The notes under the pieces were generated by a model. That model saw only the letters and a list, made by a program, of their open reading frames with translations, ran no database searches and was not told where the DNA came from. A stretch of 64,000 nucleotides of DNA from Gemmataceae bacterium (GTDB taxonomy: Bacteria; Planctomycetota; Planctomycetia; Gemmatales; Gemmataceae). The position numbers and the translations under genes are program-made. Of this stretch, positions 1 through 64,000 are shown piece after piece (position 1 is the stretch's first letter; each line of letters starts with the position of its first letter). Location of the stretch: assembly GCA_009692065.1 (NCBI GenBank), contig SHZY01000011.1, positions 1-64,000 of the forward strand, in the 5' to 3' direction.

Positions 1-117
1 GACAAAAACAGTTACCCAACGGGCATCAAGGTCACCGACGACGAACTGGCGTCGGTGAATCTTCGCCCAGCAAAGTTCCACGGCGAGTGGAACTATACCA
101 TCAGGCCGTCCGGATGA
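1..117 (+). CDS. C-terminal end of an ISAzo13-type transposase (cut by window edge)
   Basis: The frame is open from base 1 to a TGA at 115-117, leaving 38 visible residues. The tail contains YPTGIKVTDDEL and, further on, FHGEWNYTI, which match the conserved end of ISAzo13-family ('Rhodopirellula-type') DDE transposases as I remember them. The protein would cut and join the ends of its insertion sequence. The rest of the element lies outside the window, and I see no clear terminal inverted repeat in 118-242, which otherwise holds nothing I recognise. Its position just upstream of the conjugation cluster suggests a mobile neighbourhood. Confidence 0.7.
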   Translation, partial: DKNSYPTGIKVTDDELASVNLRPAKFHGEWNYTIRPSG

Positions 118-242
118 AGTTGTAACACTAATCGCCGGACAGCCCCTTACTTCGTGCGCGGCTCCGAAAGTTCCTAGCTGCTGACTTTGACACGAACCGC
201 CGCCCGGGTTATGATGACTCGCAGGAATGGAAGGAACTCCTC

Positions 243-1154
243 ATGCTCGGATGGCTGAAATCGTTGTTCTTCTGGCGCAAGCCTCAACTCGCCACAGCAA
301 CTCCGTCGGCCTTCGCGGCGCTGGAACGAATTATCCTGACCGACGGTGTCGCGCGTACTCTCTTCGAGGACTATCGGGCGCATCGCAAGTCCGTGCGCGG
401 CGACGAGGAGATCGGCTGGGTGCTCATGGGCCTGCGCCAAAGGAGCGAGGCGATTGCCATGGCGGCACTCCCCGCGGGGGCCGAGCGCGATGCCGGCGCC
501 GCCCACATCCGCTTCAATGCCGACGCTCAGGCGCTGGCGAGCCGGATCATTCGCCAAAAAGACAAACGCCTGCAGATCATCGGCGTCGTCCACACTCACC
601 CCGGCAGTCTACGCACACCGAGCGACGGCGACCGCCATGGTGACCGCGACTGGGTCAGCCGACTGCGCGGGGGCGAAGGGGTCTTCGCCATCGGCACTGC
701 GGATGCCCGCGCCGGCGAACCGGCGGGCGCCGGTCTGCAAATCGAGGGGGAGCTGTGTTTTTCCTGGTACGCCCTTGCCGTCGGCGACGAGCGCTATCGC
801 CGCCTGCCGGTGCAGGTGACCCTCGGCGCCGACCTTGCCCTGCCGGCGCGAAGCGTTTGGGAGACACTCGAAGCGTACGCCGAGCCGATCAATCGCTTGT
901 GCCGGCAGTTCAACGGCGTGCTGCTCGACGTGGTCAGCGACGACCCGGAGAACGCACTTTCGGTACAAATCGCGGTGGCGGACTCGGATCAGAACATTCG
1001 TGTATTGTTCAACCAGCACGAGGTGCGGTATTATTGGTCTGACGGCAGCAACGTGAGCGCCATCGATCCGCATGAGCCGCACGTGCTGCGGGCCGTCTAC
1101 CTGATTCTTGCGGAAATGGCGAAGGAAGCGGAACGTTCTCTCGTGGAATCGTGA
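243..1154 (+). CDS. JAB/JAMM-family metallopeptidase (deubiquitinase-like)
   Basis: 303 residues. The JAMM zinc-protease signature is complete: Glu55/56, then VVHTHP with His117 and His119, six residues, then Ser127-x-x-Asp130. In characterised relatives this motif removes ubiquitin-like tags or matures them. The fold runs roughly over residues 25-165. The remaining ~140 residues are an unknown extension with no ubiquitin-like Gly-Gly tail. The start follows an AAGGA ribosome site. It is the first gene of a tight same-strand cluster (60-residue protein, E2-like, E1-like, 395-residue protein), so it probably edits the product of that pathway. The protein family is clear; the substrate is unknown. 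Confidence 0.85.
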   Translation: MLGWLKSLFFWRKPQLATATPSAFAALERIILTDGVARTLFEDYRAHRKSVRGDEEIGWVLMGLRQRSEAIAMAALPAGAERDAGAAHIRFNADAQALASRIIRQKDKRLQIIGVVHTHPGSLRTPSDGDRHGDRDWVSRLRGGEGVFAIGTADARAGEPAGAGLQIEGELCFSWYALAVGDERYRRLPVQVTLGADLALPARSVWETLEAYAEPINRLCRQFNGVLLDVVSDDPENALSVQIAVADSDQNIRVLFNQHEVRYYWSDGSNVSAIDPHEPHVLRAVYLILAEMAKEAERSLVES

Positions 1155-1178
1155 ACCATTCTTGAAGGGAGTAAACCC

Positions 1179-1361
1179 ATGGACTTTCGACCCCTCAATA
1201 CGGAAGAGCGCCAGAAACTGGTGGACGCCCTGCGCGGCAACGCCGAGGACAACCTCGCGATCCTGATGGACCGCCGCGACACGTCGTTCCTCGGCGCCGG
1301 GGAGGGCGTCAGCGACGAGGAAGTTATTTCGGCAATTCAGTCGGTGCCGTGCCATTATTAG
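1179..1361 (+). CDS. 60-residue protein of unknown function in the E1/E2/JAB cluster
   Basis: Starts 24 bases after the JAB stop with a good ribosome site (AAGGGAG). It is charged, probably helical at its N-terminus (MDFRPLNTEERQKLVDALRG), and ends in SVPCHY. It lacks the Gly-Gly end of ubiquitin and the GGE/GGQ end of Pup, and it is shorter than a normal beta-grasp fold (about 70 residues). Its place between the peptidase and the E2 is where a modifier or adaptor gene would be expected, but nothing in the sequence proves either role. I do not recognise the family. Confidence 0.6.
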   Translation: MDFRPLNTEERQKLVDALRGNAEDNLAILMDRRDTSFLGAGEGVSDEEVISAIQSVPCHY

Positions 1362-1362
1362 T

Positions 1363-1408
1363 GGTGAGTGATGAGTGGTTGAAGCCGAATAGTCCCTACC
1401 ACTCAACA
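1363..1408. repeat. GTGAGTG-type tandem/inverted repeat remnant
   Basis: Between the 60-residue ORF and the E2 gene lies TGGTGAGTGATGAGTGGTTG, followed after a short spacer by the opposite-strand form ACCACTCAAC. The same word family (GGTGAGTGG / CCACTCACC) forms a longer inverted array inside the second RND permease gene at 53437-53510. Confidence 0.5.
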
Positions 1409-1425
1409 AGGACGGACGGTGCCCC

Positions 1426-1851
1426 ATGAGCCTACTCGACACCGAAGCCGGTAAACGGCGCATGCTCGCCGTCGAAATTCCGATCCTCGAACGCTACAAC
1501 ACGGGGCGTGCCGACGAATTCAAGATCAAGGTCGTGCAGCACGGCAAGGGCTTGCTGCTGCGTTACCATCTCAAGCCGATGCACAACGTTTACGAGCTGG
1601 AAACGCGTCTGCCGTCGGGCTATCCGACGCTGCCGCCGGAGACGCGCGTGGTGACGCCGCTCGCGTTTTGCCCACATCTTTTGGAAGGGCAAGTGCTGTG
1701 CATGTGGAAGCAGGGCAGCACGCGCGAGACGAGCCGCTGGGACCCGGCCAAGTTCACCTGCGTCTTCGCCGTGCAAGCCGCGTGGCGCTGGCTAGCGTGT
1801 TACGAGGTTTGGCACGCGACCGGCGAATGGCCATTGCCCGAGGCGAAATAG
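1426..1851 (+). CDS. E2-like ubiquitin-conjugating (UBC-fold) protein
   Basis: 141 residues, a single UBC-like domain. The E2 landmarks fall in order: YPTLPP (residues 66-71, equal to the YPxxPP turn), then CPHLLEGQVLCMW (82-94), which matches the H-x(4)-G-x(2)-C block of E2s and makes Cys92 the predicted thioester cysteine. The C-terminal WHATGEWPLPE matches the W-x-x-TG-x-WP tail I associate with prokaryotic E2 families. It would take an activated modifier from the E1-like protein encoded next and pass it to a target. No E3 is apparent. It ends 78 bases before the E1-like gene, a gap filled by a perfect hairpin. Confidence 0.82.
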   Translation: MSLLDTEAGKRRMLAVEIPILERYNTGRADEFKIKVVQHGKGLLLRYHLKPMHNVYELETRLPSGYPTLPPETRVVTPLAFCPHLLEGQVLCMWKQGSTRETSRWDPAKFTCVFAVQAAWRWLACYEVWHATGEWPLPEAK

Positions 1852-1856
1852 TTTCT

Positions 1857-1912
1857 GAGCCCGACGCGCAAGCAAGGTCGTCGTAATCATTCCTTGCTTG
1901 CGCGTCGGGCTC
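1857..1912. repeat. Perfect 21-bp-stem hairpin between the E2-like and E1-like genes
   Basis: The left arm GAGCCCGACGCGCAAGCAAG(G) at 1857-1877 is repeated exactly in reverse complement at 1892-1912, leaving a 14-base loop. No T-run follows. It could attenuate or process the mRNA between the two genes, or it may simply be a dispersed palindrome. A related half-site (GGACGCGCAAGCGACGG) occurs at about 34079-34095. Confidence 0.8.
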
Positions 1913-1928
1913 CGTTGTAGGGGTCACC

Positions 1929-2732
1929 ATGGCCCATTTGTTCCAGGTCGGCGCAGGCTCCGGCGGCATGACCGTTCTGGACATCGTTTGCCGTGATTCG
2001 CGCATCACCCATGTCACGCTCATCGAGCCCGACATCTACAAGCCGCACAATGTGATCCGCCATCAATTCCCGTCTTCCGCCGTGGGCCAGCGCAAGGCCG
2101 ATCTCGCCGCGGTGTGGCTGACGGAGCGCCGGCCTGACCTGCGCGTCGATCTCTTGCCGTGCGACTTACTCGATCCAATCCATGCCGCGGCAATCGACAT
2201 TGCTGTGCAAGCGTGCGACCTCGGCATCTGCGCCGCTGACAACGAGCCGGCGAAGTTTCACTTCGACACGCTGATGCGCCGCTTCAAGAAGCCGTGGACG
2301 CTGGGCGAAGTGCTTTCCGGCGGCATCGGCGGGTTTGTGCACTGGTTTGCGGCGGGCGGTCCGTGCTATGGCTGTGTGGCGAGTTTTCTGCGCCGGTCGG
2401 TCAACGTCGATCAGAGTAAGCCGCCCGATTACTCCGCGCCGGGTGGCCCCGCGCCGGAGACGACGATCCCCGCGAGCCGGGCGTCGATCGAGGTGATCGC
2501 AGCGCTGCACGCGCAGATCACGCTGCAACTGTTGACCCAACCAGCGGATTACGCGCCTGGATTCACGAGCTTGCTGTTGACGCTGGAGAAGGTTCCGGGC
2601 ATCTTCGACGAGGCGTTCCGCACGCACCGCTTTCGCATTCCGCGGGCGCTGGACTGCCTGATTTGCCGCGAGGCCATGTCGCCGGCCGATCTCGATCGCG
2701 CGTTGGACGACGCGCTGGCGCGCCTGCGCTAA
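1929..2732 (+). CDS. ThiF/E1-like adenylating enzyme
   Basis: 267 residues. The Rossmann-type nucleotide motif is GAGSGG (8-13). The other E1/MoeB adenylation residues are recognisable: Asp35 (in IEPD), Arg44 (NVIRHQF), Lys56 (GQRKAD) and Asp104 (AADNEP). Two zinc-type pairs are present, CYGC (146-149) and CLIC (243-246). In E1/MoeB/ThiF proteins a catalytic cysteine usually follows a Thr-Thr around the place where this protein reads PETTIPAS (176-183); here that position has no cysteine. It should adenylate a C-terminal carboxylate and hand it on, probably to the E2-like protein upstream. The N-terminus is short, starting directly at the first beta strand. Confidence 0.82.
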   Translation: MAHLFQVGAGSGGMTVLDIVCRDSRITHVTLIEPDIYKPHNVIRHQFPSSAVGQRKADLAAVWLTERRPDLRVDLLPCDLLDPIHAAAIDIAVQACDLGICAADNEPAKFHFDTLMRRFKKPWTLGEVLSGGIGGFVHWFAAGGPCYGCVASFLRRSVNVDQSKPPDYSAPGGPAPETTIPASRASIEVIAALHAQITLQLLTQPADYAPGFTSLLLTLEKVPGIFDEAFRTHRFRIPRALDCLICREAMSPADLDRALDDALARLR

Positions 2733-2751
2733 CCGATAACATGTACTCATC

Positions 2752-3939
2752 ATGACCTCACCGACAACGGGTAACGCCGGTCTGCACGTTCGCTACGAGA
2801 AGGCCGGGCTGATTCTTGACGCGCTGCCGATCCCGTGGAACGCCGACGCGGTGATTGTCGAGGCGAACGTGAGGCTGCCAGCCAAGGCGGCACGCGCCAA
2901 GCAGGATTTCACGCTGCGTCTCACCGACGATTCGCCCGCCATTGCCGCGGAACTGGTTCACGAAGGAAAGCCGGCCGCGCCGTTGCGCGTGTTCTTCCGC
3001 ACGGGCGTGCCGGCGCAGACGGTGGCGGCGGAGGTGTGCTGGCGCGAGCATGTCCTGGGGCGAGTTGACGTACCGATCCTGACGCGAGCCGAGTTTCTAG
3101 CCGGCGTGACCATCGACATGCCGACGCTGCACGCCGCGCTCGGGCAGCAGGCGGCGCCGTGCCGGGCGTTTGTCGGCACGCAAGTCAAGACGGTGCTTGC
3201 CTCAGCGATCGTGCGGAGCGCCGGGCCGCTGGCGCCGGCATTCGATCTGGATTTGCGCGTGGAGGTGCATCGTGAGAATGGCCAGCTCGTCGGCGCCATC
3301 TCGGTGCCGTGGACCAGCGACCAGCTCCGCGCCCGCCAAACGCTGGTGACGCTGCCGTTGCCGAAGCTGCGCTGGCTTGGCGTCTATCAAGTCTCCTGGC
3401 ATCTCGGCACGCGCTGCCTCCATGCCCACACGGTGCGGGCCGTGGCGAAGAAGGCGTTTCAGCGCTCGCTGCGCATCTGCGGCACGCGTTTCGTTTTGCA
3501 CAAGACGATCGGCACGACCGAAATCGTGCGCGCCCTGCCGAGGCGCGACGGCGAGTTGCTGCTGGAGGGAATCGAGCGCGTGTCGCCGTGCTTTCTGGTA
3601 TGCACGAGCGAGGTGGGGATGGCCGGGCTCGCCTCCTTCACGCTGCGGGCGCTCGTTGGCGAGGTGCTCGGCACGCTGGCGATCAACGATGACATCTTGG
3701 TGACCGATGGGCCGACGCCGATCGTGCTCGGTTCGATGGCGGCGGGAGAGTTGCCGCGGGTGCAGCAGTTCTCGCTGGCCTCTGGCGACCGGATCCTGGG
3801 CAACCTGACGCTGCTGCCGGCGCCAGTGCCGCAGTTCACCGCCGAAGGGGGCTTCGCGCCGCTCGATGATTTCCTGTGGTCGCCGGCGGCCGACGAACAG
3901 CTTAAAGATCGGCTTGGGAAATTGCTTGACGGGGACTGA
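2752..3939 (+). CDS. 395-residue protein of unknown function, last gene of the E1/E2/JAB cluster
   Basis: Starts 19 bases after the E1-like stop on the same strand, so it is probably co-transcribed. No signal peptide and no membrane segment. The sequence is rich in alternating hydrophobic residues and Pro/Gly, suggesting several beta-sandwich domains. Cysteines are scattered and form no zinc motif. I do not recognise a family and found no ubiquitin-like tail. Position suggests a partner of the conjugation enzymes, perhaps target, scaffold or sensor, but this is inference only. Confidence 0.65.
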   Translation: MTSPTTGNAGLHVRYEKAGLILDALPIPWNADAVIVEANVRLPAKAARAKQDFTLRLTDDSPAIAAELVHEGKPAAPLRVFFRTGVPAQTVAAEVCWREHVLGRVDVPILTRAEFLAGVTIDMPTLHAALGQQAAPCRAFVGTQVKTVLASAIVRSAGPLAPAFDLDLRVEVHRENGQLVGAISVPWTSDQLRARQTLVTLPLPKLRWLGVYQVSWHLGTRCLHAHTVRAVAKKAFQRSLRICGTRFVLHKTIGTTEIVRALPRRDGELLLEGIERVSPCFLVCTSEVGMAGLASFTLRALVGEVLGTLAINDDILVTDGPTPIVLGSMAAGELPRVQQFSLASGDRILGNLTLLPAPVPQFTAEGGFAPLDDFLWSPAADEQLKDRLGKLLDGD

Positions 3940-3956
3940 TCTGGTACACTGATCTT

Positions 3957-4001
3957 CGTTTAGCGCCCGCTGGTCTGATGGTTCGGCGCAGGCGCTAAAC
4001 G
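3957..4001. repeat. TTTAGCGCC inverted repeat upstream of DUF1501 gene
   Basis: Arms CGTTTAGCGCC (3957-3967) and GGCGCTAAACG (3991-4001) are exact inverted copies with a 23-base loop. The right arm ends right before the ribosome site of the next gene. Related copies lie at 5402-5434 and 10919-11006. Confidence 0.75.
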
Positions 4002-4017
4002 GGGAGAGGATATTTTG

Positions 4018-5382
4018 ATGCGGCTAGATCGGCGCGGATTCTTCCAGTTCGGCGGTGTCTCGCTGCTCTCGGCGGGGCTCCTCAACGTGCTGGCCGCGCG
4101 CGCGGCCGGGCAGGTCACGCAGCGCCCGCGCGCCAAGGCGTGCATCCTCTTGTTCCAGGTCGGCGGGCCGTACCAGGCGGAGACGTTCGATCCCAAACCG
4201 GATGCCTCTCCGGAAATCCGCGGCATCTTCCGCACCATCTCGACGCGCGTGCCCGGCCTGCGTATGACCGACGCCCTGCCCCGCGTTGCCGAGCATGCCG
4301 ACAAGATCGCGATCCTGCGCGCCGTCAACCACAACATCCGCTGCCATAATCCGGCGATCTATTGCAGCATCGTTGGCCGCGAGGCGACCGATCCGATGGC
4401 GATCTCCAACCGCACCGCCGCGCGGCGTACCGATCATCCGCATTTCGCGTCGGTCGTCGCTCGCTTGCGTCCGCCGCAAACATCGATGCCGTTCCACGTC
4501 ATCATTCCGAACACCACGAACAACGGGCCGTCGAAATCGCCGGGCCTCATGGGGGGCTATCTGGGGGCGGCGTACGATCCGTTTGTACTGGGCGCCGATC
4601 CGAGCGAAGAGGATTTTCGCGTCGAGAGCGTCGTCTTGCCGGAGGAGGTCAACGCCCGCCGTTTCGAATCGCGCCAGTCGCTGCTCCAGCGTTTCGATCA
4701 GCAGCAGGGCATGCTGGATCGCGGCACTCCTGTCGAATCGATGAACACGCACTATCAGCGCGCCTTCAACATGCTGACGGCGCCTGCTTCGCGCCAGGCA
4801 TTCGACCTGAGCAAGGAGCCCGACCGCGTCCGCGATCGCTATGGCCGACACTTGCAAGGGCAGAGCACGCTGCTGGCGCGCCGCCTCGTCGAGGCCGGGG
4901 TGCCGTTTGTTTCGGTGTTCTCGCACGTCGATGTCGATCGCGGCAGCTGGGATACGCATCAGAACCATGTCGCCCGCTCGCATCAACTGCTGCCGCCGGC
5001 CGACCAGTCCTTCAGTGCCCTCCTGGAAGATCTGCACACGCGCGGCATGCTCGACGAGACGCTGGTGATCTGGATGGGCGAGTTTGGCCGCACGCCGAGG
5101 ATGGGGGTCAATTTCTCGAACAACACCAACAACATCGGCGGCCGCGATCACTGGTGCAATTGCTACTCGGTGGTGCTGGCCGGCGGCGGCGTGCGCGGAG
5201 GCAACGTGGTCGGCGCGTCGGACCAGTTCGCCGCCTTTCCGCGCGAACGCGCCGTCCACGTCAGCGAATTGGCCGCCACCATCTTTCACATCATGGGGAT
5301 CGACCCTCGCGCCCAGCTCTACGACATCCAGGGGCAGTTCCGCACGATTTGCGACGGCAATCCGGTGATGGAAGTGTTTTGA
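4018..5382 (+). CDS. DUF1501 family protein with Tat signal
   Basis: 454 residues from the ATG at 4018, preceded by GGGGAGAGGA. The in-frame TTG one codon earlier is a less likely start. The N-terminus holds a twin-arginine motif (LDRRGFFQFGG) followed by a hydrophobic stretch and Ala-rich cleavage region, so export in folded form is predicted. The body has the DUF1501 features I know from planctomycetes: GGPYQAETFDPKP near the start, WDTHQNH in the middle and a GEFGRTPRMG block late on. The family is related in fold to sulfatases/alkaline phosphatases. Its function is unproven; it commonly accompanies DUF1549/DUF1553 proteins, but here it stands alone. Confidence 0.88.
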   Translation: MRLDRRGFFQFGGVSLLSAGLLNVLAARAAGQVTQRPRAKACILLFQVGGPYQAETFDPKPDASPEIRGIFRTISTRVPGLRMTDALPRVAEHADKIAILRAVNHNIRCHNPAIYCSIVGREATDPMAISNRTAARRTDHPHFASVVARLRPPQTSMPFHVIIPNTTNNGPSKSPGLMGGYLGAAYDPFVLGADPSEEDFRVESVVLPEEVNARRFESRQSLLQRFDQQQGMLDRGTPVESMNTHYQRAFNMLTAPASRQAFDLSKEPDRVRDRYGRHLQGQSTLLARRLVEAGVPFVSVFSHVDVDRGSWDTHQNHVARSHQLLPPADQSFSALLEDLHTRGMLDETLVIWMGEFGRTPRMGVNFSNNTNNIGGRDHWCNCYSVVLAGGGVRGGNVVGASDQFAAFPRERAVHVSELAATIFHIMGIDPRAQLYDIQGQFRTICDGNPVMEVF

Positions 5383-5389
5383 ACGTGTC

Positions 5390-5435
5390 GCCGCTTGCGG
5401 CTTAGCGCTCGCATGGCGCCCTGCGAGCGCTAAAC
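5390..5435. terminator. Double hairpin between convergent genes
   Basis: GCCGCTTGCGGC (5390-5401) is directly followed by TTAGCGCTCGCA...TGCGAGCGCTAA (5402-5434), a 12-bp exact stem. It sits in the 71-base gap between two genes that converge, the normal place for a bidirectional terminator, although no long T-run is present. Both hairpins belong to repeat families seen elsewhere in the window. Confidence 0.5.
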
Positions 5436-5453
5436 GAGGAAGGGCGCTCTTTC

Positions 5454-6599
5454 TCACAACCTAAACTTCACTAGTTTTTCGAGCGCCATCGCGAAGAACC
5501 GCGCGTTGCCCAGGTCGTGGTACATGAACTGGTGCACGCCGTCGCTGGCGAACCAGCCTTTCTTTGCCCCCACTTCCCACACCGTGATGACGCCGTCGCC
5601 CATCGTGATCTTCTCGATCTGGTCGGCGTGCAACTCGATGATTCTGCCGGCTTGGCCCAGGATGAGTTGGTCTGGGCCGAGCCGGACGAAGTCGCCTTCC
5701 TTGAGCTGGAAGTGGAGCAGCTCGTCGTCGGCAAGAATGCGGTCGATGTCGGCCATCAGGTGCAAAATCCAGGCGTGCTCGGCCATCAGCATGAAGTGAT
5801 ACGGGTCATTCGGCTCCGGCGTGCCGACTTCGCTTTTGTAGCGGCCCATGAATCGGTAGACGATCTGGCCGCGCTCGTCGAACCACAGGAAGGCGTAGTT
5901 CGTGCCGGCGTAGCTACCGAGGTAATATTGCCTGGTCTTGGCAATGCGCAGCTCGGCGGCGTCCTTGAATAGGAAAACCTCGGAGCGAAAGACTCGGTCG
6001 CGATCGCCGGCGCATTGAAAGACGGCGATGCCGTCCTTGCCGACGTAGGAGCAGGTGTGCAGGAAGCGGGTTGACCAGAAATAAATGCCGGCGGTGACGC
6101 AGCCGACAACAGCAGTCAGCATCACGATCGCAGCGGGGAGCATGTGCCCCAGGTGCAAATGCCCTTGCCCCATGCCGTGGTCCACCCAGACCAAACCGAC
6201 AACGACAGCCCACCCCAAAGTAAAAAGGAGCAGGACCCGAAACAACCGTGCGGCGCGCGTACTGGGATGGACATGCGTCTTCAGCGAGGTGTATTGGCTG
6301 TGAAGCGTGCCGATCTCCGCCGGCGCTTCAACGAAAAGGTCTTCATCTGCGGCAATCGGCATGCCGCCATGGGTGCGAAGAATTGCGATGTCGTCGTCCG
6401 GCTCGGCATCGTAGTCCGGGCGGTCCCAGAGTGGAGGAGGGCGGGGTGCGGGTCGTGGCGCCTGCCCCGTGATTTGGCCATCCGCTGGGCCCGGAATGTG
6501 AATCGCCTGCCCGCAACCGGGACACGTTCCGTCCCGGCCGGCGTATTCATCGCCGACTTGCAGCGACTTGCCGCAGGCGCAGGTGAAGGTGATGGGCAT
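5454..6599 (-). CDS. Two-TM protein with N-terminal CACGK/CPGC zinc-type motif
   Basis: 381 residues from the ATG at 6599; the open frame continues further upstream but that part overlaps the preceding gene. The N-terminus has CAC (7-9) and CPGC (26-29), a zinc-ribbon-like motif I know from many planctomycete proteins. After a proline-rich linker come two membrane helices (about 119-139 and 151-174), then a soluble C-terminal domain rich in aromatic residues. It lies 8 bases after the BNR-repeat gene and is probably translated with it. I do not recognise the C-terminal domain. Confidence 0.75.
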   Translation of the reverse strand: MPITFTCACGKSLQVGDEYAGRDGTCPGCGQAIHIPGPADGQITGQAPRPAPRPPPLWDRPDYDAEPDDDIAILRTHGGMPIAADEDLFVEAPAEIGTLHSQYTSLKTHVHPSTRAARLFRVLLLFTLGWAVVVGLVWVDHGMGQGHLHLGHMLPAAIVMLTAVVGCVTAGIYFWSTRFLHTCSYVGKDGIAVFQCAGDRDRVFRSEVFLFKDAAELRIAKTRQYYLGSYAGTNYAFLWFDERGQIVYRFMGRYKSEVGTPEPNDPYHFMLMAEHAWILHLMADIDRILADDELLHFQLKEGDFVRLGPDQLILGQAGRIIELHADQIEKITMGDGVITVWEVGAKKGWFASDGVHQFMYHDLGNARFFAMALEKLVKFRL

Positions 6600-6607
6600 G
6601 CGCGATC

Positions 6608-9600
6608 CTATTTGGGCGCCACGATCGCCGGTTGTTGAAGCTCGCGGGCCTGATCGTTTAGTTGGCCGATCTCGCCGGCGAGCAATTTGCGCCAGATGCC
6701 GTCGAGCCGGGCCAGCTCCTTGGCGTTCTCGGCATAGACCTCGCGCATGCCTTGGGTGACGATGCCGTCGGAGTCCTTGACCCAATCGTACAAGGGGGCG
6801 AGCTGCGAATAGAGCTTCGCGCCGCCCTTCTTCGCCAGGATGTCGTAGGTCACCTGCGCCTTGGGGTTGTGCAGTTGCTCTTCGAGCGTGTCGAGCTTGA
6901 CGACGGCGTTCTTCGCCTCTTTGAGCCAGCCTTCCGCCTTCTTGTCGCCGTTGAGCGCCTTGACGCGTGAATTGATCTGGCCGCGCACCGATTGCAGGGC
7001 GATGACGATGTTGGACAGCCGGGTGATATCGTCGCGCAACTGGACGGCGAGCTGGTGGGAGTCTGCCAGTTCTTTCGCGGGCGTCTTTACGCGCGGATCG
7101 CCGCGCACTTCCACCTCCTGGGTAAGCACCTGGTCGCCCACGCGCAGCTTGAGCGTGTAGGTCCCCGGGGGCGCCAGTGGTCCGCGGTACGGCACGCCGT
7201 AATCGTTCTTGGCACCGGGAATCACCGTCGGGCCCATCATCTCCAGATTCCAGGCGACGCGGTTGATGCCAGCCTCCTTGGGCAACACCGTCGGCTTGAA
7301 GATCGACCATGGCACATCGGGGGACTCCGTGTCGATCTCGATCTCGGCCTTCTTGCTCGACAGCTTCTGCACCAGCGTGTCCTTGCTATCAAAGATTTCC
7401 AGCGTCAGCTCATCTTTCGGTTTCGTCGGCAAGTAGTAGTTGAGGATCGCTCCCTTGGGCGGGTTGTCGCCGGGAAGGCGGTCCTCGCCCGCATAGTTCT
7501 CGCCGTGATAGCGCCAGCGCGTCGTGGGTTGTAGCGGAAAGAAACGCGGCCCCCTCACCCGTGGCCCCTCTCCCCCGGCGGGGAGAGGGGAGAAATCGCG
7601 GATCGGCGTCAGGTCATCGAGGATCCATATCGACCGGCCATGGGTGCCGACCACGAGATCATTCCCCTTGATGTGCAAGTCGCAGATCGCGACCGTCGGC
7701 ATGTTGAGCTTGAGCGAGCGCCAGGTTTTGCCGTGGTCGCGTGAGAGCAGCACTTGCGTCTCACTGCCGACGTAGAGCATACCGGGAACCTGCGGGTCCT
7801 CGCGAACGACGCGCAGGTAATCCTCCTTGGGCAGCTTGCCGGAGAGGAGCGTCCATGATTTGCCGAGGTCGCGCGTCATGTAAAGATACGGCGTGTTGTC
7901 ATCGAGCCGATGCGCGTCCACCACGACATAGGCAGCGTCGGCATCGTGCGGCGATGCCTCGATACAGCAGACGGTTCCCCATTCCTTGAGGTTGGGGATG
8001 TTCTTGGTCACATTCTGCCAAGATTTGCCGTTATCATTGGAGACGTGCACGAGCCCATCGTCGCTGCCGGCCCAGAGGACGCCGGCTTTTTTGGGCGATT
8101 CGGCGAGGGCGAAGATCGTGCAGTAGTACTCGACGCCGGTATTGTCGCCGGTGATGGGGCCGCCGGACCATTTTTGCTTGGACTTGTCATCGCGCGTCAG
8201 GTCGGGGCTGATCTTGTCCCAGGTCTTGCCCTTGTCGGTCGAGCGGAAGAGGACGTTGGCGGCGTGGTAGATGGAAAGCTCAGGGACGGCCGTCCCTGGG
8301 CTTTTGGAGACCATGATCGGCGCAGTCCATTGAAAGCGGTAGCGCAAATCCTCGGCGCCTTTGCCGGACGGGTTGGTTGGATAGGTGCTGATGTTGCGTG
8401 CCTGGCGGGTTCGATGATCGTAGATCGAGAGGTAGCCGCTGTACTCGCCGGAGTAAACGATGTTGGGATCGGTCGGATCGGCAATCGAAAAGCCTGTCTC
8501 GCCGCCGCCGACGGTGTGCCAATCGGATAGCGAAATACCCGCGGACGAAAGCGAGTTCGAGGGGCCGGACGCGGTCCCCTGGTCCTGCATGTTGCCCAGG
8601 ACACGGTACGGCGTGCTGTTATCGACGCTGATGTGATAGAACTGGCAGATCGGCAGCGGCGGCATGTACCAGGTCTCGCCGCCGTTGGTCGTGATATCGA
8701 CGCCGCCGTCGTTGGAGTCGATCATGCGGCGTGGATTCTTCGGATCGATCCACAGGTCGTGATGATCGGGATGATGCACCCCTTTCATCTGCTTGAACGA
8801 CTTGCCGCCGTCGATGCTCTTGGCGAGCCGAACGTTCGGGCAATAGACGATGTCGGGATTCTTCGGATCGACATGGACGGTCGAGAAGTACCAGGGACGC
8901 TGGAGCAAGTAGCGAGCGTTGCTCACGAGCTTCCATTTTTCGCCGCCGTCATCGGAACGATAGAGGCCACCGTTCTCCGCTTCGATCAGGGCGTAGACGC
9001 GCTGGCTATTGGACGGGGCGATCGCAACGCCGATGCGGCCATAAGGCTTGGCGGGGAGGCCACTGTCATCGCCAGGTTCGATTTCCTTCCACGAGTCGCC
9101 GCCGTCCTCGCTGCGAAAAAGTCCGCTGCCTGGCCCGGCAGTGGTCAAACTCCAGGGAGTGCGCCGCGTTTCCCACAGCGTGGCAAAGAGGACGCGCGGA
9201 TTGTTGGCATCGATCGCGACATCGATGGCGCCGACGTTCTCGTTCTTTTTCAAGGATTGCTTCCACGACTTGCCGCCGTCTGTGGTGCGATAGACGCCGC
9301 GCTCGTCGTTAGGCCCAAACGCGCTGCCCAAGACGGCGGCGTAGGCGATATTGGCATTCTTCGGATGCACGACGATATGGCCAATCTGCCCGACTTGCTT
9401 CCAGACATGCTTCCACGACTTGCCGCCATTCGTGGAGACGTAGATGCCATTGCCGGGCGCGACATTGCCGCGGATGTTTGCTTCGCCGGAGCCGACGTAG
9501 ACGACGTTCGGATCGGACGGTGCGACCGCGACGGCGCCGATGGATGAAGTCGGCTGATCGTCGAAGATCGGCTTCCACGACAGGCCGCCGTCGGTGGTCT

Positions 9601-9835
9601 TCCAGACGCCGCCGCTGGCTGCGCCAACGTAGTAGGTAGTCGGGTCGCCTGGCACTCCGCAGGAACGCGTGGTGCGTCCGCCGGCCGCGGGGCCGATCGA
9701 CCGGTATTTGAGGTTCGTGAAGGCGTGATCGAAATCGTCCTTCTTCTTGTCCTCCTGCGCGTGCGCTGGCGAGGCGAGGAGCGCGAGCACCAGGATTCCC
9801 AGCAGAGCCCAATTGCGGCCAGAGAAGTAGTTCAT
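6608..9835 (-). CDS. Secreted BNR / sortilin (VPS10)-type beta-propeller protein
   Basis: 1075 residues from the ATG at 9835, chosen because AAGGAG lies just upstream and the protein then opens with a signal peptide (MNYFSGRNWALLGILVLALL...SPAHAQ). The first ~700 residues carry many BNR/Asp-box-like repeats of the type SxDGGxxW (for example TTDGGKSWK, TTDGGLSWKP, SEDGGDSWKE), the glycosidase/sortilin propeller pattern. The C-terminal ~300 residues include a beta region and a helical segment (QLAVQLRDDITRLSNIV). It is probably periplasmic or surface located; no catalytic residues are assigned. A palindromic repeat is inserted in frame near residue 750. Confidence 0.85.
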   Translation of the reverse strand: MNYFSGRNWALLGILVLALLASPAHAQEDKKKDDFDHAFTNLKYRSIGPAAGGRTTRSCGVPGDPTTYYVGAASGGVWKTTDGGLSWKPIFDDQPTSSIGAVAVAPSDPNVVYVGSGEANIRGNVAPGNGIYVSTNGGKSWKHVWKQVGQIGHIVVHPKNANIAYAAVLGSAFGPNDERGVYRTTDGGKSWKQSLKKNENVGAIDVAIDANNPRVLFATLWETRRTPWSLTTAGPGSGLFRSEDGGDSWKEIEPGDDSGLPAKPYGRIGVAIAPSNSQRVYALIEAENGGLYRSDDGGEKWKLVSNARYLLQRPWYFSTVHVDPKNPDIVYCPNVRLAKSIDGGKSFKQMKGVHHPDHHDLWIDPKNPRRMIDSNDGGVDITTNGGETWYMPPLPICQFYHISVDNSTPYRVLGNMQDQGTASGPSNSLSSAGISLSDWHTVGGGETGFSIADPTDPNIVYSGEYSGYLSIYDHRTRQARNISTYPTNPSGKGAEDLRYRFQWTAPIMVSKSPGTAVPELSIYHAANVLFRSTDKGKTWDKISPDLTRDDKSKQKWSGGPITGDNTGVEYYCTIFALAESPKKAGVLWAGSDDGLVHVSNDNGKSWQNVTKNIPNLKEWGTVCCIEASPHDADAAYVVVDAHRLDDNTPYLYMTRDLGKSWTLLSGKLPKEDYLRVVREDPQVPGMLYVGSETQVLLSRDHGKTWRSLKLNMPTVAICDLHIKGNDLVVGTHGRSIWILDDLTPIRDFSPLPAGGEGPRVRGPRFFPLQPTTRWRYHGENYAGEDRLPGDNPPKGAILNYYLPTKPKDELTLEIFDSKDTLVQKLSSKKAEIEIDTESPDVPWSIFKPTVLPKEAGINRVAWNLEMMGPTVIPGAKNDYGVPYRGPLAPPGTYTLKLRVGDQVLTQEVEVRGDPRVKTPAKELADSHQLAVQLRDDITRLSNIVIALQSVRGQINSRVKALNGDKKAEGWLKEAKNAVVKLDTLEEQLHNPKAQVTYDILAKKGGAKLYSQLAPLYDWVKDSDGIVTQGMREVYAENAKELARLDGIWRKLLAGEIGQLNDQARELQQPAIVAPK
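7551..7594. repeat. CCCCTCTCCCC palindrome inserted in frame in the BNR gene
   Basis: CCCCTCTCCCC(CGGC)GGGGAGAGGGG forms a palindrome inside the coding region. On the coding (minus) strand it is read SPLPAGGEGPRVRG. A near copy at 60777-60816 in the DUF1549 gene is read in the same frame as [14 protein letters not shown]. Confidence 0.8.
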
Positions 9836-9957
9836 GCGTGCGCTCCTTGGAGTGATGCAAAAATACACTGGAACGAAGGGATTGTAATCGGACATGACAG
9901 CGAGCACAAGAAAGTACCGGCTATGCTTGGGCCGGACCGAGGTCCATCAACTTCTTC

Positions 9958-10002
9958 GTCCCGGAGGGATGGCTGAAAATCGCCCAGCACTTCAGTACTG
10001 GG
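9958..10002. repeat. Pair of small palindromes (TCCCGGAGGGA and CCCAGCACTTCAGTACTGGG)
   Basis: Two short palindromes lie in the gene-free stretch 9836-10074. They resemble the composition of the larger inverted element at 34124-34335. No gene is seen in this stretch. Confidence 0.45.
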
Positions 10003-10077
10003 TGGACGGCCTGTGTGCATTCTGGCGTTCCACCCAACTTACATACGACATGGCATGATGAAACGGGATATCGCTCA

Positions 10078-10366
10078 GCTACTTGGCGAGGCAGCCGCGG
10101 CGTGCCTCATGGTCAGGGCTCGGTCGGTAGTCACGCGTCGCCGCACGGCAAGCGTTATCGGCTTGCCCTTGTAGGTGCACAGGATTGGCTGCGCGACCTC
10201 GTTGTAAGGCCCGATGGTGCGCCCGGATACTCCGCGAAAGCAGCATGGCGGCGCCCGGGGCGATCGGCACATCGAGCAATTCCAGCATGGCGGGCAATAG
10301 CGATGCCGCCGCATCCGCGCTGGTCACGTAGTCGTAGACCAGCGTGTTCACGCGTTTGTACAGCAC
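10078..10366 (-). pseudogene. Remnant of an acetoacetate-decarboxylase-like gene
   Basis: On the minus strand, residues read from 10366 give YVTSADAAASLLPAMLELLD and then PIAPGAAMLLS. The frame shifts near 10233 and continues GRTIGPYNEVAQPILCTYKG. The GPYNEV...CxYKG pattern and the preceding LLP stretch fit the acetoacetate decarboxylase fold (normally about 250 residues). Only ~97 residues remain, split over two frames with no credible start or end, so this is a dead fragment. The family assignment is from memory and moderate. Confidence 0.5.
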
Positions 10367-10373
10367 AGGCAGT

Positions 10374-10505
10374 CGGGCATACCTTCGGCTCCATGACGCC
10401 CTGGAACAGGGAGCCGAACACGGCGGGCGAAATTCGGCTCCAGTCGAAGCGCCAGCATGCCGGGAAGCGATTAACGAATGATCTTACCACATCGGCATCG
10501 TTTAC
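10374..10505 (-). pseudogene. Remnant of an MmeI-type (type IIL) DNA methyltransferase
   Basis: About 44 residues in one minus-strand frame, including FDWSRISPAVFGSLFQ and GVMEP. This matches the segment of MmeI-like restriction-methylation enzymes that precedes the LGAHYT motif. Nothing of the remaining protein is visible. The fragment abuts the end of the rhodanese gene on one side and the decarboxylase remnant on the other, suggesting a site of deletion or past insertion. Confidence 0.5.
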
Positions 10506-10897
10506 CCCGGGCCCTGATTGAGGTATCCCGGTGTCAGCGGAAATCGCTTTTCGCGCCACACCCGGATGCCGCCGTCCATGGAGATGACGTTTTGGTAGCC
10601 CATTTTTTTCAAGTTGTCGGCCGCTAGCGCCGAGCGAAAGCCGCCGCCGCAGTAGAGGACCAAGAGCGTCTTGGCATCCGGCACCTTCTCTTCGATGTCG
10701 CGTTCGATGACCCCTTTGCCCAAATGAATGGCGCCCGGCAGATGGTCCTTCGCGAACTCGCTCTCCTCGCGCACGTCGATCAAGGTGAACTTTTCGCCCT
10801 GCTCGATCATGGCCATGACGTCGTCCACCGTGCATTCCTTGATGCGCGTGCGGGCGTCATTGACGATCTGCAAAAACTTGGGGGCGTGCTTGGCCAT
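10502..10897 (-). CDS. Rhodanese-like domain protein
   Basis: 131 residues with one rhodanese domain: TLIDVREESEFAKDHLPGA (the DVRE...HLPGA block) and the active loop YCGGGFRSALAA, whose cysteine would carry the persulfide. A GAGGAAT ribosome site precedes the ATG. It could move sulfur between donors and acceptors or sense oxidative state. There is no signal peptide, so it is cytoplasmic. The short extra N-terminus (about 25 residues) is unassigned. Its stop lies in the edge of the degraded region. Confidence 0.85.
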   Translation of the reverse strand: MAKHAPKFLQIVNDARTRIKECTVDDVMAMIEQGEKFTLIDVREESEFAKDHLPGAIHLGKGVIERDIEEKVPDAKTLLVLYCGGGFRSALAADNLKKMGYQNVISMDGGIRVWREKRFPLTPGYLNQGPG

Positions 10898-10918
10898 CGT
10901 GGGATTCCTCGCTGGATT

Positions 10919-11006
10919 CGTTTAGCGCCCGCGCGAAAGTCACGGCACGTTTCGCGCGCTGGGTCGGACATCGAACGGTCCGGCGCTTTGGCGCGGGCGC
11001 TAAACG
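10919..11006. repeat. TTTAGCGCCCGCG inverted repeat between rhodanese gene and topA
   Basis: Arms CGTTTAGCGCCCGCG (10919-10933) and CGCGGGCGCTAAACG (10992-11006) are exact inverted copies around a 58-base loop that itself can fold. It fills the space between topA (ends 11017 on the minus strand) and the rhodanese start. Confidence 0.75.
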
Positions 11007-11016
11007 TAAAGGCATA

Positions 11017-13665
11017 TCACGCCGGCGCCACCGCCCGCTGTTGCAACTGCTCTACCTGGTCCGGCGACGCCTGCCGCGTCCCCTTACACTTCGGGTAATT
11101 GTTGCAGCCGAAGAAAAACTTGCCCCAGCGGCCCGGCCGCAGCTTCATCGGGCCATCGCACTCCGGGCACTTGATGTCAGCCGGCGCGTCGATTGCGACG
11201 CTCTTCTTCGGCGCCGCCGGGCCGCCTTCCTTCGCCAGCTTTTCCTTCAATTCCTCCGGCAGCTGCTTGGTGCTGCGGCAACTCGGGTAGCCGCTGCAAC
11301 CCAGGAAGGCGCCGCGGAAGCCGCGCTTGATGTTCATGGGGCCGCCGCACTTCTCGCACTTGACGCCCGTGTCGATCGGCTTGACCGGCTTGCCTTCGGC
11401 GTCCATCTCGACGATATTCTTGCACTTGGGATAGCCGCTGCAGCCGAGGAACGGCCCGCGCTTGCCCATGCGCTGCACCATCGGGCTCTGGCACTTTTCA
11501 CAGACGTGCTCGGTCGCCTGGCTGGTGACGACCGGATTGCCCTCGGCATTGAAGTTCATGGTGGTCTTGCAGTCGGGATAGCCGCTGCAGCCGAGGAACG
11601 GCCCCGACTTGCCGGCCCGGCGCATCATGTCCTTGCTGCAGTTCGGGCATTTGATCGCGAGTCCGTCCGGGCCCGTAGCCGGTCCTGCCGGCTCGCCGTC
11701 GGCCGACGGATCAACCCCTTTTTTCTTGATGTACTTACACTCCGGATATTTCGAACAGCCGAAGAAGATGCCGAACTTGCTGAAGCGTTTGTTGAGCGGC
11801 GCCTGGCACAGCGGACACTTTTCCGCATGGGCGAGCATCTCCGTCTCGGCCTTTTTGAGCGACTCCGCAAACGGTGTCCAGAACTCCTCCAGCACTTGAT
11901 TGCGTTCGTATTTCTTCTCCTCGATCTGATCGAGTTCTTCCTCCATGTGACGCGTGAATTCGAGGTCCATCACCTTGGGGAAGTGCAGGACCAGGAGGTC
12001 GGTCACCTTCATGCCGGTCTCGGTGGCGTAGAAGCGGCGTTCCTTCATTGCGACATATTCGCGATCCTGGATCTTGCTGATGATCGACGCATAGGTGCTG
12101 GGCCGGCCGATGCCTTCCTTCTCGAGCGTCTTGACCAGCGATGCCTCATTGTAGCGCGCCGGCGGTTCGGTGAAGTGCTGCGTCGGCTTCAGCTTCACGA
12201 GGCCCAGCGGGTCGGCCTCCTTCATTGCCGGCAGGATCACGTCCTCCTGCTTGCTTGACTGCACGTAGATCTTGCGATAGCCGTCGAACTTCAGCGTCTT
12301 GCCCTGCGCCTTGAACACTCCTTTGGACGCCGTAACCTCGACATTCGTCACTCCCCAGACCGCCGGCGTCATCTGGCAGCCGACGAATCGCTGGTAGATC
12401 AGCGTGTAGAGCTTCAACTGCTCCGCCGGCAGGTATTTCGCGACCTTCTCCGGCAAGTACGAGACGTCGGTGGGCCGAATCGCTTCGTGGGCGCCTTGCG
12501 CGTCCTTCGAGGAGGCATAGGTGTTCGCCTTCTCCGGCAAGTACTTGTCCCCGAAGTTCGACTTGATGTGCGCCCGGCAATCCTTGAGCGCTTCGTCGGA
12601 GATACGTGTGCTGTCGGTTCGCATGTAGGTGATGAGGGCGACCTGGCCTTCGCTGCCGAGTTGCACGCCCTGATACAGTTTCTGGGCGACGCCCATCGCC
12701 ATCTTGCCCGAGAATCGCAAGCGCAAGTATGCCTGCTGCTGGAGCGTGCTGGTCGTGAACGGCGGCGGCGCCTTCTCCTGCCGATCCTTCTGCTCGACCT
12801 TGGTTACGGTGTACTTGGCCCCTTCGAGCGCCTTGACAATCGGATCGACCACCTGCTGGCTATCTGCCTTGAACTTCTGCCCATCCCATTCGGCCAGTTC
12901 CGCCACAAACGCTCCCTCGGGCAACTGCTCTTCCTGCTTCGGCTCCGGCGGATTCTCGTCGTCCAGCTCGGGCTCTTCCACTTTTTCCTTCGGCTTCGGC
13001 TTGGCCGCCTTCTTCGGCTTGGCCTTCTGGGTCACAGCCGTCTTGCCGAAGTCCTGCGTTTGCAGGATGGCGCCGATCTTCCAGAACTCTTCCGGCTTGA
13101 AGGCGGCAATCTCGCGCTCACGTTCGACGATCAAGCGCACGGCAACCGATTGAACCCGACCGGCGGTCAGCTTCTCCGCCAGCGTCGAGGAAATCAGCGG
13201 GCTGAGCTTGTAGCCGACGATGCGATCGAGAAACCGCCTCGCTTCCTGGGCGGCGACGAGGTCCATGTCGATCTGGCGGGCGTTGGCGAATGCCTTCTGC
13301 ACCGCGGTCTTGGTGATTTCGTTGAACGTGACTCGCTGGATGCGGGAGTCTTTGAGTTTGAGTGCTTCCTTGAGATGCCAGGCGATGGCCTCCCCTTCGC
13401 GATCCGGGTCAGGCGCCAGGTAGACGATATCGGAGGCGGCGGCGTGTTTCTTGAGCGAGGCGAGCACGTCCTTGCGGTCCTTGAGGTCGCGGTAGGTGGG
13501 GATCCAGCCTCCTTCGATGTCGATGCCGAAGCGGGTTTTGGGCAGATCGCGGACGTGCCCCAGGCTGGCAACGACTTCGTAGCCGGGGCCGAGGTATTTG
13601 TTGATCGTCTTCGCCTTGGCGGGCGATTCGACGATGACGAGGTGTTTCTTCTTCCTTGTGGCCAT
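11017..13665 (-). CDS. topA: DNA topoisomerase I
   Basis: 882 residues from MATRKKKHLVIVESPAKA, with AAGGAAA upstream; a start 12 codons earlier is possible but lacks support. The Toprim domain opens with VIVESPAKAKTI and includes APDPDREGEAIAWHL (acidic DPDREGE). The strand-cleaving tyrosine lies in ITYMRTDSTRIS (about Tyr347). A charged Lys/Glu/Pro linker (about residues 213-250) interrupts the core, an unusual insertion. The C-terminus has five four-cysteine zinc ribbons (CPLC, CPNC, CEKC, CEKC, CPEC types, each with GC-x-x-YP-x-C). It relaxes negative supercoils. Confidence 0.96.
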   Translation of the reverse strand: MATRKKKHLVIVESPAKAKTINKYLGPGYEVVASLGHVRDLPKTRFGIDIEGGWIPTYRDLKDRKDVLASLKKHAAASDIVYLAPDPDREGEAIAWHLKEALKLKDSRIQRVTFNEITKTAVQKAFANARQIDMDLVAAQEARRFLDRIVGYKLSPLISSTLAEKLTAGRVQSVAVRLIVEREREIAAFKPEEFWKIGAILQTQDFGKTAVTQKAKPKKAAKPKPKEKVEEPELDDENPPEPKQEEQLPEGAFVAELAEWDGQKFKADSQQVVDPIVKALEGAKYTVTKVEQKDRQEKAPPPFTTSTLQQQAYLRLRFSGKMAMGVAQKLYQGVQLGSEGQVALITYMRTDSTRISDEALKDCRAHIKSNFGDKYLPEKANTYASSKDAQGAHEAIRPTDVSYLPEKVAKYLPAEQLKLYTLIYQRFVGCQMTPAVWGVTNVEVTASKGVFKAQGKTLKFDGYRKIYVQSSKQEDVILPAMKEADPLGLVKLKPTQHFTEPPARYNEASLVKTLEKEGIGRPSTYASIISKIQDREYVAMKERRFYATETGMKVTDLLVLHFPKVMDLEFTRHMEEELDQIEEKKYERNQVLEEFWTPFAESLKKAETEMLAHAEKCPLCQAPLNKRFSKFGIFFGCSKYPECKYIKKKGVDPSADGEPAGPATGPDGLAIKCPNCSKDMMRRAGKSGPFLGCSGYPDCKTTMNFNAEGNPVVTSQATEHVCEKCQSPMVQRMGKRGPFLGCSGYPKCKNIVEMDAEGKPVKPIDTGVKCEKCGGPMNIKRGFRGAFLGCSGYPSCRSTKQLPEELKEKLAKEGGPAAPKKSVAIDAPADIKCPECDGPMKLRPGRWGKFFFGCNNYPKCKGTRQASPDQVEQLQQRAVAPA

Positions 13666-13681
13666 GATCGGTTTCCTTATT

Positions 13682-13938
13682 CGCCGCTTGCGGCGTAGCA
13701 CGCGGCTTGACTCCGGTTTACCGCTTTATTGTGCAAGTGTCCAGCGGGAAGCGAAACCGGCCTCTGTTCGCCGGTCCCGTTCTGCGTAACATTATGGATG
13801 GCGAGTCAAGAGCTGGAATGGGAACAATTGCCTCCCCGGCGGCCAATATATCATTAGGTAAAGTGAAATACTTCCCGGTTTCGCCGCTTGCGGCTTAGCA
13901 CTCGCAGGCGACACGCGAATGCTAAGCCGCAAGCGGCA
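13682..13938. repeat. GCCGCTTGCGGC palindromes, including a 24-bp-stem hairpin
   Basis: CGCCGCTTGCGGCG occurs at 13682-13695. A second copy begins a long hairpin: arm 13882-13905 (CGCCGCTTGCGGCTTAGCAC...) pairs almost perfectly with 13915-13938. The 3' arm ends in AAGG, directly supplying the ribosome site of the gene starting at 13950. The region between the palindromes (13700-13880) shows no gene. Confidence 0.75.
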
Positions 13939-13949
13939 AGGAAAATCGT

Positions 13950-16900
13950 ATGGCGTTCAACGTTTTGGGAACCTTCCAGAAAAACAAACGCTTCTGGATG
14001 GCCGCCGTCTTAATGATCTGCATGGTCAGCTTCGTCTTCTGCACTGGCATGAAGGGGGGCATGGAGGAGCGCATCCTCGATATCTTCGGGCTCAAGAGCC
14101 GCGGGCCTGCCATCGTCACCATCGATGGCCGCGGCATCAGCTCCAAGGACTTGCACGACCTGCGCGCCCAGCGCAACCTGGCCGACGCCATCATGCGAAT
14201 CTGTGCCGACATTGCTTCCAAGAAGGTCTCCAAGGAACTCTTTGAGCTGGGCAAGAAGGCGGATCCGAACCAGGATCCCGAAAAACTCAAGCAGATCAAG
14301 ATGCAACTGGGCGCCGTCCGCGCCACGCTCGATCTGCGCAAGAGCCGGCCGCGCTACTTCGACATCGGCGTCGCCAAGTTCGATGATCTCGTCGAATTCA
14401 AGCTCTGGCAAGCCGAGGCCGATCGGCTGGGCATCCATCTCGACGATCGCCACGTCAGGATCCTGTTCGGCAACGAGTTCTTCAATACCGAGCGAGTCCA
14501 ATGGGTCAGCAGAGAAGAGCTGGCCATGGCCCAGCGTGAAGCCATGCACCGCAATTTCCGCGAGGCGAACGATACCTTTGTGCGCCATGCGGTGGCGGAG
14601 GAGTTCCGCGTCCGCATCGCTCGCCTGGCCGTGCAGACGAGCTCCGTCCGCAGAGGCGGCCGGCCCGGCGAAGGCATGCCGCTCAAGTTCGACGATCCCG
14701 ACCTGCCCGACCCGTTGCGGGCGCCGCTGACGCTGGCGCAGCTCTGGGATTTCTACAAGCTCAATCGCGCCGAGTTCGACGTGAAGCTCATCCCCGTTAA
14801 CGTTCAAGACCTTTTGGCCGAGCTCAAGGATGCCAAGGGCAAGCTGCTCGAACCCAACGACCTGCAGAAACGCGAAGTCTTCGAGAAGAACAAATACAAG
14901 CCCAACGATCCAAGCTCCGAGGACCCCGGCCTGGAGAAACCGGCCCAGGTCAAGGTCGAATTTGTTTACGCCGACCCGCTGTCGCCGGAGTACCTGGGCA
15001 AGGCGAAGTTCGTCGCCCAGATGAAGTCCACCAACCCGATCGCCTTCGACATGATGCAATCCCCCCTCGTCACCGCGACTCGCTTCATGGCCGTGGCGCA
15101 GAACGAACAGGATCAGTTGGAACGGCACTACGATCGCCAAATCGGCAGGAACAATCGCTACTTCGGCGCGGCATTTTTTGGAGAAACTGATTGCAACTCG
15201 CAGGTGCTGGCGCGCATTGCGTCACGCAATCCCCTGGCGCTGGCCAGTGTGATCTTCGCGTCGGCGCTGGCCCCCGCCAATCCGCTCGAAGCCCAGAACG
15301 CGGTCGCCGGGCATCTCGCCTGGGGTGCCGTGACGAAGCTGAAGATGACCCCCGTCGACCCTCAGGACCTCCAGAACGCGGCCGCCGAGCAGCAGGTGTC
15401 TAGCTTCCTGGCCAACCCAGGCGAAGTGGAGATGGCGATCCAGTCGGAAGTGCGCCGCCGCGTGCCGGTCTACCTGAAACTATTCCCGGGCGGCACAACC
15501 CGGTTCCCGCTGACGATGGCCGCGCCGTATCTGACGATGGATTTTCCCATCAATTCCGAAAAACCGGCCGGGTATTACTATCTCCGCCCACGCTATACGC
15601 CCGAGACCGTGCAGGGCGAGATCAAGGACATGCTCAACAAGCAAACCGCGCGCGTGCGGGCTCAGGAGACCATGGCCATCGTGCGCAAGGAGCTGGAGAA
15701 ATCCGCCAACGACAGCGAGAAATTCAAGCGTGCCCTCAACAAGCTCGTGCCGGAGCACAAGCTGACCTATGGCCCACCCCCCGACAAGAAGGGGAATTTC
15801 TACAACCGGTTCAACATCGGCGCAGCCAAGGAATTCGAGGTCCTCAAGGATTCCTTTGCGGAGTACACCAATCGCATCAACATGTACGAAGGCCGCGACG
15901 TGACGCCGGCGCGCGTGTTGAAAGCCAGCGACGGCTGGAAGATGTTCTTCGACGGGACGGAGGAATTCGCCGCCAAATCGCTGCACCGCGCCATGCCGTG
16001 GCCCCCCGAGGTGAAGCCCGACGCCGCCCGCGCCTGGAAGCTGGCGGACCCGCTCTTGATGAACCGCCTCAATCTCAAGGAAGCCGACGAGCAACTGCTG
16101 GAGCGGCACCTGGCGCAGCACGATCCCAACAAGCCGGCGCCGGCGCTCGACCTGTTCCAGAGCGCCGACCTGCCGATCCTGTTCTGGCGTTCCGCCGAGC
16201 TGCCTCCCATTCGACCCGCTGATTACGACCGCATCGTCAAGGACCTGGACAAGGTAGCCGCCGATCTAGCCAAGGTCGCCACGGAGCTCAAAGAGATCAA
16301 GGATACCAACAAGGCCGTTGGGCTGAAGAAGAAGGAGGCAGACCTCAAGCAGACGCAGGCCGACCTCCAGGAGGTCATGGCCCGCGTTAGCGAGGGCTGG
16401 AAGTTCGACGAAACTCGCCGCACCAAGGCACTGCCCCGTGCCCAGTCGGTTGCCATGAATCTCATCAACAAGGGGCGCAACTTCCAGGATATCGAGGCGG
16501 AGGCGAGCAAGCTCAACCAAAAAGTGCTCCTGCTGCCTAATCTGAGCCAGATGTACCCGGACCGCGTCGTCGACGCGCCCGACGCCCGGCGCATCCTCTA
16601 TACGCTGCCGCCGCTCCCAAAGGATATGATCCCCCACTCGCGCGACGACATGATGAAGGAGCTCTTGAGCCTTTTCGATATGAAGGCCCCGATCTCCATT
16701 GGCAACAAGGACCTGGACGATGTCAACAAGGAGCTCTTCGATCTTGTCAGCAAGGATCAGGACAAGAACAAGCCGGCGAACTTCATCCAGATCCTCACCA
16801 ACAAGCCGCGCTCGATTTACTACGTCGCCCTGATTTCGCAAGCGCCGAAGGCAAGCCAGGAAGATTTTCACCAGGCGATGCTGCGTGCCTCCGAGATGAA

Positions 16901-17060
16901 GTTTGGGCCGCTGCGTGATTTCTTCGCCCAGCGTGCCCAGGAGGATGAGGCAAAGCAGTATCGCGCCGACTTGATCCACTGGCTGCAGCAATCGCACAAA
17001 TACTCGCTCGACAACGACTCGGCGCGCAAGGAATTCGACGAGCGAGGCGTGGGCGAGTGA
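13950..17060 (+). CDS. Large single-pass membrane protein, PpiD/SurA-like
   Basis: 1036 residues. A cytoplasmic N-terminus is followed by one membrane helix (about 14-33), then VTIDGRGISSKDLHDL, the 'own-name' motif seen at the start of PpiD/SurA chaperones. The rest is long, charged and largely helical, with a coiled-coil candidate rich in Lys/Glu/Asp near residues 755-815 (KDLDKVAADLAKVATELKEI). No clear parvulin PPIase domain is seen. A role as a membrane-anchored periplasmic folding factor is plausible but unproven. The hairpin just upstream may influence its translation. Confidence 0.6.
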   Translation: MAFNVLGTFQKNKRFWMAAVLMICMVSFVFCTGMKGGMEERILDIFGLKSRGPAIVTIDGRGISSKDLHDLRAQRNLADAIMRICADIASKKVSKELFELGKKADPNQDPEKLKQIKMQLGAVRATLDLRKSRPRYFDIGVAKFDDLVEFKLWQAEADRLGIHLDDRHVRILFGNEFFNTERVQWVSREELAMAQREAMHRNFREANDTFVRHAVAEEFRVRIARLAVQTSSVRRGGRPGEGMPLKFDDPDLPDPLRAPLTLAQLWDFYKLNRAEFDVKLIPVNVQDLLAELKDAKGKLLEPNDLQKREVFEKNKYKPNDPSSEDPGLEKPAQVKVEFVYADPLSPEYLGKAKFVAQMKSTNPIAFDMMQSPLVTATRFMAVAQNEQDQLERHYDRQIGRNNRYFGAAFFGETDCNSQVLARIASRNPLALASVIFASALAPANPLEAQNAVAGHLAWGAVTKLKMTPVDPQDLQNAAAEQQVSSFLANPGEVEMAIQSEVRRRVPVYLKLFPGGTTRFPLTMAAPYLTMDFPINSEKPAGYYYLRPRYTPETVQGEIKDMLNKQTARVRAQETMAIVRKELEKSANDSEKFKRALNKLVPEHKLTYGPPPDKKGNFYNRFNIGAAKEFEVLKDSFAEYTNRINMYEGRDVTPARVLKASDGWKMFFDGTEEFAAKSLHRAMPWPPEVKPDAARAWKLADPLLMNRLNLKEADEQLLERHLAQHDPNKPAPALDLFQSADLPILFWRSAELPPIRPADYDRIVKDLDKVAADLAKVATELKEIKDTNKAVGLKKKEADLKQTQADLQEVMARVSEGWKFDETRRTKALPRAQSVAMNLINKGRNFQDIEAEASKLNQKVLLLPNLSQMYPDRVVDAPDARRILYTLPPLPKDMIPHSRDDMMKELLSLFDMKAPISIGNKDLDDVNKELFDLVSKDQDKNKPANFIQILTNKPRSIYYVALISQAPKASQEDFHQAMLRASEMKFGPLRDFFAQRAQEDEAKQYRADLIHWLQQSHKYSLDNDSARKEFDERGVGE

Positions 17061-17070
17061 TCGATTCAGT

Positions 17071-17178
17071 TGTTGTGGCATGGTCGCCTGACCATGCCAC
17101 GCCCTTGACCGTAGGTCTCCGGCGCATTCACTCGTATTCGACGACAGCAGTGGCACGGTCGGGAGACCGTGCCACAAC
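17071..17178. repeat. GTGGCACGGTC hairpin element between convergent genes
   Basis: Two hairpins, TGGCATGGTC...GACCATGCCA and GTGGCACGGTC...GACCGTGCCAC, frame the words TTGACCGTAGGTCTCCGGC. The outer ends (GTTGTGGCA / TGCCACAAC) are inverted. It sits between the PpiD-like gene and the dnaE 3' end. Copies occur at 32536-32600 and 44217-44317. Confidence 0.75.
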
Positions 17179-17185
17179 GGCTAGG

Positions 17186-20100
17186 CTACGCCCGTATATT
17201 GCCATTGCTCTGCCGCGAAAACTCAACCCGCCCTGCTCCCAAAATCGTCTCCAGGTCAGCCTTACTCACCGTCGTCGGGTTGATCTTCAATTCGTCGCTC
17301 GTCTTCATGCGCAACCATTTTCCCGAGCCGTCGCGGATGTGCAAAAACACCGGCAGATTGCCGCGTGCCCGCTGGAGAACCACGCGGATCGCCTCCATCT
17401 TACGCACGTCTTCCTGATCGTTATCCGTCAGGTCCATCAAGAGGACGAGGCCCGTGGTCCGTTCGAGCTGGCCGGCTTCCATCGACACGATGCGCGTCAC
17501 CTGCAACGTCGGCTCGTCAGTCTTACGCTCCACCACGGCGGTGACGAAGCAGATCTTGTCTTCCTCAACGAGGTCCTTGTACTTGGCGTAGTCCTCGGGC
17601 CACATGACGCACTCCGCCGCCCCGGAGAAGTCTTCGAGCTTGAAGCGCGCGTAGCGTGAGTTGCCGTTGCGCGCCTTCTTCGTGTTCATCAAGCGAACCA
17701 CCGTCAACATGCCCCCCAGGAAGACTTCCTGGTTCGGCTCGCACGCCTTGAGAGTGGCGGCGGCATGGCTGGAAAAACGCCGCAGCGGCTCTTCGTACTG
17801 GCCCAAAGGGTGGCTTGAGATATAGAAGTCGAGCGATTCCTTCTCGTACTTCAATTTCTCCAGCGGCGGCCATTCCGGGACGTTGCGCAGCCCCTCATTG
17901 GCGCTCTTCTGGCTCTCGCCGTTGCCGCCGTCGAAGCTCTCGAACAAATTCATCTGCCCATGCTTGCGATCGTCCTGCGATTGCGTGGCAGCTTGCAGGG
18001 CGCCTGCCAGCGCGTCCCAAGCTTGAGCGCGTTTCGCGCCGGTGCAGTCGAAGACGCCGACCTTGATGAGCCGTTCGATGCCGGACTTGGGTACCGCCTT
18101 CTGATCGATGCGTTCGCAGAAATCGAAGAAGTCCTTGAACGGGCCGCCTTCCTTGCGCGCACGCACAATCTCCTCGGCTGCGCCGCGCCCCAGCCCCTTG
18201 ATGGCCAAGAGGCCGAAAACGATCTTGCCTTCCTTGACCGTGAATTCCGCTTCCCCCTCTTGAATGTTCGGCGGCAGCACCGGGCAGCCTAGCCGGCGGG
18301 CGTCGTCGATGTGCTCGACCATGATATCGCGCTTGTTCGAATCCTCGATTTCGCTCGTCAACAGGGCGGCCATGAATTCGGCGGAATAATGCGTCTTGAG
18401 ATACGCCGTCTGATAGCCGAGCTTGGCGTAAGCGGCCGAGTGGGATTTGTTGAAGCCGTAGCCGCCGAAGTGGCAGATCAAATCGAAGATTTTTTTCGCG
18501 GTCTCCGCCGGCACTTTTTGCTGTGCAGCGCCGGCCATGAAATCGACGCGGCGGGCGTTGATGATGTCTTCCTTCTTCTTGGAGATCGCCTTGATGCAAG
18601 CATACGCGCTGGCCAATTCGATGCCGCCGAGTTTGTTCAAGATCCGCATGCACTGCTCTTGATAGACGAGAATCCCATAGGTCTCGGCCAGAATTTCCTC
18701 CATGATGGCATGCACGTACGTCGGCTTCTCACGCCCGTGCTTGCGGTTCACGTAGGCATCGACCATGCCGCCTGAAAGTGGGCCGGGACGATAGAGCGCA
18801 TTGGTCGCAATCAGGTCGCGAATGCTGTCGGGCTTCATCCGCTTCAAGAGCTCGCGGATGCCGTCCGATTCGAGCTGGAACACGCCGCGGGCGTCGCCGC
18901 GCTGCAGCAGCTCATACGTCTTCTTGTCGGTGAGCGGCATCGCGTTGAGGCCGACTTTCAGCAGCTCGTAGGTTCGCGGATCGCGATCCTTGATCTCTTC
19001 GAGATCACGCTTGCCGAGCCGGGTCTTGCGGATCAACTTGAGCGCGTTCTCGATGACGGTGAGCGTGCGCAGGCCGAGGAAGTCCATCTTGAGCATGCCG
19101 ATCTTTTCAAGATCGCCCATGACCCACTGAGTGGTGATGACGACGCCTTCCTTGCCGTCCTTACGGTTGATGCGCTGCACCGGCACGTAATCGGTGATCG
19201 GCCCGTTGGCGATGACAACGCCGGCGGGATGGGTCCCGGAGTTGCGATTCGTCCCCTCCAGCTTCATGGCGATGTCGATGAGTCGATGCACGTCCGGGTC
19301 GGCGTCGTATTCCTTGCGCAGCTCCGGGCTCTGCTTGAGCGAATCCTCCAGCGAAATATTGAGCACCTTCGGCACCATGGCCGTTAGGCGGTTGACGCGT
19401 TCGAGCGGAATGTCGAGCACGCGGCCAACATCCTTGATCGCCGCCTTGGCCGCCATGGTGCCGAAGGTGCCGATCTGCGCCACCGATTCTTCGCCGTAAC
19501 GTTCGCGCACATACTGGATGACGTCTTCGCGCTGGTCCTGGCAGAAGTCGATGTCGATATCGGGCGCCTCCGAGCGATTAGGATCGAGGAATCGCTCGAA
19601 TAGCAAGTCATACTCCAGCGGACAGACATGGCTCAGCTTGAGAACGTAGCTGACGATCGCCCCGCATGCGGAGCCGCGGGCGCCGGCCGGGATGTTCTTC
19701 GAAATGGCAAAGCGGACAAAGTCCCACACGATCAGAAAGTAGCCGGCGAAGCCCATCTTGCAGATAATGGCGAGTTCGTGTTCCAGCCGCTCTTTCGCAA
19801 TGTCAAAGCGGGCCTGCGCCTCCGGCGTCGCATCAGGGCCGTAGCGTTCGATCAGCCCGGCCACGCACAGCTCGCGCAGGTATTTCTCCGGCGTCTTCTT
19901 CGCGGGAGGGGTGAAGACGGGAAAGTGCCGTTTCTTGAAATCGAGCTGGATATCCACCTTGTCGGCGATTTCCTGGCTGCGTTTGACCGCTTCCTCCTGA
20001 CCCGGGAACAGGCGGTACATCTCCTCCGGCGGCCGCACGTAAAACTGATCGCTGCCGTAGCGCATGCGGTTCTCGTCCTTGAGCAGTCGCTGCGTGTTGA

Positions 20101-20776
20101 TGCAAAGGAGCACGTCGTGAGCGCCGTGGTCTTCTTGCCGCAGGTAATGGGCGTCGCAGGTCGCCACCAGCGGTAGGCCGAGGTCGTTGGCGATTTGGAT
20201 CGCCCCCTCCGCACACCGTTTCTGGATGTCGAGGCCGTTATTCTGGATTTCGACGTAGAAGTTGTCGCCGAAGACCTTCGAGAACCAGATCGCCGTGTCG
20301 CGGGCCTTCTCCATTTGATCGAGCAGGATGAAGTCGCTGAACTCGCTCGACGCGCAGCCGGAAAGGCAGATGAGCCCCTTGCCGTACTGTTCGAGCACTT
20401 CCTTGTCGATACGCGGGATGTAGTGGTAGCCCTCCAAATAGGCGATCGACGCCAGCTTGACGAGGTTCTTGAAGCCGGTGAGGTTCTGCGCGAGCAGGGT
20501 GAGGTGATAGCCAGACTCGCCGCGCTTCTTCATGGTGCGATCGGTGCGATGCGTCGGAGCAACATACGCCTCGTAGCCGACGATCGGCTTGATGCCGGCT
20601 TCAGTGCATTCCTTGTAGAACTCGATGGCCCCGAAGAGATTGCCGTGATCGGTCATGGCAATCGCATTCATGCCGAGATCTTTGGCAAGCTGCACCAACT
20701 CCGGCACCCGACTGGCGCCGTCGAGCAGGCTGTAATGCGTATGGCAATGCAGATGAACGAAGGGGCGGTCAGCCAT
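17186..20776 (-). CDS. dnaE: DNA polymerase III alpha subunit
   Basis: 1196 residues, a normal DnaE length. The N-terminal PHP domain reads FVHLHCHTHYSLLDGASR with a later MTDHGNLFGA. The polymerase active site is visible in SEAPDIDIDFCQDQR with its catalytic aspartates. The region EFMAALLTSEIEDSNKRD and FNKSHSAAYAKLGYQ are conserved DnaE blocks. The C-terminus has the OB-fold (VRLMNTKKARNGNSRYARFK) and a tail domain. It is the replicative polymerase of the chromosome. It converges with the PpiD-like gene and no other replication gene is adjacent. Confidence 0.97.
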   Translation of the reverse strand: MADRPFVHLHCHTHYSLLDGASRVPELVQLAKDLGMNAIAMTDHGNLFGAIEFYKECTEAGIKPIVGYEAYVAPTHRTDRTMKKRGESGYHLTLLAQNLTGFKNLVKLASIAYLEGYHYIPRIDKEVLEQYGKGLICLSGCASSEFSDFILLDQMEKARDTAIWFSKVFGDNFYVEIQNNGLDIQKRCAEGAIQIANDLGLPLVATCDAHYLRQEDHGAHDVLLCINTQRLLKDENRMRYGSDQFYVRPPEEMYRLFPGQEEAVKRSQEIADKVDIQLDFKKRHFPVFTPPAKKTPEKYLRELCVAGLIERYGPDATPEAQARFDIAKERLEHELAIICKMGFAGYFLIVWDFVRFAISKNIPAGARGSACGAIVSYVLKLSHVCPLEYDLLFERFLDPNRSEAPDIDIDFCQDQREDVIQYVRERYGEESVAQIGTFGTMAAKAAIKDVGRVLDIPLERVNRLTAMVPKVLNISLEDSLKQSPELRKEYDADPDVHRLIDIAMKLEGTNRNSGTHPAGVVIANGPITDYVPVQRINRKDGKEGVVITTQWVMGDLEKIGMLKMDFLGLRTLTVIENALKLIRKTRLGKRDLEEIKDRDPRTYELLKVGLNAMPLTDKKTYELLQRGDARGVFQLESDGIRELLKRMKPDSIRDLIATNALYRPGPLSGGMVDAYVNRKHGREKPTYVHAIMEEILAETYGILVYQEQCMRILNKLGGIELASAYACIKAISKKKEDIINARRVDFMAGAAQQKVPAETAKKIFDLICHFGGYGFNKSHSAAYAKLGYQTAYLKTHYSAEFMAALLTSEIEDSNKRDIMVEHIDDARRLGCPVLPPNIQEGEAEFTVKEGKIVFGLLAIKGLGRGAAEEIVRARKEGGPFKDFFDFCERIDQKAVPKSGIERLIKVGVFDCTGAKRAQAWDALAGALQAATQSQDDRKHGQMNLFESFDGGNGESQKSANEGLRNVPEWPPLEKLKYEKESLDFYISSHPLGQYEEPLRRFSSHAAATLKACEPNQEVFLGGMLTVVRLMNTKKARNGNSRYARFKLEDFSGAAECVMWPEDYAKYKDLVEEDKICFVTAVVERKTDEPTLQVTRIVSMEAGQLERTTGLVLLMDLTDNDQEDVRKMEAIRVVLQRARGNLPVFLHIRDGSGKWLRMKTSDELKINPTTVSKADLETILGAGRVEFSRQSNGNIRA

Positions 20777-20865
20777 GGCGTGAGCCCATCCTTGAGTGGG
20801 AGAATGATTGGATCGATGGGCTTATTTTCGCGTGTGGAAGCCAGGTGGAAAGATGGAATTTTCTC

Positions 20866-21318
20866 TTACTTGGAGGCTGGAGAATCCGTGTCTTTCTTGA
20901 GAAATCCAACGACGCCGCCAATGAGGGTGCCGAGCGGCGTGCCGAAAGTGATGGCAACGAGAATGTGAATGGTCTGCTCTTTACCGTCAAACGGCGGCCA
21001 ACATAGTCCGATGATGTAACTCGCCGCGAACCCAATCGCTAGGCCGGATAACATGCCAATGATGACCAGCCTCGTGCGACCGCGAATTTCCAAATGTCCG
21101 AAGGCGAATGCAAACAGGAAACCCACGACCGCGCCGATAGCCCCGCCTTGCCAGGGAAAATATCGACCTCCGGCGGCCTCCGGGTCAATATTCCAACCGC
21201 AGAACGCTTGCACGAGGAGGCCGAAAAATGCGCCAGGAAGGCATCCTAGGACGCCCCTACCGATTCGGCTCAGAAAACCTGCCAAGTTGTCGCTCATGGC
21301 CATCTCAACGGGTGACAT
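20866..21318 (-). CDS. Small multi-pass membrane protein, unknown
   Basis: Up to 150 residues with about four hydrophobic helices rich in Gly (for example GGAIGAVVGFLFAFAFG and ITFGTPLGTLIGGVVGFL). Three possible ATG starts lie within the first eight codons and no strong ribosome site separates them, so the true start may be at MSDN. Probably an inner-membrane protein. I do not recognise the family and the neighbours give no hint. Confidence 0.55.
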   Translation of the reverse strand: MSPVEMAMSDNLAGFLSRIGRGVLGCLPGAFFGLLVQAFCGWNIDPEAAGGRYFPWQGGAIGAVVGFLFAFAFGHLEIRGRTRLVIIGMLSGLAIGFAASYIIGLCWPPFDGKEQTIHILVAITFGTPLGTLIGGVVGFLKKDTDSPASK

Positions 21319-21457
21319 GAAAGAGTGAATCGCTCAATGTCCATTCAAGATTGTACCACAAACCGACGATTGCTGGCGGGACTCGAAGACGGCAATGGCC
21401 GCCGTCCGCCACACGAATACAACGATTGCCAAGCACCGCGTCCCACCGAGACCGGCC

Positions 21458-21811
21458 ATGGAATACCTCATTCTATTCACGATCATCTTCATCTACACGT
21501 CCATCCTGTGGGTCGTCGTGCTGGTCCTTTACAACCTGCTCTTCGAGTCGTTTGATTTTGGCGCCCTGGGAACGTTCGCGGGCAAGTCGGCCATCCTCAT
21601 CGCGATTGTTTCGCTGGTGCTCACCTTCGTCCCGTTCGGCGGGCTGGCGTCTTTGATCGTCTGGTGGATCGGGTTGATGGTGGTCTTCAACAAGGACTTC
21701 TGGGAATGCCGAATCCTGGTCATCTTGATCTGGGGCATCAACTTTTTGTTCGGATTGCTGATTCAAGGCCTGGTGCTTTCGCTGGCCCGCTCGCCGACGT
21801 CGACGGTGTGA
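21458..21811 (+). CDS. Small membrane protein, unknown
   Basis: 117 residues from MEYLILFTIIFIYTSILWVV; an in-frame earlier ATG adds a basic, less plausible leader. Three to four hydrophobic helices cover nearly the whole protein. Its 3' end overlaps the tail of the convergent glutathionylspermidine-synthase-like gene by 74 bases. Unknown function. Confidence 0.5.
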   Translation: MEYLILFTIIFIYTSILWVVVLVLYNLLFESFDFGALGTFAGKSAILIAIVSLVLTFVPFGGLASLIVWWIGLMVVFNKDFWECRILVILIWGINFLFGLLIQGLVLSLARSPTSTV

Positions 21812-22931
21812 TCCGGTGCGGCACGAATCGGCTCGTGTTCGTGGTGATAATGCCGTCGTCCTCGCGAATCCCCAGGCCGCAGGCGAAGCCGTTCACCAGC
21901 CAGCTGCCCAGCACGATCGTTCTGCCATCGAACTTCGGCGTTTCGTGGAATTGCTGATAGATGAACTCGCCGTCGCCGTAGTCGCCGGTGGTGACCTCGA
22001 GGCGTTGTCCGTATTCGAGAATGGTGATGTTGGCCCCCTCGCGGCCCAGCACCGGCTTCTTGACACATTTGCCCGGCAGCGAATTCCACGACGCGGGCAG
22101 CAGATTCGGATGATCCGGGAACAGCTTCCACAGGAGCGGCAACAGGGCCTTGTTGCTCAACATCGCCTTCCAGGCCGGCTCGAACCAGCGCGTCACCGCG
22201 CCGGGGATGTGCTCGCCGAACTTCTCGCGCATCAGCCATTCCCATGGATACAGCTTGAAGACGCAGCCGAGCACGCGTTCGCGCAAGTCAACAAAGGTGC
22301 GCCGGGCGGCGTTCCAGCCGATCGAGGTGATCGGGATGTGCTGCGTCTTCAAGCCCCCTTGCTGGGCCGTATCGAGGAGATAGGTCACCGTCATGAAATC
22401 CTCGACGTGGTTGTCAACGCAGACGAAGGTGACCGGGGCGCCGATCTCCGCCTTGACGCGCTGCCACGCCTCGATCAGGCGTTCGTGCAGCGAATTGAAT
22501 TGATCGTGATCCGATGCGACGTCTTGCAGCCAGTACCACTGCACGACGGCGGCCTCTAGCAGTGCCGTCGGCGTGTCGGCGTTGAACTCCGCGAGCTTCG
22601 GCGGCGACACGCCATCCCAGAGGAGATCCAGTCGGCCCACGATGCTGATTTCTTCTTCGTCCCAGCTCTTGCGGACGTGCGTGACGAATTCCTTGGGAAT
22701 CTGAAATTGATCCCACAGGGCGTGCTTCAGGATGTGCTCGACGGCTTGCAGGCACAGGTCGTTGAGGGCGTAAGTCGCTTTTTCGATCTGGTCGATTTCT
22801 GCGGAGTTGAAGACGTAGCAGGCCGATTCGTCCCAGTAGGGTTTGCCTTCGTCGGTGGTGTGAAAGGCGAGGCCGACTGATTCGACCTTCTTCTGCCAAT
22901 CGGGACGCGGAGTGAGGGTGACGCGTTGCAT
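21738..22931 (-). CDS. Glutathionylspermidine synthase-family ATP-grasp protein (YgiC/YjfC-like)
   Basis: 397 residues, close to the ~386 of E. coli YgiC/YjfC. Recognisable family stretches include LAEFNADTPTALLEAAVVQW, HPNLLPASW and VKKPVLGREGANI, followed by the ATP-grasp C-terminal part with NGFACGLGIRED. These enzymes ligate peptides to amines, although bacterial YjfC-type members have no firmly known substrate. It is third in a cluster with a DUF350 membrane protein and a cysteine-rich lipoprotein-like protein, the same company kept by E. coli YjfL, YjfM and YjfC. Confidence 0.85.
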   Translation of the reverse strand: MQRVTLTPRPDWQKKVESVGLAFHTTDEGKPYWDESACYVFNSAEIDQIEKATYALNDLCLQAVEHILKHALWDQFQIPKEFVTHVRKSWDEEEISIVGRLDLLWDGVSPPKLAEFNADTPTALLEAAVVQWYWLQDVASDHDQFNSLHERLIEAWQRVKAEIGAPVTFVCVDNHVEDFMTVTYLLDTAQQGGLKTQHIPITSIGWNAARRTFVDLRERVLGCVFKLYPWEWLMREKFGEHIPGAVTRWFEPAWKAMLSNKALLPLLWKLFPDHPNLLPASWNSLPGKCVKKPVLGREGANITILEYGQRLEVTTGDYGDGEFIYQQFHETPKFDGRTIVLGSWLVNGFACGLGIREDDGIITTNTSRFVPHRITPSTSASGPAKAPGLESAIRTKS

Positions 22932-22934
22932 GGT

Positions 22935-23249
22935 TCAGGCTCCAACGCCGCCGCCGTGCGAGGAGCCGGTGGCGCCGAACCCGCCGCGTGAAGTGCCGGA
23001 GGATGTCCCACCGCCGGTGTGCGCGGGACCGGTGCCGTGCGCCACGCCGCCGCCGAAGAACAGGGGCAGCCAGCGGACTCCTCGACTGCTACTGCCGTGC
23101 CTGCCGCCGCCATCCTTCTTGTCCTTGTCTTCGGCGTTCTGCGCTTGTTCGTCGTGGGGCTCCGGCTGGGAAAGGCAGCAGCAGCCGCAAGCACCGAGCG
23201 CGACGGCGCCCAGAATCCCCAGGGTGATGAGTGTCGATTTGCGCGACAT
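22935..23249 (-). CDS. Small Gly/Ser-rich lipoprotein-like protein (YgiB/YjfM-like)
   Basis: 104 residues. The N-terminal hydrophobic helix ends in LGACGCCC, a possible lipobox. After an acidic/lysine stretch the C-terminus is Gly/Ser/Thr-rich with SRGGFGATGSSHGGG, similar to the RGGFG tail of YgiB/DUF1190 proteins. It ends 3 bases before the ATP-grasp gene and is surely co-transcribed with it. The homology is weak by eye; the context is what makes it convincing. Confidence 0.65.
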   Translation of the reverse strand: MSRKSTLITLGILGAVALGACGCCCLSQPEPHDEQAQNAEDKDKKDGGGRHGSSSRGVRWLPLFFGGGVAHGTGPAHTGGGTSSGTSRGGFGATGSSHGGGVGA

Positions 23250-23261
23250 AGGTTAACCATC

Positions 23262-23528
23262 TTAGCTATGAATCGCCGCGGCGACAATGATGCAGATGCC
23301 CAGCACAAACGCGCCGGCCAGAATCGCGGCTGCAATGTTCTGCTTCTGCAAGATTTCTTCATCCAGTTTTCCGGGCGTCAGCTTGTCGAACAGCTTGAAG
23401 CCGAGGATCGCGAGGATGACGCCGACTACGCCAAACACCAGCGCGGACAGTACGGCCATGCCGAACATCGCGGGATCGGTGTAGATCGTCGGTTGTTGGG
23501 CCCAGAGAGATAGACCTGTGCCGATCAT
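23262..23528 (-). CDS. DUF350 family membrane protein (YjfL-like)
   Basis: 88 residues with two membrane helices separated by the DUF350 stretch LDEEILQKQNIAAAILAGA. A strong AAGGAG precedes the ATG. It is the first gene of a three-gene operon with the lipoprotein-like and glutathionylspermidine-synthase-like genes. DUF350 proteins are inner-membrane proteins of unknown role. Confidence 0.85.
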   Translation of the reverse strand: MIGTGLSLWAQQPTIYTDPAMFGMAVLSALVFGVVGVILAILGFKLFDKLTPGKLDEEILQKQNIAAAILAGAFVLGICIIVAAAIHS

Positions 23529-23666
23529 GCGTGCTCCTTTTCAAGTTGATCTCATTGGCTACCAAGCGCCGCCATTGCGCTGTGGAACGCTGGCCAGATT
23601 GTGATGCTTAGCTTACAAAAACGCAAGCAGATATTGGTTGAGTTTTTTCTCGTGAGGGAGTATCTC

Positions 23667-24056
23667 ATGTCACGCGTTGTCCATTTCGAGATTCATGCGG
23701 AAAATCCTGACCGCGCGATCGCATTCTACCAGGGCGTGTTCGGCTGGCAGTTTCAGAAATGGGCCGGGCCGATGGATTATTGGCTCATCGTCACCGGCAG
23801 CGACGGCGACAAAGGCATCAACGGCGGCATAATCCGGCGCATGGGGCCGAGTCCGCTCGAAGGCCAGGCGGTCAACGCCTACGCGTGTACCATCCAGGTG
23901 GCGGCGATTGACGAGTCCGTCGCCAAGATCGTCGCGGCGGGCGGCGTCATCGTCTTGCCCAAAATGCCGATCCCAGGCATCGGCTGGCTTGCGTATTTCA
24001 AGGACACCGAAGACAACATTGTCGGCGTCATGCAGCCGGACCCGCAGGCGAAATAA
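23667..24056 (+). CDS. VOC (glyoxalase/bleomycin-resistance) family protein
   Basis: 129 residues from the ATG at 23667, preceded by GAGGGAG; an earlier in-frame ATG would add 22 unlikely residues. It holds two VOC half-repeats: VVHFEIHAENPDRAIAFYQG with FGWQF, and the second half ending in WLAYFKDTEDNIVGVMQ. His/Glu positions typical of metal-binding VOC proteins are present (HFEIH, DTEDN). It is a cytoplasmic enzyme or binding protein; the substrate cannot be told. Confidence 0.88.
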   Translation: MSRVVHFEIHAENPDRAIAFYQGVFGWQFQKWAGPMDYWLIVTGSDGDKGINGGIIRRMGPSPLEGQAVNAYACTIQVAAIDESVAKIVAAGGVIVLPKMPIPGIGWLAYFKDTEDNIVGVMQPDPQAK

Positions 24057-24061
24057 TCTGT

Positions 24062-24237
24062 CGATACGAAAAAATAACCGCGGAGCAAAACAGGGGGGAA
24101 CGGGGAAGGGCAGGATGGACTGGAAAATGGAACGGGGGCTCAAGGACACGTCAGAGATGGACTGCTCGACATTCCCTTTCCGGCATTTACTCAAGCCTTT
24201 CCCCGTGCTCCCCGTTTTCCCCCGTGGTTCAATTTCA
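24062..24237. repeat. Inverted element with CCGCGGAGCAAAACAGGGGG-type ends
   Basis: The left end (ACCGCGGAGCAAAACAGGGG, GGAACGGGGAAGGG) pairs loosely with the right end (CCTTTCCCCGTGCTCCCCG, TTTTCCCCCGTGGTT). The unique interior carries no gene. It fills the gap between the VOC gene and the permease 3' end. Confidence 0.55.
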
Positions 24238-24254
24238 AGCGGCGCGAGCGTACC

Positions 24255-25772
24255 TTAGCCGCTCGCCTTCGGCGCGCGCCCGGCAAACACCACAAGATAG
24301 ACCACGGCCCCGACGGCGATGAAGCTGACCGCGATCAGCGATTCCGTCGGCTGACTCTGGAACATGTTCAGCAGCACCGCGCCCACCACCAGCACATAGA
24401 CGATCGGCAGCCATGGGTAACCCCAGCAGCGGTAGGGCAACTGCACCGAGCCCACCGGATACTGGCGCCGGCACATGAAAATCGACGCGACCGCCAGCGT
24501 CTCGAAGGACAGAGCGCCGAACATTGCGTAATCCGTCAGCACGTCGAACAACGCTTTGTCCGTGACCTGGAAATGCTGCGACAGCTCCGTCCAGGAGATG
24601 GCCTCGCCGAGATTGTGGAGTTGCCCATTGATCGCGTCCTTGAAATGGCGCAGCAATCCGCCTCCGACCACCAGCATGACCGCCCACCCCGCCATCAGGC
24701 CGATCGCTCGCGCCGGCGTTCCCCACGTTCGATGAATCTGGCACAAGGCGTGCGGCGCCAGGCCGTCCTGCCCCATGGCATAGAGCAAGCGCGGCCCCAC
24801 AAGCAAGTTGCCGTTCAGGGAGCCGAACACCGACGTCATCAGCGCCAGCGAAGCGAGCAGGAGGCCCACCGAGCCAAACAGGTGTTCGGTGAAGATGGTC
24901 GCGACCGGGCTGCTGCCTCCCAAGGTCACCATCTCCGTTCGGGTCACGACAAGGTGGTAGGCGACGTTGACGGAACAATAGAGGACGATCACCGCAAGGG
25001 TTCCCAGGAGGAAAGCGAGCGGGAGATTGCGGTTCGGCTCCTTCACCTCCTCGGCGACCGGCGCGAGGTTCATCCAGCCGTGATAAGCCCAGAAGATACC
25101 GATGAGGGCGCCGCCGAACTTGCTCCAGGTGAAGGTGCTTTCTTCGGTAGGCCAGATCGGCGTCAGATTGTCGGCCGACACTTTCGATCCGGTCATGAAC
25201 GCCAGGAATACGAACGGGGCCAGCGCGATGGCGAGCAGCGAGCCGACCTTGACCGTGGTGACAACGACCTGAAGCCCGCCGCCGAGGATGGTGCCGCGGG
25301 CGTTGACGAATGCCAGCACAGCAATCACGGTGACGGTGACCCCCTGCTGCCCCCAGAACGTGAGCACGTCGGCCCGGTTGCCGGCGTCGTTGACGGCGTA
25401 GCGCAGGATATCGTGAAACGCTTCCGCGAAAACGCTTGCCAGGGCTGCGATGGAGCCGGTGCGGATGATCCAGAACTCGACCCAACCCCACAAGAATCCA
25501 GCCCAGCGGCCATAGCCCTCGCGCAAGAAAACGTAGTTGCCTCCCGCCTTGGGATGGATGATGGCGATCTCGGCGAGAATGAGGGAGCCGATGAAACTCA
25601 AGGCTCCCACGAGAATCCAGGCGAGCATGATGAGACCGAACTCGCTCAAATCCTTGGCGACCGCGTGCGGCTTCTTGAACACCCCGGAGCCGATGACCGT
25701 GCCGATGACGATCGCGATCGCCATCCAGGGGCCGAGCACGCGTGGGAGTTGGGAGGAAGGCGGGGTAACCAT
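24255..25772 (-). CDS. APC-family amino-acid permease
   Basis: 505 residues from the ATG at 25772 (a TTG lies one codon earlier). About 12-13 membrane helices. The first helix region reads IAIVIGTVIGSGVFKKPHAV, the substrate-binding G-S/T-G break typical of APC transporters, and FLREGYGRWAGFLWGW is the next conserved block. It is an inner-membrane secondary transporter for amino acids; similarity to LAT/SLC7-type permeases is likely but the substrate is unknown. It is divergent from nothing nearby; glgC lies upstream on the same strand. Confidence 0.9.
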   Translation of the reverse strand: MVTPPSSQLPRVLGPWMAIAIVIGTVIGSGVFKKPHAVAKDLSEFGLIMLAWILVGALSFIGSLILAEIAIIHPKAGGNYVFLREGYGRWAGFLWGWVEFWIIRTGSIAALASVFAEAFHDILRYAVNDAGNRADVLTFWGQQGVTVTVIAVLAFVNARGTILGGGLQVVVTTVKVGSLLAIALAPFVFLAFMTGSKVSADNLTPIWPTEESTFTWSKFGGALIGIFWAYHGWMNLAPVAEEVKEPNRNLPLAFLLGTLAVIVLYCSVNVAYHLVVTRTEMVTLGGSSPVATIFTEHLFGSVGLLLASLALMTSVFGSLNGNLLVGPRLLYAMGQDGLAPHALCQIHRTWGTPARAIGLMAGWAVMLVVGGGLLRHFKDAINGQLHNLGEAISWTELSQHFQVTDKALFDVLTDYAMFGALSFETLAVASIFMCRRQYPVGSVQLPYRCWGYPWLPIVYVLVVGAVLLNMFQSQPTESLIAVSFIAVGAVVYLVVFAGRAPKASG

Positions 25773-25833
25773 CAAAAGATCCTATCCGAATTGCAGATTA
25801 AATAGAAGGCCTTCAAATCTGCAATCCGCAATG

Positions 25834-27123
25834 TTAGATCACGGCGCCGTCGAGCACGATCGCGCTGCGCGGGATGACGACGATGCCATCGCGGACAACG
25901 AAGTTGGGGCCTTCGGCGTTTTTTATCCTGTCCTTGTTGCACAGGCGAACGTTGGCGCCGACGCGGGCGTCCTTGTCGAGGATGGCGTTGTCGATGACGG
26001 TATTGTCGCCGATGCCGATGTTGGGCAGGCCGCGCCTCGCGTTCTCGGCTTTCTCCTGGACGGTCTCATAGCCGTCGGCGCCGATGACGACGCTGTTTTT
26101 CAAGACGACGTTATTGCCGATGTGCGTGCGCACGCCGACGACGCTATGCGAGATCTTGGTCCCGGCGCCGATGACGCAGCCGTCGCTGATGAGGGCGTGA
26201 TCGAGCACCGCGTGGTTGACGCGCGAGGCGGGCAGATAGCGCATGCGCGTGTAGATCATGCCTTCGGGGGCGTGGAAGACGAATGACGGATCGTCGGCAG
26301 TCAGGGCGATGTTGGCCTCGTGATACGATTTCACGGTGCCGACGTCTTCCCAGTACCCATCGAAGAGATGGGCATGGACCCGCCGGTTGTGCAAGCTGCG
26401 TGGGAAGATCTCCTTGCCGAAGTCGGTCGCGAGCGGCGGATCGTTGAGCAACCCGAACAGGGCGTCGCGCTGAAAGAGGTAGATGCCCATGCTTGCCAGG
26501 AACGGCCTGCCATTGCACTCCACCCCGCGTTTGCGCATCCACTCCTCGTTCATGCGGATCGATTCGAGCCTGTCCTGCGTCTGCGGCTTTTCGACAAAGC
26601 TGGTAACGCGGCCCGATTCATCGGCGCGGAGAATGCCGAGCTGGGACGACTGTTCCTCGCGCACCGGCATGACGGCGATGGTCACCTCGGCGTTGCTCTC
26701 CCGATGCGTTTTCAGGAGGTGCTGGAAATCCATGCGGTAGAGCTGATCGCCCGACAGGATAAGCACGTCGGTACACGGGTCCTCATGGACGTAGCGGATG
26801 TTTTGCCTGACCGCGTCGGCGGTGCCTTGATACCAGGCGGTGGCCTCATTGGTTTGCTGGGCGGCGAGTATTTCCACGAAGCCGTTGCTGAAGGGGTCGA
26901 ATTTGTAGGTGTTGGAAATATGGCGATGCAGGCTGACCGAGAGAAACTGGGTCAGCACGTAAATGCGATTGCAATCGCTGTTGATGCAGTTGCTGATCGG
27001 GATGTCGATGAGGCGATACTTGCCACCGATTGGCACGGCCGGTTTGCTGCGCAACATGGTCAAGGGATAAAGGCGAGTCCCGCGCCCGCCGCCCAGAATC
27101 AGACTCAAGACATCGCGATGCAT
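25834..27123 (-). CDS. glgC: Glucose-1-phosphate adenylyltransferase
   Basis: 429 residues, the normal size. The nucleotidyltransferase start LILGGGRGTRLYPLT is intact, followed by KPAVPIGGKYRLIDIPISNC and WYQGTADAVRQN. The C-terminal part is a left-handed beta-helix rich in I/V-G repeats (ISDGCVIGAGTKISHSVVG). It makes ADP-glucose from ATP and glucose-1-phosphate, the committed step to glycogen. No other glycogen gene is adjacent. Confidence 0.95.
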   Translation of the reverse strand: MHRDVLSLILGGGRGTRLYPLTMLRSKPAVPIGGKYRLIDIPISNCINSDCNRIYVLTQFLSVSLHRHISNTYKFDPFSNGFVEILAAQQTNEATAWYQGTADAVRQNIRYVHEDPCTDVLILSGDQLYRMDFQHLLKTHRESNAEVTIAVMPVREEQSSQLGILRADESGRVTSFVEKPQTQDRLESIRMNEEWMRKRGVECNGRPFLASMGIYLFQRDALFGLLNDPPLATDFGKEIFPRSLHNRRVHAHLFDGYWEDVGTVKSYHEANIALTADDPSFVFHAPEGMIYTRMRYLPASRVNHAVLDHALISDGCVIGAGTKISHSVVGVRTHIGNNVVLKNSVVIGADGYETVQEKAENARRGLPNIGIGDNTVIDNAILDKDARVGANVRLCNKDRIKNAEGPNFVVRDGIVVIPRSAIVLDGAVI

Positions 27124-27243
27124 GCAAGGTTCCTATTTTGCCGAGATGACATGGGTGGTTTCGAATTTACCAGGGACATGGTAGCAACAAATCCGAAATC
27201 CGAAAAACGAAATCCGAAACAAATTCGAATGAACCCAGTGGAC

Positions 27244-27500
27244 GCCCAGGGGTGAGGTACGCCGAACCCCATGGGCATCAAGTTAAGAAACTAACCACAG
27301 AGGCACAGAGACACCGAGAAGGAACACAGAGAAGAGGCAGAAATTGGGAAAGAGCGCGATGCGCCAATCCCCGCAATTGAACTCGTCTTTCTTCTCTGTG
27401 TCTCTGTGTCTCTGTGGTTAACACGCTTAACTTGATGCCCATGGGGTGATGTACTCCGAACCCCTGGGATTCGGAGCACCTCATCCCAGGGCTTGGCGGA
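27244..27500. repeat. Compound CACAGAG-bounded inverted element
   Basis: An outer inverted pair CCCATGGGCATCAAGTTAAG (27268-27287) and its exact reverse complement (27426-27445) encloses an inner pair: AACCACAGAGGCACAGAGAC... and ...GTGTCTCTGTGTCTCTGTGGTT. Unique DNA sits in the loop. Translations of such repeats give well-known spurious peptides (CLCASVV). No gene is present. The remaining stretch to 27650 holds nothing I recognise. Confidence 0.8.
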
Positions 27501-27656
27501 TTTGGTGGCACGGCCAGATCGCTCTTGACATTTCCACATCGCCCGCTATCGTCCCGTCGCTTAACTCTCGAAACTTGAGCGAAAAAAGTTTTCTCTAGCC
27601 GCTTGTTGGCGGGACGCCTTGGGGAAGGCGCACCGGCGACTCGCGGCGGCTTGGTG

Positions 27657-27678
27657 GGGCAGACATTTCTGTCTGCCC
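27657..27678. promoter_or_regulatory. Hairpin in the 5' leader of the secretin gene
   Basis: GGGCAGACA - TTTC - TGTCTGCCC, a perfect 9-bp stem, lies about 25 bases before the GTG start and just ahead of the AAGGAGG ribosome site. It could affect translation, or be one more dispersed palindrome. Confidence 0.45.
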
Positions 27679-27703
27679 GTAGCGACGGAAAAGGAGGCCC
27701 GGG

Positions 27704-30700
27704 GTGGCTGCGAACAAGTTCACTTTCACGCGGTCCAGTATCGTTCGGCACGGCGCCTGGCTCACAGGGGTGCTGGGGATCGTCATCCTCTCCGTCCTCG
27801 GTGCTCACGCCCAAACCGAACCGATCAGCCCGGCGCGCGCCCGGCAGGCGCTCCGGTCGGCCATCGACAATTACAAGAAACAGGACTACGAGCGCGCGGC
27901 CGACTATCTCGCCGATGCCCAGGCGGGGCAGCAAGCCCTGTCCGCCACCGAGCTGGAAGACCTGGCCAAGTTCAGCGCCCAGAACAGCATCGCGCTGCGG
28001 AATCGCCAGGACGGCGGCGCCCAATTGAAGCTTGCGGAAGACGCCCTCAAGGAAAGCCGCACTAACGACCTCGGCAACCTGCTGAAATCGCTGGGAGCCA
28101 ATCAATATCTGGACGCGGCGGAACGCCAGCAGTTGGCCGACCTGAGCCGCCGGGCCCAGGCACAGCCGAAGGGCGCAAGCCAAATTCAGCCCGCGAAGGG
28201 CGATGCGAAGTCGCTGCTGGCCTCGGGTCGCGTGGCTCTCCAGGCCGGTGATTTCGTGACTGCCAAGGCGATGGCCGCCCAGGCCGACAAGGCGAGTTCC
28301 ATGCTGCCCAACTGGCTGCAGCCGTGGTCCGATACGCCCGCTAAACTCAGTCGCGACATCCAGACCGCCGAGGCGAAACAGGCGCCGCTCGCGCTGCCCA
28401 AGCCGATCGAGGGCGCGAACAGCGAACCGGCGCCGAAGTCCACGACGTCGAAGTTGCTGCCCTTCTGGCCCTTCGGCGGCGGGTCCTCCGAAGCGGCCAA
28501 GAAGGAAGAATCGATTGAACGGAAGATCGACGAGAAGATCGGCCGGCAGGCGCTCAAGGACGGCTTCATCTTCCTCGAAGCGAACGACCTCGACAAGGCG
28601 CGCTTTGTCGCCAAGAAGGTCAAGGAAATGAACATCAACTTCGCGCCCGGCGAGTCGACGCCCGACATGCTGCTGGCCGAGATTGCACGGCGTAGCGGCG
28701 GGCCCGCTGTTGTGCTGCCTGATCCGAAAACGGCTCAGGTGAAGAAGCCCACGGAGATCAAGCCGCCGCCGCCCTCGAACAACGACCCGCGTGCGCTGCT
28801 CAAGCATGGCCGATTGATGCTCGAGAAGAAGCAATACGACGCGGCCGACAAGGCGTGTGCTCAATCGAGCGCAGCCAACGGCAAGTGGGGCCTGTTCGAG
28901 GACAACCCGGACAAGCTCCGCAAGGATTTACAGCGCGCCCGCGCTTCCTCCGATCGCGACGAATCGGTCAAGCTGATGGTGGATGCCCGCAAGCTGGCCG
29001 TCGCCGGCAGCCTCGATGAAGCCGAGAAGAATGCGTTCAGGGCCAAGACCCTGCACGGCCCCTACGGAGTCTTCGATTTCGGCGACCGCCCCGACAAGCT
29101 GCTGGAAGAGATCCACCGCACCCGCCAGGCCAAGGGATTGCCGAACCAGAACGACAAGTCAAATCTCGCCAAGGACGGCGGCTTGAAGGATCCGCCGTTC
29201 ATCCCGGCCGGCATCCAGAATGCGAACAAGAACCGCGCCATCGTCATGCTCCGCGAGGCCAGCGAGCTGGAACGCCAGGGCATGCTGGTCGAAGCGCGTC
29301 TGAAAGCCATCGAAGCCCGCGGCTTCAAGGCCAGCTTCACCCCGGACGAGGAATCGCCCGACGCCTTCCTGTCGCGCCTGTACGCGACCTGCGATCGGCA
29401 CATCCACACGCATTTGCAGAAGGCGTCCGCCGCCGCGAATCAGGCTGCCGACGCCCAGCGCTTCGAGAAAGCGAACGCGGAGATCGCGCTGGCCCGCAAG
29501 CTGGCGCTGACCTTTGAGCTCGATGGCGGCCGCATCGATCAGGCCGCACGCTATTTGCAGCAAGTCGCAGCGGGGAGCGCGCCGCTCACGCCCAACCCGA
29601 TCGACGTCGCCACCGCCAACGACGATCGGCCCACCGGCGATCCCAAGAAGGACGCCGCCCGCAAGCTCGCTCGTGAAAAGCTGGCGCAGGCCCAGCTCGA
29701 ACTGTCGCATGGCAAGACCGCCTCGGCCCGCGCCATGGCCATGCATCTTTTCAATCCCGAGTTCGGCATCCAGAAGGAAGTGCTGGCATTGATCCGTTCG
29801 ATCAGTGCCGAGGAGTACAATCAGCAAGTCCTCGAAGCCAAGCGCACCTTCGACGCGGGGCTCGACGCCTTCCTGCAGAATGACTATCGCAAGGCGATGT
29901 TTGTCTTCCAGTCGATCGACACCCAGATGCTGCCCGACCAGTACCAGGTGCGCCTGCGCGACATCATGTCCACGCGCGAGATGCACTCCGGCAACCTGGC
30001 CCAGGCCCACTACGAGAAACTGCCGGGCACGAAGATCGAGACGAAGGGAGGCCTGGAAACTGCGATCGGCGCCGAGAAGGACAGCCTGATGGACACCGTG
30101 AAGGCCCGCGAGCAGATCCAGTACCAGGCCCTGCGGCAGCGCGGCCAGGAAGCGCTTCGCCTGTCCGCCGACCTGTTCAAGGCCAAGGATCGGGATCAAA
30201 AAGAACAGGGGATCCAGACCCTCAAGGATTACATCGCGCAAGTCAACCTGGCCCAGCTCGATCCGCAGAAAACCAATGAGCTGCGCCGCATGCCCGAAGG
30301 ACGCATCCAGCAGTACAAGACCTTCCTGGCCGACGAAACGCTGGCCGACCTTGGCAAGAAGGAACGTTTCACTTCCTTTTACGATGAAGGCAAGCGCCAA
30401 CGTGACATCCAGGCCTACCAGGGTATGATCGTCGATAAAATGAAGCTGGTCGCCGAGTTGATGAAGCAGAACAAGCTCAAGGAAGCCGACGCCGAGGTCA
30501 CGAAGGTTCTCGAAATCGACCGGGAGAACGTGGCGGCCGTCGCTGCGAAAAGCATCATCACCGTGCGGCGAAACCAGGAAGAGTATAACCGTCAGGTTAA
30601 GGCCAACGAAAGGGATTTCTTGGTTCAGGGGAGTGTGGAGTTGAAAGCCGGCTTGACTATGGATGACCCGATCTCCTTCAAGAAGGGGCACCAACGTCCG

Positions 30701-32488
30701 GTCAGCAGCGGCGAGATCTCGCATCCGTTGCGCGATCCCAAGGAGCGCGCCATCGAGTATCGCCTGCGGCAGCCGATCAGCCTGCACTTCAAGGATGTGC
30801 CGCTCGAACAGGCGATCAAGGATCTCACCGTCACCAGCGGCATTCAGGTTGTGCCTGACTATGCTGCTCTGGATCTGGAGAAAATCAATCTCCAGTCCCC
30901 GCTCACCATTTCGGTGGACAACATCGACATGAAGTCGGCCCTCAAGCTGATGCTCAATCGGCTCAAGCTGACTTACACCATCGAGAACCAGGTGTTGATG
31001 ATCACCACCGAATCCAACACCTCCGGCCGTCTGGTGCGCGTGACCTACCCGATCGCAGACCTGATCGTGGCGGTCGAGGATCATCCGCTCCCCGATGTGT
31101 TCAAGATGGAAGAAGCGATCAAGCGTTCGATGATGGGCCAGGGGGGCATGAACAACTTCTTGACCCCGTCGCCGTACCAGAACAGCATGGGCACCCCGGT
31201 CAGCTCGCACGGTGAAGGCGGACTAGGCAGCGCGTTCGGAGGCAACGGAGCGCGCGGCCCCGGCGGCATGCAGGCGCCCCCCACCAAGGACCGTTCCAAG
31301 GACGGCATGGCTGAAGTCCTCAAGGACCTCATCGTCAAAACCATCAAACGCACCAGCTGGGAAGACATGGGCGGCACCGGCAGCATCCAGTACTTCCCCA
31401 TGGGCATGGCACTCGTCATCAGTCAGCCGCAGGAAGTTCAGGAGGAAGTGCAACTCCTGCTGTCCACGCTGCGCCGCTTGCAGGACTTGCAGGTGTCGGT
31501 CGAATTGCGGGCCGTCCTTGTGTCCGAGACGTTCTTCGAACGCATCGGCGTCGACTTCAACATGAACATCACCACGCCGACCAACCGCAACGAACCGAAC
31601 CTCGCCGCCGGCACGTTCGTGCCGGCCCCGTTCGTCAACCGCACCGGCGCCGGTCTGAACGGCTTGATCTCCGGTCTGACCGCGGCGGGTACGTTGACAC
31701 CCGACCTGAACATCCCGATCCGCAACCGCACCTTCAACTTCACGACGCCGCAGTTCGGGGGTTATCAACCTGAGGCCGGCCTATCGCTGGGCCTGGCATT
31801 CTTGAGCGACATCCAGGTGTTCATGTTCCTTGAAGCCGTCCAGGGCGATCGCCGGGCGCACATTATGCAGGCGCCGAAGATCACCGTGTTCAACGGCCAG
31901 GTCGCGACCATCGGCGGCTTGATGGTCCGTCCCACGGTGAGCGGGATCTTCCCCGCGGCCCTGGCGAACGGCAGCATGATCATGATCCCGCAGATCAACG
32001 CGATGCCGTTCGGCTTGACCATGACGGTGCAGCCGGTCGTATCGCCCGACCGCCGCTTCATCCGTCTGAATGTGACGCCGCAGATGTCGTCAGGCGTCCA
32101 GGACCCGGCCGGCGCTATCGTCATGGCAGTGCCCGGATTCGCGCAGGCGCAATTTGACGGCGGGGCGCAGCAGCCCAGCTTTGCCAACGCCCCGCTCAAC
32201 GTGACGGTCAACCCGCTCATCACGAACCTGCTCATTGCCAACACTACCGTCAACGTCCCCGACGGCGGCACAGTGCTCCTGGGCGGCTTCAAGTTCCTGG
32301 CCGAGGAACGCACCGAGTACGGCCCGCCGATCCTGAGCAAGATCCCGTACCTGAGCCGACTGTTCCGCAACGTCGGCTGGTCGCGTGACGGTTCGACGCT
32401 GATCTATCTGGTCACCGCCCGCGTCATCATGGTCGAAGAGGAAGAACGCCTGTTCCTGGGCGAGATTCCGCCGATCCCAGGACGCTAG
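27704..32488 (+). CDS. Giant secretin-family outer-membrane protein (GspD/PilQ-like)
   Basis: 1594 residues from a GTG start behind a strong AAGGAGG. An N-terminal signal helix (GAWLTGVLGIVILSVLGAHA) precedes a long periplasmic part with five degenerate ~50-residue TPR-like units (near 168, 285, 363, 424 and 505), each with a small-residue helix pair and a P-x-x-L/F-L ending. An STN-like domain follows at about 1022-1104 (LHFKDVPLEQAIKDLTV). The secretin core is about 1255-1530, ending with the signature VPDGGTVLLGGFK. It would form a multimeric outer-membrane channel for a type II/IV-pilus-like machine. No other secretion genes are adjacent. Usual secretins have 600-800 residues. Confidence 0.88.
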   Translation: MAANKFTFTRSSIVRHGAWLTGVLGIVILSVLGAHAQTEPISPARARQALRSAIDNYKKQDYERAADYLADAQAGQQALSATELEDLAKFSAQNSIALRNRQDGGAQLKLAEDALKESRTNDLGNLLKSLGANQYLDAAERQQLADLSRRAQAQPKGASQIQPAKGDAKSLLASGRVALQAGDFVTAKAMAAQADKASSMLPNWLQPWSDTPAKLSRDIQTAEAKQAPLALPKPIEGANSEPAPKSTTSKLLPFWPFGGGSSEAAKKEESIERKIDEKIGRQALKDGFIFLEANDLDKARFVAKKVKEMNINFAPGESTPDMLLAEIARRSGGPAVVLPDPKTAQVKKPTEIKPPPPSNNDPRALLKHGRLMLEKKQYDAADKACAQSSAANGKWGLFEDNPDKLRKDLQRARASSDRDESVKLMVDARKLAVAGSLDEAEKNAFRAKTLHGPYGVFDFGDRPDKLLEEIHRTRQAKGLPNQNDKSNLAKDGGLKDPPFIPAGIQNANKNRAIVMLREASELERQGMLVEARLKAIEARGFKASFTPDEESPDAFLSRLYATCDRHIHTHLQKASAAANQAADAQRFEKANAEIALARKLALTFELDGGRIDQAARYLQQVAAGSAPLTPNPIDVATANDDRPTGDPKKDAARKLAREKLAQAQLELSHGKTASARAMAMHLFNPEFGIQKEVLALIRSISAEEYNQQVLEAKRTFDAGLDAFLQNDYRKAMFVFQSIDTQMLPDQYQVRLRDIMSTREMHSGNLAQAHYEKLPGTKIETKGGLETAIGAEKDSLMDTVKAREQIQYQALRQRGQEALRLSADLFKAKDRDQKEQGIQTLKDYIAQVNLAQLDPQKTNELRRMPEGRIQQYKTFLADETLADLGKKERFTSFYDEGKRQRDIQAYQGMIVDKMKLVAELMKQNKLKEADAEVTKVLEIDRENVAAVAAKSIITVRRNQEEYNRQVKANERDFLVQGSVELKAGLTMDDPISFKKGHQRPVSSGEISHPLRDPKERAIEYRLRQPISLHFKDVPLEQAIKDLTVTSGIQVVPDYAALDLEKINLQSPLTISVDNIDMKSALKLMLNRLKLTYTIENQVLMITTESNTSGRLVRVTYPIADLIVAVEDHPLPDVFKMEEAIKRSMMGQGGMNNFLTPSPYQNSMGTPVSSHGEGGLGSAFGGNGARGPGGMQAPPTKDRSKDGMAEVLKDLIVKTIKRTSWEDMGGTGSIQYFPMGMALVISQPQEVQEEVQLLLSTLRRLQDLQVSVELRAVLVSETFFERIGVDFNMNITTPTNRNEPNLAAGTFVPAPFVNRTGAGLNGLISGLTAAGTLTPDLNIPIRNRTFNFTTPQFGGYQPEAGLSLGLAFLSDIQVFMFLEAVQGDRRAHIMQAPKITVFNGQVATIGGLMVRPTVSGIFPAALANGSMIMIPQINAMPFGLTMTVQPVVSPDRRFIRLNVTPQMSSGVQDPAGAIVMAVPGFAQAQFDGGAQQPSFANAPLNVTVNPLITNLLIANTTVNVPDGGTVLLGGFKFLAEERTEYGPPILSKIPYLSRLFRNVGWSRDGSTLIYLVTARVIMVEEEERLFLGEIPPIPGR

Positions 32489-32737
32489 CCAGGAGTCAGG
32501 GGTCAGAACGCCTGTTTCCTCATTCCTGACTCCCACGTTGTGGCACGGTCTCCTGACCGTGCCACTTGGCTTGACCGAAGGTCTCCGGCACTTCAGGACA
32601 CCTCCGATCGCATCCGATCCCTGATCCCTGACCCCTGATTCCTGATTCCTGATTCCTGACTCCTGACTCCTGACTCCTGATTCCTGACTCCTGATTCCTG
32701 ACTCCTGATTCCTGACTCCTGATTCCTGACTCCTGAA
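32487..32737. repeat. CTGAYYC heptad array with inverted cap and nested hairpin
   Basis: From 32621 to about 32737 the 7-base unit CTGA(C/T)(T/C)C is repeated about 16 times without interruption. The opposite-strand form (GGAGTCAGGGGTCAG) starts at the secretin stop codon, and a GTGGCACGGTC hairpin (32536-32562) is nested between. The whole 330-base gap between two genes is therefore repeat. The heptad also appears inside an RND permease gene at 49327-49380. Confidence 0.85.
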
Positions 32738-32819
32738 ACCGCTCTGGACTCGCCCCTCACTTCACGCTATATCCGCGCAATCTGAATCGTACCGATAGAG
32801 TTTTTGGAGGCGTCCCACC

Positions 32820-34064
32820 ATGAAACGCTGGCTGTTCCTCTTGGCGATCCTGGCTGCAGGTGTCGGCCTCATCGCGCATAATACGGGCCGCGGACAGTTC
32901 CCTGGGCCCAAGCCCGGGCCTGGCGAGGGAGGGGCGACGCTCAAGCTCCCTGGCCTGGATCCCGTGCCCGGCGGCTCCCAGACCGCACTCCCAAATTATG
33001 TGCCGAGGGCGGGGTACACGCCGTCGTCTGCATATCCCTCGCTGCAACCGGGCGGCACCAAGGTCGCCCTGATGCCGTCGAACGTGGTGGACTTCAATCG
33101 CGACATCGAGATCACTCCCGAGGCCGGCCCGTGGGCTGTGTTCGTTATGGCGTACAATGGTCCTCGATCTCCGGAGATGGCCCGCAAGCTCGTCACGGAA
33201 TTGCGTACGAGCTACAAATATCCCGCTTATGTGTTCAACTACGGCGCGGAAGAGAAGCGCAAGGAATATGAGCGCGTGCAGAAGGCCCGCCAGGTTCAGA
33301 TCGACGCGCTACAGAAAGCCGGCTTGAAGGCCGACGTGCCGATCCGCGTGCCTGCCGTCCGCATCGACGAGCAGACCGGCGTGCTGGTCGGCGGCTTTCG
33401 CACCCGCGAGGATGCTGCCGCCTTTGTCGAGAAGCTCCGCAAGCAGAAGCCGCCGGATCCCAAGAACCTCGTGATCACGACCAGTGATGGCCGCGAGATC
33501 GTCGCTCTTGACACAAAGTTCGCGGCCCAGGTCAAGGAAGGCCCCGGTGGAGCGAAAGTGATTCAGGGCGAACGCGTTTATCAGAATCCGTTCCTGAAAG
33601 CGCTCCCCGTGCACAACCCGACCTCGGCACGCGAACAGACACCGAACGCCCTGGAAAACGATTTGAAACTCATGCGCAAGCTAAACGTGGAAGAGCCGTT
33701 CAGCTTGTTCCAGTGCAAAAAGCCGCTCACGCTGGCGATCGCGCAGTACGGCACCCAGCACAAGGGCTTTCTCGACGCCCGTGAAGCGACGGGCGCCGTC
33801 ACGCACTTCGGTGTTGATTCGATCGACCCCTCCGCCCAGAACGCCCGCAACCTGGCCAAGGCGCTGCGCAAAGACTGGGGCTTGACGGAGGCCTACGTCT
33901 TGCACACACGCTATTCCAGCTACGTGACTGTGGGAGGGTTCGACAGCGAGAAGGACCCGCGGCTCGTGTCGCTGCAAAACGAGCTGGAAAACCGCTTCCT
34001 CGCCCCGGCGTATGGACCGCTCAAGCTGTTCCCGCGTCCCGTGCCGATGCAGGTGCCGCGCTGA
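32820..34064 (+). CDS. Secreted protein with SPOR-like repeats, unknown
   Basis: 414 residues. A signal peptide (MKRWLFLLAILAAGVGLIA) is followed by a Pro/Gly-rich linker. Two stretches resemble SPOR-type folds: VLVGGFRTREDAAAFVEKL near residues 190-208 and YSSYVTVGGFDSEKDPRLVS near 365-384, both of the 'VGGF.s..dA' kind; an earlier WAVFVMAYNG may start a third. SPOR domains bind denuded peptidoglycan in proteobacteria; planctomycete use is unknown. A strong ribosome site (TGGAGG) precedes the start. It follows the secretin gene after a repeat array and may belong with it. Confidence 0.6.
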   Translation: MKRWLFLLAILAAGVGLIAHNTGRGQFPGPKPGPGEGGATLKLPGLDPVPGGSQTALPNYVPRAGYTPSSAYPSLQPGGTKVALMPSNVVDFNRDIEITPEAGPWAVFVMAYNGPRSPEMARKLVTELRTSYKYPAYVFNYGAEEKRKEYERVQKARQVQIDALQKAGLKADVPIRVPAVRIDEQTGVLVGGFRTREDAAAFVEKLRKQKPPDPKNLVITTSDGREIVALDTKFAAQVKEGPGGAKVIQGERVYQNPFLKALPVHNPTSAREQTPNALENDLKLMRKLNVEEPFSLFQCKKPLTLAIAQYGTQHKGFLDAREATGAVTHFGVDSIDPSAQNARNLAKALRKDWGLTEAYVLHTRYSSYVTVGGFDSEKDPRLVSLQNELENRFLAPAYGPLKLFPRPVPMQVPR

Positions 34065-34123
34065 GGGTGCGGTTAGCCGGACGCGCAAGCGACGGATGTC
34101 CTCGCTTCCGCGTTTTGAAGTTG

Positions 34124-34335
34124 GGCGTTTTTAGCCCCGGAGGGGCGGCAGTCAATAGCCAGGGGCGCAAGCCCCTGGGAAGGACGCCACCAACCAAAAA
34201 AGCCCCGGAGGGGCGACAGAAACCGAATACAAGCCACGTCACTTCCGCCCCTCCGTGGCTTGGGAATTGGCGTGTTCCGTTACCAGGGTCTTGCGATCCT
34301 GGCTATTGACTGCCGCCCCTCAGGGGCTCCAAATG
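34124..34335. repeat. About 210-base inverted element with 46-base near-identical arms
   Basis: The left arm starts AGCCCCGGAGGGGCGGCAGT and continues through CAATAGCCAGGGGCGCAAG. The right arm read in reverse gives the same sequence with only a few changes. Each arm contains its own smaller hairpins (CCCCGGAGGGG; CCAGGGGCGCAAGCCCCTGG). The interior has a second GCCCCGGAGGGGCGACAG copy. This is a miniature-inverted-repeat-like element with no coding capacity. Confidence 0.8.
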
Positions 34336-34362
34336 CGCAACTTCAAAACTTGCGCTGCGGCC

Positions 34363-34533
34363 TCAATTGCCAATCCACTCCACGCACGCCGTGAACAACT
34401 CGTTGTCCTCGTTGCCATGGCAGCCGTGCGCGAACAAGAGCGAGCCGAGCAGCCAGGCGGCGAGCAGGCATTTGGCGAAGGTTGTCAGCCCACGCTGCTT
34501 GGCGGTAATCACTTCCGGTTTGGTTGGGTTCAC
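34363..34533 (-). CDS. Possible 56-residue lipoprotein-like small protein
   Basis: A GTG start at 34533 with AGGTGA five bases upstream opens 56 residues. A basic N-terminus is followed by a hydrophobic helix (FAKCLLAAWLLGSLLFAHG), then Cys and the acidic tail NEDNELF, ending VEWIGN. This is the layout of a small membrane or lipoprotein. It is tandem with and downstream of no clear partner. I do not recognise it and chance cannot be excluded. Confidence 0.45.
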   Translation of the reverse strand: MNPTKPEVITAKQRGLTTFAKCLLAAWLLGSLLFAHGCHGNEDNELFTACVEWIGN

Positions 34534-34606
34534 GAATCACCTACTTCTTCTTCAGGGTCGAACGCAATACGAATGCGTGATCATTGCGAACGCTAAACGA
34601 AGAGGG

Positions 34607-35635
34607 TCAGCGCAGGCCCGTGGCCTTGTGGACCTTTTCCATGGTGCGCTGGGTCTCGATCCTCGCCTTTCGGGCGCCTTCGCGCAGGATATCCTCGACT
34701 GTATCCGGTCGGGCCGCCAGCTCTTTGCGTTTGGCGTGAAACGGGGCAAAGAACGCGTCGATCTTTTCCTTCAGCAGCTTCTTGGCGCCGCCGAAGCCGA
34801 TAGCGCCGGTGCGATATTGCTCGGCCAAGGAGTCCTTCTCGGCCGGCGTGGCGAACAAGCTGTGCAGCGCGAAGACATTGCACGGCTCCGGGTTGAGCGG
34901 TTGCCCCATCGGCGTCGAGTCGGTCTTGATGCTCATCACCGTCTTTTCGAGAGGCTTCCCCTCGGCAAAGATGTCGATGGTGTTGCCATAGGACTTGCTC
35001 ATCTTCTGGCCATCGGTGCCCGGCACCTTCGATTCCTTGTCGAGTCGATAAGTCGGAATCGGGAAGATGTCCTTCTCGAAGGCCCGATTGAACTTGCCGG
35101 CGATGTCGGCGGTCATCTCCAGGTGCTGCACCTGATCCTTGCCGACGGGGACGACGTTTGAACGCACAATCAGAATATCGGCCGCCATCAGCACGGGATA
35201 GGTGAAAAGTCCGACGCTGGCCTCGATGCCTTTTTCCACCTTCTCCTTGTAGGAGACGGCCCGTTCCAAAAGACCCATGTTGGTTACGGTGCCAAGGATC
35301 CAGGCCAGCTCAGCGACTTCGGGCACGTCGCATTGGCGATAGAAGACGGCCTTGGCGGGATCGAGTCCGAGCGCCAGGTAATCGAGAGCAACATCGAACG
35401 AGTGTTGCCGCAAGAGATCGGCCGCCTTCAGCCGCCGGCTCTGCTCGACCGACATTTTGTCGGCGAGGTCGCGCATCGTGGTTTGGGCGTGGTAGTTGGC
35501 GATGAAGTAAAAGCAATCGCCCTGCTCTTGCAATTCGATGTGCTGCTTGATGGCGCCGAAGTAATTGCCGAGGTGCAGCTTGCCGGAGGGCTGTACGCCG
35601 GAGAGGATTCTCGGTCGCTTTGCTGCTTGTTCCAT
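34607..35635 (-). CDS. trpS: Tryptophanyl-tRNA synthetase
   Basis: 342 residues from MEQAAKRPRILSGVQPSG; the open frame extends 31 codons further but that part is encoded by a repeat element. Class I landmarks are intact: the HIGH-like HLGNYFGA and the KMSKS motif in GQKMSKSYGN. It charges tRNA-Trp in the cytoplasm. The ribosome site is weak. The size is normal for bacterial TrpRS. Confidence 0.96.
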   Translation of the reverse strand: MEQAAKRPRILSGVQPSGKLHLGNYFGAIKQHIELQEQGDCFYFIANYHAQTTMRDLADKMSVEQSRRLKAADLLRQHSFDVALDYLALGLDPAKAVFYRQCDVPEVAELAWILGTVTNMGLLERAVSYKEKVEKGIEASVGLFTYPVLMAADILIVRSNVVPVGKDQVQHLEMTADIAGKFNRAFEKDIFPIPTYRLDKESKVPGTDGQKMSKSYGNTIDIFAEGKPLEKTVMSIKTDSTPMGQPLNPEPCNVFALHSLFATPAEKDSLAEQYRTGAIGFGGAKKLLKEKIDAFFAPFHAKRKELAARPDTVEDILREGARKARIETQRTMEKVHKATGLR

Positions 35636-35654
35636 TGCGTTGTGCCTGCCGTAG

Positions 35655-35726
35655 GTTTTGGACAAGGAGACGGGGAGAATTAGATTGGTCAAGCTTCTCC
35701 CTGTCTCCTTGTCTGTTTTGACATTC
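35655..35726. repeat. Inverted repeat AAGGAGACGGGGAGA / TCTCCCTGTCTCCTT
   Basis: The left word GACAAGGAGACGGGGAGAA and right word TTCTCCCTGTCTCCTTGTC are inverted copies around a ~20-base loop, between the divergent trpS and the unknown gene at 35784. A similar word run (CTCCTTGTCTCCTGGTCTCC) lies inside an RND gene at 53565-53608. Confidence 0.65.
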
Positions 35727-35783
35727 ACGCGAATCTCAATTCACTGTACACTGTCGGACAAACGCTGGCCACGGAGGTTCGCC

Positions 35784-36533
35784 ATGGATCGACGCACGTT
35801 GGCTCTCTTGGATGCACTCAAGCTCGGCGCGATGGAGCGCGGCGAGGTGCGGCTCTACCGTCGCGGCAAGCTGCCGGGCATGTTCGGGCAGCGCACGCGC
35901 TTGAATGCCGACATTGCGGATCAGGCAGTCAAGGATGGCTTGCTCGAAATGGCCCGCGTGGAGACGGTCGGCAAAGTGGCGGTCGAGTGGGTGCGCGTCA
36001 CGCAAAAAGGATTGGCGTTCCTCGTTGACAACGAATCGCCGGTCCGTGCCTTGACGGAGCTGAGCGAGGCGCTGGCCCTCAATCAGCAAGGCTTGCCGAG
36101 CTGGGCGGCCCAGATGCACGCGAGGATCGAGCAGCTGGCAACAAATTTTGACGCCGAGGTTGGCGCCATGCGTAACCGGTTGGAGCAGTTGTCGCAGCGC
36201 GTCGTCGCGGCGATCGAGCGGCTTGAATCGGCGTGGGTCGTCCCTGACTTACCGGCGACGCCCTGGGCCGGCGCAACGATCGACTACCTCGAGCGCCGTC
36301 GGCAGGTCGGCCTGGGCACACGCTGTCCGCTGGCCGACCTCTTCTCGGCCGTGCGCGAAAAGCACGCGGAGCTCACCATCAAGGATTTCCACGCTGGCTT
36401 GAGGCGAATGCAAGAGACCAAGGCGATCACCCTGTTGCCGAGCACGGGCAACGGCGATACCCCCGGCGCCGAATATGCGATGCTGGATGGGACGGCCGTT
36501 TACTATTACGTGTCGGCTAGGACCACCGTTTGA
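35784..36533 (+). CDS. Conserved-looking protein of unknown function
   Basis: 249 residues from MDRRTLALLDALKLGAMERG, preceded by GGAGG; the frame upstream lies in a repeat. The N-terminal ~90 residues look like a winged-helix arrangement (DQAVKDGLLEMARVET...VRVTQKGLAFL). A central helical/coiled-coil segment follows (about 105-155), and a second helical domain ends in YYYVSARTTV. A DNA-binding regulator is possible, but no family is recognised. Confidence 0.6.
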   Translation: MDRRTLALLDALKLGAMERGEVRLYRRGKLPGMFGQRTRLNADIADQAVKDGLLEMARVETVGKVAVEWVRVTQKGLAFLVDNESPVRALTELSEALALNQQGLPSWAAQMHARIEQLATNFDAEVGAMRNRLEQLSQRVVAAIERLESAWVVPDLPATPWAGATIDYLERRRQVGLGTRCPLADLFSAVREKHAELTIKDFHAGLRRMQETKAITLLPSTGNGDTPGAEYAMLDGTAVYYYVSARTTV

Positions 36534-36535
36534 AC

Positions 36536-37520
36536 TCATCTTGATTTGCCGTCAGTAAATGCCAATCGCAATTCGCGCACCCGCGCACTACTGGGTTCCA
36601 GGGCTTCCAGGCGCGTGACCAATCGCTGCGCCTCAGCCACGTCATCCATGCGCATCAGCAGCCTGGCATAGCGGACGAGAACGCGCAGCGTGTTCGGGTG
36701 CTCGCCTTCCAGTTCGGCCAGTTGTGCCCGCGCCGGGCCTTCCCGCCGACGCGAGCATCTCCGCCAGCAGCAAGCGCTCGTCTGGGCTCAGGAGTTGCAT
36801 GCGGCTGGTGTCCAGAAACTGGGCCAGGGCATTGGAACGCGCCGATGGCGTCAAGCTCTGCAAGAACAGCCGAATCCGCTGATCGGCGAGCGTGTCCGCC
36901 TGGTGGATTCAGTTTTCATCGAGCAGCGCCGTAGCCTGGGCCGTCGCGCCGCGCACGCCGAGCAAGACTGCAAGATGCCGGCGCGCTTGCGCCGACGTGT
37001 CGGCAGGAGCCGCCAGGGCCGGTTCGAGCTGTCGCTCATACCAGCGCTTGGCCTCGTCGAGCAGGGCGTGTAGCAGCGGTTCCGCCTTGGCGATTTCCCC
37101 GGCGTCTTGATAGATTTTCGCAAGCAACGGCACCTTGCGGTATTCGCGCGCCGGCAGCGTTACCGCTTGCTTCACGCGCTAGACGGCAACCCGGGCGTGC
37201 TGCTTCTCTCGCATCACGAGCGCGACCTCAGCGCCGAGTTTCGCCAGCTCCCTCGTCAAGGAAAGCTCCCCTTCGTACCGGGCGATTTCGGTCTCGGCCT
37301 GATTGAGTTCGCCGCGCTGGAGTAACAGCCCGACCAGAGTCGCCAGCACGCGCGGCTGCGTCCCGCCGAATTCCAGAACCCGGGTGTACGCGACAATCGC
37401 TTGCTGGGGATTTTTCTCTATCTCGCGGATTGCCGCAGTCAGCAGCGCGACGGGCGGCCAACGCTGGTGCGTCTGTTCAAGTTTTTGCAGCTCCGCAAGG
37501 CATCCAAGTGCAGGTCGCAT
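36536..37520 (-). pseudogene. Broken TPR-repeat protein gene
   Basis: Minus-strand TPR-like segments appear in order but in different frames: LLTAAIREIEKNPQQAIVAY and then VLEFGGTQPRVLATLVGLLL (37520-37179), AKIYQDAGEIAKAEPLLHAL (37175-36909), SPDERLLLAEMLA (36863-36642) and finally RYARLLMRMDDVAEAQRLV, which reads to a stop at 36536. At least three frame changes or stops separate them. The pieces together would make a ~330-residue tetratricopeptide protein. Sequence error is possible, but several independent breaks argue for decay. Confidence 0.65.
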
Positions 37521-37650
37521 ACTGAGCTTGGGTCGGGCGTTGCCGATAACCACGAGTATTAACTTAATGAACAAATTTACATTATATCCTTGAATTCGGC
37601 CTCCTCCGGCCGTAGAATGTATACAGTAGTTCATTGAGGAGGATTACCCC

Positions 37651-37911
37651 ATGGATAATCGCACCATTGCTTATCGCTTGCTCGAAGTGGCCCACTCCCT
37701 GGAGGCGGAGCACGCCAGCCTCTATCGCATTCAGGCCTATCGGCGTGCGGCGCAGACCGTGCTGGGACTGGATCAACCGGTCGAGGCGATCGTTGCGCTG
37801 AGTGGCCGCAAGACGCTGAAGGAGCTGCCCGGTATCGGCCCCAAGCTGTCGGTGAAGATCGAAAAGCTGGTCCGCACCGGCGAGATCGCTACTCTAGTGG
37901 TTGGTGGTTAG
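37651..37911 (+). CDS. Stand-alone PolX N-terminal helix-hairpin-helix domain protein
   Basis: 86 residues with a GAGGAGG ribosome site. The sequence follows the 8-kDa domain of PolX/DNA polymerase beta: RLLEVAHSLEAEHASLYRIQ and then AYRRAAQTV, followed by a helix-hairpin-helix LKELPGIGPKLSVKIEKLV. Full PolX proteins have ~570 residues with polymerase and PHP domains, which are absent here. It probably binds DNA. The last codons (TLVVGG and the stop) are encoded by a GTTAGCGG-type repeat, so the C-terminus may have been cut by repeat insertion. Confidence 0.75.
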   Translation: MDNRTIAYRLLEVAHSLEAEHASLYRIQAYRRAAQTVLGLDQPVEAIVALSGRKTLKELPGIGPKLSVKIEKLVRTGEIATLVVGG

Positions 37912-37965
37912 CGGTTAGCGGCTAGAGGGCCAGCCCTGCCACGAGCCACTAAACACTAGCCATTA
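37905..37965. repeat. GGTTAGCGG / CCACTAAACACTAGCC inverted repeat
   Basis: The run GTGGTTAGCGGTTAGCGGCTAG is answered by CCACTAAACACTAGCCA after a short spacer. It overlaps the stop codon of the preceding small gene and ends a few bases before the prenyltransferase start. Confidence 0.6.
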
Positions 37966-37970
37966 TCTGA

Positions 37971-38861
37971 ATGCAAACGCTGCGGCGATTTCTGGAGATG
38001 ATTCGCTTCAGCCATACTCTCTTCGCGCTCCCCTTTGCGCTGTTCAGCGCCATTCTCGCCTGGTACAATAAGAGGTCGTTTGCCTTCCTCGAACTCGTCG
38101 GCATCGTGCTGTGCATGGTCTTCGCGCGCAGTGCTGCCATGGCCTTCAATCGACTTGCCGATCGCGACATCGACGCCAAGAACCCGCGCACCGCCATTCG
38201 GCACCTGCCGAGCGGGCAGCTGAGCGTTGGCAGCGTTTGGCTTTTCACTCTCGTTTGCTGTGCCGGCTTCGTCGGCAGCACAGCGACCTTTTTGCTCGAA
38301 GGCAATTCCTGGCCGATCCGTCTGGCGGCGCCGGTGTTGTTGTTCGTTCTCGCTTATTCCTACACGAAACGGTTCACGGCACTGGCGCATTTTTGGCTCG
38401 GCGCGTCGCTCCTCCTGGCGCCGCTGGCTTCCTGGATTGCGATTCGCGGCTTCGAAGATTGGCCAACGCCGCTCGTCATCGGCCTGGCGGTCCTCTTCTG
38501 GGTGGCGGGCTTTGACATCATCTATGCCTGCCAGGACGCCGACTTCGACCGCGAGGCGAAGCTTCACAGCATCCCCGCCCTCCTCGGCGTACGAGCCGCC
38601 CTCTGGGTCGCGTGCTTGAGTCACGTAGCGATGGTGGCGATGCTTATCGTGCTCTACCTCTTCGCATCGGATCCGTATGGGCCGCTTGGTTTGGCTTACC
38701 TGGCGGCATTAGGCGGCGTGACGGCGATGTTGGGTTACGAACATGCGCTGGTGCGCCCCGACGATCTGTCACGCGCCAACCAGGCGTTCTTCAACGTCAA
38801 TATCATCATCAGTGTCGGCATGCTGGCGGTTTTGCTTGTCGAAGTTGCGCTGCACTGGTAA
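37971..38861 (+). CDS. UbiA-family polyprenyltransferase (UbiA/MqnP-like)
   Basis: 296 residues, about eight membrane helices. Both Asp-rich prenyl-diphosphate sites are present: FNRLADRDIDAKNPRTAIR (first, NxxxDxxxD) and YACQDADFDREAKLHSIPA (second). The YACQD...LHSIP form is typical of 4-hydroxybenzoate or futalosine-pathway (MqnP) prenyltransferases rather than protoheme or chlorophyll enzymes. It attaches a polyprenyl chain during quinone synthesis in the inner membrane. Planctomycetes usually make menaquinone, so MqnP is more likely than UbiA. Confidence 0.9.
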   Translation: MQTLRRFLEMIRFSHTLFALPFALFSAILAWYNKRSFAFLELVGIVLCMVFARSAAMAFNRLADRDIDAKNPRTAIRHLPSGQLSVGSVWLFTLVCCAGFVGSTATFLLEGNSWPIRLAAPVLLFVLAYSYTKRFTALAHFWLGASLLLAPLASWIAIRGFEDWPTPLVIGLAVLFWVAGFDIIYACQDADFDREAKLHSIPALLGVRAALWVACLSHVAMVAMLIVLYLFASDPYGPLGLAYLAALGGVTAMLGYEHALVRPDDLSRANQAFFNVNIIISVGMLAVLLVEVALHW

Positions 38862-38867
38862 TAGACT

Positions 38868-38917
38868 AGCGAGCCGCCGGGCTTGTCCCGGCGGGATAAA
38901 CCCGCCGGCTCGCTTTT
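38868..38917 (+). terminator. Rho-independent-type terminator after the prenyltransferase gene
   Basis: AGCGAGCCGCCGGG ... CCCGCCGGCTCGCT followed by TTTTT. The GC-rich stem with a T-run seven bases after the stop codon is a good intrinsic terminator. Its arms also resemble a dispersed planctomycete palindrome. Confidence 0.65.
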
Positions 38918-38938
38918 TACAACGCGGAGTACCGACCA

Positions 38939-40357
38939 ATGAATCCGATTTCTACTTCCTTGTTGGTTCTGTGTCTCATGGCCTCGGCAGGCGACCAGCC
39001 GGCGGGATCGTGGTCTCACTTCCGCGGCCAGGGGGGCATCGCCGTCGGCAATGCGGTGCTGCCCGTCGAAATCGGGCCAAAGCAATACGTCGTGTGGAAG
39101 TCGCCTTTGCCCGCGGGTCTCTCTTCGCCGGTCGTTCACGGCAACCAGGTTTTCGTGACCGGCGTGCACGACAAGAAGCTCGTCACGATCGGCCTCGATT
39201 TCAAGACGGGCAAGGAACTGTGGCGCACCGAGGCGCCGCACAAAGGCCTGGAAAAAATTCACAAGATCGGCAGTCAGGCCCAGTCCTCGGCAGCGACCGA
39301 TGGCACGCACGTGGTGGTCTTCTTCGGCTCCGCCGGGCTCTTTTGCTACGATCGCGACGGCAAGGAGAAATGGCGCGTGCCGATGGGGCCGTTCAAGACC
39401 GACTTCGGTGCCGCCACCTCGCCGCTGTTGATCGATGGCCGTGTCATTCTGAATCAGGATTATGACGCCGAATCGGTGCTGGCGTGCTACGACGTCAAGA
39501 CAGGCGAGCAAATCTGGAAGACCGATCGCTCCGAGTTCGGCGTCGGCTACGCTTCCCCCGTCATCTGGCAGGTAAAGGGCAAGAAGCAAATCGTTCAGGC
39601 TGGCACGCTGCGCGTCGTCGGCTACGATTTCGACACCGGCAAGGAAATCTGGACGGTGCACGGCATGTCGCGCGTCGGCAACATGACGCCCAGCATCGGG
39701 CCGGACAATGTCCTGTATGTCGCCGGCTGGACCGCCGGCGCCGATCCGGGCGACCTCATCGTCGTTCCCCCGTTCGATGAAATGGTCAAGAAGCACGACA
39801 CCAACAAAAACGGTATCCTCGAAGCGGAGGAGATTCCGAAGGGCCCGATCAAGGATCGCTTGTCGCAGTTCGACCGCAATCGCGATAACCGCATCGACCG
39901 AGCCGAATGGGAAAGCATGCGCAACATTTTCGCCGCCGCCAAGAACCGCATGGTAGCCATTCGCCCCGGCGGCGCCGGCGATATCACCAAGACGCACGTC
40001 GTCTGGGAACAAACCAAACAACTGCCGTACGTCTCTTCTCCGCTCGTCTACAACGGCCTGATCTTCCTGGCCAAGAACGGCGGGCTGATCTCCACGCTCG
40101 ATCCGAAGACCGGCAAGTCGCTCAAGTACGATCGCATTCAAGCCCGCGGCAACTACTACAGCTCTCCGGTCGCCGGCGACGGCAAGGTCTATCTCGTGAG
40201 CCAGCAAGGCGAACTCACGGTCATCAGCGCCCGCGCCGACTGGGAAGTGCTCCACTCCGTCGATTTCGGCGAAGACATCATGGCCACGGCGGCGCTCGTG
40301 GATGGCCGCATCTTTTTGAGGACCGCGGGACACCTGTATTGTTTCAGCAGCAAGTAA
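38939..40357 (+). CDS. Secreted PQQ-type beta-propeller with EF-hands
   Basis: 472 residues. A short signal-like N-terminus (MNPISTSLLVLCLMASAG) is followed by propeller blades of the PQQ/YVTN kind, with repeats such as TIGLDFKTGKELWRTEAP, YDVKTGEQIWKTD and YDFDTGKEIWTV. Two calcium EF-hand loops are inserted between blades: DTNKNGILEAEE and DRNRDNRIDRAE (around residues 285-320). It is probably periplasmic. No PQQ-binding or catalytic residues can be assigned; planctomycetes have many such proteins of unknown role. Confidence 0.85.
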   Translation: MNPISTSLLVLCLMASAGDQPAGSWSHFRGQGGIAVGNAVLPVEIGPKQYVVWKSPLPAGLSSPVVHGNQVFVTGVHDKKLVTIGLDFKTGKELWRTEAPHKGLEKIHKIGSQAQSSAATDGTHVVVFFGSAGLFCYDRDGKEKWRVPMGPFKTDFGAATSPLLIDGRVILNQDYDAESVLACYDVKTGEQIWKTDRSEFGVGYASPVIWQVKGKKQIVQAGTLRVVGYDFDTGKEIWTVHGMSRVGNMTPSIGPDNVLYVAGWTAGADPGDLIVVPPFDEMVKKHDTNKNGILEAEEIPKGPIKDRLSQFDRNRDNRIDRAEWESMRNIFAAAKNRMVAIRPGGAGDITKTHVVWEQTKQLPYVSSPLVYNGLIFLAKNGGLISTLDPKTGKSLKYDRIQARGNYYSSPVAGDGKVYLVSQQGELTVISARADWEVLHSVDFGEDIMATAALVDGRIFLRTAGHLYCFSSK

Positions 40358-40364
40358 ACCAGGA

Positions 40365-40517
40365 CTAACCACAGAGACACAGAGAGCACAGAGAAGACAA
40401 GAAAGGGGGGAGGAGGAAAATGGAGTCTCCACACGCTGGATGACAATCGATTTTGCGAGTGCGGCGTGTCTTCCCCTGCTTTGTCTTCTCTGTGCTCTCT
40501 GTGTCTCTGTGGTTAGT
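40365..40517. repeat. CACAGAG-bounded inverted element
   Basis: CTAACCACAGAGACACAGAG(AGCACAGAGAAGACAA) at 40365-40400 is mirrored by TTGTCTTCTCTGTGCTCTCT(GTGTCTCTGTGGTTAG) ending at 40517, with unique DNA in the loop. It ends about ten bases before the ribosome site of the next gene. Relatives lie at 27244-27500 and 55363-55434. Confidence 0.85.
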
Positions 40518-40536
40518 CCGTATTAGGAGCATCAAA

Positions 40537-41574
40537 ATGCCGAAGCAAATCCCTGTCGCGATCGTCACCAATCGGGACGGTACGCATCTCGACCAGTGGC
40601 TCCCGTCGCTTGCAGCGATCGACGAGGTGGAGAACGTCACGCTCGTTGATCCTTCCGGCGCTAGCGTGGACCTGGCCCGCAAGGCGCTTGGCAAGAAGCT
40701 GCGGGCGGTGCACAAGGATGCCGCCGACATGTATCGGCGATTTCAGCCGGCGCTCACCGTCGTCAGCCTCGAGCCGCGGCTATGCCCGGCGGCGATCGAC
40801 GCAGCCCTGGATGCCAATTGCCACGTGCTGTCGGAGAAGCCCGGCTGCGTCCGCGCCGAGGATTTTTCTCCGCTCCACAAGAAGGCACAAGCCCGCCACA
40901 AGCATCTGATGATGGTGATGGCCAATCGCTCACACGCCCCGGTGCAGGAGGCGCGGCGGCTCATTCGCAAGGGGCTCCTGGGCCGAATCTACGGCGTCGA
41001 GATTCACATCGTCGCCGATCAGACGCGGCTCACGCAGAAGGCGTATCGCGACACCTGGCAATGCAGCCGGGCGCGCGGCGGCGGCGGGCATCTCGCCTGG
41101 TTCGGCATCATGTGGCTCGACATGGCCCTGTACATCACCGACCTGCGCGTCGAAGCCGTCGCTGGTTTTCACGGCGTCGTCGGCGGGCAGCCCATCGACG
41201 TGGAGGACGCCGCCGTCCTGTCGCTCAAGTTCAATCGCCGCTGCTTTGGCACGATGACGTCGGCCTACTACCTCGACCGCGGCGTCCAATCGCACATCCA
41301 GATCTGGGGCGAGCACGGCTGGTTGAAGCTGGCCACCGTCGAGGAACAGCCGCTCCAGTATTACACCACCCGCGGCGTCAAGGAGCCGCGCGTGCAGGAA
41401 TTCACCTATCCGCGCGGCGGCCGCGGCTACACGCCGTTCTTCCGCTCCGCCGTCCGCGCCTGTGCCGGCCTCGAAGACCCGCCGATGAACGCCGACGAGT
41501 GCCTGGCCCTCGTCCGCACCGTGTATGGCTTCTATCAAGCGTCACAGTCGGAACGCGTGCACCGGTTGGACTAG
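40537..41574 (+). CDS. Gfo/Idh/MocA-family oxidoreductase
   Basis: 345 residues from MPKQIPVAIV with AGGAGC upstream; the longer frame is repeat-derived. The N-terminal Rossmann half is recognisable although the usual GxGxxG is weak. The family core is clear in NCHVLSEKPGCVRAEDF (EKP motif, the Lys-Pro that faces the substrate) and in the later GGGHLAWFGIMWLDMALYI, matching the G-G-x-x-x-D/H helix of Gfo/Idh/MocA proteins. It would oxidise or reduce a sugar-like substrate with NAD(P). The first glycine motif being poor leaves cofactor use uncertain. Confidence 0.82.
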   Translation: MPKQIPVAIVTNRDGTHLDQWLPSLAAIDEVENVTLVDPSGASVDLARKALGKKLRAVHKDAADMYRRFQPALTVVSLEPRLCPAAIDAALDANCHVLSEKPGCVRAEDFSPLHKKAQARHKHLMMVMANRSHAPVQEARRLIRKGLLGRIYGVEIHIVADQTRLTQKAYRDTWQCSRARGGGGHLAWFGIMWLDMALYITDLRVEAVAGFHGVVGGQPIDVEDAAVLSLKFNRRCFGTMTSAYYLDRGVQSHIQIWGEHGWLKLATVEEQPLQYYTTRGVKEPRVQEFTYPRGGRGYTPFFRSAVRACAGLEDPPMNADECLALVRTVYGFYQASQSERVHRLD

Positions 41575-42170
41575 CCCTGTTCACGAGGCTAATGCAATCG
41601 GGCTCCGGCTGGTGTAGATGGCTGTGCAGCGTCTTTTTTCTGTTCATCATTGGTGCAAATTGCTGCCTCCCCGACTCGTGGCTGCACATATTCCAGGATC
41701 AAGAAAAGCCGGAGGTTGCGGCACGCCCTCAAGACTGCACATAAACTGGATTCGGCTTCAGGCAAAGTCGAAATCCGAAATGCGTTTGCAAACCCGGGGT
41801 AGATACCAAGGGACTCCCGACCGTGCCAGTCGCCTCGGATGAATTTCTCACGGCGTTTCAGGAATACTACAGTCGCATACGTGTTCGCCAGGCGAAACAA
41901 CCGCACGAAGCTAAACGGCCCGAATTAACAATCCCATTTCTGATCAGGGCCTGCCTTCTTTTCTACAGATCGCTGACCAATGGAAAAAATGACGGATCAC
42001 GGTTGGGCGAATCGGCCATGAAAGGGAAGCAGGTTGCGGGGGCACGCCCTTTCGAATTGTTTCCAGCAATAGAAGCAAACGGTGCCGTCCGTCAAGAGAA
42101 GACAAGCTATCACCCGCTTCCATTCGTCTGGCAAGGCTCAAAGAGCGCCGACACAGCGAGGAAGAATTGT
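41575..42170. other. Gene-free stretch with no recognisable content
   Basis: About 600 bases of lower coding quality. A plus-strand open frame beginning at 41823 spans part of it but has no family resemblance and runs into an antisense gene fragment. One GAAATCCGAAATGCG word at about 41769 resembles repeat words seen at 27186-27225. I see nothing else. Confidence 0.4.
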
Positions 42171-42176
42171 CGACGA

Positions 42177-42248
42177 TGGACGGTAAGGTGCGAGGCGAAG
42201 TGTTCCGGCGACTGTTGCAAGTCGGTCACGCTATATTGGAAGCGTGCG
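42177..42248 (+). pseudogene. Possible N-terminal remnant of a transposase
   Basis: The frame reads ERRHSEEELST and then MDGKVRGEVFRRLLQVGHAI and breaks at once into unrelated sequence. The GE-x-FRRLLQxG stretch reminds me of the N-terminus of ISKra4-type transposases, but the match is short. It abuts the truncated gene on the other strand, suggesting an insertion scar. Confidence 0.25.
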
Positions 42249-42650
42249 TACCACCCGGCACTCGAAGACGCTGTCGCGACCGATGCCAGCGCCGGTAATA
42301 CGGTAGAGCCGTTCGGCGACGTTGAGATGTTTGACCTTGAGCAATCCCTCGCCGCCGGTCTGGACTCGCGACTTGCCGCGATACCCGAATCCGTCCTTGG
42401 CGAACTCGTAAGCATGGCTCGCCCCGTGGAAGATGACGTCCATGTCCATCAGTCCGGGTTCGTGGAACGCGACGATGCCCGCGCTGTCGGTGTACGATGT
42501 GATGCCGTTCACGGTCCGGAACTCGACGAGGGGCGCCCTGCGACCGGTCTCTTCATCGACGACGGTGATGCGGAAGTACTTCTGCGGCTCTTGGGCCGGA
42601 AGCAGACCCACGGCGACCAGGCAAATCGGCAGGAGAGTGGTATACATCAT
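42231..42650 (-). pseudogene. Truncated secreted protein gene (N-terminal part only)
   Basis: From the ATG at 42650 the minus strand encodes a signal peptide (MMYTTLLPICLVAVGLLPAQ) and then FRITVVDEETGRRAPLVEFR, TSYTDSAGIVAFHEPGLM and LNVAERLYRITGAGIGRDSV. I know this order from planctomycete secreted proteins of roughly 450-500 residues. Here the frame turns to unrelated sequence after GRDSVF and stops, leaving ~139 residues. The break coincides with the possible transposase remnant. Confidence 0.6.
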
Positions 42651-42687
42651 GGGTCCGGTGATTTGCTTTGGGAGCGTCCAAAACAAT

Positions 42688-42803
42688 GAACCACGGATGG
42701 CACGGATGGGAAAATCAAATAACGCTGTTCTGGGACATGCCGTTACACTCCCGGCATTCTTTCTCTTCCTAGCCGTGGTATCGGTGTGATCCGTGGTTCT
42801 TTG
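42688..42803. repeat. CCACGGATGGCACGGATGG / TCGGTGTGATCCGTGG inverted element
   Basis: The left end GAACCACGGATGGCACGGAT is answered by GTGTGATCCGTGGTTC on the right, with unique DNA in between. It lies upstream of the truncated gene. The stretch to 42932 contains a 13-base T-run near 42863 and no gene. Confidence 0.65.
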
Positions 42804-42932
42804 TTTTAGGCGATCTAAACCTCGACTCATTCTACTTGCGTCGTCCCTCATGTGCAGACGGCCTTTTTTTTTTTTGTAAAATATGCACGCTGCCTTTGTC
42901 GGGCACATCTTTGACTCCTAGGGGGACTCTTC

Positions 42933-44201
42933 ATGCATCGCTACTGTCGTTCCGTGTTTATCCTTCTCGTCGCCGGTCTCGCATCCACTGTCTTCGCGGC
43001 CGACTGGCGTCAATTCCGCGGCCCGACCGGCCAGGGCATCAGTAATGAGAAGGACCTGCCGATCAAGTGGTCGTCAGAGGAAAACATTGCCTGGAAGGCG
43101 AAGCTACCGGGCGCCGGCGCTTCGTGCCCGATCACGCTCGGCAAGCGCATCTACATCACTTGCTACTCCGGCTACGGGATGGACACCAAGCAGCCCGGCC
43201 AGCAAGCGAATCTCAAGCGCCACCTACTTTGCATGGATCGCGCCGATGGAAAGGTTGTCTGGGCCAAGGAGTTCCAGCCCGTCCTGCCCGAACACAACTA
43301 CAACGGCGAAGGCGCCTACCACGGCTATGCGGCCAGCACGCCCATCACCGATGGGGAACGTCTTTACGTCTTCTTCGGCAAGTCGGGTGTTTATTGCTTC
43401 GATCTCGACGGCAACGAACTCTGGCGTGCGCCGGTTGGCAAGAACACCAGCGGCTGGGGCTCCGGCACCTCGCCCATGTTTTACAAGAATCTGGTGATCG
43501 TCAACGCCAGCGTCGAGGCCGGCGCTCTTGTTGCCTTTGACAAGATGTCCGGCAAAGAGGTGTGGCGCTCGCCCGGCATTGGTTCCGCTTGGAACACGCC
43601 GCTGCTCGTGACGACGCCAGAGAAGGAACAGGAACTTGTCGTCAGCGTGAATGGCCGCGTGATCGGCATCAATCCGGACACCGGCAAGGAACTCTGGCGC
43701 GCTGATGGCGTCAAGAGCTATGTCTGCTCCAGCGTGGTCGCTCACGAGGGAACTGTTTACGCCACCGGCGGCGGCAATCTGACGCTGGCCGTCAAGACCG
43801 GCGGTCGCGGCGATGTCAGCAAGTCGAACATTCTTTGGCAGGCCAAGAAAGGCTCCAACGCTTCCTCGCCGCTCTTGCACAACGGCTATCTCTACTGGGC
43901 GAGCGAAAGCGGCGGCGTCTTGCACTGCCAGGACGCCAAGACCGGAGAATTCGCCTACTCCGAACGGCTCAAACCCGACGCGGGACGCATCTGGGCCTCG
44001 CCGGTGTATGCCGACGGGAACCTCTACTACGTGTCGCAATTCAAAGGCGTCTTCGTGATTGCCGCGGGGCCGAAATTTGCATTGGTTGCCCAGAACGTCT
44101 TCAAGGACGATGCCAGCCGATCGAACGCGTCGATCGCCATCAGCGATGGGCAACTGCTGTTGCGCAATGATCAGTATCTGTATTGCGTTGGCAAGAAGTG
44201 A
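42933..44201 (+). CDS. Secreted PQQ-type beta-propeller protein
   Basis: 422 residues. Signal peptide MHRYCRSVFILLVAGLAS...VFA, then DWRQFRGPTGQGISNE, the standard opening of planctomycete PQQ-like propeller proteins. Blades carry Trp-docking patterns such as FDKMSGKEVWRSPG and INPDTGKELWRAD, and the last blade ends LLLRNDQYLYCVGK. It has no EF-hand, unlike the paralogue at 38939. It is probably periplasmic. A GACTCCTAGGGGGA leader provides the ribosome site. Confidence 0.87.
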   Translation: MHRYCRSVFILLVAGLASTVFAADWRQFRGPTGQGISNEKDLPIKWSSEENIAWKAKLPGAGASCPITLGKRIYITCYSGYGMDTKQPGQQANLKRHLLCMDRADGKVVWAKEFQPVLPEHNYNGEGAYHGYAASTPITDGERLYVFFGKSGVYCFDLDGNELWRAPVGKNTSGWGSGTSPMFYKNLVIVNASVEAGALVAFDKMSGKEVWRSPGIGSAWNTPLLVTTPEKEQELVVSVNGRVIGINPDTGKELWRADGVKSYVCSSVVAHEGTVYATGGGNLTLAVKTGGRGDVSKSNILWQAKKGSNASSPLLHNGYLYWASESGGVLHCQDAKTGEFAYSERLKPDAGRIWASPVYADGNLYYVSQFKGVFVIAAGPKFALVAQNVFKDDASRSNASIAISDGQLLLRNDQYLYCVGKK

Positions 44202-44216
44202 ACCGCCGGCACCATC

Positions 44217-44317
44217 GTTGTGGCACGGTCTCCTGACCGTGTCACTCTGCGTTCCGAAACGCGGGGAGACCTTCGGTCGGTGCGGGTGGCACGGTCAGGA
44301 GACCGTGCCACAACGGA
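44217..44317. repeat. GTGGCACGGTC hairpin element between convergent genes
   Basis: GTTGTGGCACGGTCTCCTGA...CCGTGTCAC at the left and GTGGCACGGTCAGGAGACCG...TGCCACAAC at the right, with a GGTC word pair inside. It occupies the gap between a PQQ propeller gene and the efflux factor gene, which converge, so it may double as a bidirectional terminator. Confidence 0.75.
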
Positions 44318-44327
44318 GGGCACGGCG

Positions 44328-45959
44328 TCACTGCGGTCGGCCAAACACCGGGCGCGGCGGGGGCAGTTCCTCCACCACGGCCGGCGACTCGCCATCCACG
44401 CAGCGGATGCGCCAGCCGCCGCCTAGCGCTTTGTAGATCTGGATCAAACCGAGCGCTATTTCCCCTTTTGACTGCGCCAGCAAATCGTCCGCCTGCACCT
44501 TGAGTTGCTGCACCTGCGTTACGCGCGTGAAGGTGACGTTGGCAGGATCCTTGTCTCCGCCGACCGCCTTGTAGCGTAGGTCCACGATCTTGACAACCTC
44601 CGCGGCACTCTTCGCCCCTTCGCCTTGCAGCTTGGTCCGCTCTTGCGCCTTGAGAAACGTTATCAAACCGTTCTCGACCTCTTGCTGAGCCACGAGGACC
44701 TGGTTCTGGTACGCCGTCAGCAACTCCTGGAAGCGAGCGTCTTGCAAACGCACGTTATTGAGAACCCTGCCATAGTTGAGGGCCTTCCACTCGAATCCTG
44801 GACCGACCCTTCCGCTGAAAGCCGTCGGACTGAAAATGTTCTGGAACTTCTCCGCGGAAAAACCGAACGAGCCGGTGAGGAAAATATGTGGATAGAAATC
44901 GGACTTGGCAACGCCGATCTGTGCCGACTGGGCGGCCGCCAGTCGCTCGGCGCGGCGGACATCGGGGCGCCGGCGCAGGAGGTCGGCGGGGATGCCTATG
45001 GCTACCCTTGGCTCCGCGGTGGGGATTGGCGCCGTGCCCAGTTTCTTCTGCAAGTCCTCCGGCGGCGTGCCGAGCAGGGTACACAGGCGATTCATGGCGC
45101 GCCGAAGGTTGATTTCGAGTTCCGGAATGGTCGCCTCGGTCTGCTTGAGCAGGACGATGGCTTGCTTGGTGTCCACCTCGAGGCCCGTGCCTGCTTTCTG
45201 CTTGGACTCGGCGACCTTATGAGTCTCACGCTGAATCTCAATGTTCTGCTTGGCGTACTCGATACGCTCCTCGGTGACGCGGATCTGCACGTAAGCCGTG
45301 GCCACGTCTGCCAGCAGAGTAACGATGACATCGTCGTAGTCATGCACCGAGGCATCGAGGGTGGCGCTGGCGGATTCGACGGCGCGGCGGAAGCGGCCCC
45401 AGAAATCCACCTCCCAGGCCAGATTGAAGCCGTGGTCCCACTGGCTGAAGTAGCGTTGCCTAAGGAACTGAGCGCTGACGGTTTCGCGGCTGCTGGCGCT
45501 GCGGCTGAAGCTGCCGTCGGCGAATTGCGCTTGGGGAAAGAGTCCACCGACCGTGATGGCGAGTTGGGCCCGCGCCTGCAGGATCCGGAATCCCGCCTCG
45601 CGCAGCGTCAGGTTTTGCCGATAGACGCTGAGGATGAGTTCATTCAGGACCGGATCGGGCCGCTTGAGCTTCGGGTACTTGGGATCGGGAATCTCGAAAA
45701 CGGTCCACCACTGGCTCAGATCGTCGCCGTCCTTGCGCAGGTCCGCGGCGTCGATCCATTCCTTGGCAAGCGGGGCGGCCGGCGCTGTGTAGTTGGGGCC
45801 GACCTTCAAGCCGTTGCGAAAGTATTCCGGCAGCGCGCTGCATCCGGACAAGGCGACGGCGAACGATAGGCAAAGAACATAGAATAGCCAACGCCGTGCG
45901 CTGAACGGGCGAGGGACGAAGGATGAAGGATGAACAGGAAGTATCGGTTCATCCTTCAT
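44328..45959 (-). CDS. RND efflux outer-membrane lipoprotein (NodT/TolC family)
   Basis: 543 residues. A hydrophobic helix ends in the lipobox LSGC, so it is a predicted lipoprotein. The NodT hallmarks follow: LKVGPNYTAPAAPLAKEW and later RRRPDVRRAERLAAAQSAQI, the conserved repeat of TolC-like barrels. It would form the exit duct for the RND pump encoded divergently (46132-55355). The first ~18 residues (including HPSSFVPRP) are encoded by a CATCCTT repeat that also contains the start codon, so the annotated N-terminus may be repeat-derived and the true start is uncertain. Confidence 0.9.
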   Translation of the reverse strand: MKDEPILPVHPSSFVPRPFSARRWLFYVLCLSFAVALSGCSALPEYFRNGLKVGPNYTAPAAPLAKEWIDAADLRKDGDDLSQWWTVFEIPDPKYPKLKRPDPVLNELILSVYRQNLTLREAGFRILQARAQLAITVGGLFPQAQFADGSFSRSASSRETVSAQFLRQRYFSQWDHGFNLAWEVDFWGRFRRAVESASATLDASVHDYDDVIVTLLADVATAYVQIRVTEERIEYAKQNIEIQRETHKVAESKQKAGTGLEVDTKQAIVLLKQTEATIPELEINLRRAMNRLCTLLGTPPEDLQKKLGTAPIPTAEPRVAIGIPADLLRRRPDVRRAERLAAAQSAQIGVAKSDFYPHIFLTGSFGFSAEKFQNIFSPTAFSGRVGPGFEWKALNYGRVLNNVRLQDARFQELLTAYQNQVLVAQQEVENGLITFLKAQERTKLQGEGAKSAAEVVKIVDLRYKAVGGDKDPANVTFTRVTQVQQLKVQADDLLAQSKGEIALGLIQIYKALGGGWRIRCVDGESPAVVEELPPPRPVFGRPQ

Positions 45960-45975
45960 CCTTCATCCCTCAATC
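45909..45975. repeat. GAAGGATGAA / TTCATCCTTCATCC inverted run
   Basis: GGGACGAAGGATGAAGGATG(AA) is mirrored by GTTCATCCTTCATCCTTCAT(CCC). The efflux-factor start codon lies inside the run, and the GAAGG words may act as its ribosome site. A CTCACGC-type word pair (TGAGCGAAGG / CCTCGCTCACG) follows to about 46030. Confidence 0.7.
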
Positions 45976-46131
45976 CGAGCCTGAAGCGTGAGCGAAGGAA
46001 GGCGCATCCCTCGCTCACGCAGCGAGCTTGGAGGGGCGCCGTTACAATCGGCAGTGTAGCTAATATCGGCATATTTTGCGTAGTTGTTGAAGAAGATCGG
46101 CGTCTGCCGACTCGATTTGTGGGAGGAGACT

Positions 46132-47385
46132 ATGTTTCGCTCATCCGTGCGTGGTGTTCTGGTTGCCTGTCTTGCCGCGGCGGGTCTTGCCGGCTGCGAA
46201 CCGCGTGCCCTGAAAATTGCTCCGGCGGGTGATCCCCATGTGCCGGTCGCACATCCCGAGAAACGGCCCGTCACCGATCACGTCGAATTCACCGGCCGGA
46301 CCAACGCGGTCCATGCGGTGACGATCCAGCCGCGCGTGACGGGGCTGTTGATCACCCGCGACAAGAAGGGCGATCCTTCCTTCGAAGGCTCCTTTCCGTT
46401 CAAGGAAGGAGACGAGGTCAAGGCGGGCGCACTGTTATTCGAGATCGACCCTCGGCCTTACAAGGCCCAGCTCGATGCGGCCAAGGCACAGGTGGCGCAG
46501 AACAAGGCAGCGATCGATTACGCCGTCTCCACGAATAAGCGTTTCAAGGATCTCGCGAAAAAACAACCCGATGCGGTCAGCGCGAGAGAGCTCGAGCAAT
46601 ACGAGGCGCTGGAGAAACAAGCCAGCGCGGCGCTCGACCTTGTCAGCGCCAACGTCGCGTCGGCGCAGCTCAACTACGACTGGACCAAGATCAAGGCGCC
46701 GATCAACGGGCGCATCAGCCGGTACTTCCTGACGCCCGGCAACCTCGTGAATCAAGACGCGACGCAGTTGACGACGCTGGTGTCGATGGACCCCATCTAC
46801 GTCTACTTCGACATGGACGAGCCAACTCTGCTGCGAATCAAACGGGCGATCAACGAGAAAAGAATCCAGGCCGCGAAAGGCGACGCCACCGTCGAGATGG
46901 GCCTAGCCGGCGAGGAAGGCTATCCGCACAAGGGGACGATCAATTTCTTCGACAATCAAGTCAACGCCGGCACCGGCAGCATCTCGATCCGCGGCATCTT
47001 CAGCAACCCGCGGCCCGAAGGCGGCACGCATCTGATGGTGCCCGGGATGTTCGTACGCGTGCGGCTGCCGATCGGGCAGCCGCAGGAAGAGTTGCTCGTC
47101 ATCGATCGGGCCATCTCGTCGGAGCAAAACCAGAAGACCGTCCATGTGATGGACGCCGAGACCAAGGTGGTGCAATCCCGCCGCGTCTCGGTAGGCTCCT
47201 TGCAGGACGACGGCCTGCGCGTCATCACGCACGGGCTGCAGAAAGACAACTGGGTGCTTGTCGGCGGCCTGCAGCAAATTCGGCCCGGCATGACGATCCA
47301 GCCGGAATTCAGGACGATGCCGTCACTGGAAGCGCCCGCGGTGCCGCTGGAAAAGGCCAAAGGAAAAAAGCTGAACAAGAAGTGA
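46132..47385 (+). CDS. RND efflux membrane-fusion lipoprotein (AcrA-like)
   Basis: 417 residues from MFRSSVRGVLVACLAAAGLA with GGGAGGAG upstream; an earlier in-frame ATG lacks support. The lipobox is AGLAGC. The MFP pattern is clear: a first beta-barrel/lipoyl half (VTIQPRVTGLL), a coiled-coil hairpin (about 110-175, KAQLDAAKAQVAQNKAAIDY), the second lipoyl half (WTKIKAPINGRIS) and a C-terminal membrane-proximal domain. It links the inner-membrane pump to the outer-membrane duct. First gene of an operon with two RND permeases. Confidence 0.93.
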   Translation: MFRSSVRGVLVACLAAAGLAGCEPRALKIAPAGDPHVPVAHPEKRPVTDHVEFTGRTNAVHAVTIQPRVTGLLITRDKKGDPSFEGSFPFKEGDEVKAGALLFEIDPRPYKAQLDAAKAQVAQNKAAIDYAVSTNKRFKDLAKKQPDAVSARELEQYEALEKQASAALDLVSANVASAQLNYDWTKIKAPINGRISRYFLTPGNLVNQDATQLTTLVSMDPIYVYFDMDEPTLLRIKRAINEKRIQAAKGDATVEMGLAGEEGYPHKGTINFFDNQVNAGTGSISIRGIFSNPRPEGGTHLMVPGMFVRVRLPIGQPQEELLVIDRAISSEQNQKTVHVMDAETKVVQSRRVSVGSLQDDGLRVITHGLQKDNWVLVGGLQQIRPGMTIQPEFRTMPSLEAPAVPLEKAKGKKLNKK

Positions 47386-47399
47386 GTTCGGAAAGGTTC

Positions 47400-47411
47400 G
47401 CCGCTTGCGGC
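47400..47411. repeat. GCCGCTTGCGGC palindrome before RND gene
   Basis: A 12-base perfect palindrome, identical to those at 5390 and 13882, placed 13 bases before the start codon, with AAGGAT between them as the ribosome site. Confidence 0.7.
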
Positions 47412-47424
47412 ACAAGGATAGTCG

Positions 47425-50400
47425 ATGCTTTCGAAATACTTCATCGATCGGCCGATCTTCGCGACGGTGCTGTCCGTAGTGATCACGTTGACGGGCGCGA
47501 TCGCGCTGTGGTTCCTGCCGGTCACGCAGTATCCGCGCATCACGCCGCCGTCCGTCAATGTGTCGATCACCTATCCGGGGGCGAGCGCCCAGGTCGTGGC
47601 GGATACCGTGGCGGCGCCGATCGAGCAGGAGGTCAATGGCGTGCCCGGCATGCTTTACATGTCGTCGCAGTCGGGCAACGACGGGACCTACTCAATGTCG
47701 GTGACGTTCGAGGTCGATGTCGATCTGAACACCGCCCTCGTCATGGTGCAGAATCGCGTCGCCATGGCGATGCCGCGTCTGCCGACGCCCGTGCAGAATC
47801 AGGGCGTCACGATTCGCAAGAAGACGCCTGATACGCTGTGCATGATCAACTTCATCTCGGCGGTCGAGGTCACCACCGCGGCCGGCACGACGATTCATGG
47901 TGTGATCAAGAAGGACGACGGGCAAGAGCTGACGCTGAAGCAAAGCGACGGAAAGCTGCTGCGCCTCGCGAAGAACGAGATCGCGTCGATCAGCCAGCCG
48001 CCTGACAGCGATATCCGCCTGAGCAACTTCGTGTTGATCAACATCAAGGACGAGATCTTGCGCGTAGACGGAGTTTCGGACGTCAACATCATGGGGCAGC
48101 GAGATTACAGCATCCGCGCCTGGCTCGATCCGCAGAAGCTGGCCTCGCGTCACATGACGGCCACCGACGTAGCCACGGCCATAAGAGAGCAAAACATGCA
48201 GGCGGCTGCCGGACAGGTTGGCCGACCGCCCGCCCGCGCCAGCCAATCCTTCCAGTACCCGATCGACACCCTGGGCCGACTCGCCACGCCGGAGCAATTT
48301 GGCAACATCATACTCAAGATCGGCGACAGCCAGCCGGCCCGACCCGGCAAGGGGGTCAGCGGGCCATCCCCAGGCGGTGCGGCCGACGACGGCATTCTGG
48401 ATGGCGCCAACCTCGACGGCCCCGGCAGTACCCTGATTGGCGGCGCGACCATCGGCGGCGGCGCGGACTCAGGCGGCGGCGCCAGTACCGATCTCGCCAG
48501 CATCCTTGCCGGCGTCGCCATGACCTCCCCAGGAGCAAAGAAACGCTCGACACGGAAGTCGGCGACCGGCAACCTCGCAGCGAACCTTGGGCCGGTACCT
48601 CCCTCTCTCGGCATCGTTCGGCTCAGGGACGTCGCTCATGTCGAGATAGGCGCCTTGAATTACAACATGGGCTGCACCTTCGATGGCGGCCCCTCCGTCG
48701 GCCTCAACGTCTATCAGCTCCCGGGCACCAATGCGCTCGAAGTCGGCGACCGCATCCGCGCCAAGATGAAGGAGCTGAAAACTCGCTTCCCAGACGATAT
48801 CGATTACGCCATCGCTTACGACACCACCCCCTTCATCCGCGAGTCGATCTCCGAAGTCCTCAGTACGCTGCGCGACGCCGTCATCCTCGTGGCCATCGTC
48901 GTCCTCTTTTTTTTGCAGGACTGGCGGGCCATGATCTTGCCGATGATCGATGTGCCCGTCTCTCTGATCGGCACCTTCGCGGTCATGGCCGTCGTCGGCT
49001 ACAGCTTGAACAACATCTCGCTCTTCGGGCTTGTGCTGGCGATCGGCATCGTCGTCGATGACGCGATTGTCGTCCTGGAGAACATCCAGCGGCAGATGGC
49101 CAAGGGCTACGACACGCGCACCGCAACCATCAAGGCCATGAAGGAAATCAGCGGCCCGATCATCGCGATCACTTTGGTCTTGTGCGCGGTTTTTGTGCCG
49201 TGCGCTTTCATCAGCGGCATCACCGGCAGGTTTTTCCGCCAGTTCGCCGTGACGATTGCCGCTTCGACCGTGATTTCGGCCATCAACGCGCTCACGATGA
49301 CGCCGTCGCGGGCGGTGTTGATTTTCCAGGAATCAGGAGTCAGGAATCAGGGGTCAGGAGTCAGGGGTCAGGAATCAGGAAAGGAAGCTTTGCCGTGGTG
49401 GATATTCGGCATGCTCGGCATGCTCAGCCTTGCCTGGGCGCCTGACCTCGTGGGGGGCGCGCTGGGGCTGCCCGGGCTGACTCCTGAAGAAGATGATCTC
49501 GAGTTGCCGGCCTGGCAGTTCTGGGGGCTCAAGGCGCTCTACTTTGCGCCCGGCATGCTCGTCGGTTTGCTGATCGGCTGGTTTGCCATTGGTCCCGTGA
49601 ATGTTGTGCTCGCCGGAATGTTCCGTGGCTTCAACATTGCATTCGATCGTCTGACCGACATTTACGGGTGGACAATTGCCAAGGCGCTGCGCTTGAGCGT
49701 GATCGTGCTCCTGGCGTATGGCGGGCTGTTGTTCCTGACCTACTTCGTCTTTCGCGACTCGCCGCGGGGATTTGTGCCGCAGCAGGACATGGGCCGGCTG
49801 GTAGTCAGCGTGCAGCTTCCCGATTCAGCGGGGCTGGAGCGCACACAGGAAGCCCTCGCCCAGGTCGATGACATCATGCGCAAGGTTCCCGGCGTGGCCC
49901 ATACCATTGGGCTTTCGGGGATCTCCTTCGTGGAAGCGACCAACGGCTCCAACTTCGGCTCGTTCTTCGTCATCCTCGATCCGTTCTCCAAACGGCAGAA
50001 TCGCGAGTTGCGCGCCGACGGGATCATGGCCGAGATGCGCAAGCGATTTGCGGATGTGGTCAAGGAAGCGCGTGTTGTTGTGTCGCCGTCCTCGCCGGTA
50101 CCTGGCATCAGTACATCGGGCGGGTTCAAGATCGTCGTTCAGGATGGCGGCGGCCTGGGCTTGCCGACCCTACAGGACCAGACCGATAAGTTCGTCCGCC
50201 AAGTTAAGGAACAGATCGGCGAAGGAGCGACGGGCGGGAAGGATGAACGACGAGGCCAAGCTGCCTTCCTGGGAGGCGGCACGGGGGGCCCTATGTTGGC
50301 CGGTGTCAGCACCCAGTTTCGCTCCAATACGCCGCAGCTCTACATGGAGATCGACCGGATCAAGGCGGCCTCCATGGGTGTGCCGTTCGACGAGGTAAGT

Positions 50401-51465
50401 CAGGCCTTGCAGATCTATCTGGGCTCGTTCAACGTCAATCGCTTCAACGCCTTTGGCCGCTACTGGCACGTCACGCTTCAGGCGGATCGCCAGTTCCGCG
50501 ACCGCATCGAAGATATCAACCAGCTCCAAGTACGCAACAGCCAGGGACAGATGGTGCCGCTGGGCACCTTGGTCAGCGTGCGCGAAAAGAGCGGCCCGAT
50601 TTTTGTCCGGCGCTACAACCTCTACACGGCCGCGCCGATCACCGGCGCCTTGCTGCCAGGCGTCAGCTCCGGAGAAGTGATCGCGACCGTTGATCAGATC
50701 TCGCACGAGAGCCTGCAGCGTTCGATGAGAACCGAATGGACCGAATTGATGTACCTGCAAATCCGCGAGGGCAACACCACGGCGATTGTCTTTGCGCTGG
50801 CGGTTGTCTGTGTCTTCCTGGCGCTGGCGGCACTCTACGAAAGCTGGGCGTTGCCGTTGGCGGTCATCCTGGTTGTGCCACTCTGCATGCTTTGTTCCAT
50901 CGTCGGCATTCTGCTGGCGGGCACGTCCGTCAACATCTTCGTGCAAATAGGATTGGTCGTGCTGGTGGGGCTCGCGTGCAAGAACGCCATCCTGATCGTC
51001 GAATTCGCCCGGGAGCTACACCAGCAGGGCAAGCCGGTTTTCGAAGCGACGCTGGAAGCGTCACGGCTGCGGCTGCGGCCGATCTTGATGACCTCGTTCG
51101 CTTTCATCCTGGGCGTGGTGCCCTTGTGTGTCGCCTCGGGCGCGGGGGCGGAAATGCGGCGGTCGCTGGGGATTGCCGTCTTCAGCGGCATGGTGGGCGT
51201 CACTGCGTTCGGCATCTTCCTCACGCCGATCTTCTTCTATGTGATTCAGGGGCTCGGCGAGACGCGGCTGTTTGCGGGCGTCTTAGTGCAGTGGGTCGGC
51301 TCGGCGCTAATCGGCGGCCTGGTCGGCGCGGCGATCGGTTATCTGCTGGGCCGGCTCGGCATCGTCCATGCACTCTGGGGCCCGATCGTCGGTGCCACTC
51401 TCGGCATCCCGATTGTGCTGGCGTTCCGCGGCGTTCATTTGAAGTTGCTGTCAAAGGGTCCGTAG
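47425..51465 (+). CDS. RND (HAE1/AcrB-like) efflux permease with large insertions
   Basis: 1346 residues, against about 1050 for AcrB. It opens with SKYFIDRPIFATVLSVVITL and carries the proton-relay region VLAIGIVVDDAIVVLENI (GxxVDDAIVV with the two Asp). Four insertions distinguish it: a small domain at about 152-192 (TIHGVIKKDDGQELTLKQSD), a Gly/Ser-rich block at about 302-396, repeat-encoded residues followed by two extra hydrophobic helices after TPSRAVLIF (about 630-735), and two extra C-terminal helices (GLVGAAIGYLLGRL). It pumps hydrophobic compounds out, driven by protons. Confidence 0.92.
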   Translation: MLSKYFIDRPIFATVLSVVITLTGAIALWFLPVTQYPRITPPSVNVSITYPGASAQVVADTVAAPIEQEVNGVPGMLYMSSQSGNDGTYSMSVTFEVDVDLNTALVMVQNRVAMAMPRLPTPVQNQGVTIRKKTPDTLCMINFISAVEVTTAAGTTIHGVIKKDDGQELTLKQSDGKLLRLAKNEIASISQPPDSDIRLSNFVLINIKDEILRVDGVSDVNIMGQRDYSIRAWLDPQKLASRHMTATDVATAIREQNMQAAAGQVGRPPARASQSFQYPIDTLGRLATPEQFGNIILKIGDSQPARPGKGVSGPSPGGAADDGILDGANLDGPGSTLIGGATIGGGADSGGGASTDLASILAGVAMTSPGAKKRSTRKSATGNLAANLGPVPPSLGIVRLRDVAHVEIGALNYNMGCTFDGGPSVGLNVYQLPGTNALEVGDRIRAKMKELKTRFPDDIDYAIAYDTTPFIRESISEVLSTLRDAVILVAIVVLFFLQDWRAMILPMIDVPVSLIGTFAVMAVVGYSLNNISLFGLVLAIGIVVDDAIVVLENIQRQMAKGYDTRTATIKAMKEISGPIIAITLVLCAVFVPCAFISGITGRFFRQFAVTIAASTVISAINALTMTPSRAVLIFQESGVRNQGSGVRGQESGKEALPWWIFGMLGMLSLAWAPDLVGGALGLPGLTPEEDDLELPAWQFWGLKALYFAPGMLVGLLIGWFAIGPVNVVLAGMFRGFNIAFDRLTDIYGWTIAKALRLSVIVLLAYGGLLFLTYFVFRDSPRGFVPQQDMGRLVVSVQLPDSAGLERTQEALAQVDDIMRKVPGVAHTIGLSGISFVEATNGSNFGSFFVILDPFSKRQNRELRADGIMAEMRKRFADVVKEARVVVSPSSPVPGISTSGGFKIVVQDGGGLGLPTLQDQTDKFVRQVKEQIGEGATGGKDERRGQAAFLGGGTGGPMLAGVSTQFRSNTPQLYMEIDRIKAASMGVPFDEVSQALQIYLGSFNVNRFNAFGRYWHVTLQADRQFRDRIEDINQLQVRNSQGQMVPLGTLVSVREKSGPIFVRRYNLYTAAPITGALLPGVSSGEVIATVDQISHESLQRSMRTEWTELMYLQIREGNTTAIVFALAVVCVFLALAALYESWALPLAVILVVPLCMLCSIVGILLAGTSVNIFVQIGLVVLVGLACKNAILIVEFARELHQQGKPVFEATLEASRLRLRPILMTSFAFILGVVPLCVASGAGAEMRRSLGIAVFSGMVGVTAFGIFLTPIFFYVIQGLGETRLFAGVLVQWVGSALIGGLVGAAIGYLLGRLGIVHALWGPIVGATLGIPIVLAFRGVHLKLLSKGP
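49327..49380. repeat. Seven CTGAYYC heptads inside the first RND gene
   Basis: Seven tandem 7-base units of the form (A/G)(A/G)TCAGG, the reverse complement of the CTGAYYC heptad, are translated QESGVRNQGSGVRGQESG. The orientation avoids stop codons, whereas the reverse would give TGA in two frames. Confidence 0.85.
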
Positions 51466-51477
51466 CTTGAAGCGTAA

Positions 51478-51505
51478 GGACTACGGACCACGGACTACGG
51501 ACCAA
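51478..51505. repeat. GGACTACGGACCA tandem words between the RND genes
   Basis: GGACTACGGACCACGGACTA(CGGACCA) fills the 44-base gap between the two RND permease genes and ends four bases before the second start codon. The downstream gene has no other ribosome site, so the repeat may supply it weakly. Confidence 0.6.
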
Positions 51506-51509
51506 CGGT

Positions 51510-54500
51510 ATGTTCTCGCGATTCTTCATCGATCGTCCGGTTTTCGCCACGGTGATCTCGCTGGTCATCGTGCTGGTGGGCATTGTCGCCTGGTGGCACC
51601 TGCCGATCGCGCAGTATCCGGAGGTGGCGCCGCCGACGGTGCAGGTGACTGCGTTCTACCCGGGCGCCAATGCGCGGACGGTGCAGGACACAGTGGCGGC
51701 GCCGATCGAGGCGCAGGTTTCAGGCGTCGAGGGGATGGTGTACATGTCCTCGCGCTGCACCAACGACGGTGCTTACAACCTGACCGTCACGTTCAAGATG
51801 GGCATGGACTCAGACATGGCCCAGGTGTTGGTGCAGAATCGCGTGAACCTGGCCGCGCCGATCATTCCGCCGATCGTGCAGAATGGCGTGATCAACGTCC
51901 AGAAGATGTCGCCCAACACCTTGATGATTGTCAACCTGGTGTCGCCGGACCTGAGCAAGGATGCTGTCTTCTTGAGCAACTACGCGACGATCCACGTCAA
52001 GGATGAGTTGAAGCGCGTCAAGGGCGTGGCCGGCATCACGTACCTCGGGCAGCGCGATTACAGTCTGCGCGCCTGGCTCGATCCCGACAAGCTGGCGGCG
52101 CTCAACCTGAGCGGCATGGACGTCGTCGCTGCGATCGCCGAGCAGAATGTGCAGGTCGCCGCCGGCCAGATCGGCCAGCCGCCCACGATGCGAGCCCAGC
52201 AATTTCAGCTCACCATCAACACGCAAGGCCGGCTCACCGATCCGCAGGAGTTTGCCAACATCATCATCAAGGCTGGCCGAAGCGTCGCCGGGCAGCCGTT
52301 GCAGCCCCTTTCCTCCCTCCTTTCGCAAGGGGGACCCGGTAGGGGGGGGCCGAACCGTCAGGCAACCGGCATCGTTTACCTGCGTGACGTGGTGCGCGAG
52401 AACAAATACTACGTGCGCATCCGGCTCGATGTCAGCAAGCTGGCGCAACGCAAACTGAAGACCGCGGATGTCATTGCCGCCCTCAGTCCCGTGCCCCTTT
52501 CGATCAGCACTGATCCTGAGGCCGATCCAACAGACAACGGATCCTTAAGTTTGCTCGCGACCTTCGGCGGTCGGCAACGGCCTCACGTCGACGAACTCGC
52601 CGACGCTATGATTCCGCTTGGAGACGATGCCAAGAGTTTCGTCCGCTTGAGTGAAGTCGTAACGCCCCGTACCCTCCCTTCCGAAGGGGGAGACAAGGCA
52701 GGTGGCATCGAACACCTCCAGGCCATGGATGAGTTGGGCGTCCACATCGGTTCGCAGCAGTACGATCAATCCTGCACGCTCGATGGCAAGCCCTCGGTTG
52801 CGCTGTCGATCTACGCTCTGCCCGGCTCCAATGCGCTGGAGACTGCGCGCGACGTCCATGCCAAAATGAAGGAACTCAAGGCCCGCTTCCCGGACGGCGT
52901 TGAGTACAAGATCGTCTACGACACCACGCCCTTCATCCAGGAGTCGGTGGACGAGGTCTACAAGACGCTGCTCGACGCCGTCATCCTGGTCGCCATCGTC
53001 GTGTTGTTTTTCTTGCAGGACTGGCGGGCCATGATTTTGCCGATCATCGACGTGCCGGTGTCGCTGATCGGCACCTTCGCCGTCATGGCGGCCATGGGAT
53101 TCACGCTCAACAACCTGACGCTCTTCGGGCTGGTGCTGGCGATCGGCATCGTCGTTGATGACGCCATCGTCGTGCTGGAGAACATCGAAAGGCAAATTGC
53201 GACGGGCCTCGACGCCCGGACGGCGACGATCAAGGCCATGGACGAGATCACCGGCCCGGTCCTCGCGATCACGCTCGTCTTGAGCGCGGTGTTCATCCCG
53301 TGCTGTTTTCTGGGAGGCATCACGGGCCAATTCTTCCGGCAGTTCGCGGTGACGATTGCCGTCTCGACCATCATCTCGGCCATCAACGCCATCACGATGA
53401 CGCCGTCGCGGGCGGTGTTGATCTTCAAGACAAAGTTGGTGAGGGGTGGAGTGGTGAGTGGTGAGTCGTCGGGACGAACCACTCACCACTCACCACTCAC
53501 CACTCACCAGATCAAGCGCGAGGCATTGCCGTGGTGGATCTTTGGCCTCTTGGGCTTCCTCACACTCTCTCTGTCTCCACGCCTCCTTGTCTCCTGGTCT
53601 CCTGGCCTAGCTCCCGCGCAAGACGTTCTCGACGAGTTGCCGCCGTGGCAGTACTGGGCCATCAAGGGAGCCTACTTTGCGCCTGGCTTGTTTGTCGGCT
53701 TGATGCTCGGCTGGATTATCATCGTGCCGGTGAATGCCGTGCTGGGCTGGGTGTTCCGGGCGTTCAACCGTGGGTTCGATTGGATGACCGAGATCTACGG
53801 CGTTGCGGTAGCCAAGTCGCTGCGCATCAGCGTGATCGTGTTCATCGCCTACGGCGGTCTGCTAGTGCTGACCGGGGTACAGTTCTTTCGCGCTCCCACC
53901 GGTTTCATTCCGCAGCAAGACAAGGGGTACTTGATCCTGAACGTGCAGTTGCCGGACGCCGCCTCGGTCGATCGAACCGAGAAGGTGATGGCACAGATCG
54001 AGAAAATCGTCCGCGGCGACAAGAGCGACAAGGAACGCATTCCCGGCATCGCGGGGGTGGCGAACACCGTTGGCGTCTCCGGCCAATCGCTGATCTTGAA
54101 CGCCAACGCGCCCAACCTCGGCTCAATGTACATCATGCTGAAGCCGTTCAACCAACGGCACGCGGCCGACCTGAGCGCCGACGCCATTGCCGCCAGGGTG
54201 CTTGAACGCTGTGAGCGTGAAGTCAATGACGCCATCGTATCCGTCTTCGGCGGGCCACCGGTAGACGGACTCGGCACCACGGGCGGTTTCAAGCTCATGG
54301 TCGAGGACCGCGGCAACCTGGGACAGAAGGAACTCCAGCGGATCTGCGACAGGATCGTGGATCGGGCCAACAAGACCGAGGGCCTCACCGGCGTGAGCCA
54401 CAGCTCGCGCGCCAACACCCCCTGGCTCTATCTCGAGATCGATCGCGATATTTGCGAGGTGCTCGGTGTGCCGGTCAAAGACGTCTTCGATACTTTGCAG

Positions 54501-55355
54501 GTCTATCTCGGATCGTATTACGTCAACAACTTCAACGCCTTTGGCCGAACCTGGCAGGTGAACGTTCAGGCCGACCAGAAGTTCCGTACCAAGGTCACCG
54601 ACATTGGCCAACTCCAGGTGCGGAACAAGCAGGGCCAGATGGTTCGGCTCGGCACGTTCATCGATGTGCGCGACACCGTCGGTCCCGTCATGTTGATGAA
54701 CTACAACATGTATGCCTCGACCGCGATTACCGGCAATAGCGTGCCGGGGACCAGCTCCGGCCAGGCGATCGAGATGATGCAAAGAATCGCCAGCGAGGAA
54801 ATGCCCCGCTCGATGGCGTCGGAGTGGACCGAGCTGACCTACCTGCAACTGCAAGCGGGAAATATCGCCATGTTCTTCTTCGCCCTGGCGGTGATGTTCG
54901 TCTTCCTCGTCCTGGCGGCTCAGTATGAAAGCTGGTCGCTGCCGCTCGCGGTCATTCTCGTCGTGCCGATGTGCTTGTTGTGCTCCGTGACCGGCGTCGT
55001 GCTGGCCAGCCTGGAAGTCAATCTCTTCACGCAGATCGGCTTCGTCGTCCTGGTCGGCCTGGCCAGCAAGAACGCCATCCTCATCGTCGAGTTCGCCAAG
55101 CAGCGCCGCGAGCAGGGCATCGGCATCCGCGAGGCAACGGTCGAAGCCTGCCGATTGCGGCTACGCCCGATCCTCATGACATCGTTCGCCTTCATCCTCG
55201 GCGTCGTGCCGCTGGTGGTCGCACGCGGCGCGGGACATGAAATGCGGCAATCGCTCGGCCTGACGGTGTTCGCCGGCATGTGCGGTGTAACGCTGTTCGG
55301 TATCTTCCTGACGCCCGTGTTTTACTTTGTGATCCAGCGTTTCACACCGAAGTAG
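51510..55355 (+). CDS. RND (HAE1/AcrB-like) efflux permease, second copy
   Basis: 1281 residues, paralogous to the preceding gene: SRFFIDRPVFATVISLVIVL, LAIGIVVDDAIVVLENIERQ, and the late block LVGLASKNAILIVEFAKQ. It lacks the small domain and C-terminal helices of the first copy but carries its own repeat-derived segments (SSLLSQGGPGRGG; TPRTLPSEGGDKAGG; GESSGRTTHHSPLTTH; SLSPRLLVSWSPGL). It also has the two extra helices between TM6 and TM7. The two permeases could form a heteromeric pump with the upstream MFP and the divergent outer-membrane factor. Confidence 0.92.
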   Translation: MFSRFFIDRPVFATVISLVIVLVGIVAWWHLPIAQYPEVAPPTVQVTAFYPGANARTVQDTVAAPIEAQVSGVEGMVYMSSRCTNDGAYNLTVTFKMGMDSDMAQVLVQNRVNLAAPIIPPIVQNGVINVQKMSPNTLMIVNLVSPDLSKDAVFLSNYATIHVKDELKRVKGVAGITYLGQRDYSLRAWLDPDKLAALNLSGMDVVAAIAEQNVQVAAGQIGQPPTMRAQQFQLTINTQGRLTDPQEFANIIIKAGRSVAGQPLQPLSSLLSQGGPGRGGPNRQATGIVYLRDVVRENKYYVRIRLDVSKLAQRKLKTADVIAALSPVPLSISTDPEADPTDNGSLSLLATFGGRQRPHVDELADAMIPLGDDAKSFVRLSEVVTPRTLPSEGGDKAGGIEHLQAMDELGVHIGSQQYDQSCTLDGKPSVALSIYALPGSNALETARDVHAKMKELKARFPDGVEYKIVYDTTPFIQESVDEVYKTLLDAVILVAIVVLFFLQDWRAMILPIIDVPVSLIGTFAVMAAMGFTLNNLTLFGLVLAIGIVVDDAIVVLENIERQIATGLDARTATIKAMDEITGPVLAITLVLSAVFIPCCFLGGITGQFFRQFAVTIAVSTIISAINAITMTPSRAVLIFKTKLVRGGVVSGESSGRTTHHSPLTTHQIKREALPWWIFGLLGFLTLSLSPRLLVSWSPGLAPAQDVLDELPPWQYWAIKGAYFAPGLFVGLMLGWIIIVPVNAVLGWVFRAFNRGFDWMTEIYGVAVAKSLRISVIVFIAYGGLLVLTGVQFFRAPTGFIPQQDKGYLILNVQLPDAASVDRTEKVMAQIEKIVRGDKSDKERIPGIAGVANTVGVSGQSLILNANAPNLGSMYIMLKPFNQRHAADLSADAIAARVLERCEREVNDAIVSVFGGPPVDGLGTTGGFKLMVEDRGNLGQKELQRICDRIVDRANKTEGLTGVSHSSRANTPWLYLEIDRDICEVLGVPVKDVFDTLQVYLGSYYVNNFNAFGRTWQVNVQADQKFRTKVTDIGQLQVRNKQGQMVRLGTFIDVRDTVGPVMLMNYNMYASTAITGNSVPGTSSGQAIEMMQRIASEEMPRSMASEWTELTYLQLQAGNIAMFFFALAVMFVFLVLAAQYESWSLPLAVILVVPMCLLCSVTGVVLASLEVNLFTQIGFVVLVGLASKNAILIVEFAKQRREQGIGIREATVEACRLRLRPILMTSFAFILGVVPLVVARGAGHEMRQSLGLTVFAGMCGVTLFGIFLTPVFYFVIQRFTPK
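52305..52697. repeat. Two C-rich/G-rich hairpin inserts in the second RND gene
   Basis: CCCCTTTCCTCCCTCC...GCAAGGGGGACC at 52305-52351 and ACCCTCCCTTCCGAAGGGGG(AGA) at 52670-52697 are palindromic words read in frame. Both sit in porter/docking-domain loops relative to AcrB. Confidence 0.65.
53437..53608. repeat. GGTGAGTGG/CCACTCACC array and CTCCTTGTCTCC run in the second RND gene
   Basis: At 53437-53510 a GGTGAGTGGTGAG run faces four CCACTCACC words, read in frame as GVVSGESSGRTTHHSPLTTH. At 53565-53608 lies CTCCTTGTCTCCTGGTCTCC, read SPRLLVSWSPGL. The first array starts at the same residue junction where the first RND copy has heptads. Confidence 0.8.
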
Positions 55356-55362
55356 CATTCCT

Positions 55363-55434
55363 ACCCACAGAGGCACAGAGACGAGTTAATGGGTAATAAA
55401 TGCCATGTCCGTTCGGTGCCTTTGTGGATAGGTA
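55363..55434. repeat. Short CCACAGAGGCAC / GTGCCTTTGTGG inverted element
   Basis: CCTACCCACAGAGGCACAGA and GGTGCCTTTGTGGATAGG are imperfect inverted ends of the CACAGAG family, separated by ~35 bases, between the second RND gene and the next gene. Confidence 0.6.
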
Positions 55435-55458
55435 TCCAAGTCAACACGAGGATCCAAC

Positions 55459-56574
55459 ATGCTGCGTAGTACCTTCCGTATTGCATTTACGCACATCCTG
55501 GTGCTGGTCGCGGTAGTTCCGATCGGCGCCGGTGAAAAGCAGGCCAGGCCGCGAACCGAGAATGCCATCGTAGTCACGCTCGATGGTTTTCGTTTCCAGG
55601 AGTTCTTCGGCGGCGCCGACGACATGCTGCTCAACAAACAGTTTGGCGGCGTGAAGGACCTCGACGGCCTCAAAAAACGGTTCTGGCGCGAAAAACCCGA
55701 GGAACGCCGCGAGGCGCTGCTGCCGTTCTTCTGGAAGACCATTGCCAAGGACGGCCAAATCTTCGGCGACCGCGCGCGCAAGGCGACGACCAGGTTGACC
55801 AATGGGCTCAAGTTTTCCTATCCGGGGTACAGCGAAATCTTCTGCGGCTTTGCTGATCCTGGCATCACGTCCAATGCGAAGAAATCGAATGCGAATCTAT
55901 CCGTACTCGAATTTCTGCACGAGAAACCGGCCTACAAAAACCGCGTGGCGGCGTTTTGCACCTGGGATGTCTTCCCGTGGATCTTCCGTGCCGAGCGCAA
56001 CGGCTTGAAGGTCCACACCGACTGGAACCCCGTCAAGGACGACCCGGGCACCGACCGCCAGCGTGCCATGAATGCCTCGCTCCCTTTCTTGCCTCGCTAC
56101 TGGCCGGACAATTGCTTCGACGTCATCACGATGGAATATGCCAGCGAGCATCTGCTGCGCCACAAGCCGCGCGTGCTTTACATCGGCCTGGGCGAGACCG
56201 CCGAATGGGGCCACGGTCGGCGCTATGATTTGCATCTTGATGCAGCGAACAACGCCGACCGCTACCTCGCCGAGTTGTGGCAGACGCTGCAAACGCTTCC
56301 GCAGTACAAAGACAAGACGTCGCTGATCATCACGACCGATCACGGCCGCGGCGACACGCGCGTGGACTGGACGGACCACGGCAAGAAGGTGCCGCTCGCG
56401 GAGTTCATCTGGATCGCGGTGCTGGGCCCCGACACGCCGGGTTTGGGAGTGCGCGAGAATGTGGAAACGACTCAAGGCCAGGTGGCGGCGACGATCGCCC
56501 ATTTGCTCGGCGAGGACTTCGTTGCCGCGAGCGCGAAGGCGGCGCCGCCTCTCCCGGGGGTGAGGGGGAAGTGA
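55459..56574 (+). CDS. Secreted alkaline-phosphatase-superfamily protein
   Basis: 371 residues. A signal-like N-terminus (MLRSTFRIAFTHILVLVAVV) is followed by AIVVTLDGFRFQEFFGG, the first metal-binding Asp block of the superfamily, then the Thr of ATTRLTNG as a possible nucleophile region and TSLIITTDHGRGDTR, the TDHG metal motif. It would hydrolyse phosphate or sulfate esters in the periplasm. The last residues LPGVRGK come from a CCTCTCCC-type repeat word. A GAGGATCC leader precedes the start. Confidence 0.82.
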   Translation: MLRSTFRIAFTHILVLVAVVPIGAGEKQARPRTENAIVVTLDGFRFQEFFGGADDMLLNKQFGGVKDLDGLKKRFWREKPEERREALLPFFWKTIAKDGQIFGDRARKATTRLTNGLKFSYPGYSEIFCGFADPGITSNAKKSNANLSVLEFLHEKPAYKNRVAAFCTWDVFPWIFRAERNGLKVHTDWNPVKDDPGTDRQRAMNASLPFLPRYWPDNCFDVITMEYASEHLLRHKPRVLYIGLGETAEWGHGRRYDLHLDAANNADRYLAELWQTLQTLPQYKDKTSLIITTDHGRGDTRVDWTDHGKKVPLAEFIWIAVLGPDTPGLGVRENVETTQGQVAATIAHLLGEDFVAASAKAAPPLPGVRGK

Positions 56575-56627
56575 GACGAATTGATCGGAACGACGACCCC
56601 CAGGTTAGACGAGCTTGTGTCACCAAC

Positions 56628-57563
56628 TCACGCCGCGGCCGCCTGGGACGGCGCCGACTCCGGTGGACTGTGCTTCCAGCGACGGTGCAGCCAAAAGTAC
56701 TGGCGCGGGTCATGGCGGACCAGAAGCTCAACGCCGGTGGTGACGCGTTGCGTGATCGCGAAGAGGGCGTCGGCATGCCCGGTGTACTCTTGGGGATCGA
56801 TGATGTCGGTGGTCCGCACGGCGTATTCCAGAGGGGCGCCAAGATTCTGGGCGCCCGTGACCACGATCAGGGCGCCGGTGCGCCGAGCCAGGTGGGCGAT
56901 CACCTTATGCGTTGAAGCAGGCCGGCCGAAGAAATCCACGAACATCCCACGCGCCCCCGCATCCTGATCGACGAGCGTGCACAGGCAGCCTCGATCGGCA
57001 AGCACTTCCTTCATGCGGGCCAGATCGCCGTGCTTGGAGAGAACCTTGTGCCCGACCATCTCGCGGAACCGGCGCAGCAGGTCGTCAACATAAGGGTTGT
57101 CGATGGGCCGCGCGACGAGGTGGGCTCGAATGCCGAAGAAACGCAGCATGAAGGCCGTCAGTTCCCAGTTGCCGTAGTGTGCGGTGACCACGAGAATGGG
57201 CCGCCCCGAAGTGAGTGCTTGCTTGAGTTCGGGCGAAAAACTCGAGACAAGCCCCTCACGCCAGCGGCGCGATCCCAACTTGCGGGGGATCAGCGTCATT
57301 TCCAGGATCATTTGGCCAAAATGCTGGTAGACGTCGAGCGTGAGTTGTTCAAGTTGCTCCTCGCTGTAGGCCCCCGGAAAGGCGTGGCGTAGGTTGTCGA
57401 TTGCCACGCGGCGATGGCGGCGATCCAGATGATAGAAGCCGAGCGTCAACACACGCACGAGCGCGACCGACCAGTCGAGCGGCAGGGCCTGCAAGACGCA
57501 ACTGAACATGCGGACGAGGAGGTAGCCGGCATAATCCAAGCACCAGGACCTGGGCTTCGCCAT
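56628..57563 (-). CDS. LpxL/HtrB-family acyltransferase
   Basis: 311 residues. An N-terminal membrane-association helix (YAGYLLVRMFSCVLQALPLD) precedes the catalytic VTAHYGNWELTAF (H-x4-E) and the later TLVDQDAGARGMFVDFFGRPA, the conserved LpxL block. It would acylate a lipid at the inner membrane, such as a lipid A or other lipid precursor. An AAGGAG lies before the start. It is 33 bases after the end of the interrupted DUF374 frame and forms an operon with it. Confidence 0.9.
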   Translation of the reverse strand: MAKPRSWCLDYAGYLLVRMFSCVLQALPLDWSVALVRVLTLGFYHLDRRHRRVAIDNLRHAFPGAYSEEQLEQLTLDVYQHFGQMILEMTLIPRKLGSRRWREGLVSSFSPELKQALTSGRPILVVTAHYGNWELTAFMLRFFGIRAHLVARPIDNPYVDDLLRRFREMVGHKVLSKHGDLARMKEVLADRGCLCTLVDQDAGARGMFVDFFGRPASTHKVIAHLARRTGALIVVTGAQNLGAPLEYAVRTTDIIDPQEYTGHADALFAITQRVTTGVELLVRHDPRQYFWLHRRWKHSPPESAPSQAAAA

Positions 57564-57733
57564 GACGACTCCTTATTGACGGCGATCGACTTGATTCAGG
57601 CCGCTGCCGCGCTGGTGGAATTCGGCCACTGTGCCGTCGGCGTGCGTCCCTGCATCCAGGCGTCCGCCACGTGGTTGGCCGTCACGATCGCGTGTTCGGC
57701 CTGCACGCGGTACTTTTCCAGATTCCGAATGCT

Positions 57734-58303
57734 TCAACCCTGGGGAACCGTGATGATCGGACCGCCGACGAGATGCAACTTCGTGCCTGGAACCGGCACG
57801 GCCATGCGGTCCCAGCTTTTCGCGCGCCAGGCACGCCGGAACGCAAGCCCAAGCGGAACGATGGGCAGGTTCGTCCACGCAGAGAGGTACACGAGCCAGC
57901 GCTTTACGTCCTGCCGCGGACCGCGCTGGCCATCGGACGCAACAATGAGGTGCGATTGCATGTTCAGGTCGAGGACTTCGTGTACCGTATCCAGGGCGCC
58001 ATGTGTCGAGGAACCGCGCACCGTGTTCACGCCGAAGCGTGCGAGCATCTGCGCAAGCAGATCGCCCTCCGCACTCTGACTGACCAGCACGGTCACTGGT
58101 GCGGCGGAGCGAAACGCCAGCATGCCGAGCAGTTGTTCATGCCACATCGCGTAGATGTAGCGCTCGCGCAAGCTCGGGTTCAAGGGCTCCAGTTTTGGAT
58201 CAAACCAATCGGCCCGGCAACGAATCGTGCTCAGCCAGGCGCGCAGCACCCGCGCACCGACGCAGGAAGCCAGCCGAATCATCCATGGTTTGCGCAGTTT
58301 CAC
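57734..58303 (-). CDS. DUF374 lysophospholipid-acyltransferase-like protein, ends at an in-frame TGA
   Basis: 189 residues from a GTG start at 58303 (MKLRKPWMIRLASCVGARVL). DUF374 features: YAMWHEQLLGMLAF (H-x4 type site), VSQSAEGDLLAQML, and then VASDGQRGPRQDVKRWLVYL. The protein stops at a TGA (57734-57736) after ITVPQG, but the same frame continues without another stop for 45 more codons (SIRNLEKYRVQAEHAIVTAN, then HVADAWMQG...) down to 57596, giving the usual DUF374 length. So this is either a truncated protein, read-through, or a single-base error. Confidence 0.75.
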   Translation of the reverse strand: MKLRKPWMIRLASCVGARVLRAWLSTIRCRADWFDPKLEPLNPSLRERYIYAMWHEQLLGMLAFRSAAPVTVLVSQSAEGDLLAQMLARFGVNTVRGSSTHGALDTVHEVLDLNMQSHLIVASDGQRGPRQDVKRWLVYLSAWTNLPIVPLGLAFRRAWRAKSWDRMAVPVPGTKLHLVGGPIITVPQG

Positions 58304-58445
58304 GAGACAGGGCTCCGGAATCGATCGGAACGAAACATCCTGTTCCGTCCATCAATCATCGGACCGGAGCCGAGGGGAGATTGATCCAATTACGGGAAAC
58401 GCCTTTAGAGGTCTGAATCTGGAGAAAATGCGGAAGGAGGGGGCT

Positions 58446-58503
58446 CCGAGCCTGAGCGCGAGCGAAGGGCCGCTTCGCGCCCTTCGCTCGCGCTCAGGCT
58501 CGG
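58446..58503. terminator. Perfect 24-bp-stem hairpin after the DUF1501 gene
   Basis: CCGAGCCTGAGCGCGAGCGA(AGGG) at 58446-58469 and its exact reverse complement at 58480-58503 enclose a 10-base loop. It lies just beyond the DUF1501 stop on the minus strand and before the DUF374 gene. It could terminate transcription, although there is no T-run. The words resemble the repeat at 45975-46030. Confidence 0.6.
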
Positions 58504-58508
58504 ACACC

Positions 58509-59969
58509 TTACTTGAGAATTCCCCGCACCACCTCGCCGTGCACATCGGTCAGTCGATAATCGCGGCCCTGGAAGCGGTAGGTGAGGCGGGTGTGATCGA
58601 GTCCGAGGCAGTGGAGGATCGTCGCGTTCAGGTCGTGGATGTGGACGGGGTTCTGGGCGATGTTGTAGCAGTAGTCGTCAGTCTCTCCGTAGCTGACGCC
58701 GCCGCGGATGCCGCCGCCAGCCAGCCAGGCGCTGAAGCAACGGCCATGATGATCGCGGCCGTGGTTGTTTGCGGTCAGCGCCCCCTGGCTGTAGACGGTG
58801 CGGCCGAATTCGCCGCCCCAGATGACGAGGGTGTCTTCGAGCAGGCCGCGGGCTTTCAAATCTTTGACGAGGGCTGCGCTCGGCTGATCGACGTCCCGCG
58901 CCTGACCGCGGATTTGGTTCGGCAAGGAGCTGTGCTGGTCCCAGCCGCGATGGAAGAGCTGCACGAAGCGCACACCTCGCTCGATCATGCGGCGAGCCAG
59001 GAGGCAATTGCGCGCGAAACCGCCGTCGTCGTAGCCGCGCTCGACGCCGTACATGTCGCGGAAGTGGCGAGGCTCGCTGGCGATGTCGGTGAGTTCGGGG
59101 ACGCTGGTCTGCATGCGAAACGCCATCTCGTACTGGGCGATGCGCGTGTTGATCTCGGGATCGCCGACCGATTGTGCGGCCAGTTCGTTCAGTTCCCGCG
59201 TGGCATCGATCATGCTTCGACGCGTGCCCGAGTTGATGCCGGGTGGGTTTGACAGGTAGAGGACTGGATCATTGCCGGTACGGAAGCGCACCCCCTGATG
59301 CTCCGACGGTATGAAGCCGGAGCCCCAGAGACGCGAGAAGAGTGGTTGGTCGGTACGGTTACCGGAGCCTTGCGAGGTCATCACCACGAACGCGGGCAGA
59401 TTGGCATTCTCGGCGCCTATACCATAGCTGAGCCAGCTGCCGAGACTTGGCCGACCGGGCTGCTGATGGCCCGTCTGAATGTAGGTAATCGCGGGGTCGT
59501 GATTGATCGCCTCGGTGTGCAGCGATTTGACGACAGCGATATCGTCGGCGATGGTGCCGATGTTGGGCAGCAACTCGCTCAAGGGAAGGCCGCACTGCCC
59601 ATGGCGATCGAAGCGAAACATCGGCGCCACGCACGGGAACGAACTTTGGCCCGCCGTCATGCCAGTGACGCGTTGCCCCATGCGAATGGAGCCGGGCAAC
59701 TCCTGGCCGTGATAGCGGCGCAACTGCGGCTTGTAATCAATTAGATCGATATGCGACGGCCCGCCCGACATGAAGAGATAGATGACGCGCTTGGCCTTCG
59801 GCGCATGATGCAAAGCGCGAAGGATGCCGGCACGCGGCGTCATCTCCTCGGCGCAGAGACCGTCGCGATCGAGCAGCGACGCCAGCGCGGCGATGCCGAT
59901 GCCGGACGCGGCACGACCGAAGAACTGGCGGCGGGTTTGCATAAGGTGTTTTTCGAGAATGGGATTCAT
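58509..59969 (-). CDS. DUF1501 family protein with Tat signal
   Basis: 486 residues. Twin-arginine signal [20 protein letters not shown]. The DUF1501 body shows [20 protein letters not shown], then [11 protein letters not shown] and [13 protein letters not shown], with a metal-type HGRDHHG. This is the closer, DUF1549-partnered type. It lies 29 bases downstream of the DUF1549/DUF1553 gene, the standard planctomycete pairing, and is exported in folded form. Biochemical role unknown. Confidence 0.93.
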
Positions 59970-59998
59970 TTTTTTTCACCCCTGGGCGTGTCTGGACT

Positions 59999-62437
59999 TC
60001 AGTTCTTCGTCACCACTTCATCCAGATTCAAGAGCACGCTTGCCACAATCGTGTACGCTGCCAACTCCGGCGCGGATAGCGTGTCGTCGCGCGGCGCTTC
60101 GCCCACGCGCAAGAGGTCAGCGGCGGCCTTTGGGTTGGCGTTGTAGGTTTGCAGTTGCTTGTCGAGGACGCGTTGGAGGATCGCCATCTCTCGTTCCGAC
60201 GGGGAACGCGCCGTCGCGAGGCGCCACGCGAGCGCTAAACGGGCCTCCGAGGTTTTTTCCTTTAGCATGATTCGTTCGGCGAACTTGCGCGATGCCTCCA
60301 CGTAGGTCGGGTCGTTCATCAGCACCAGGGCCTGCAGCGGCGTGTTGGTGCGCGAGCGGCGCACGGTGCAGATCTCGCGGTCCGGAGCGTCGAAGGTCAC
60401 CAGCTGCGGCGGCGGCGAGGTGCGCTTCCAGAAGGTGTACATCGTACGGCGATACAGGTCCTTGCCGTGGCTCTGCACGAAGAACTGGGCCGACCAGTTC
60501 TTGCTGTCCTGCCGCGACGCGAGTTCCTGCCACAGGCCAGCGGGTTGATACGGGCTGACGCTCTGGCCGCCGATCTCGCGATTGAGCAACCCGCTGAGGG
60601 CGAGCGCTTGATCGCGGATGAACTCGGCTTGCAGGCGGAAGCGGGGGCCACGCGCCAGGAGACGATTTTCCGGATCCCTGGCGAGATTCGCCTTCGTGAC
60701 GACGGACGATTGGCGATAGGCCGACGACGTGACGATGGTGCGCACCAGGTGGCGCACGCTCCAGGCACGCCGCCCTTTCACCCCCGGCCCCTCTCCCCCG
60801 GAGGGGAGAGGGGAGATGAATTCGGCCGCGAGCCAATCGAGCAACTCGGCATGGCTCGGTTGTTCACCCTGCGAGCCGAAGTCCTCGACCGTCTTCACCA
60901 GACCGGCGCCGAAGAACATTTGCCAGTAGCGATTGACGATCACCCGGCTCATCAACGGATGCGACGGATCGGTCAGCCAGCGGGCGAGACCGAGCCGATT
61001 GGCCGGCGCGCCCTCAGGCAAGGCAGGAAGGAACGCAGGCACTCCCGCGCTTACTTTTGCGCCCTTCTTGTTGTACTCGCCTCGAATCAGCATGAACGTG
61101 TCGCGCGGCTTCGGCATGTCCTGCATGACCATGCTTGAGCCGGCTTTCGCTTCTAGGGCCTTCTTCTCCTTGCGAAGTTCGGCGATTTTCATGACCACCT
61201 CCGACGCCTTCTCAAGTTCTTTGATCTGCGCGTCAATCTTGGCGATGGCCTCCAACTGAGCCTTCGACGGCGCTTTGATGACCGGCGCCGCGTTGCCCTT
61301 GGAGCCATCCAGCCCGCTCTCCGGCACGGCGTTGAAGAACGCGTATACCTGATAGAATTCGCGCTGCGAGATCGGGTCGTACTTGTGATCGTGGCACTGC
61401 GAGCACGTCATCGTCAGGCCAAGCCAAACGGTTGCCGTGGTGGTGACGCGATCGACGATGTAGTTGTTGAGATACTCCTCGGGGATGGCGCCGCCTTCGA
61501 AGTTGATCATGTGATTGCGATTGAAGCCGCTGGCGATCTTTTGCTCAATCGTCGCGTTCGGCAGCAAATCGCCGGCCAGCTGCTCGATGGTGAAGCGGTC
61601 GAACGGCAGATCGTTGTTGAACGCATCGATCACCCATTCGCGCCAGCGCGACATGTCGCGCCCGGCATCAATGTGATAGCCATGCGTGTCGGCGAAGCGG
61701 GCGGCATCGAGCCAATCGACGGCCATGCGCTCGCCATAGTGAGGCGAGGAGAGATAGCGTTCGACGACGCGTTCGTAGGCGCCGGGGTTCTTGTCGTTGA
61801 GGAACGAATCGATCTCCGAGATCGTCGGTGGCAAGCCTGTAAGGTCGAGCGCGAGCCGCCGGACAAGCGTCGCACGGTCCGCTTCCGGCGCTGGCTGCAT
61901 GCCTTCTTTTTCCAGCCTCGCGAGAATGAAGCGGTCAATCGCATTTTGGACGCGCTGCGACTCCTTGACATTCGGCAGCGCGGGGCGTTGCGGCGCGACG
62001 AAGGCCCAGTGCTGCGAATACACGGCTCCCTGTTCGATCCAGCGCTTCAGCAAATCGATCTGCGCGGTGCTGAGCTTCTTGTTCGTCTTCGGCGGCGGCA
62101 TGCGTTCAGTCGCGTCCTCGGCGAGAATGCGACGCACCAGCTCGCTCTCGTCGATCTTTTTCGGCACGATGGCGTGGCCGCCGCCGCGCAACTTGGCAAG
62201 ACCGCCGTCGCGCGTATCGAGCCGCAGCTTCGCCTTGCGCTGCAATTCGTCCGGCCCATGGCAGACAAAGCAGTTTTCGGAAAGGATGGGCCGGATGTCG
62301 CGATTGAAGTCAACCGTCACGGGGGCCGCGGTCTTCTTCTCCTGCGCGCGAATAGTCAGCGTGGGGCCGAACAGCAACAAGGTAGTCAGGCATGGCACCA
62401 GGTGGAGAATACGAACGGTGTATCGAACCATGATCAT
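59999..62437 (-). CDS. DUF1549/DUF1553 protein with cytochrome-like PSCyt1 motif
   Basis: 812 residues. A signal helix is followed by [20 protein letters not shown], the PSCyt1 motif whose CFVCH could bind heme covalently. DUF1549 follows ([35 protein letters not shown]), then a coiled coil ([19 protein letters not shown]) and DUF1553 ([20 protein letters not shown]). It is probably a secreted component working with the adjacent DUF1501 protein. The start could be MVRYTV two codons later. A palindromic repeat is embedded in frame at 60777-60816. Confidence 0.93.
60777..60816. repeat. CCCCTCTCCCC palindrome in frame in the DUF1549/1553 gene
   Basis: The palindrome CCCCTCTCCCC(CGGA)GGGGAGAGGGG is read on the coding strand as [14 protein letters not shown]. 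It is nearly identical to, and in the same frame as, the insert at 7551-7594 in an unrelated gene. Confidence 0.85.
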
Positions 62438-62520
62438 CTCGAAAGAAAAAGCCGTGGCATTGAATGTCCACCGCTATTCTCGCAATCGGCGACTCGGCTT
62501 GCAATGGTTTTGTCCGCGAA

Positions 62521-63405
62521 CTACGGTTCCTTCCTCGCGGCGAGATGCTTGTCGAACCACTCGAGCATCGCCGGCAGCACGATCTCCGTGTTTTGCTTGG
62601 CGCTGAATCCGTGCGCGGCGCCTTCGACAACGACCAGCTTGGCAGGCGCCTTGGTTTTTTCGAACACCTTCATGATGTTGTGGCTATGGTCAATCGGCAC
62701 CAAGAGGTCCTTGTCGCCATGGATCAGCAGCGTCGGCGCGGCTTTGTCGGAGACATGCAGGATCGGCGACAGGCTGGGCGTCAGCTTCTCGTCGAAGGTG
62801 AGCGGCGGCTTGAGGCCTGGGATCTTCTTGATCACCTCGGGCGGGTCGGTCGTCCAGCCGCGCAGGTCGGTCGGCGGATAGAGTGCGACGACGGCAGCGA
62901 GGCGATTGCCTGACTTGAGAACCGGGTCCTTCGCCTTCGGATCGCCGTCATCGCCGGTGGTGCCGAGCATGAGCGATAGATGGCCCCCCGCGCTGCCGCC
63001 GAACACACCGAGGCGTTCCGGGTTCGCGCCGAACTCGCTTGCTTTCATGCGAATCACTCGCACACTGCGGCGCACGTCGGCGACGGCGTCGGGCACCGCG
63101 TACTTCGGTGCGCTGGCGTGGCGGATGATGAACATGGTGTAGCCCTTGTCGAGATACGGCTTCGACGCGCTGGCCAGGATTTTCGCGTCCGCCCAGTTCG
63201 AGTACCACCCGCCGCTTTGAATCCAGATGATGCCTGCCCCGTTGGCCTTGGCGGGCTTGATGACATCAAACGTCAGAGCCATTCCGTCCTTGCGGCCATA
63301 GATGACGTCGGCCTGGATTTTCGGCTCATCGCCGGCACGGAGCGGCAGTGTTGCCAGGGAAACTAGAATGGCGGACGCGGCAAAACGATACGTAAGTTTT
63401 GTCAT
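62521..63405 (-). CDS. Secreted alpha/beta hydrolase (BD-FAE/esterase-like)
   Basis: 294 residues. Signal peptide (TKLTYRFAASAILVSLATLP). The hydrolase triad is visible: nucleophile Ser in GVFGGSAGGHLSL, Asp in IHGDKDLLVP and His in VEGAAHGFS. The oxyanion part is GIIWIQSGGWYSN. It would cleave ester bonds, possibly on polysaccharides, in the periplasm. It sits 83 bases upstream of the DUF1549 gene on the same strand. Confidence 0.88.
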   Translation of the reverse strand: MTKLTYRFAASAILVSLATLPLRAGDEPKIQADVIYGRKDGMALTFDVIKPAKANGAGIIWIQSGGWYSNWADAKILASASKPYLDKGYTMFIIRHASAPKYAVPDAVADVRRSVRVIRMKASEFGANPERLGVFGGSAGGHLSLMLGTTGDDGDPKAKDPVLKSGNRLAAVVALYPPTDLRGWTTDPPEVIKKIPGLKPPLTFDEKLTPSLSPILHVSDKAAPTLLIHGDKDLLVPIDHSHNIMKVFEKTKAPAKLVVVEGAAHGFSAKQNTEIVLPAMLEWFDKHLAARKEP

Positions 63406-63701
63406 GGGAAAAATTCTCGGTCGTTAGGTGGGTCGCGGTTGCGGTCGTGAAATTTTGCCCCTCCAAGTAGGCCCATATTAATGGGTAGGCTACGGCCCTG
63501 CAAACATTCAGTGGGAATAAAACGCGGAATGACGGATCCAAGTGGTGTTGTCCCGGGCGCAAGAATACGGTTGCATGGGAAGCACGCCCGATGTAGGATG
63601 GCGGCGAAGTGGCGGGTGCGCGAAACCATCTTGCGAGCAGTCTGCCGGGTCTTGAGAACGTTCAGCCAACGCAAATCGACAAGTTTTCTTGGGAGGTGCG
63701 T
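63406..63701. other. Intergenic region without recognisable content
   Basis: About 300 bases between the divergent hydrolase and the gene starting at 63702. I see no repeat element, RNA gene or clear promoter. The ribosome site GGGAGG of the next gene lies at its end. Confidence 0.5.
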
Positions 63702-64000
63702 ATGTCCCAGCCTGAACCTTCGGATCGGTATCCCAACGCAATTCTGGTGACGCCTTCGAGCGACGCCCGCAAGAAGAAAACGCAGCTGCGCAAGGCATCG
63801 TCAGGCGTGCGGTTGCCGTGGGTGCAAATTGCCATCGGCGGCGGCATCGGCTGGGTGCTGGTGGTGTTGATCGTCGCGGGTTTCTCGTCGTTTCGAGGCG
63901 AGCGACCGATCGAGGACGAACCGTTGCCGATGCCTGCGATCCGGCCCGTCGGACCTCGAGCGAATGCGGCGCCGAAGGCCGTCGAACCCGCCGCACCGCA
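63702..64000 (+). CDS. Start of a single-pass membrane protein (cut by window end)
   Basis: 99 codons are visible from MSQPEPSDRYPNAILVTPSS, preceded by GGGAGG. A basic stretch (ARKKKTQLRK) leads into a membrane helix (VQIAIGGGIGWVLVVLIVAG), followed by a Pro/Ala-rich periplasmic linker that runs off the window. Function unknown from this part. Confidence 0.7.
   Translation, partial: MSQPEPSDRYPNAILVTPSSDARKKKTQLRKASSGVRLPWVQIAIGGGIGWVLVVLIVAGFSSFRGERPIEDEPLPMPAIRPVGPRANAAPKAVEPAAP

Follow-up and report, generated by a model that had tools for sequence, protein, structure and literature searches.

An E1-, E2- and JAB-encoding gene cluster of Gemmatales with a 60-residue protein as candidate modifier

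Layout of the cluster and its enzymes

The window, the whole 64,000-nucleotide stretch of DNA that was analysed (contig SHZY01000011.1), comes from a member of the order Gemmatales, planctomycete bacteria. Five ORFs lie on its forward strand between positions 243 and 3939, as an original prediction made from the sequence alone had placed them. They encode, in this order, a JAB/JAMM metalloprotease, a 60-aa protein, an E2-like conjugating enzyme, an E1-like adenylyltransferase, and a 395-aa protein. The five proteins were scanned against Pfam, PADLOC, and NCBIfam. No Pfam or PADLOC family matched the 60-aa and 395-aa ORFs, and the single NCBIfam match of the 60-aa ORF was far under the cut-off of that family. 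Residue conservation was taken from alignments of 22-26 homologues.

The JAB gene (243..1154, + strand) encodes a 303-aa protein whose C-terminal extension is conserved and which was matched by Prok-JAB at 1.1e-10 and by the BilC model at only 0.0072. Residues E56, H117, H119, and D130 were invariant in 22 homologues and S127 was nearly invariant; hence, the complete JAMM motif read earlier (H117-x-H119-x7-S127-x2-D130, 591..632) is upheld. From its sequence, JAB is a candidate processing or deconjugating peptidase.

The E2 gene (1426..1851, + strand) encodes 141 aa, with Cys92 (codon 1699..1701) as the putative catalytic residue. PADLOC E2 models matched at 1.7e-9, and the Pfam families Prok-E2_B and UQ_con matched weakly. 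C92 was invariant in 26 sequences, H84, C125, and the YP..P motif were likewise conserved, and the E2 proteins of distant relatives have a Cys aligned with C92. These sequence data support the E2 identity previously assigned by the YPTLPP-type motif and Cys92.

The E1 gene (1929..2732, + strand) encodes a ThiF-family protein of 267 aa (ThiF, 3.5e-13; PADLOC E1-E2, 1.4e-17). Its top NCBIfam match was NF058523 (6A-MBL cap2_3) at 3.3e-10, far under the cut-off, and its best relatives of solved structure were UBA5 and MoeB. The ATP-site residues, namely the GxGxxG motif (GAGSGG, a nucleotide-binding glycine motif at 1950..1967), D35, R44, K56, and D104, were invariant in 22 sequences, as were the CxxC pairs C146/C149 and C243/C246 bounding the region 2364..2666. 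The adenylation domain and the two CxxC pairs predicted earlier thus stand, and the pairs, judged by sequence, are a probable structural zinc site. No conserved Cys was found between the pairs in the 22 sequences; the E1 lacks the crossover-loop cysteine of a canonical thioester-forming E1.

The 395-aa protein (2752..3939, + strand) was modelled by AlphaFold2 (pLDDT 88) as Ig-like beta-sandwich domains with a C-terminal helix, and its Foldseek and VIA-align matches were FN3/Ig/complement-MG/Wzt-CBD sandwiches. Both the sequence and the length of its C-terminus differ among homologues. The idea that a ubiquitin-like modifier (Ubl) is hidden in this protein is rejected on the grounds of the confident model and the variable end. 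The protein probably serves as a scaffold or as a subunit that binds the target.

Conservation, C-terminus and viral copies of the 60-aa protein

The 60-aa ORF (1179..1361, + strand) is the proposed modifier gene; it occurs together with E2 and E1 and is under codon-level purifying selection. In a comparison of 29 sequences, the pairwise differences were 0.22 at codon position 1, 0.14 at position 2, and 0.51 at position 3, and single changes comprised 7922 synonymous and 2770 non-synonymous ones. The ORF is therefore a real gene. Its mean column identity (80%) was close to that of E2 (82%), and that of JAB and the 395-aa protein was 49%.

The protein ends in a conserved block, SVPCHY in the window (1341..1358), and VPxHY was present in all 73 Gemmatales copies. 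Sixty-one copies stop exactly at the Tyr and 12 carry a tail of 1-6 residues past HY, some with Gly (AG, G, GR, AGI, and AGV). All tailed copies came from JAB-positive genomes and none from the 21 JAB-negative ones (Fisher p = 0.015, without correction for phylogeny). The C-terminal Gly of a ubiquitin-like modifier is thus missing from the 61 copies, and the Tyr, unexpected in an E1 substrate, is the main objection to regarding the protein as a modifier; in CBASS Cap2 conjugation, only a C-terminal Gly or Ala works and bulkier residues abolish the reaction (PMC10097602). The MDFRP N-terminus was as invariant as the C-terminus in a 27-sequence alignment, which also appears to count against a modifier. 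AlphaFold predicted only two helices (residues 8-23 and 46-54) and no beta-grasp; this fold would be a further point against, though the model is weak (pLDDT 64, pTM 0.33). PDB and Pfam searches with the 60-aa protein gave no credible relative.

Four viral sequences, three contigs and one phage record of 595 kb, also encode the 60-aa protein. These copies carry SVPxHY, and of the C-terminal 13 residues, 13 are kept in two copies and 11 in the other two; two copies have diverged outside this segment. Profile searches of the available stretches found no E2, E1, JAB, or 395-aa gene beside them, and neither E2 nor E1 was matched anywhere in the whole phage collection. The stand-alone phage copies suggest that phages interact with the system.

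Occurrence in Gemmatales and in distant relatives

The 60-aa protein, E2, and E1 were present in an identical set of 73 of the 102 Gemmatales genomes and absent, at the ortholog level, from the identical remaining 29. The system occurs in 72% of the sampled genomes and spans two families, and some genera contain both positive and negative genomes. A cluster kept in 73/102 genomes of the order is beyond chance. The 60-aa gene always adjoins the E2 gene; the 395-aa gene was found in 72/73 positive genomes, paired with the E1 gene even when the two are relocated megabases off. The two pairs are unlinked in about seven of the 73 genomes; on the complete chromosome of Limnoglobus roseus, E1 and E2 lie at 9.38 and 4.99 Mb, respectively. 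JAB was present in 52/73 and is optional. Hence, the five genes are conserved together as the pairs 60-aa/E2 and E1/395-aa, and joint conservation does not extend to JAB, absent from 21 genomes, or to the linkage of the pairs. Genes flanking the cluster differ between genera, and no further gene was common to more than 7 of 29 loci.

A genus-level clade was recovered in the E2 tree; with distant outgroups, the branches were too long for rooting. From these sequence comparisons, the Gemmatales cluster appears to reside on the chromosome and to be inherited mostly vertically. The E2 search gave no strong match in the other genomes of the phylum sample, and the 60-aa profile gave nothing above noise in the phylum beyond Gemmatales. 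A plasmid search with both proteins returned a single weak E2 match, in a record whose annotation includes CBASS genes. In the orders of the two genomes G136 and G187, the starting points of this search, all further E1-profile matches were much weaker than those of the two starting genomes and are probably, by sequence, ordinary ThiF/MoeB proteins.

In a distant planctomycete locus (L167), the order JAB-small ORF-E2-E1 recurs. The small ORF scored 10.5 bits against the 60-aa family profile (0/500 shuffles) and ends in HYAGR. At locus L169, the small ORF that lies upstream of E2 ends in RHGG and scored 5.6 bits, a score reached by 0/1000 shuffles with L167 in the profile and by 35/500 without it. 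Homology of the Gemmatales protein to the 57-60 aa proteins preceding E2 at L168 and on a Mesorhizobium plasmid was not significant.

Known systems and the role of the cluster

As currently understood, known E1/E2 pathways activate beta-grasp proteins, or a cGAS-like enzyme in CBASS, via a C-terminal Gly or Ala. Pup is a short modifier of some 60 residues, probably with little structure, and the enzyme that ligates it, PafA, resembles glutamine synthetase. The Gemmatales protein resembles Pup/UBact in its size and probable lack of structure, whereas its enzymes would be E1, E2, and JAB. Operons of E2, E1, and JAB have been grouped into classes 6a-6e (Iyer, Burroughs and Aravind 2006, PMC1779556). 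As in 6A-MBL and related operons, E2, E1 (ThiF), and JAB are encoded together here, but as three separate proteins instead of one E2-E1-JAB fusion, and with the conserved 60-aa and Ig-like 395-aa proteins in place of a conserved MBL gene. Similarities to type II CBASS are a JAB of the Cap3 superfamily and an E2 whose Cys lies within PHLxxGxLCL and which has a WLACYEVW-like helix, as in two CBASS E2 proteins (L092 and L173). Distinct from type II CBASS, E1 and E2 are separate, the candidate modifier ends in Tyr, no CD-NTase or effector is conserved at the locus, and none of the five genes encodes a CD-NTase. Separate E1, E2, and JAB proteins alongside a gene for a candidate modifier are features shared with Bil (BilABCD). 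The Bil modifier, BilA, is a Ubl of two beta-grasp domains whose mature form ends in Gly, and the Bil protein BilD contains a catalytic Cys domain (PMC11354881); the five Gemmatales genes encode neither. No description of the five-gene cluster was found in a literature search that took in only part of the subscription literature and no bioRxiv preprints.

The original prediction reasoned from Bil/Bub and CBASS to antiviral defence. A Bil/Bub/CBASS/6A-type anti-phage role, here chromosomal, concerns purpose and is compatible with a conjugation pathway. It is suggested by the membership of E2 and E1 in the superfamilies of CBASS and 6A-MBL proteins, the 60-aa copies in phages, and the Mesorhizobium plasmid cousin, which adjoins a patatin-like phospholipase gene. 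However, the order-wide, mostly vertical occurrence across two families, the lack of a conserved effector gene, and the lack of a strong E2 match in the rest of the phylum sample argue against it, and we consider this role possible but doubtful.

We favor, with some confidence, a reading drawn from sequence in which Gemmatales have a dedicated pathway of ubiquitin-like conjugation and the 60-aa protein is its modifier. That the cluster is a conjugation set with no recognisable beta-grasp modifier agrees with the original prediction; of its options for the modifier, the 60-aa protein is the best candidate, given its occurrence in the same 73 genomes, its position beside E2, and its conserved end. 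The ThiF-type E1 would bind and adenylate the C-terminal carboxylate of the 60-aa protein. Since the E1 lacks a cysteine in the crossover loop, it would probably hand the acyl group straight to Cys92 of E2, which would then attach the 60-aa protein to proteins or other amines. JAB would probably trim the post-HY extensions of some lineages, remove the tag, or both, and the 395-aa protein, the constant companion of E1, would probably assist as proposed above. The phage copies may be decoys or users of the host machinery. More tentatively, at slightly under even chances, a short tag that does not adopt the ubiquitin fold and ends in VPxHY, being charged by E1/E2, cut by JAB, and copied by phages, may constitute a new class of bacterial protein tag. 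If confirmed, the 60-aa protein would be a new sort of protein tag; a short tag ending in Tyr, conserved across an order and also encoded by phages, would broaden what E1/E2 enzymes are known to conjugate. The system would be genetically compact for studying ubiquitin chemistry beyond defence, in an order of cell-biologically complex bacteria. Five small proteins and cultured members (Limnoglobus roseus and Zavarzinella formosa) make the hypothesis directly testable.

The 60-aa protein could instead be a non-covalent partner of E2/E1, an allosteric activator or adaptor, with the true modifier, possibly ThiS/MoaD-like, encoded elsewhere. Its constant position beside E2 and its Tyr end, unlike known modifiers, are in keeping with this. 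At two distantly related loci (L170 and L171), the E2 N-terminus carries a fused segment weakly similar to the small proteins of L168 and the Mesorhizobium plasmid, an arrangement that would be more in line with an E2 adaptor than with a free tag. However, the conserved end, the tails restricted to JAB-positive genomes, and phage copies in which the end is the best-preserved part are more naturally explained by a conjugated C-terminus, and the locus has no further conserved gene; we regard a non-covalent role as unlikely.

MccB adenylates the C-terminus of the RiPP-like microcin C7, and a ThiF/MccB-family E1 lacking the crossover-loop Cys, with a short peptide-like substrate of conserved end, could point to a similar peptide modification in which E2 and JAB complete or cut the product; this is very improbable, since the 60-aa protein is conserved along its entire length, the locus has no conserved gene for export or immunity, and the known MccB pathways have, to our knowledge, neither a catalytic-type E2 with an invariant Cys nor a JAB isopeptidase.

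Gene content, occurrence, and inheritance of the cluster

The original prediction had placed five genes on one strand at the start of the window (contig 42 of a draft genome), and the coordinates match exactly: JAB (243-1154), a 60-aa ORF (1179-1361), E2 (1426-1851), ThiF/E1 (1929-2732), and a 395-aa ORF (2752-3939), all on the forward strand. The JAB, E2, and E1 assignments were likewise upheld by family models, and more strongly by the conservation of catalytic residues across 22-26 sequences. Neither the 60-aa nor the 395-aa product had a Pfam or PADLOC family match; the 60-aa ORF is a real coding gene under constraint. A downstream 455-aa ORF (4015-5382) resembles a DUF1501-family protein, and its region is common only to three of 29 loci.

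Most homologous clusters with a taxon name belonged to Gemmatales, namely Gemmataceae MAGs, Limnoglobus roseus, and Zavarzinella formosa; a few records were labelled otherwise. Profile searches of 102 Gemmatales genomes recovered the 60-aa protein in 73, and orthologs of both E2 and E1 in exactly those genomes; one extra weak E2 match adjoins a CBASS-type gene. The 395-aa protein was found in 72 of the 73, and in the exception E1 itself runs off the contig end. JAB was present in 52 genomes, all among the 73. Some absences may be assembly gaps, including that in genome G488, otherwise scored negative, in which a 3.8-kb contig terminates in a fragment of the 395-aa gene (L172:3203-3778). In a phylum sample of 343 genomes, E2 matched strongly only in the window's own genome and weakly in five others.

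The 60-aa gene adjoins E2 in 73/73 genomes. E1 and the 395-aa gene lie away from E2 in about seven genomes, yet still side by side: Limnoglobus roseus (G475; a single chromosome with E2 at 4.99 Mb and E1 at 9.38 Mb), G016, G029, G476, G477, G015, and G042. Different genera do not have flanking genes in common, and no gene besides the five was present in more than 7 of the 29 loci. Because the pair is kept where unlinked and the flanks are unshared, selection maintains this gene set, not the region. The window's genus is monophyletic in the E2 tree, a result consistent with largely vertical inheritance and repeated loss of the genes together.

The 60-aa protein and its viral copies

Mean column identity of the 60-aa protein is 80%, equal to that of E2 and well above those of JAB and the 395-aa protein. 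Every copy (73/73) carries VPxHY at its end, x being C in 58, V in 9, S in 5, and T in 1. The protein stops exactly at Tyr in 61 copies; the other 12 are tailed with A, G, GR, KL, AG, AGI, AGV, or AVVSGQ, representing about seven independent tail events as judged by eye. All 12 tailed copies are in JAB-positive genomes and none in the 21 JAB-negative ones (Fisher p = 0.015, uncorrected). Such a distribution is what a modifier precursor and the protease that processes it would show, but the statistics are weak. In a low-confidence AlphaFold2 model, residues 8-23 and 46-54 are helical and no part looks like a beta-grasp.

Copies were also found in three IMG/VR contigs (33, 47, and 235 kb) and a 595-kb uncultured phage record (L180:20001-20180 in LR756511.1; L176:5001-5180; L177:4983-5198; L178:5001-5186). 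The examined stretches of these four records contained no E1, E2, JAB, or 395-aa gene, and the whole phage collection gave no E1 or E2 match. The tail is the best-kept part of these stand-alone copies; in two, the N-terminal part has diverged, yet every residue of EVINAIKSVPCHY is unchanged. Among the surrounding genes are tail-fibre, ThyX, homing-endonuclease, Mom-like, and GroES genes, and viral status is based on the source collections and these few genes. Near the LR756511 copy is a TIGR02996-like domain (below cut-off; named for G. obscuriglobus). A further IMG/VR contig (L175/L179) with JAB, small protein, E2, and E1 genes is probably host DNA.

Distant relatives and alternative roles

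From sequence, it is fairly probable that the five-gene set conjugates the 60-aa protein. Its C-terminal Tyr argues against this, since Cap2 accepts only C-terminal Gly or Ala (PMC10097602). The order JAB, small ORF, E2, E1, and a further long ORF recurs in L167, a planctomycete of another family; this small ORF scored 10.5 bits against the family profile (0/500 shuffles) and ends HYAGR. At L169, the ORF before E2 ends RHGG (0/1000 shuffles once L167 was added to the profile, 35/500 without it). From these two ends, Gly close to the C-terminus may be ancestral.

At the corresponding position, L168 and the Mesorhizobium sp. AR10 plasmid (L214) encode another small protein, ending GGEYYIEG and GGEY, respectively; homology with the Gemmatales 60-aa protein was not demonstrable. 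The best argument that the small protein is an adaptor rather than a tag comes from L170 and L171, where E2 is extended at its N-terminus by a segment weakly similar to these two proteins. This E2 (L170:8041-8754; L171:3701-4354) has the motif I-T-x-x-G-E-L within its N-terminal extension and is encoded next to a JAB-E1 fusion; a Cas2-like small ORF, read by eye, adjoins it. A defence function for the set is possible and is not required by the data.

The plasmid operon (L214:5001-9907) comprises a 57-aa protein (the GGEY end), E2, a Phd/YefM-E2-like fusion, ThiF, and JAB-like genes, adjoined by an MBL-like ORF (read by eye) and a patatin-like phospholipase gene, and looks like a mobile cousin. 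The fusion, a second E2-like protein with an N-terminal Phd/YefM-like domain, occurs at L168:8367-8873 and L214:5573-6103. The L168 protein has the active-site Cys (GALCIFG), whereas the Mesorhizobium copy has Ser there (GSLSIFG) and is possibly a pseudo-E2.

Known systems, E1, and the 395-aa protein

Type II CBASS, Bil, and the 6A-MBL/6a-6e operons are among the closest known systems, and the set lacks at least one tested defining feature of each. It is most suitably classed as a new form of bacterial ubiquitin-like conjugation. Within the part of the literature covered, no publication described the cluster, so its novelty relative to the newest work (e.g., on Bub operons) is provisional.

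E1 resembles UBA5 and MoeB. Its crossover loop has no cysteine, so acyl transfer straight from the adenylate to E2 Cys92 would be the simplest scheme. The model of the 395-aa protein is confident (pLDDT 88) and shows Ig-like beta-sandwich domains with a helix after them. Its structure matches (FN3/Ig, complement MG, and Wzt carbohydrate-binding domains) had middling scores and thus suggest only a scaffold or binding role.
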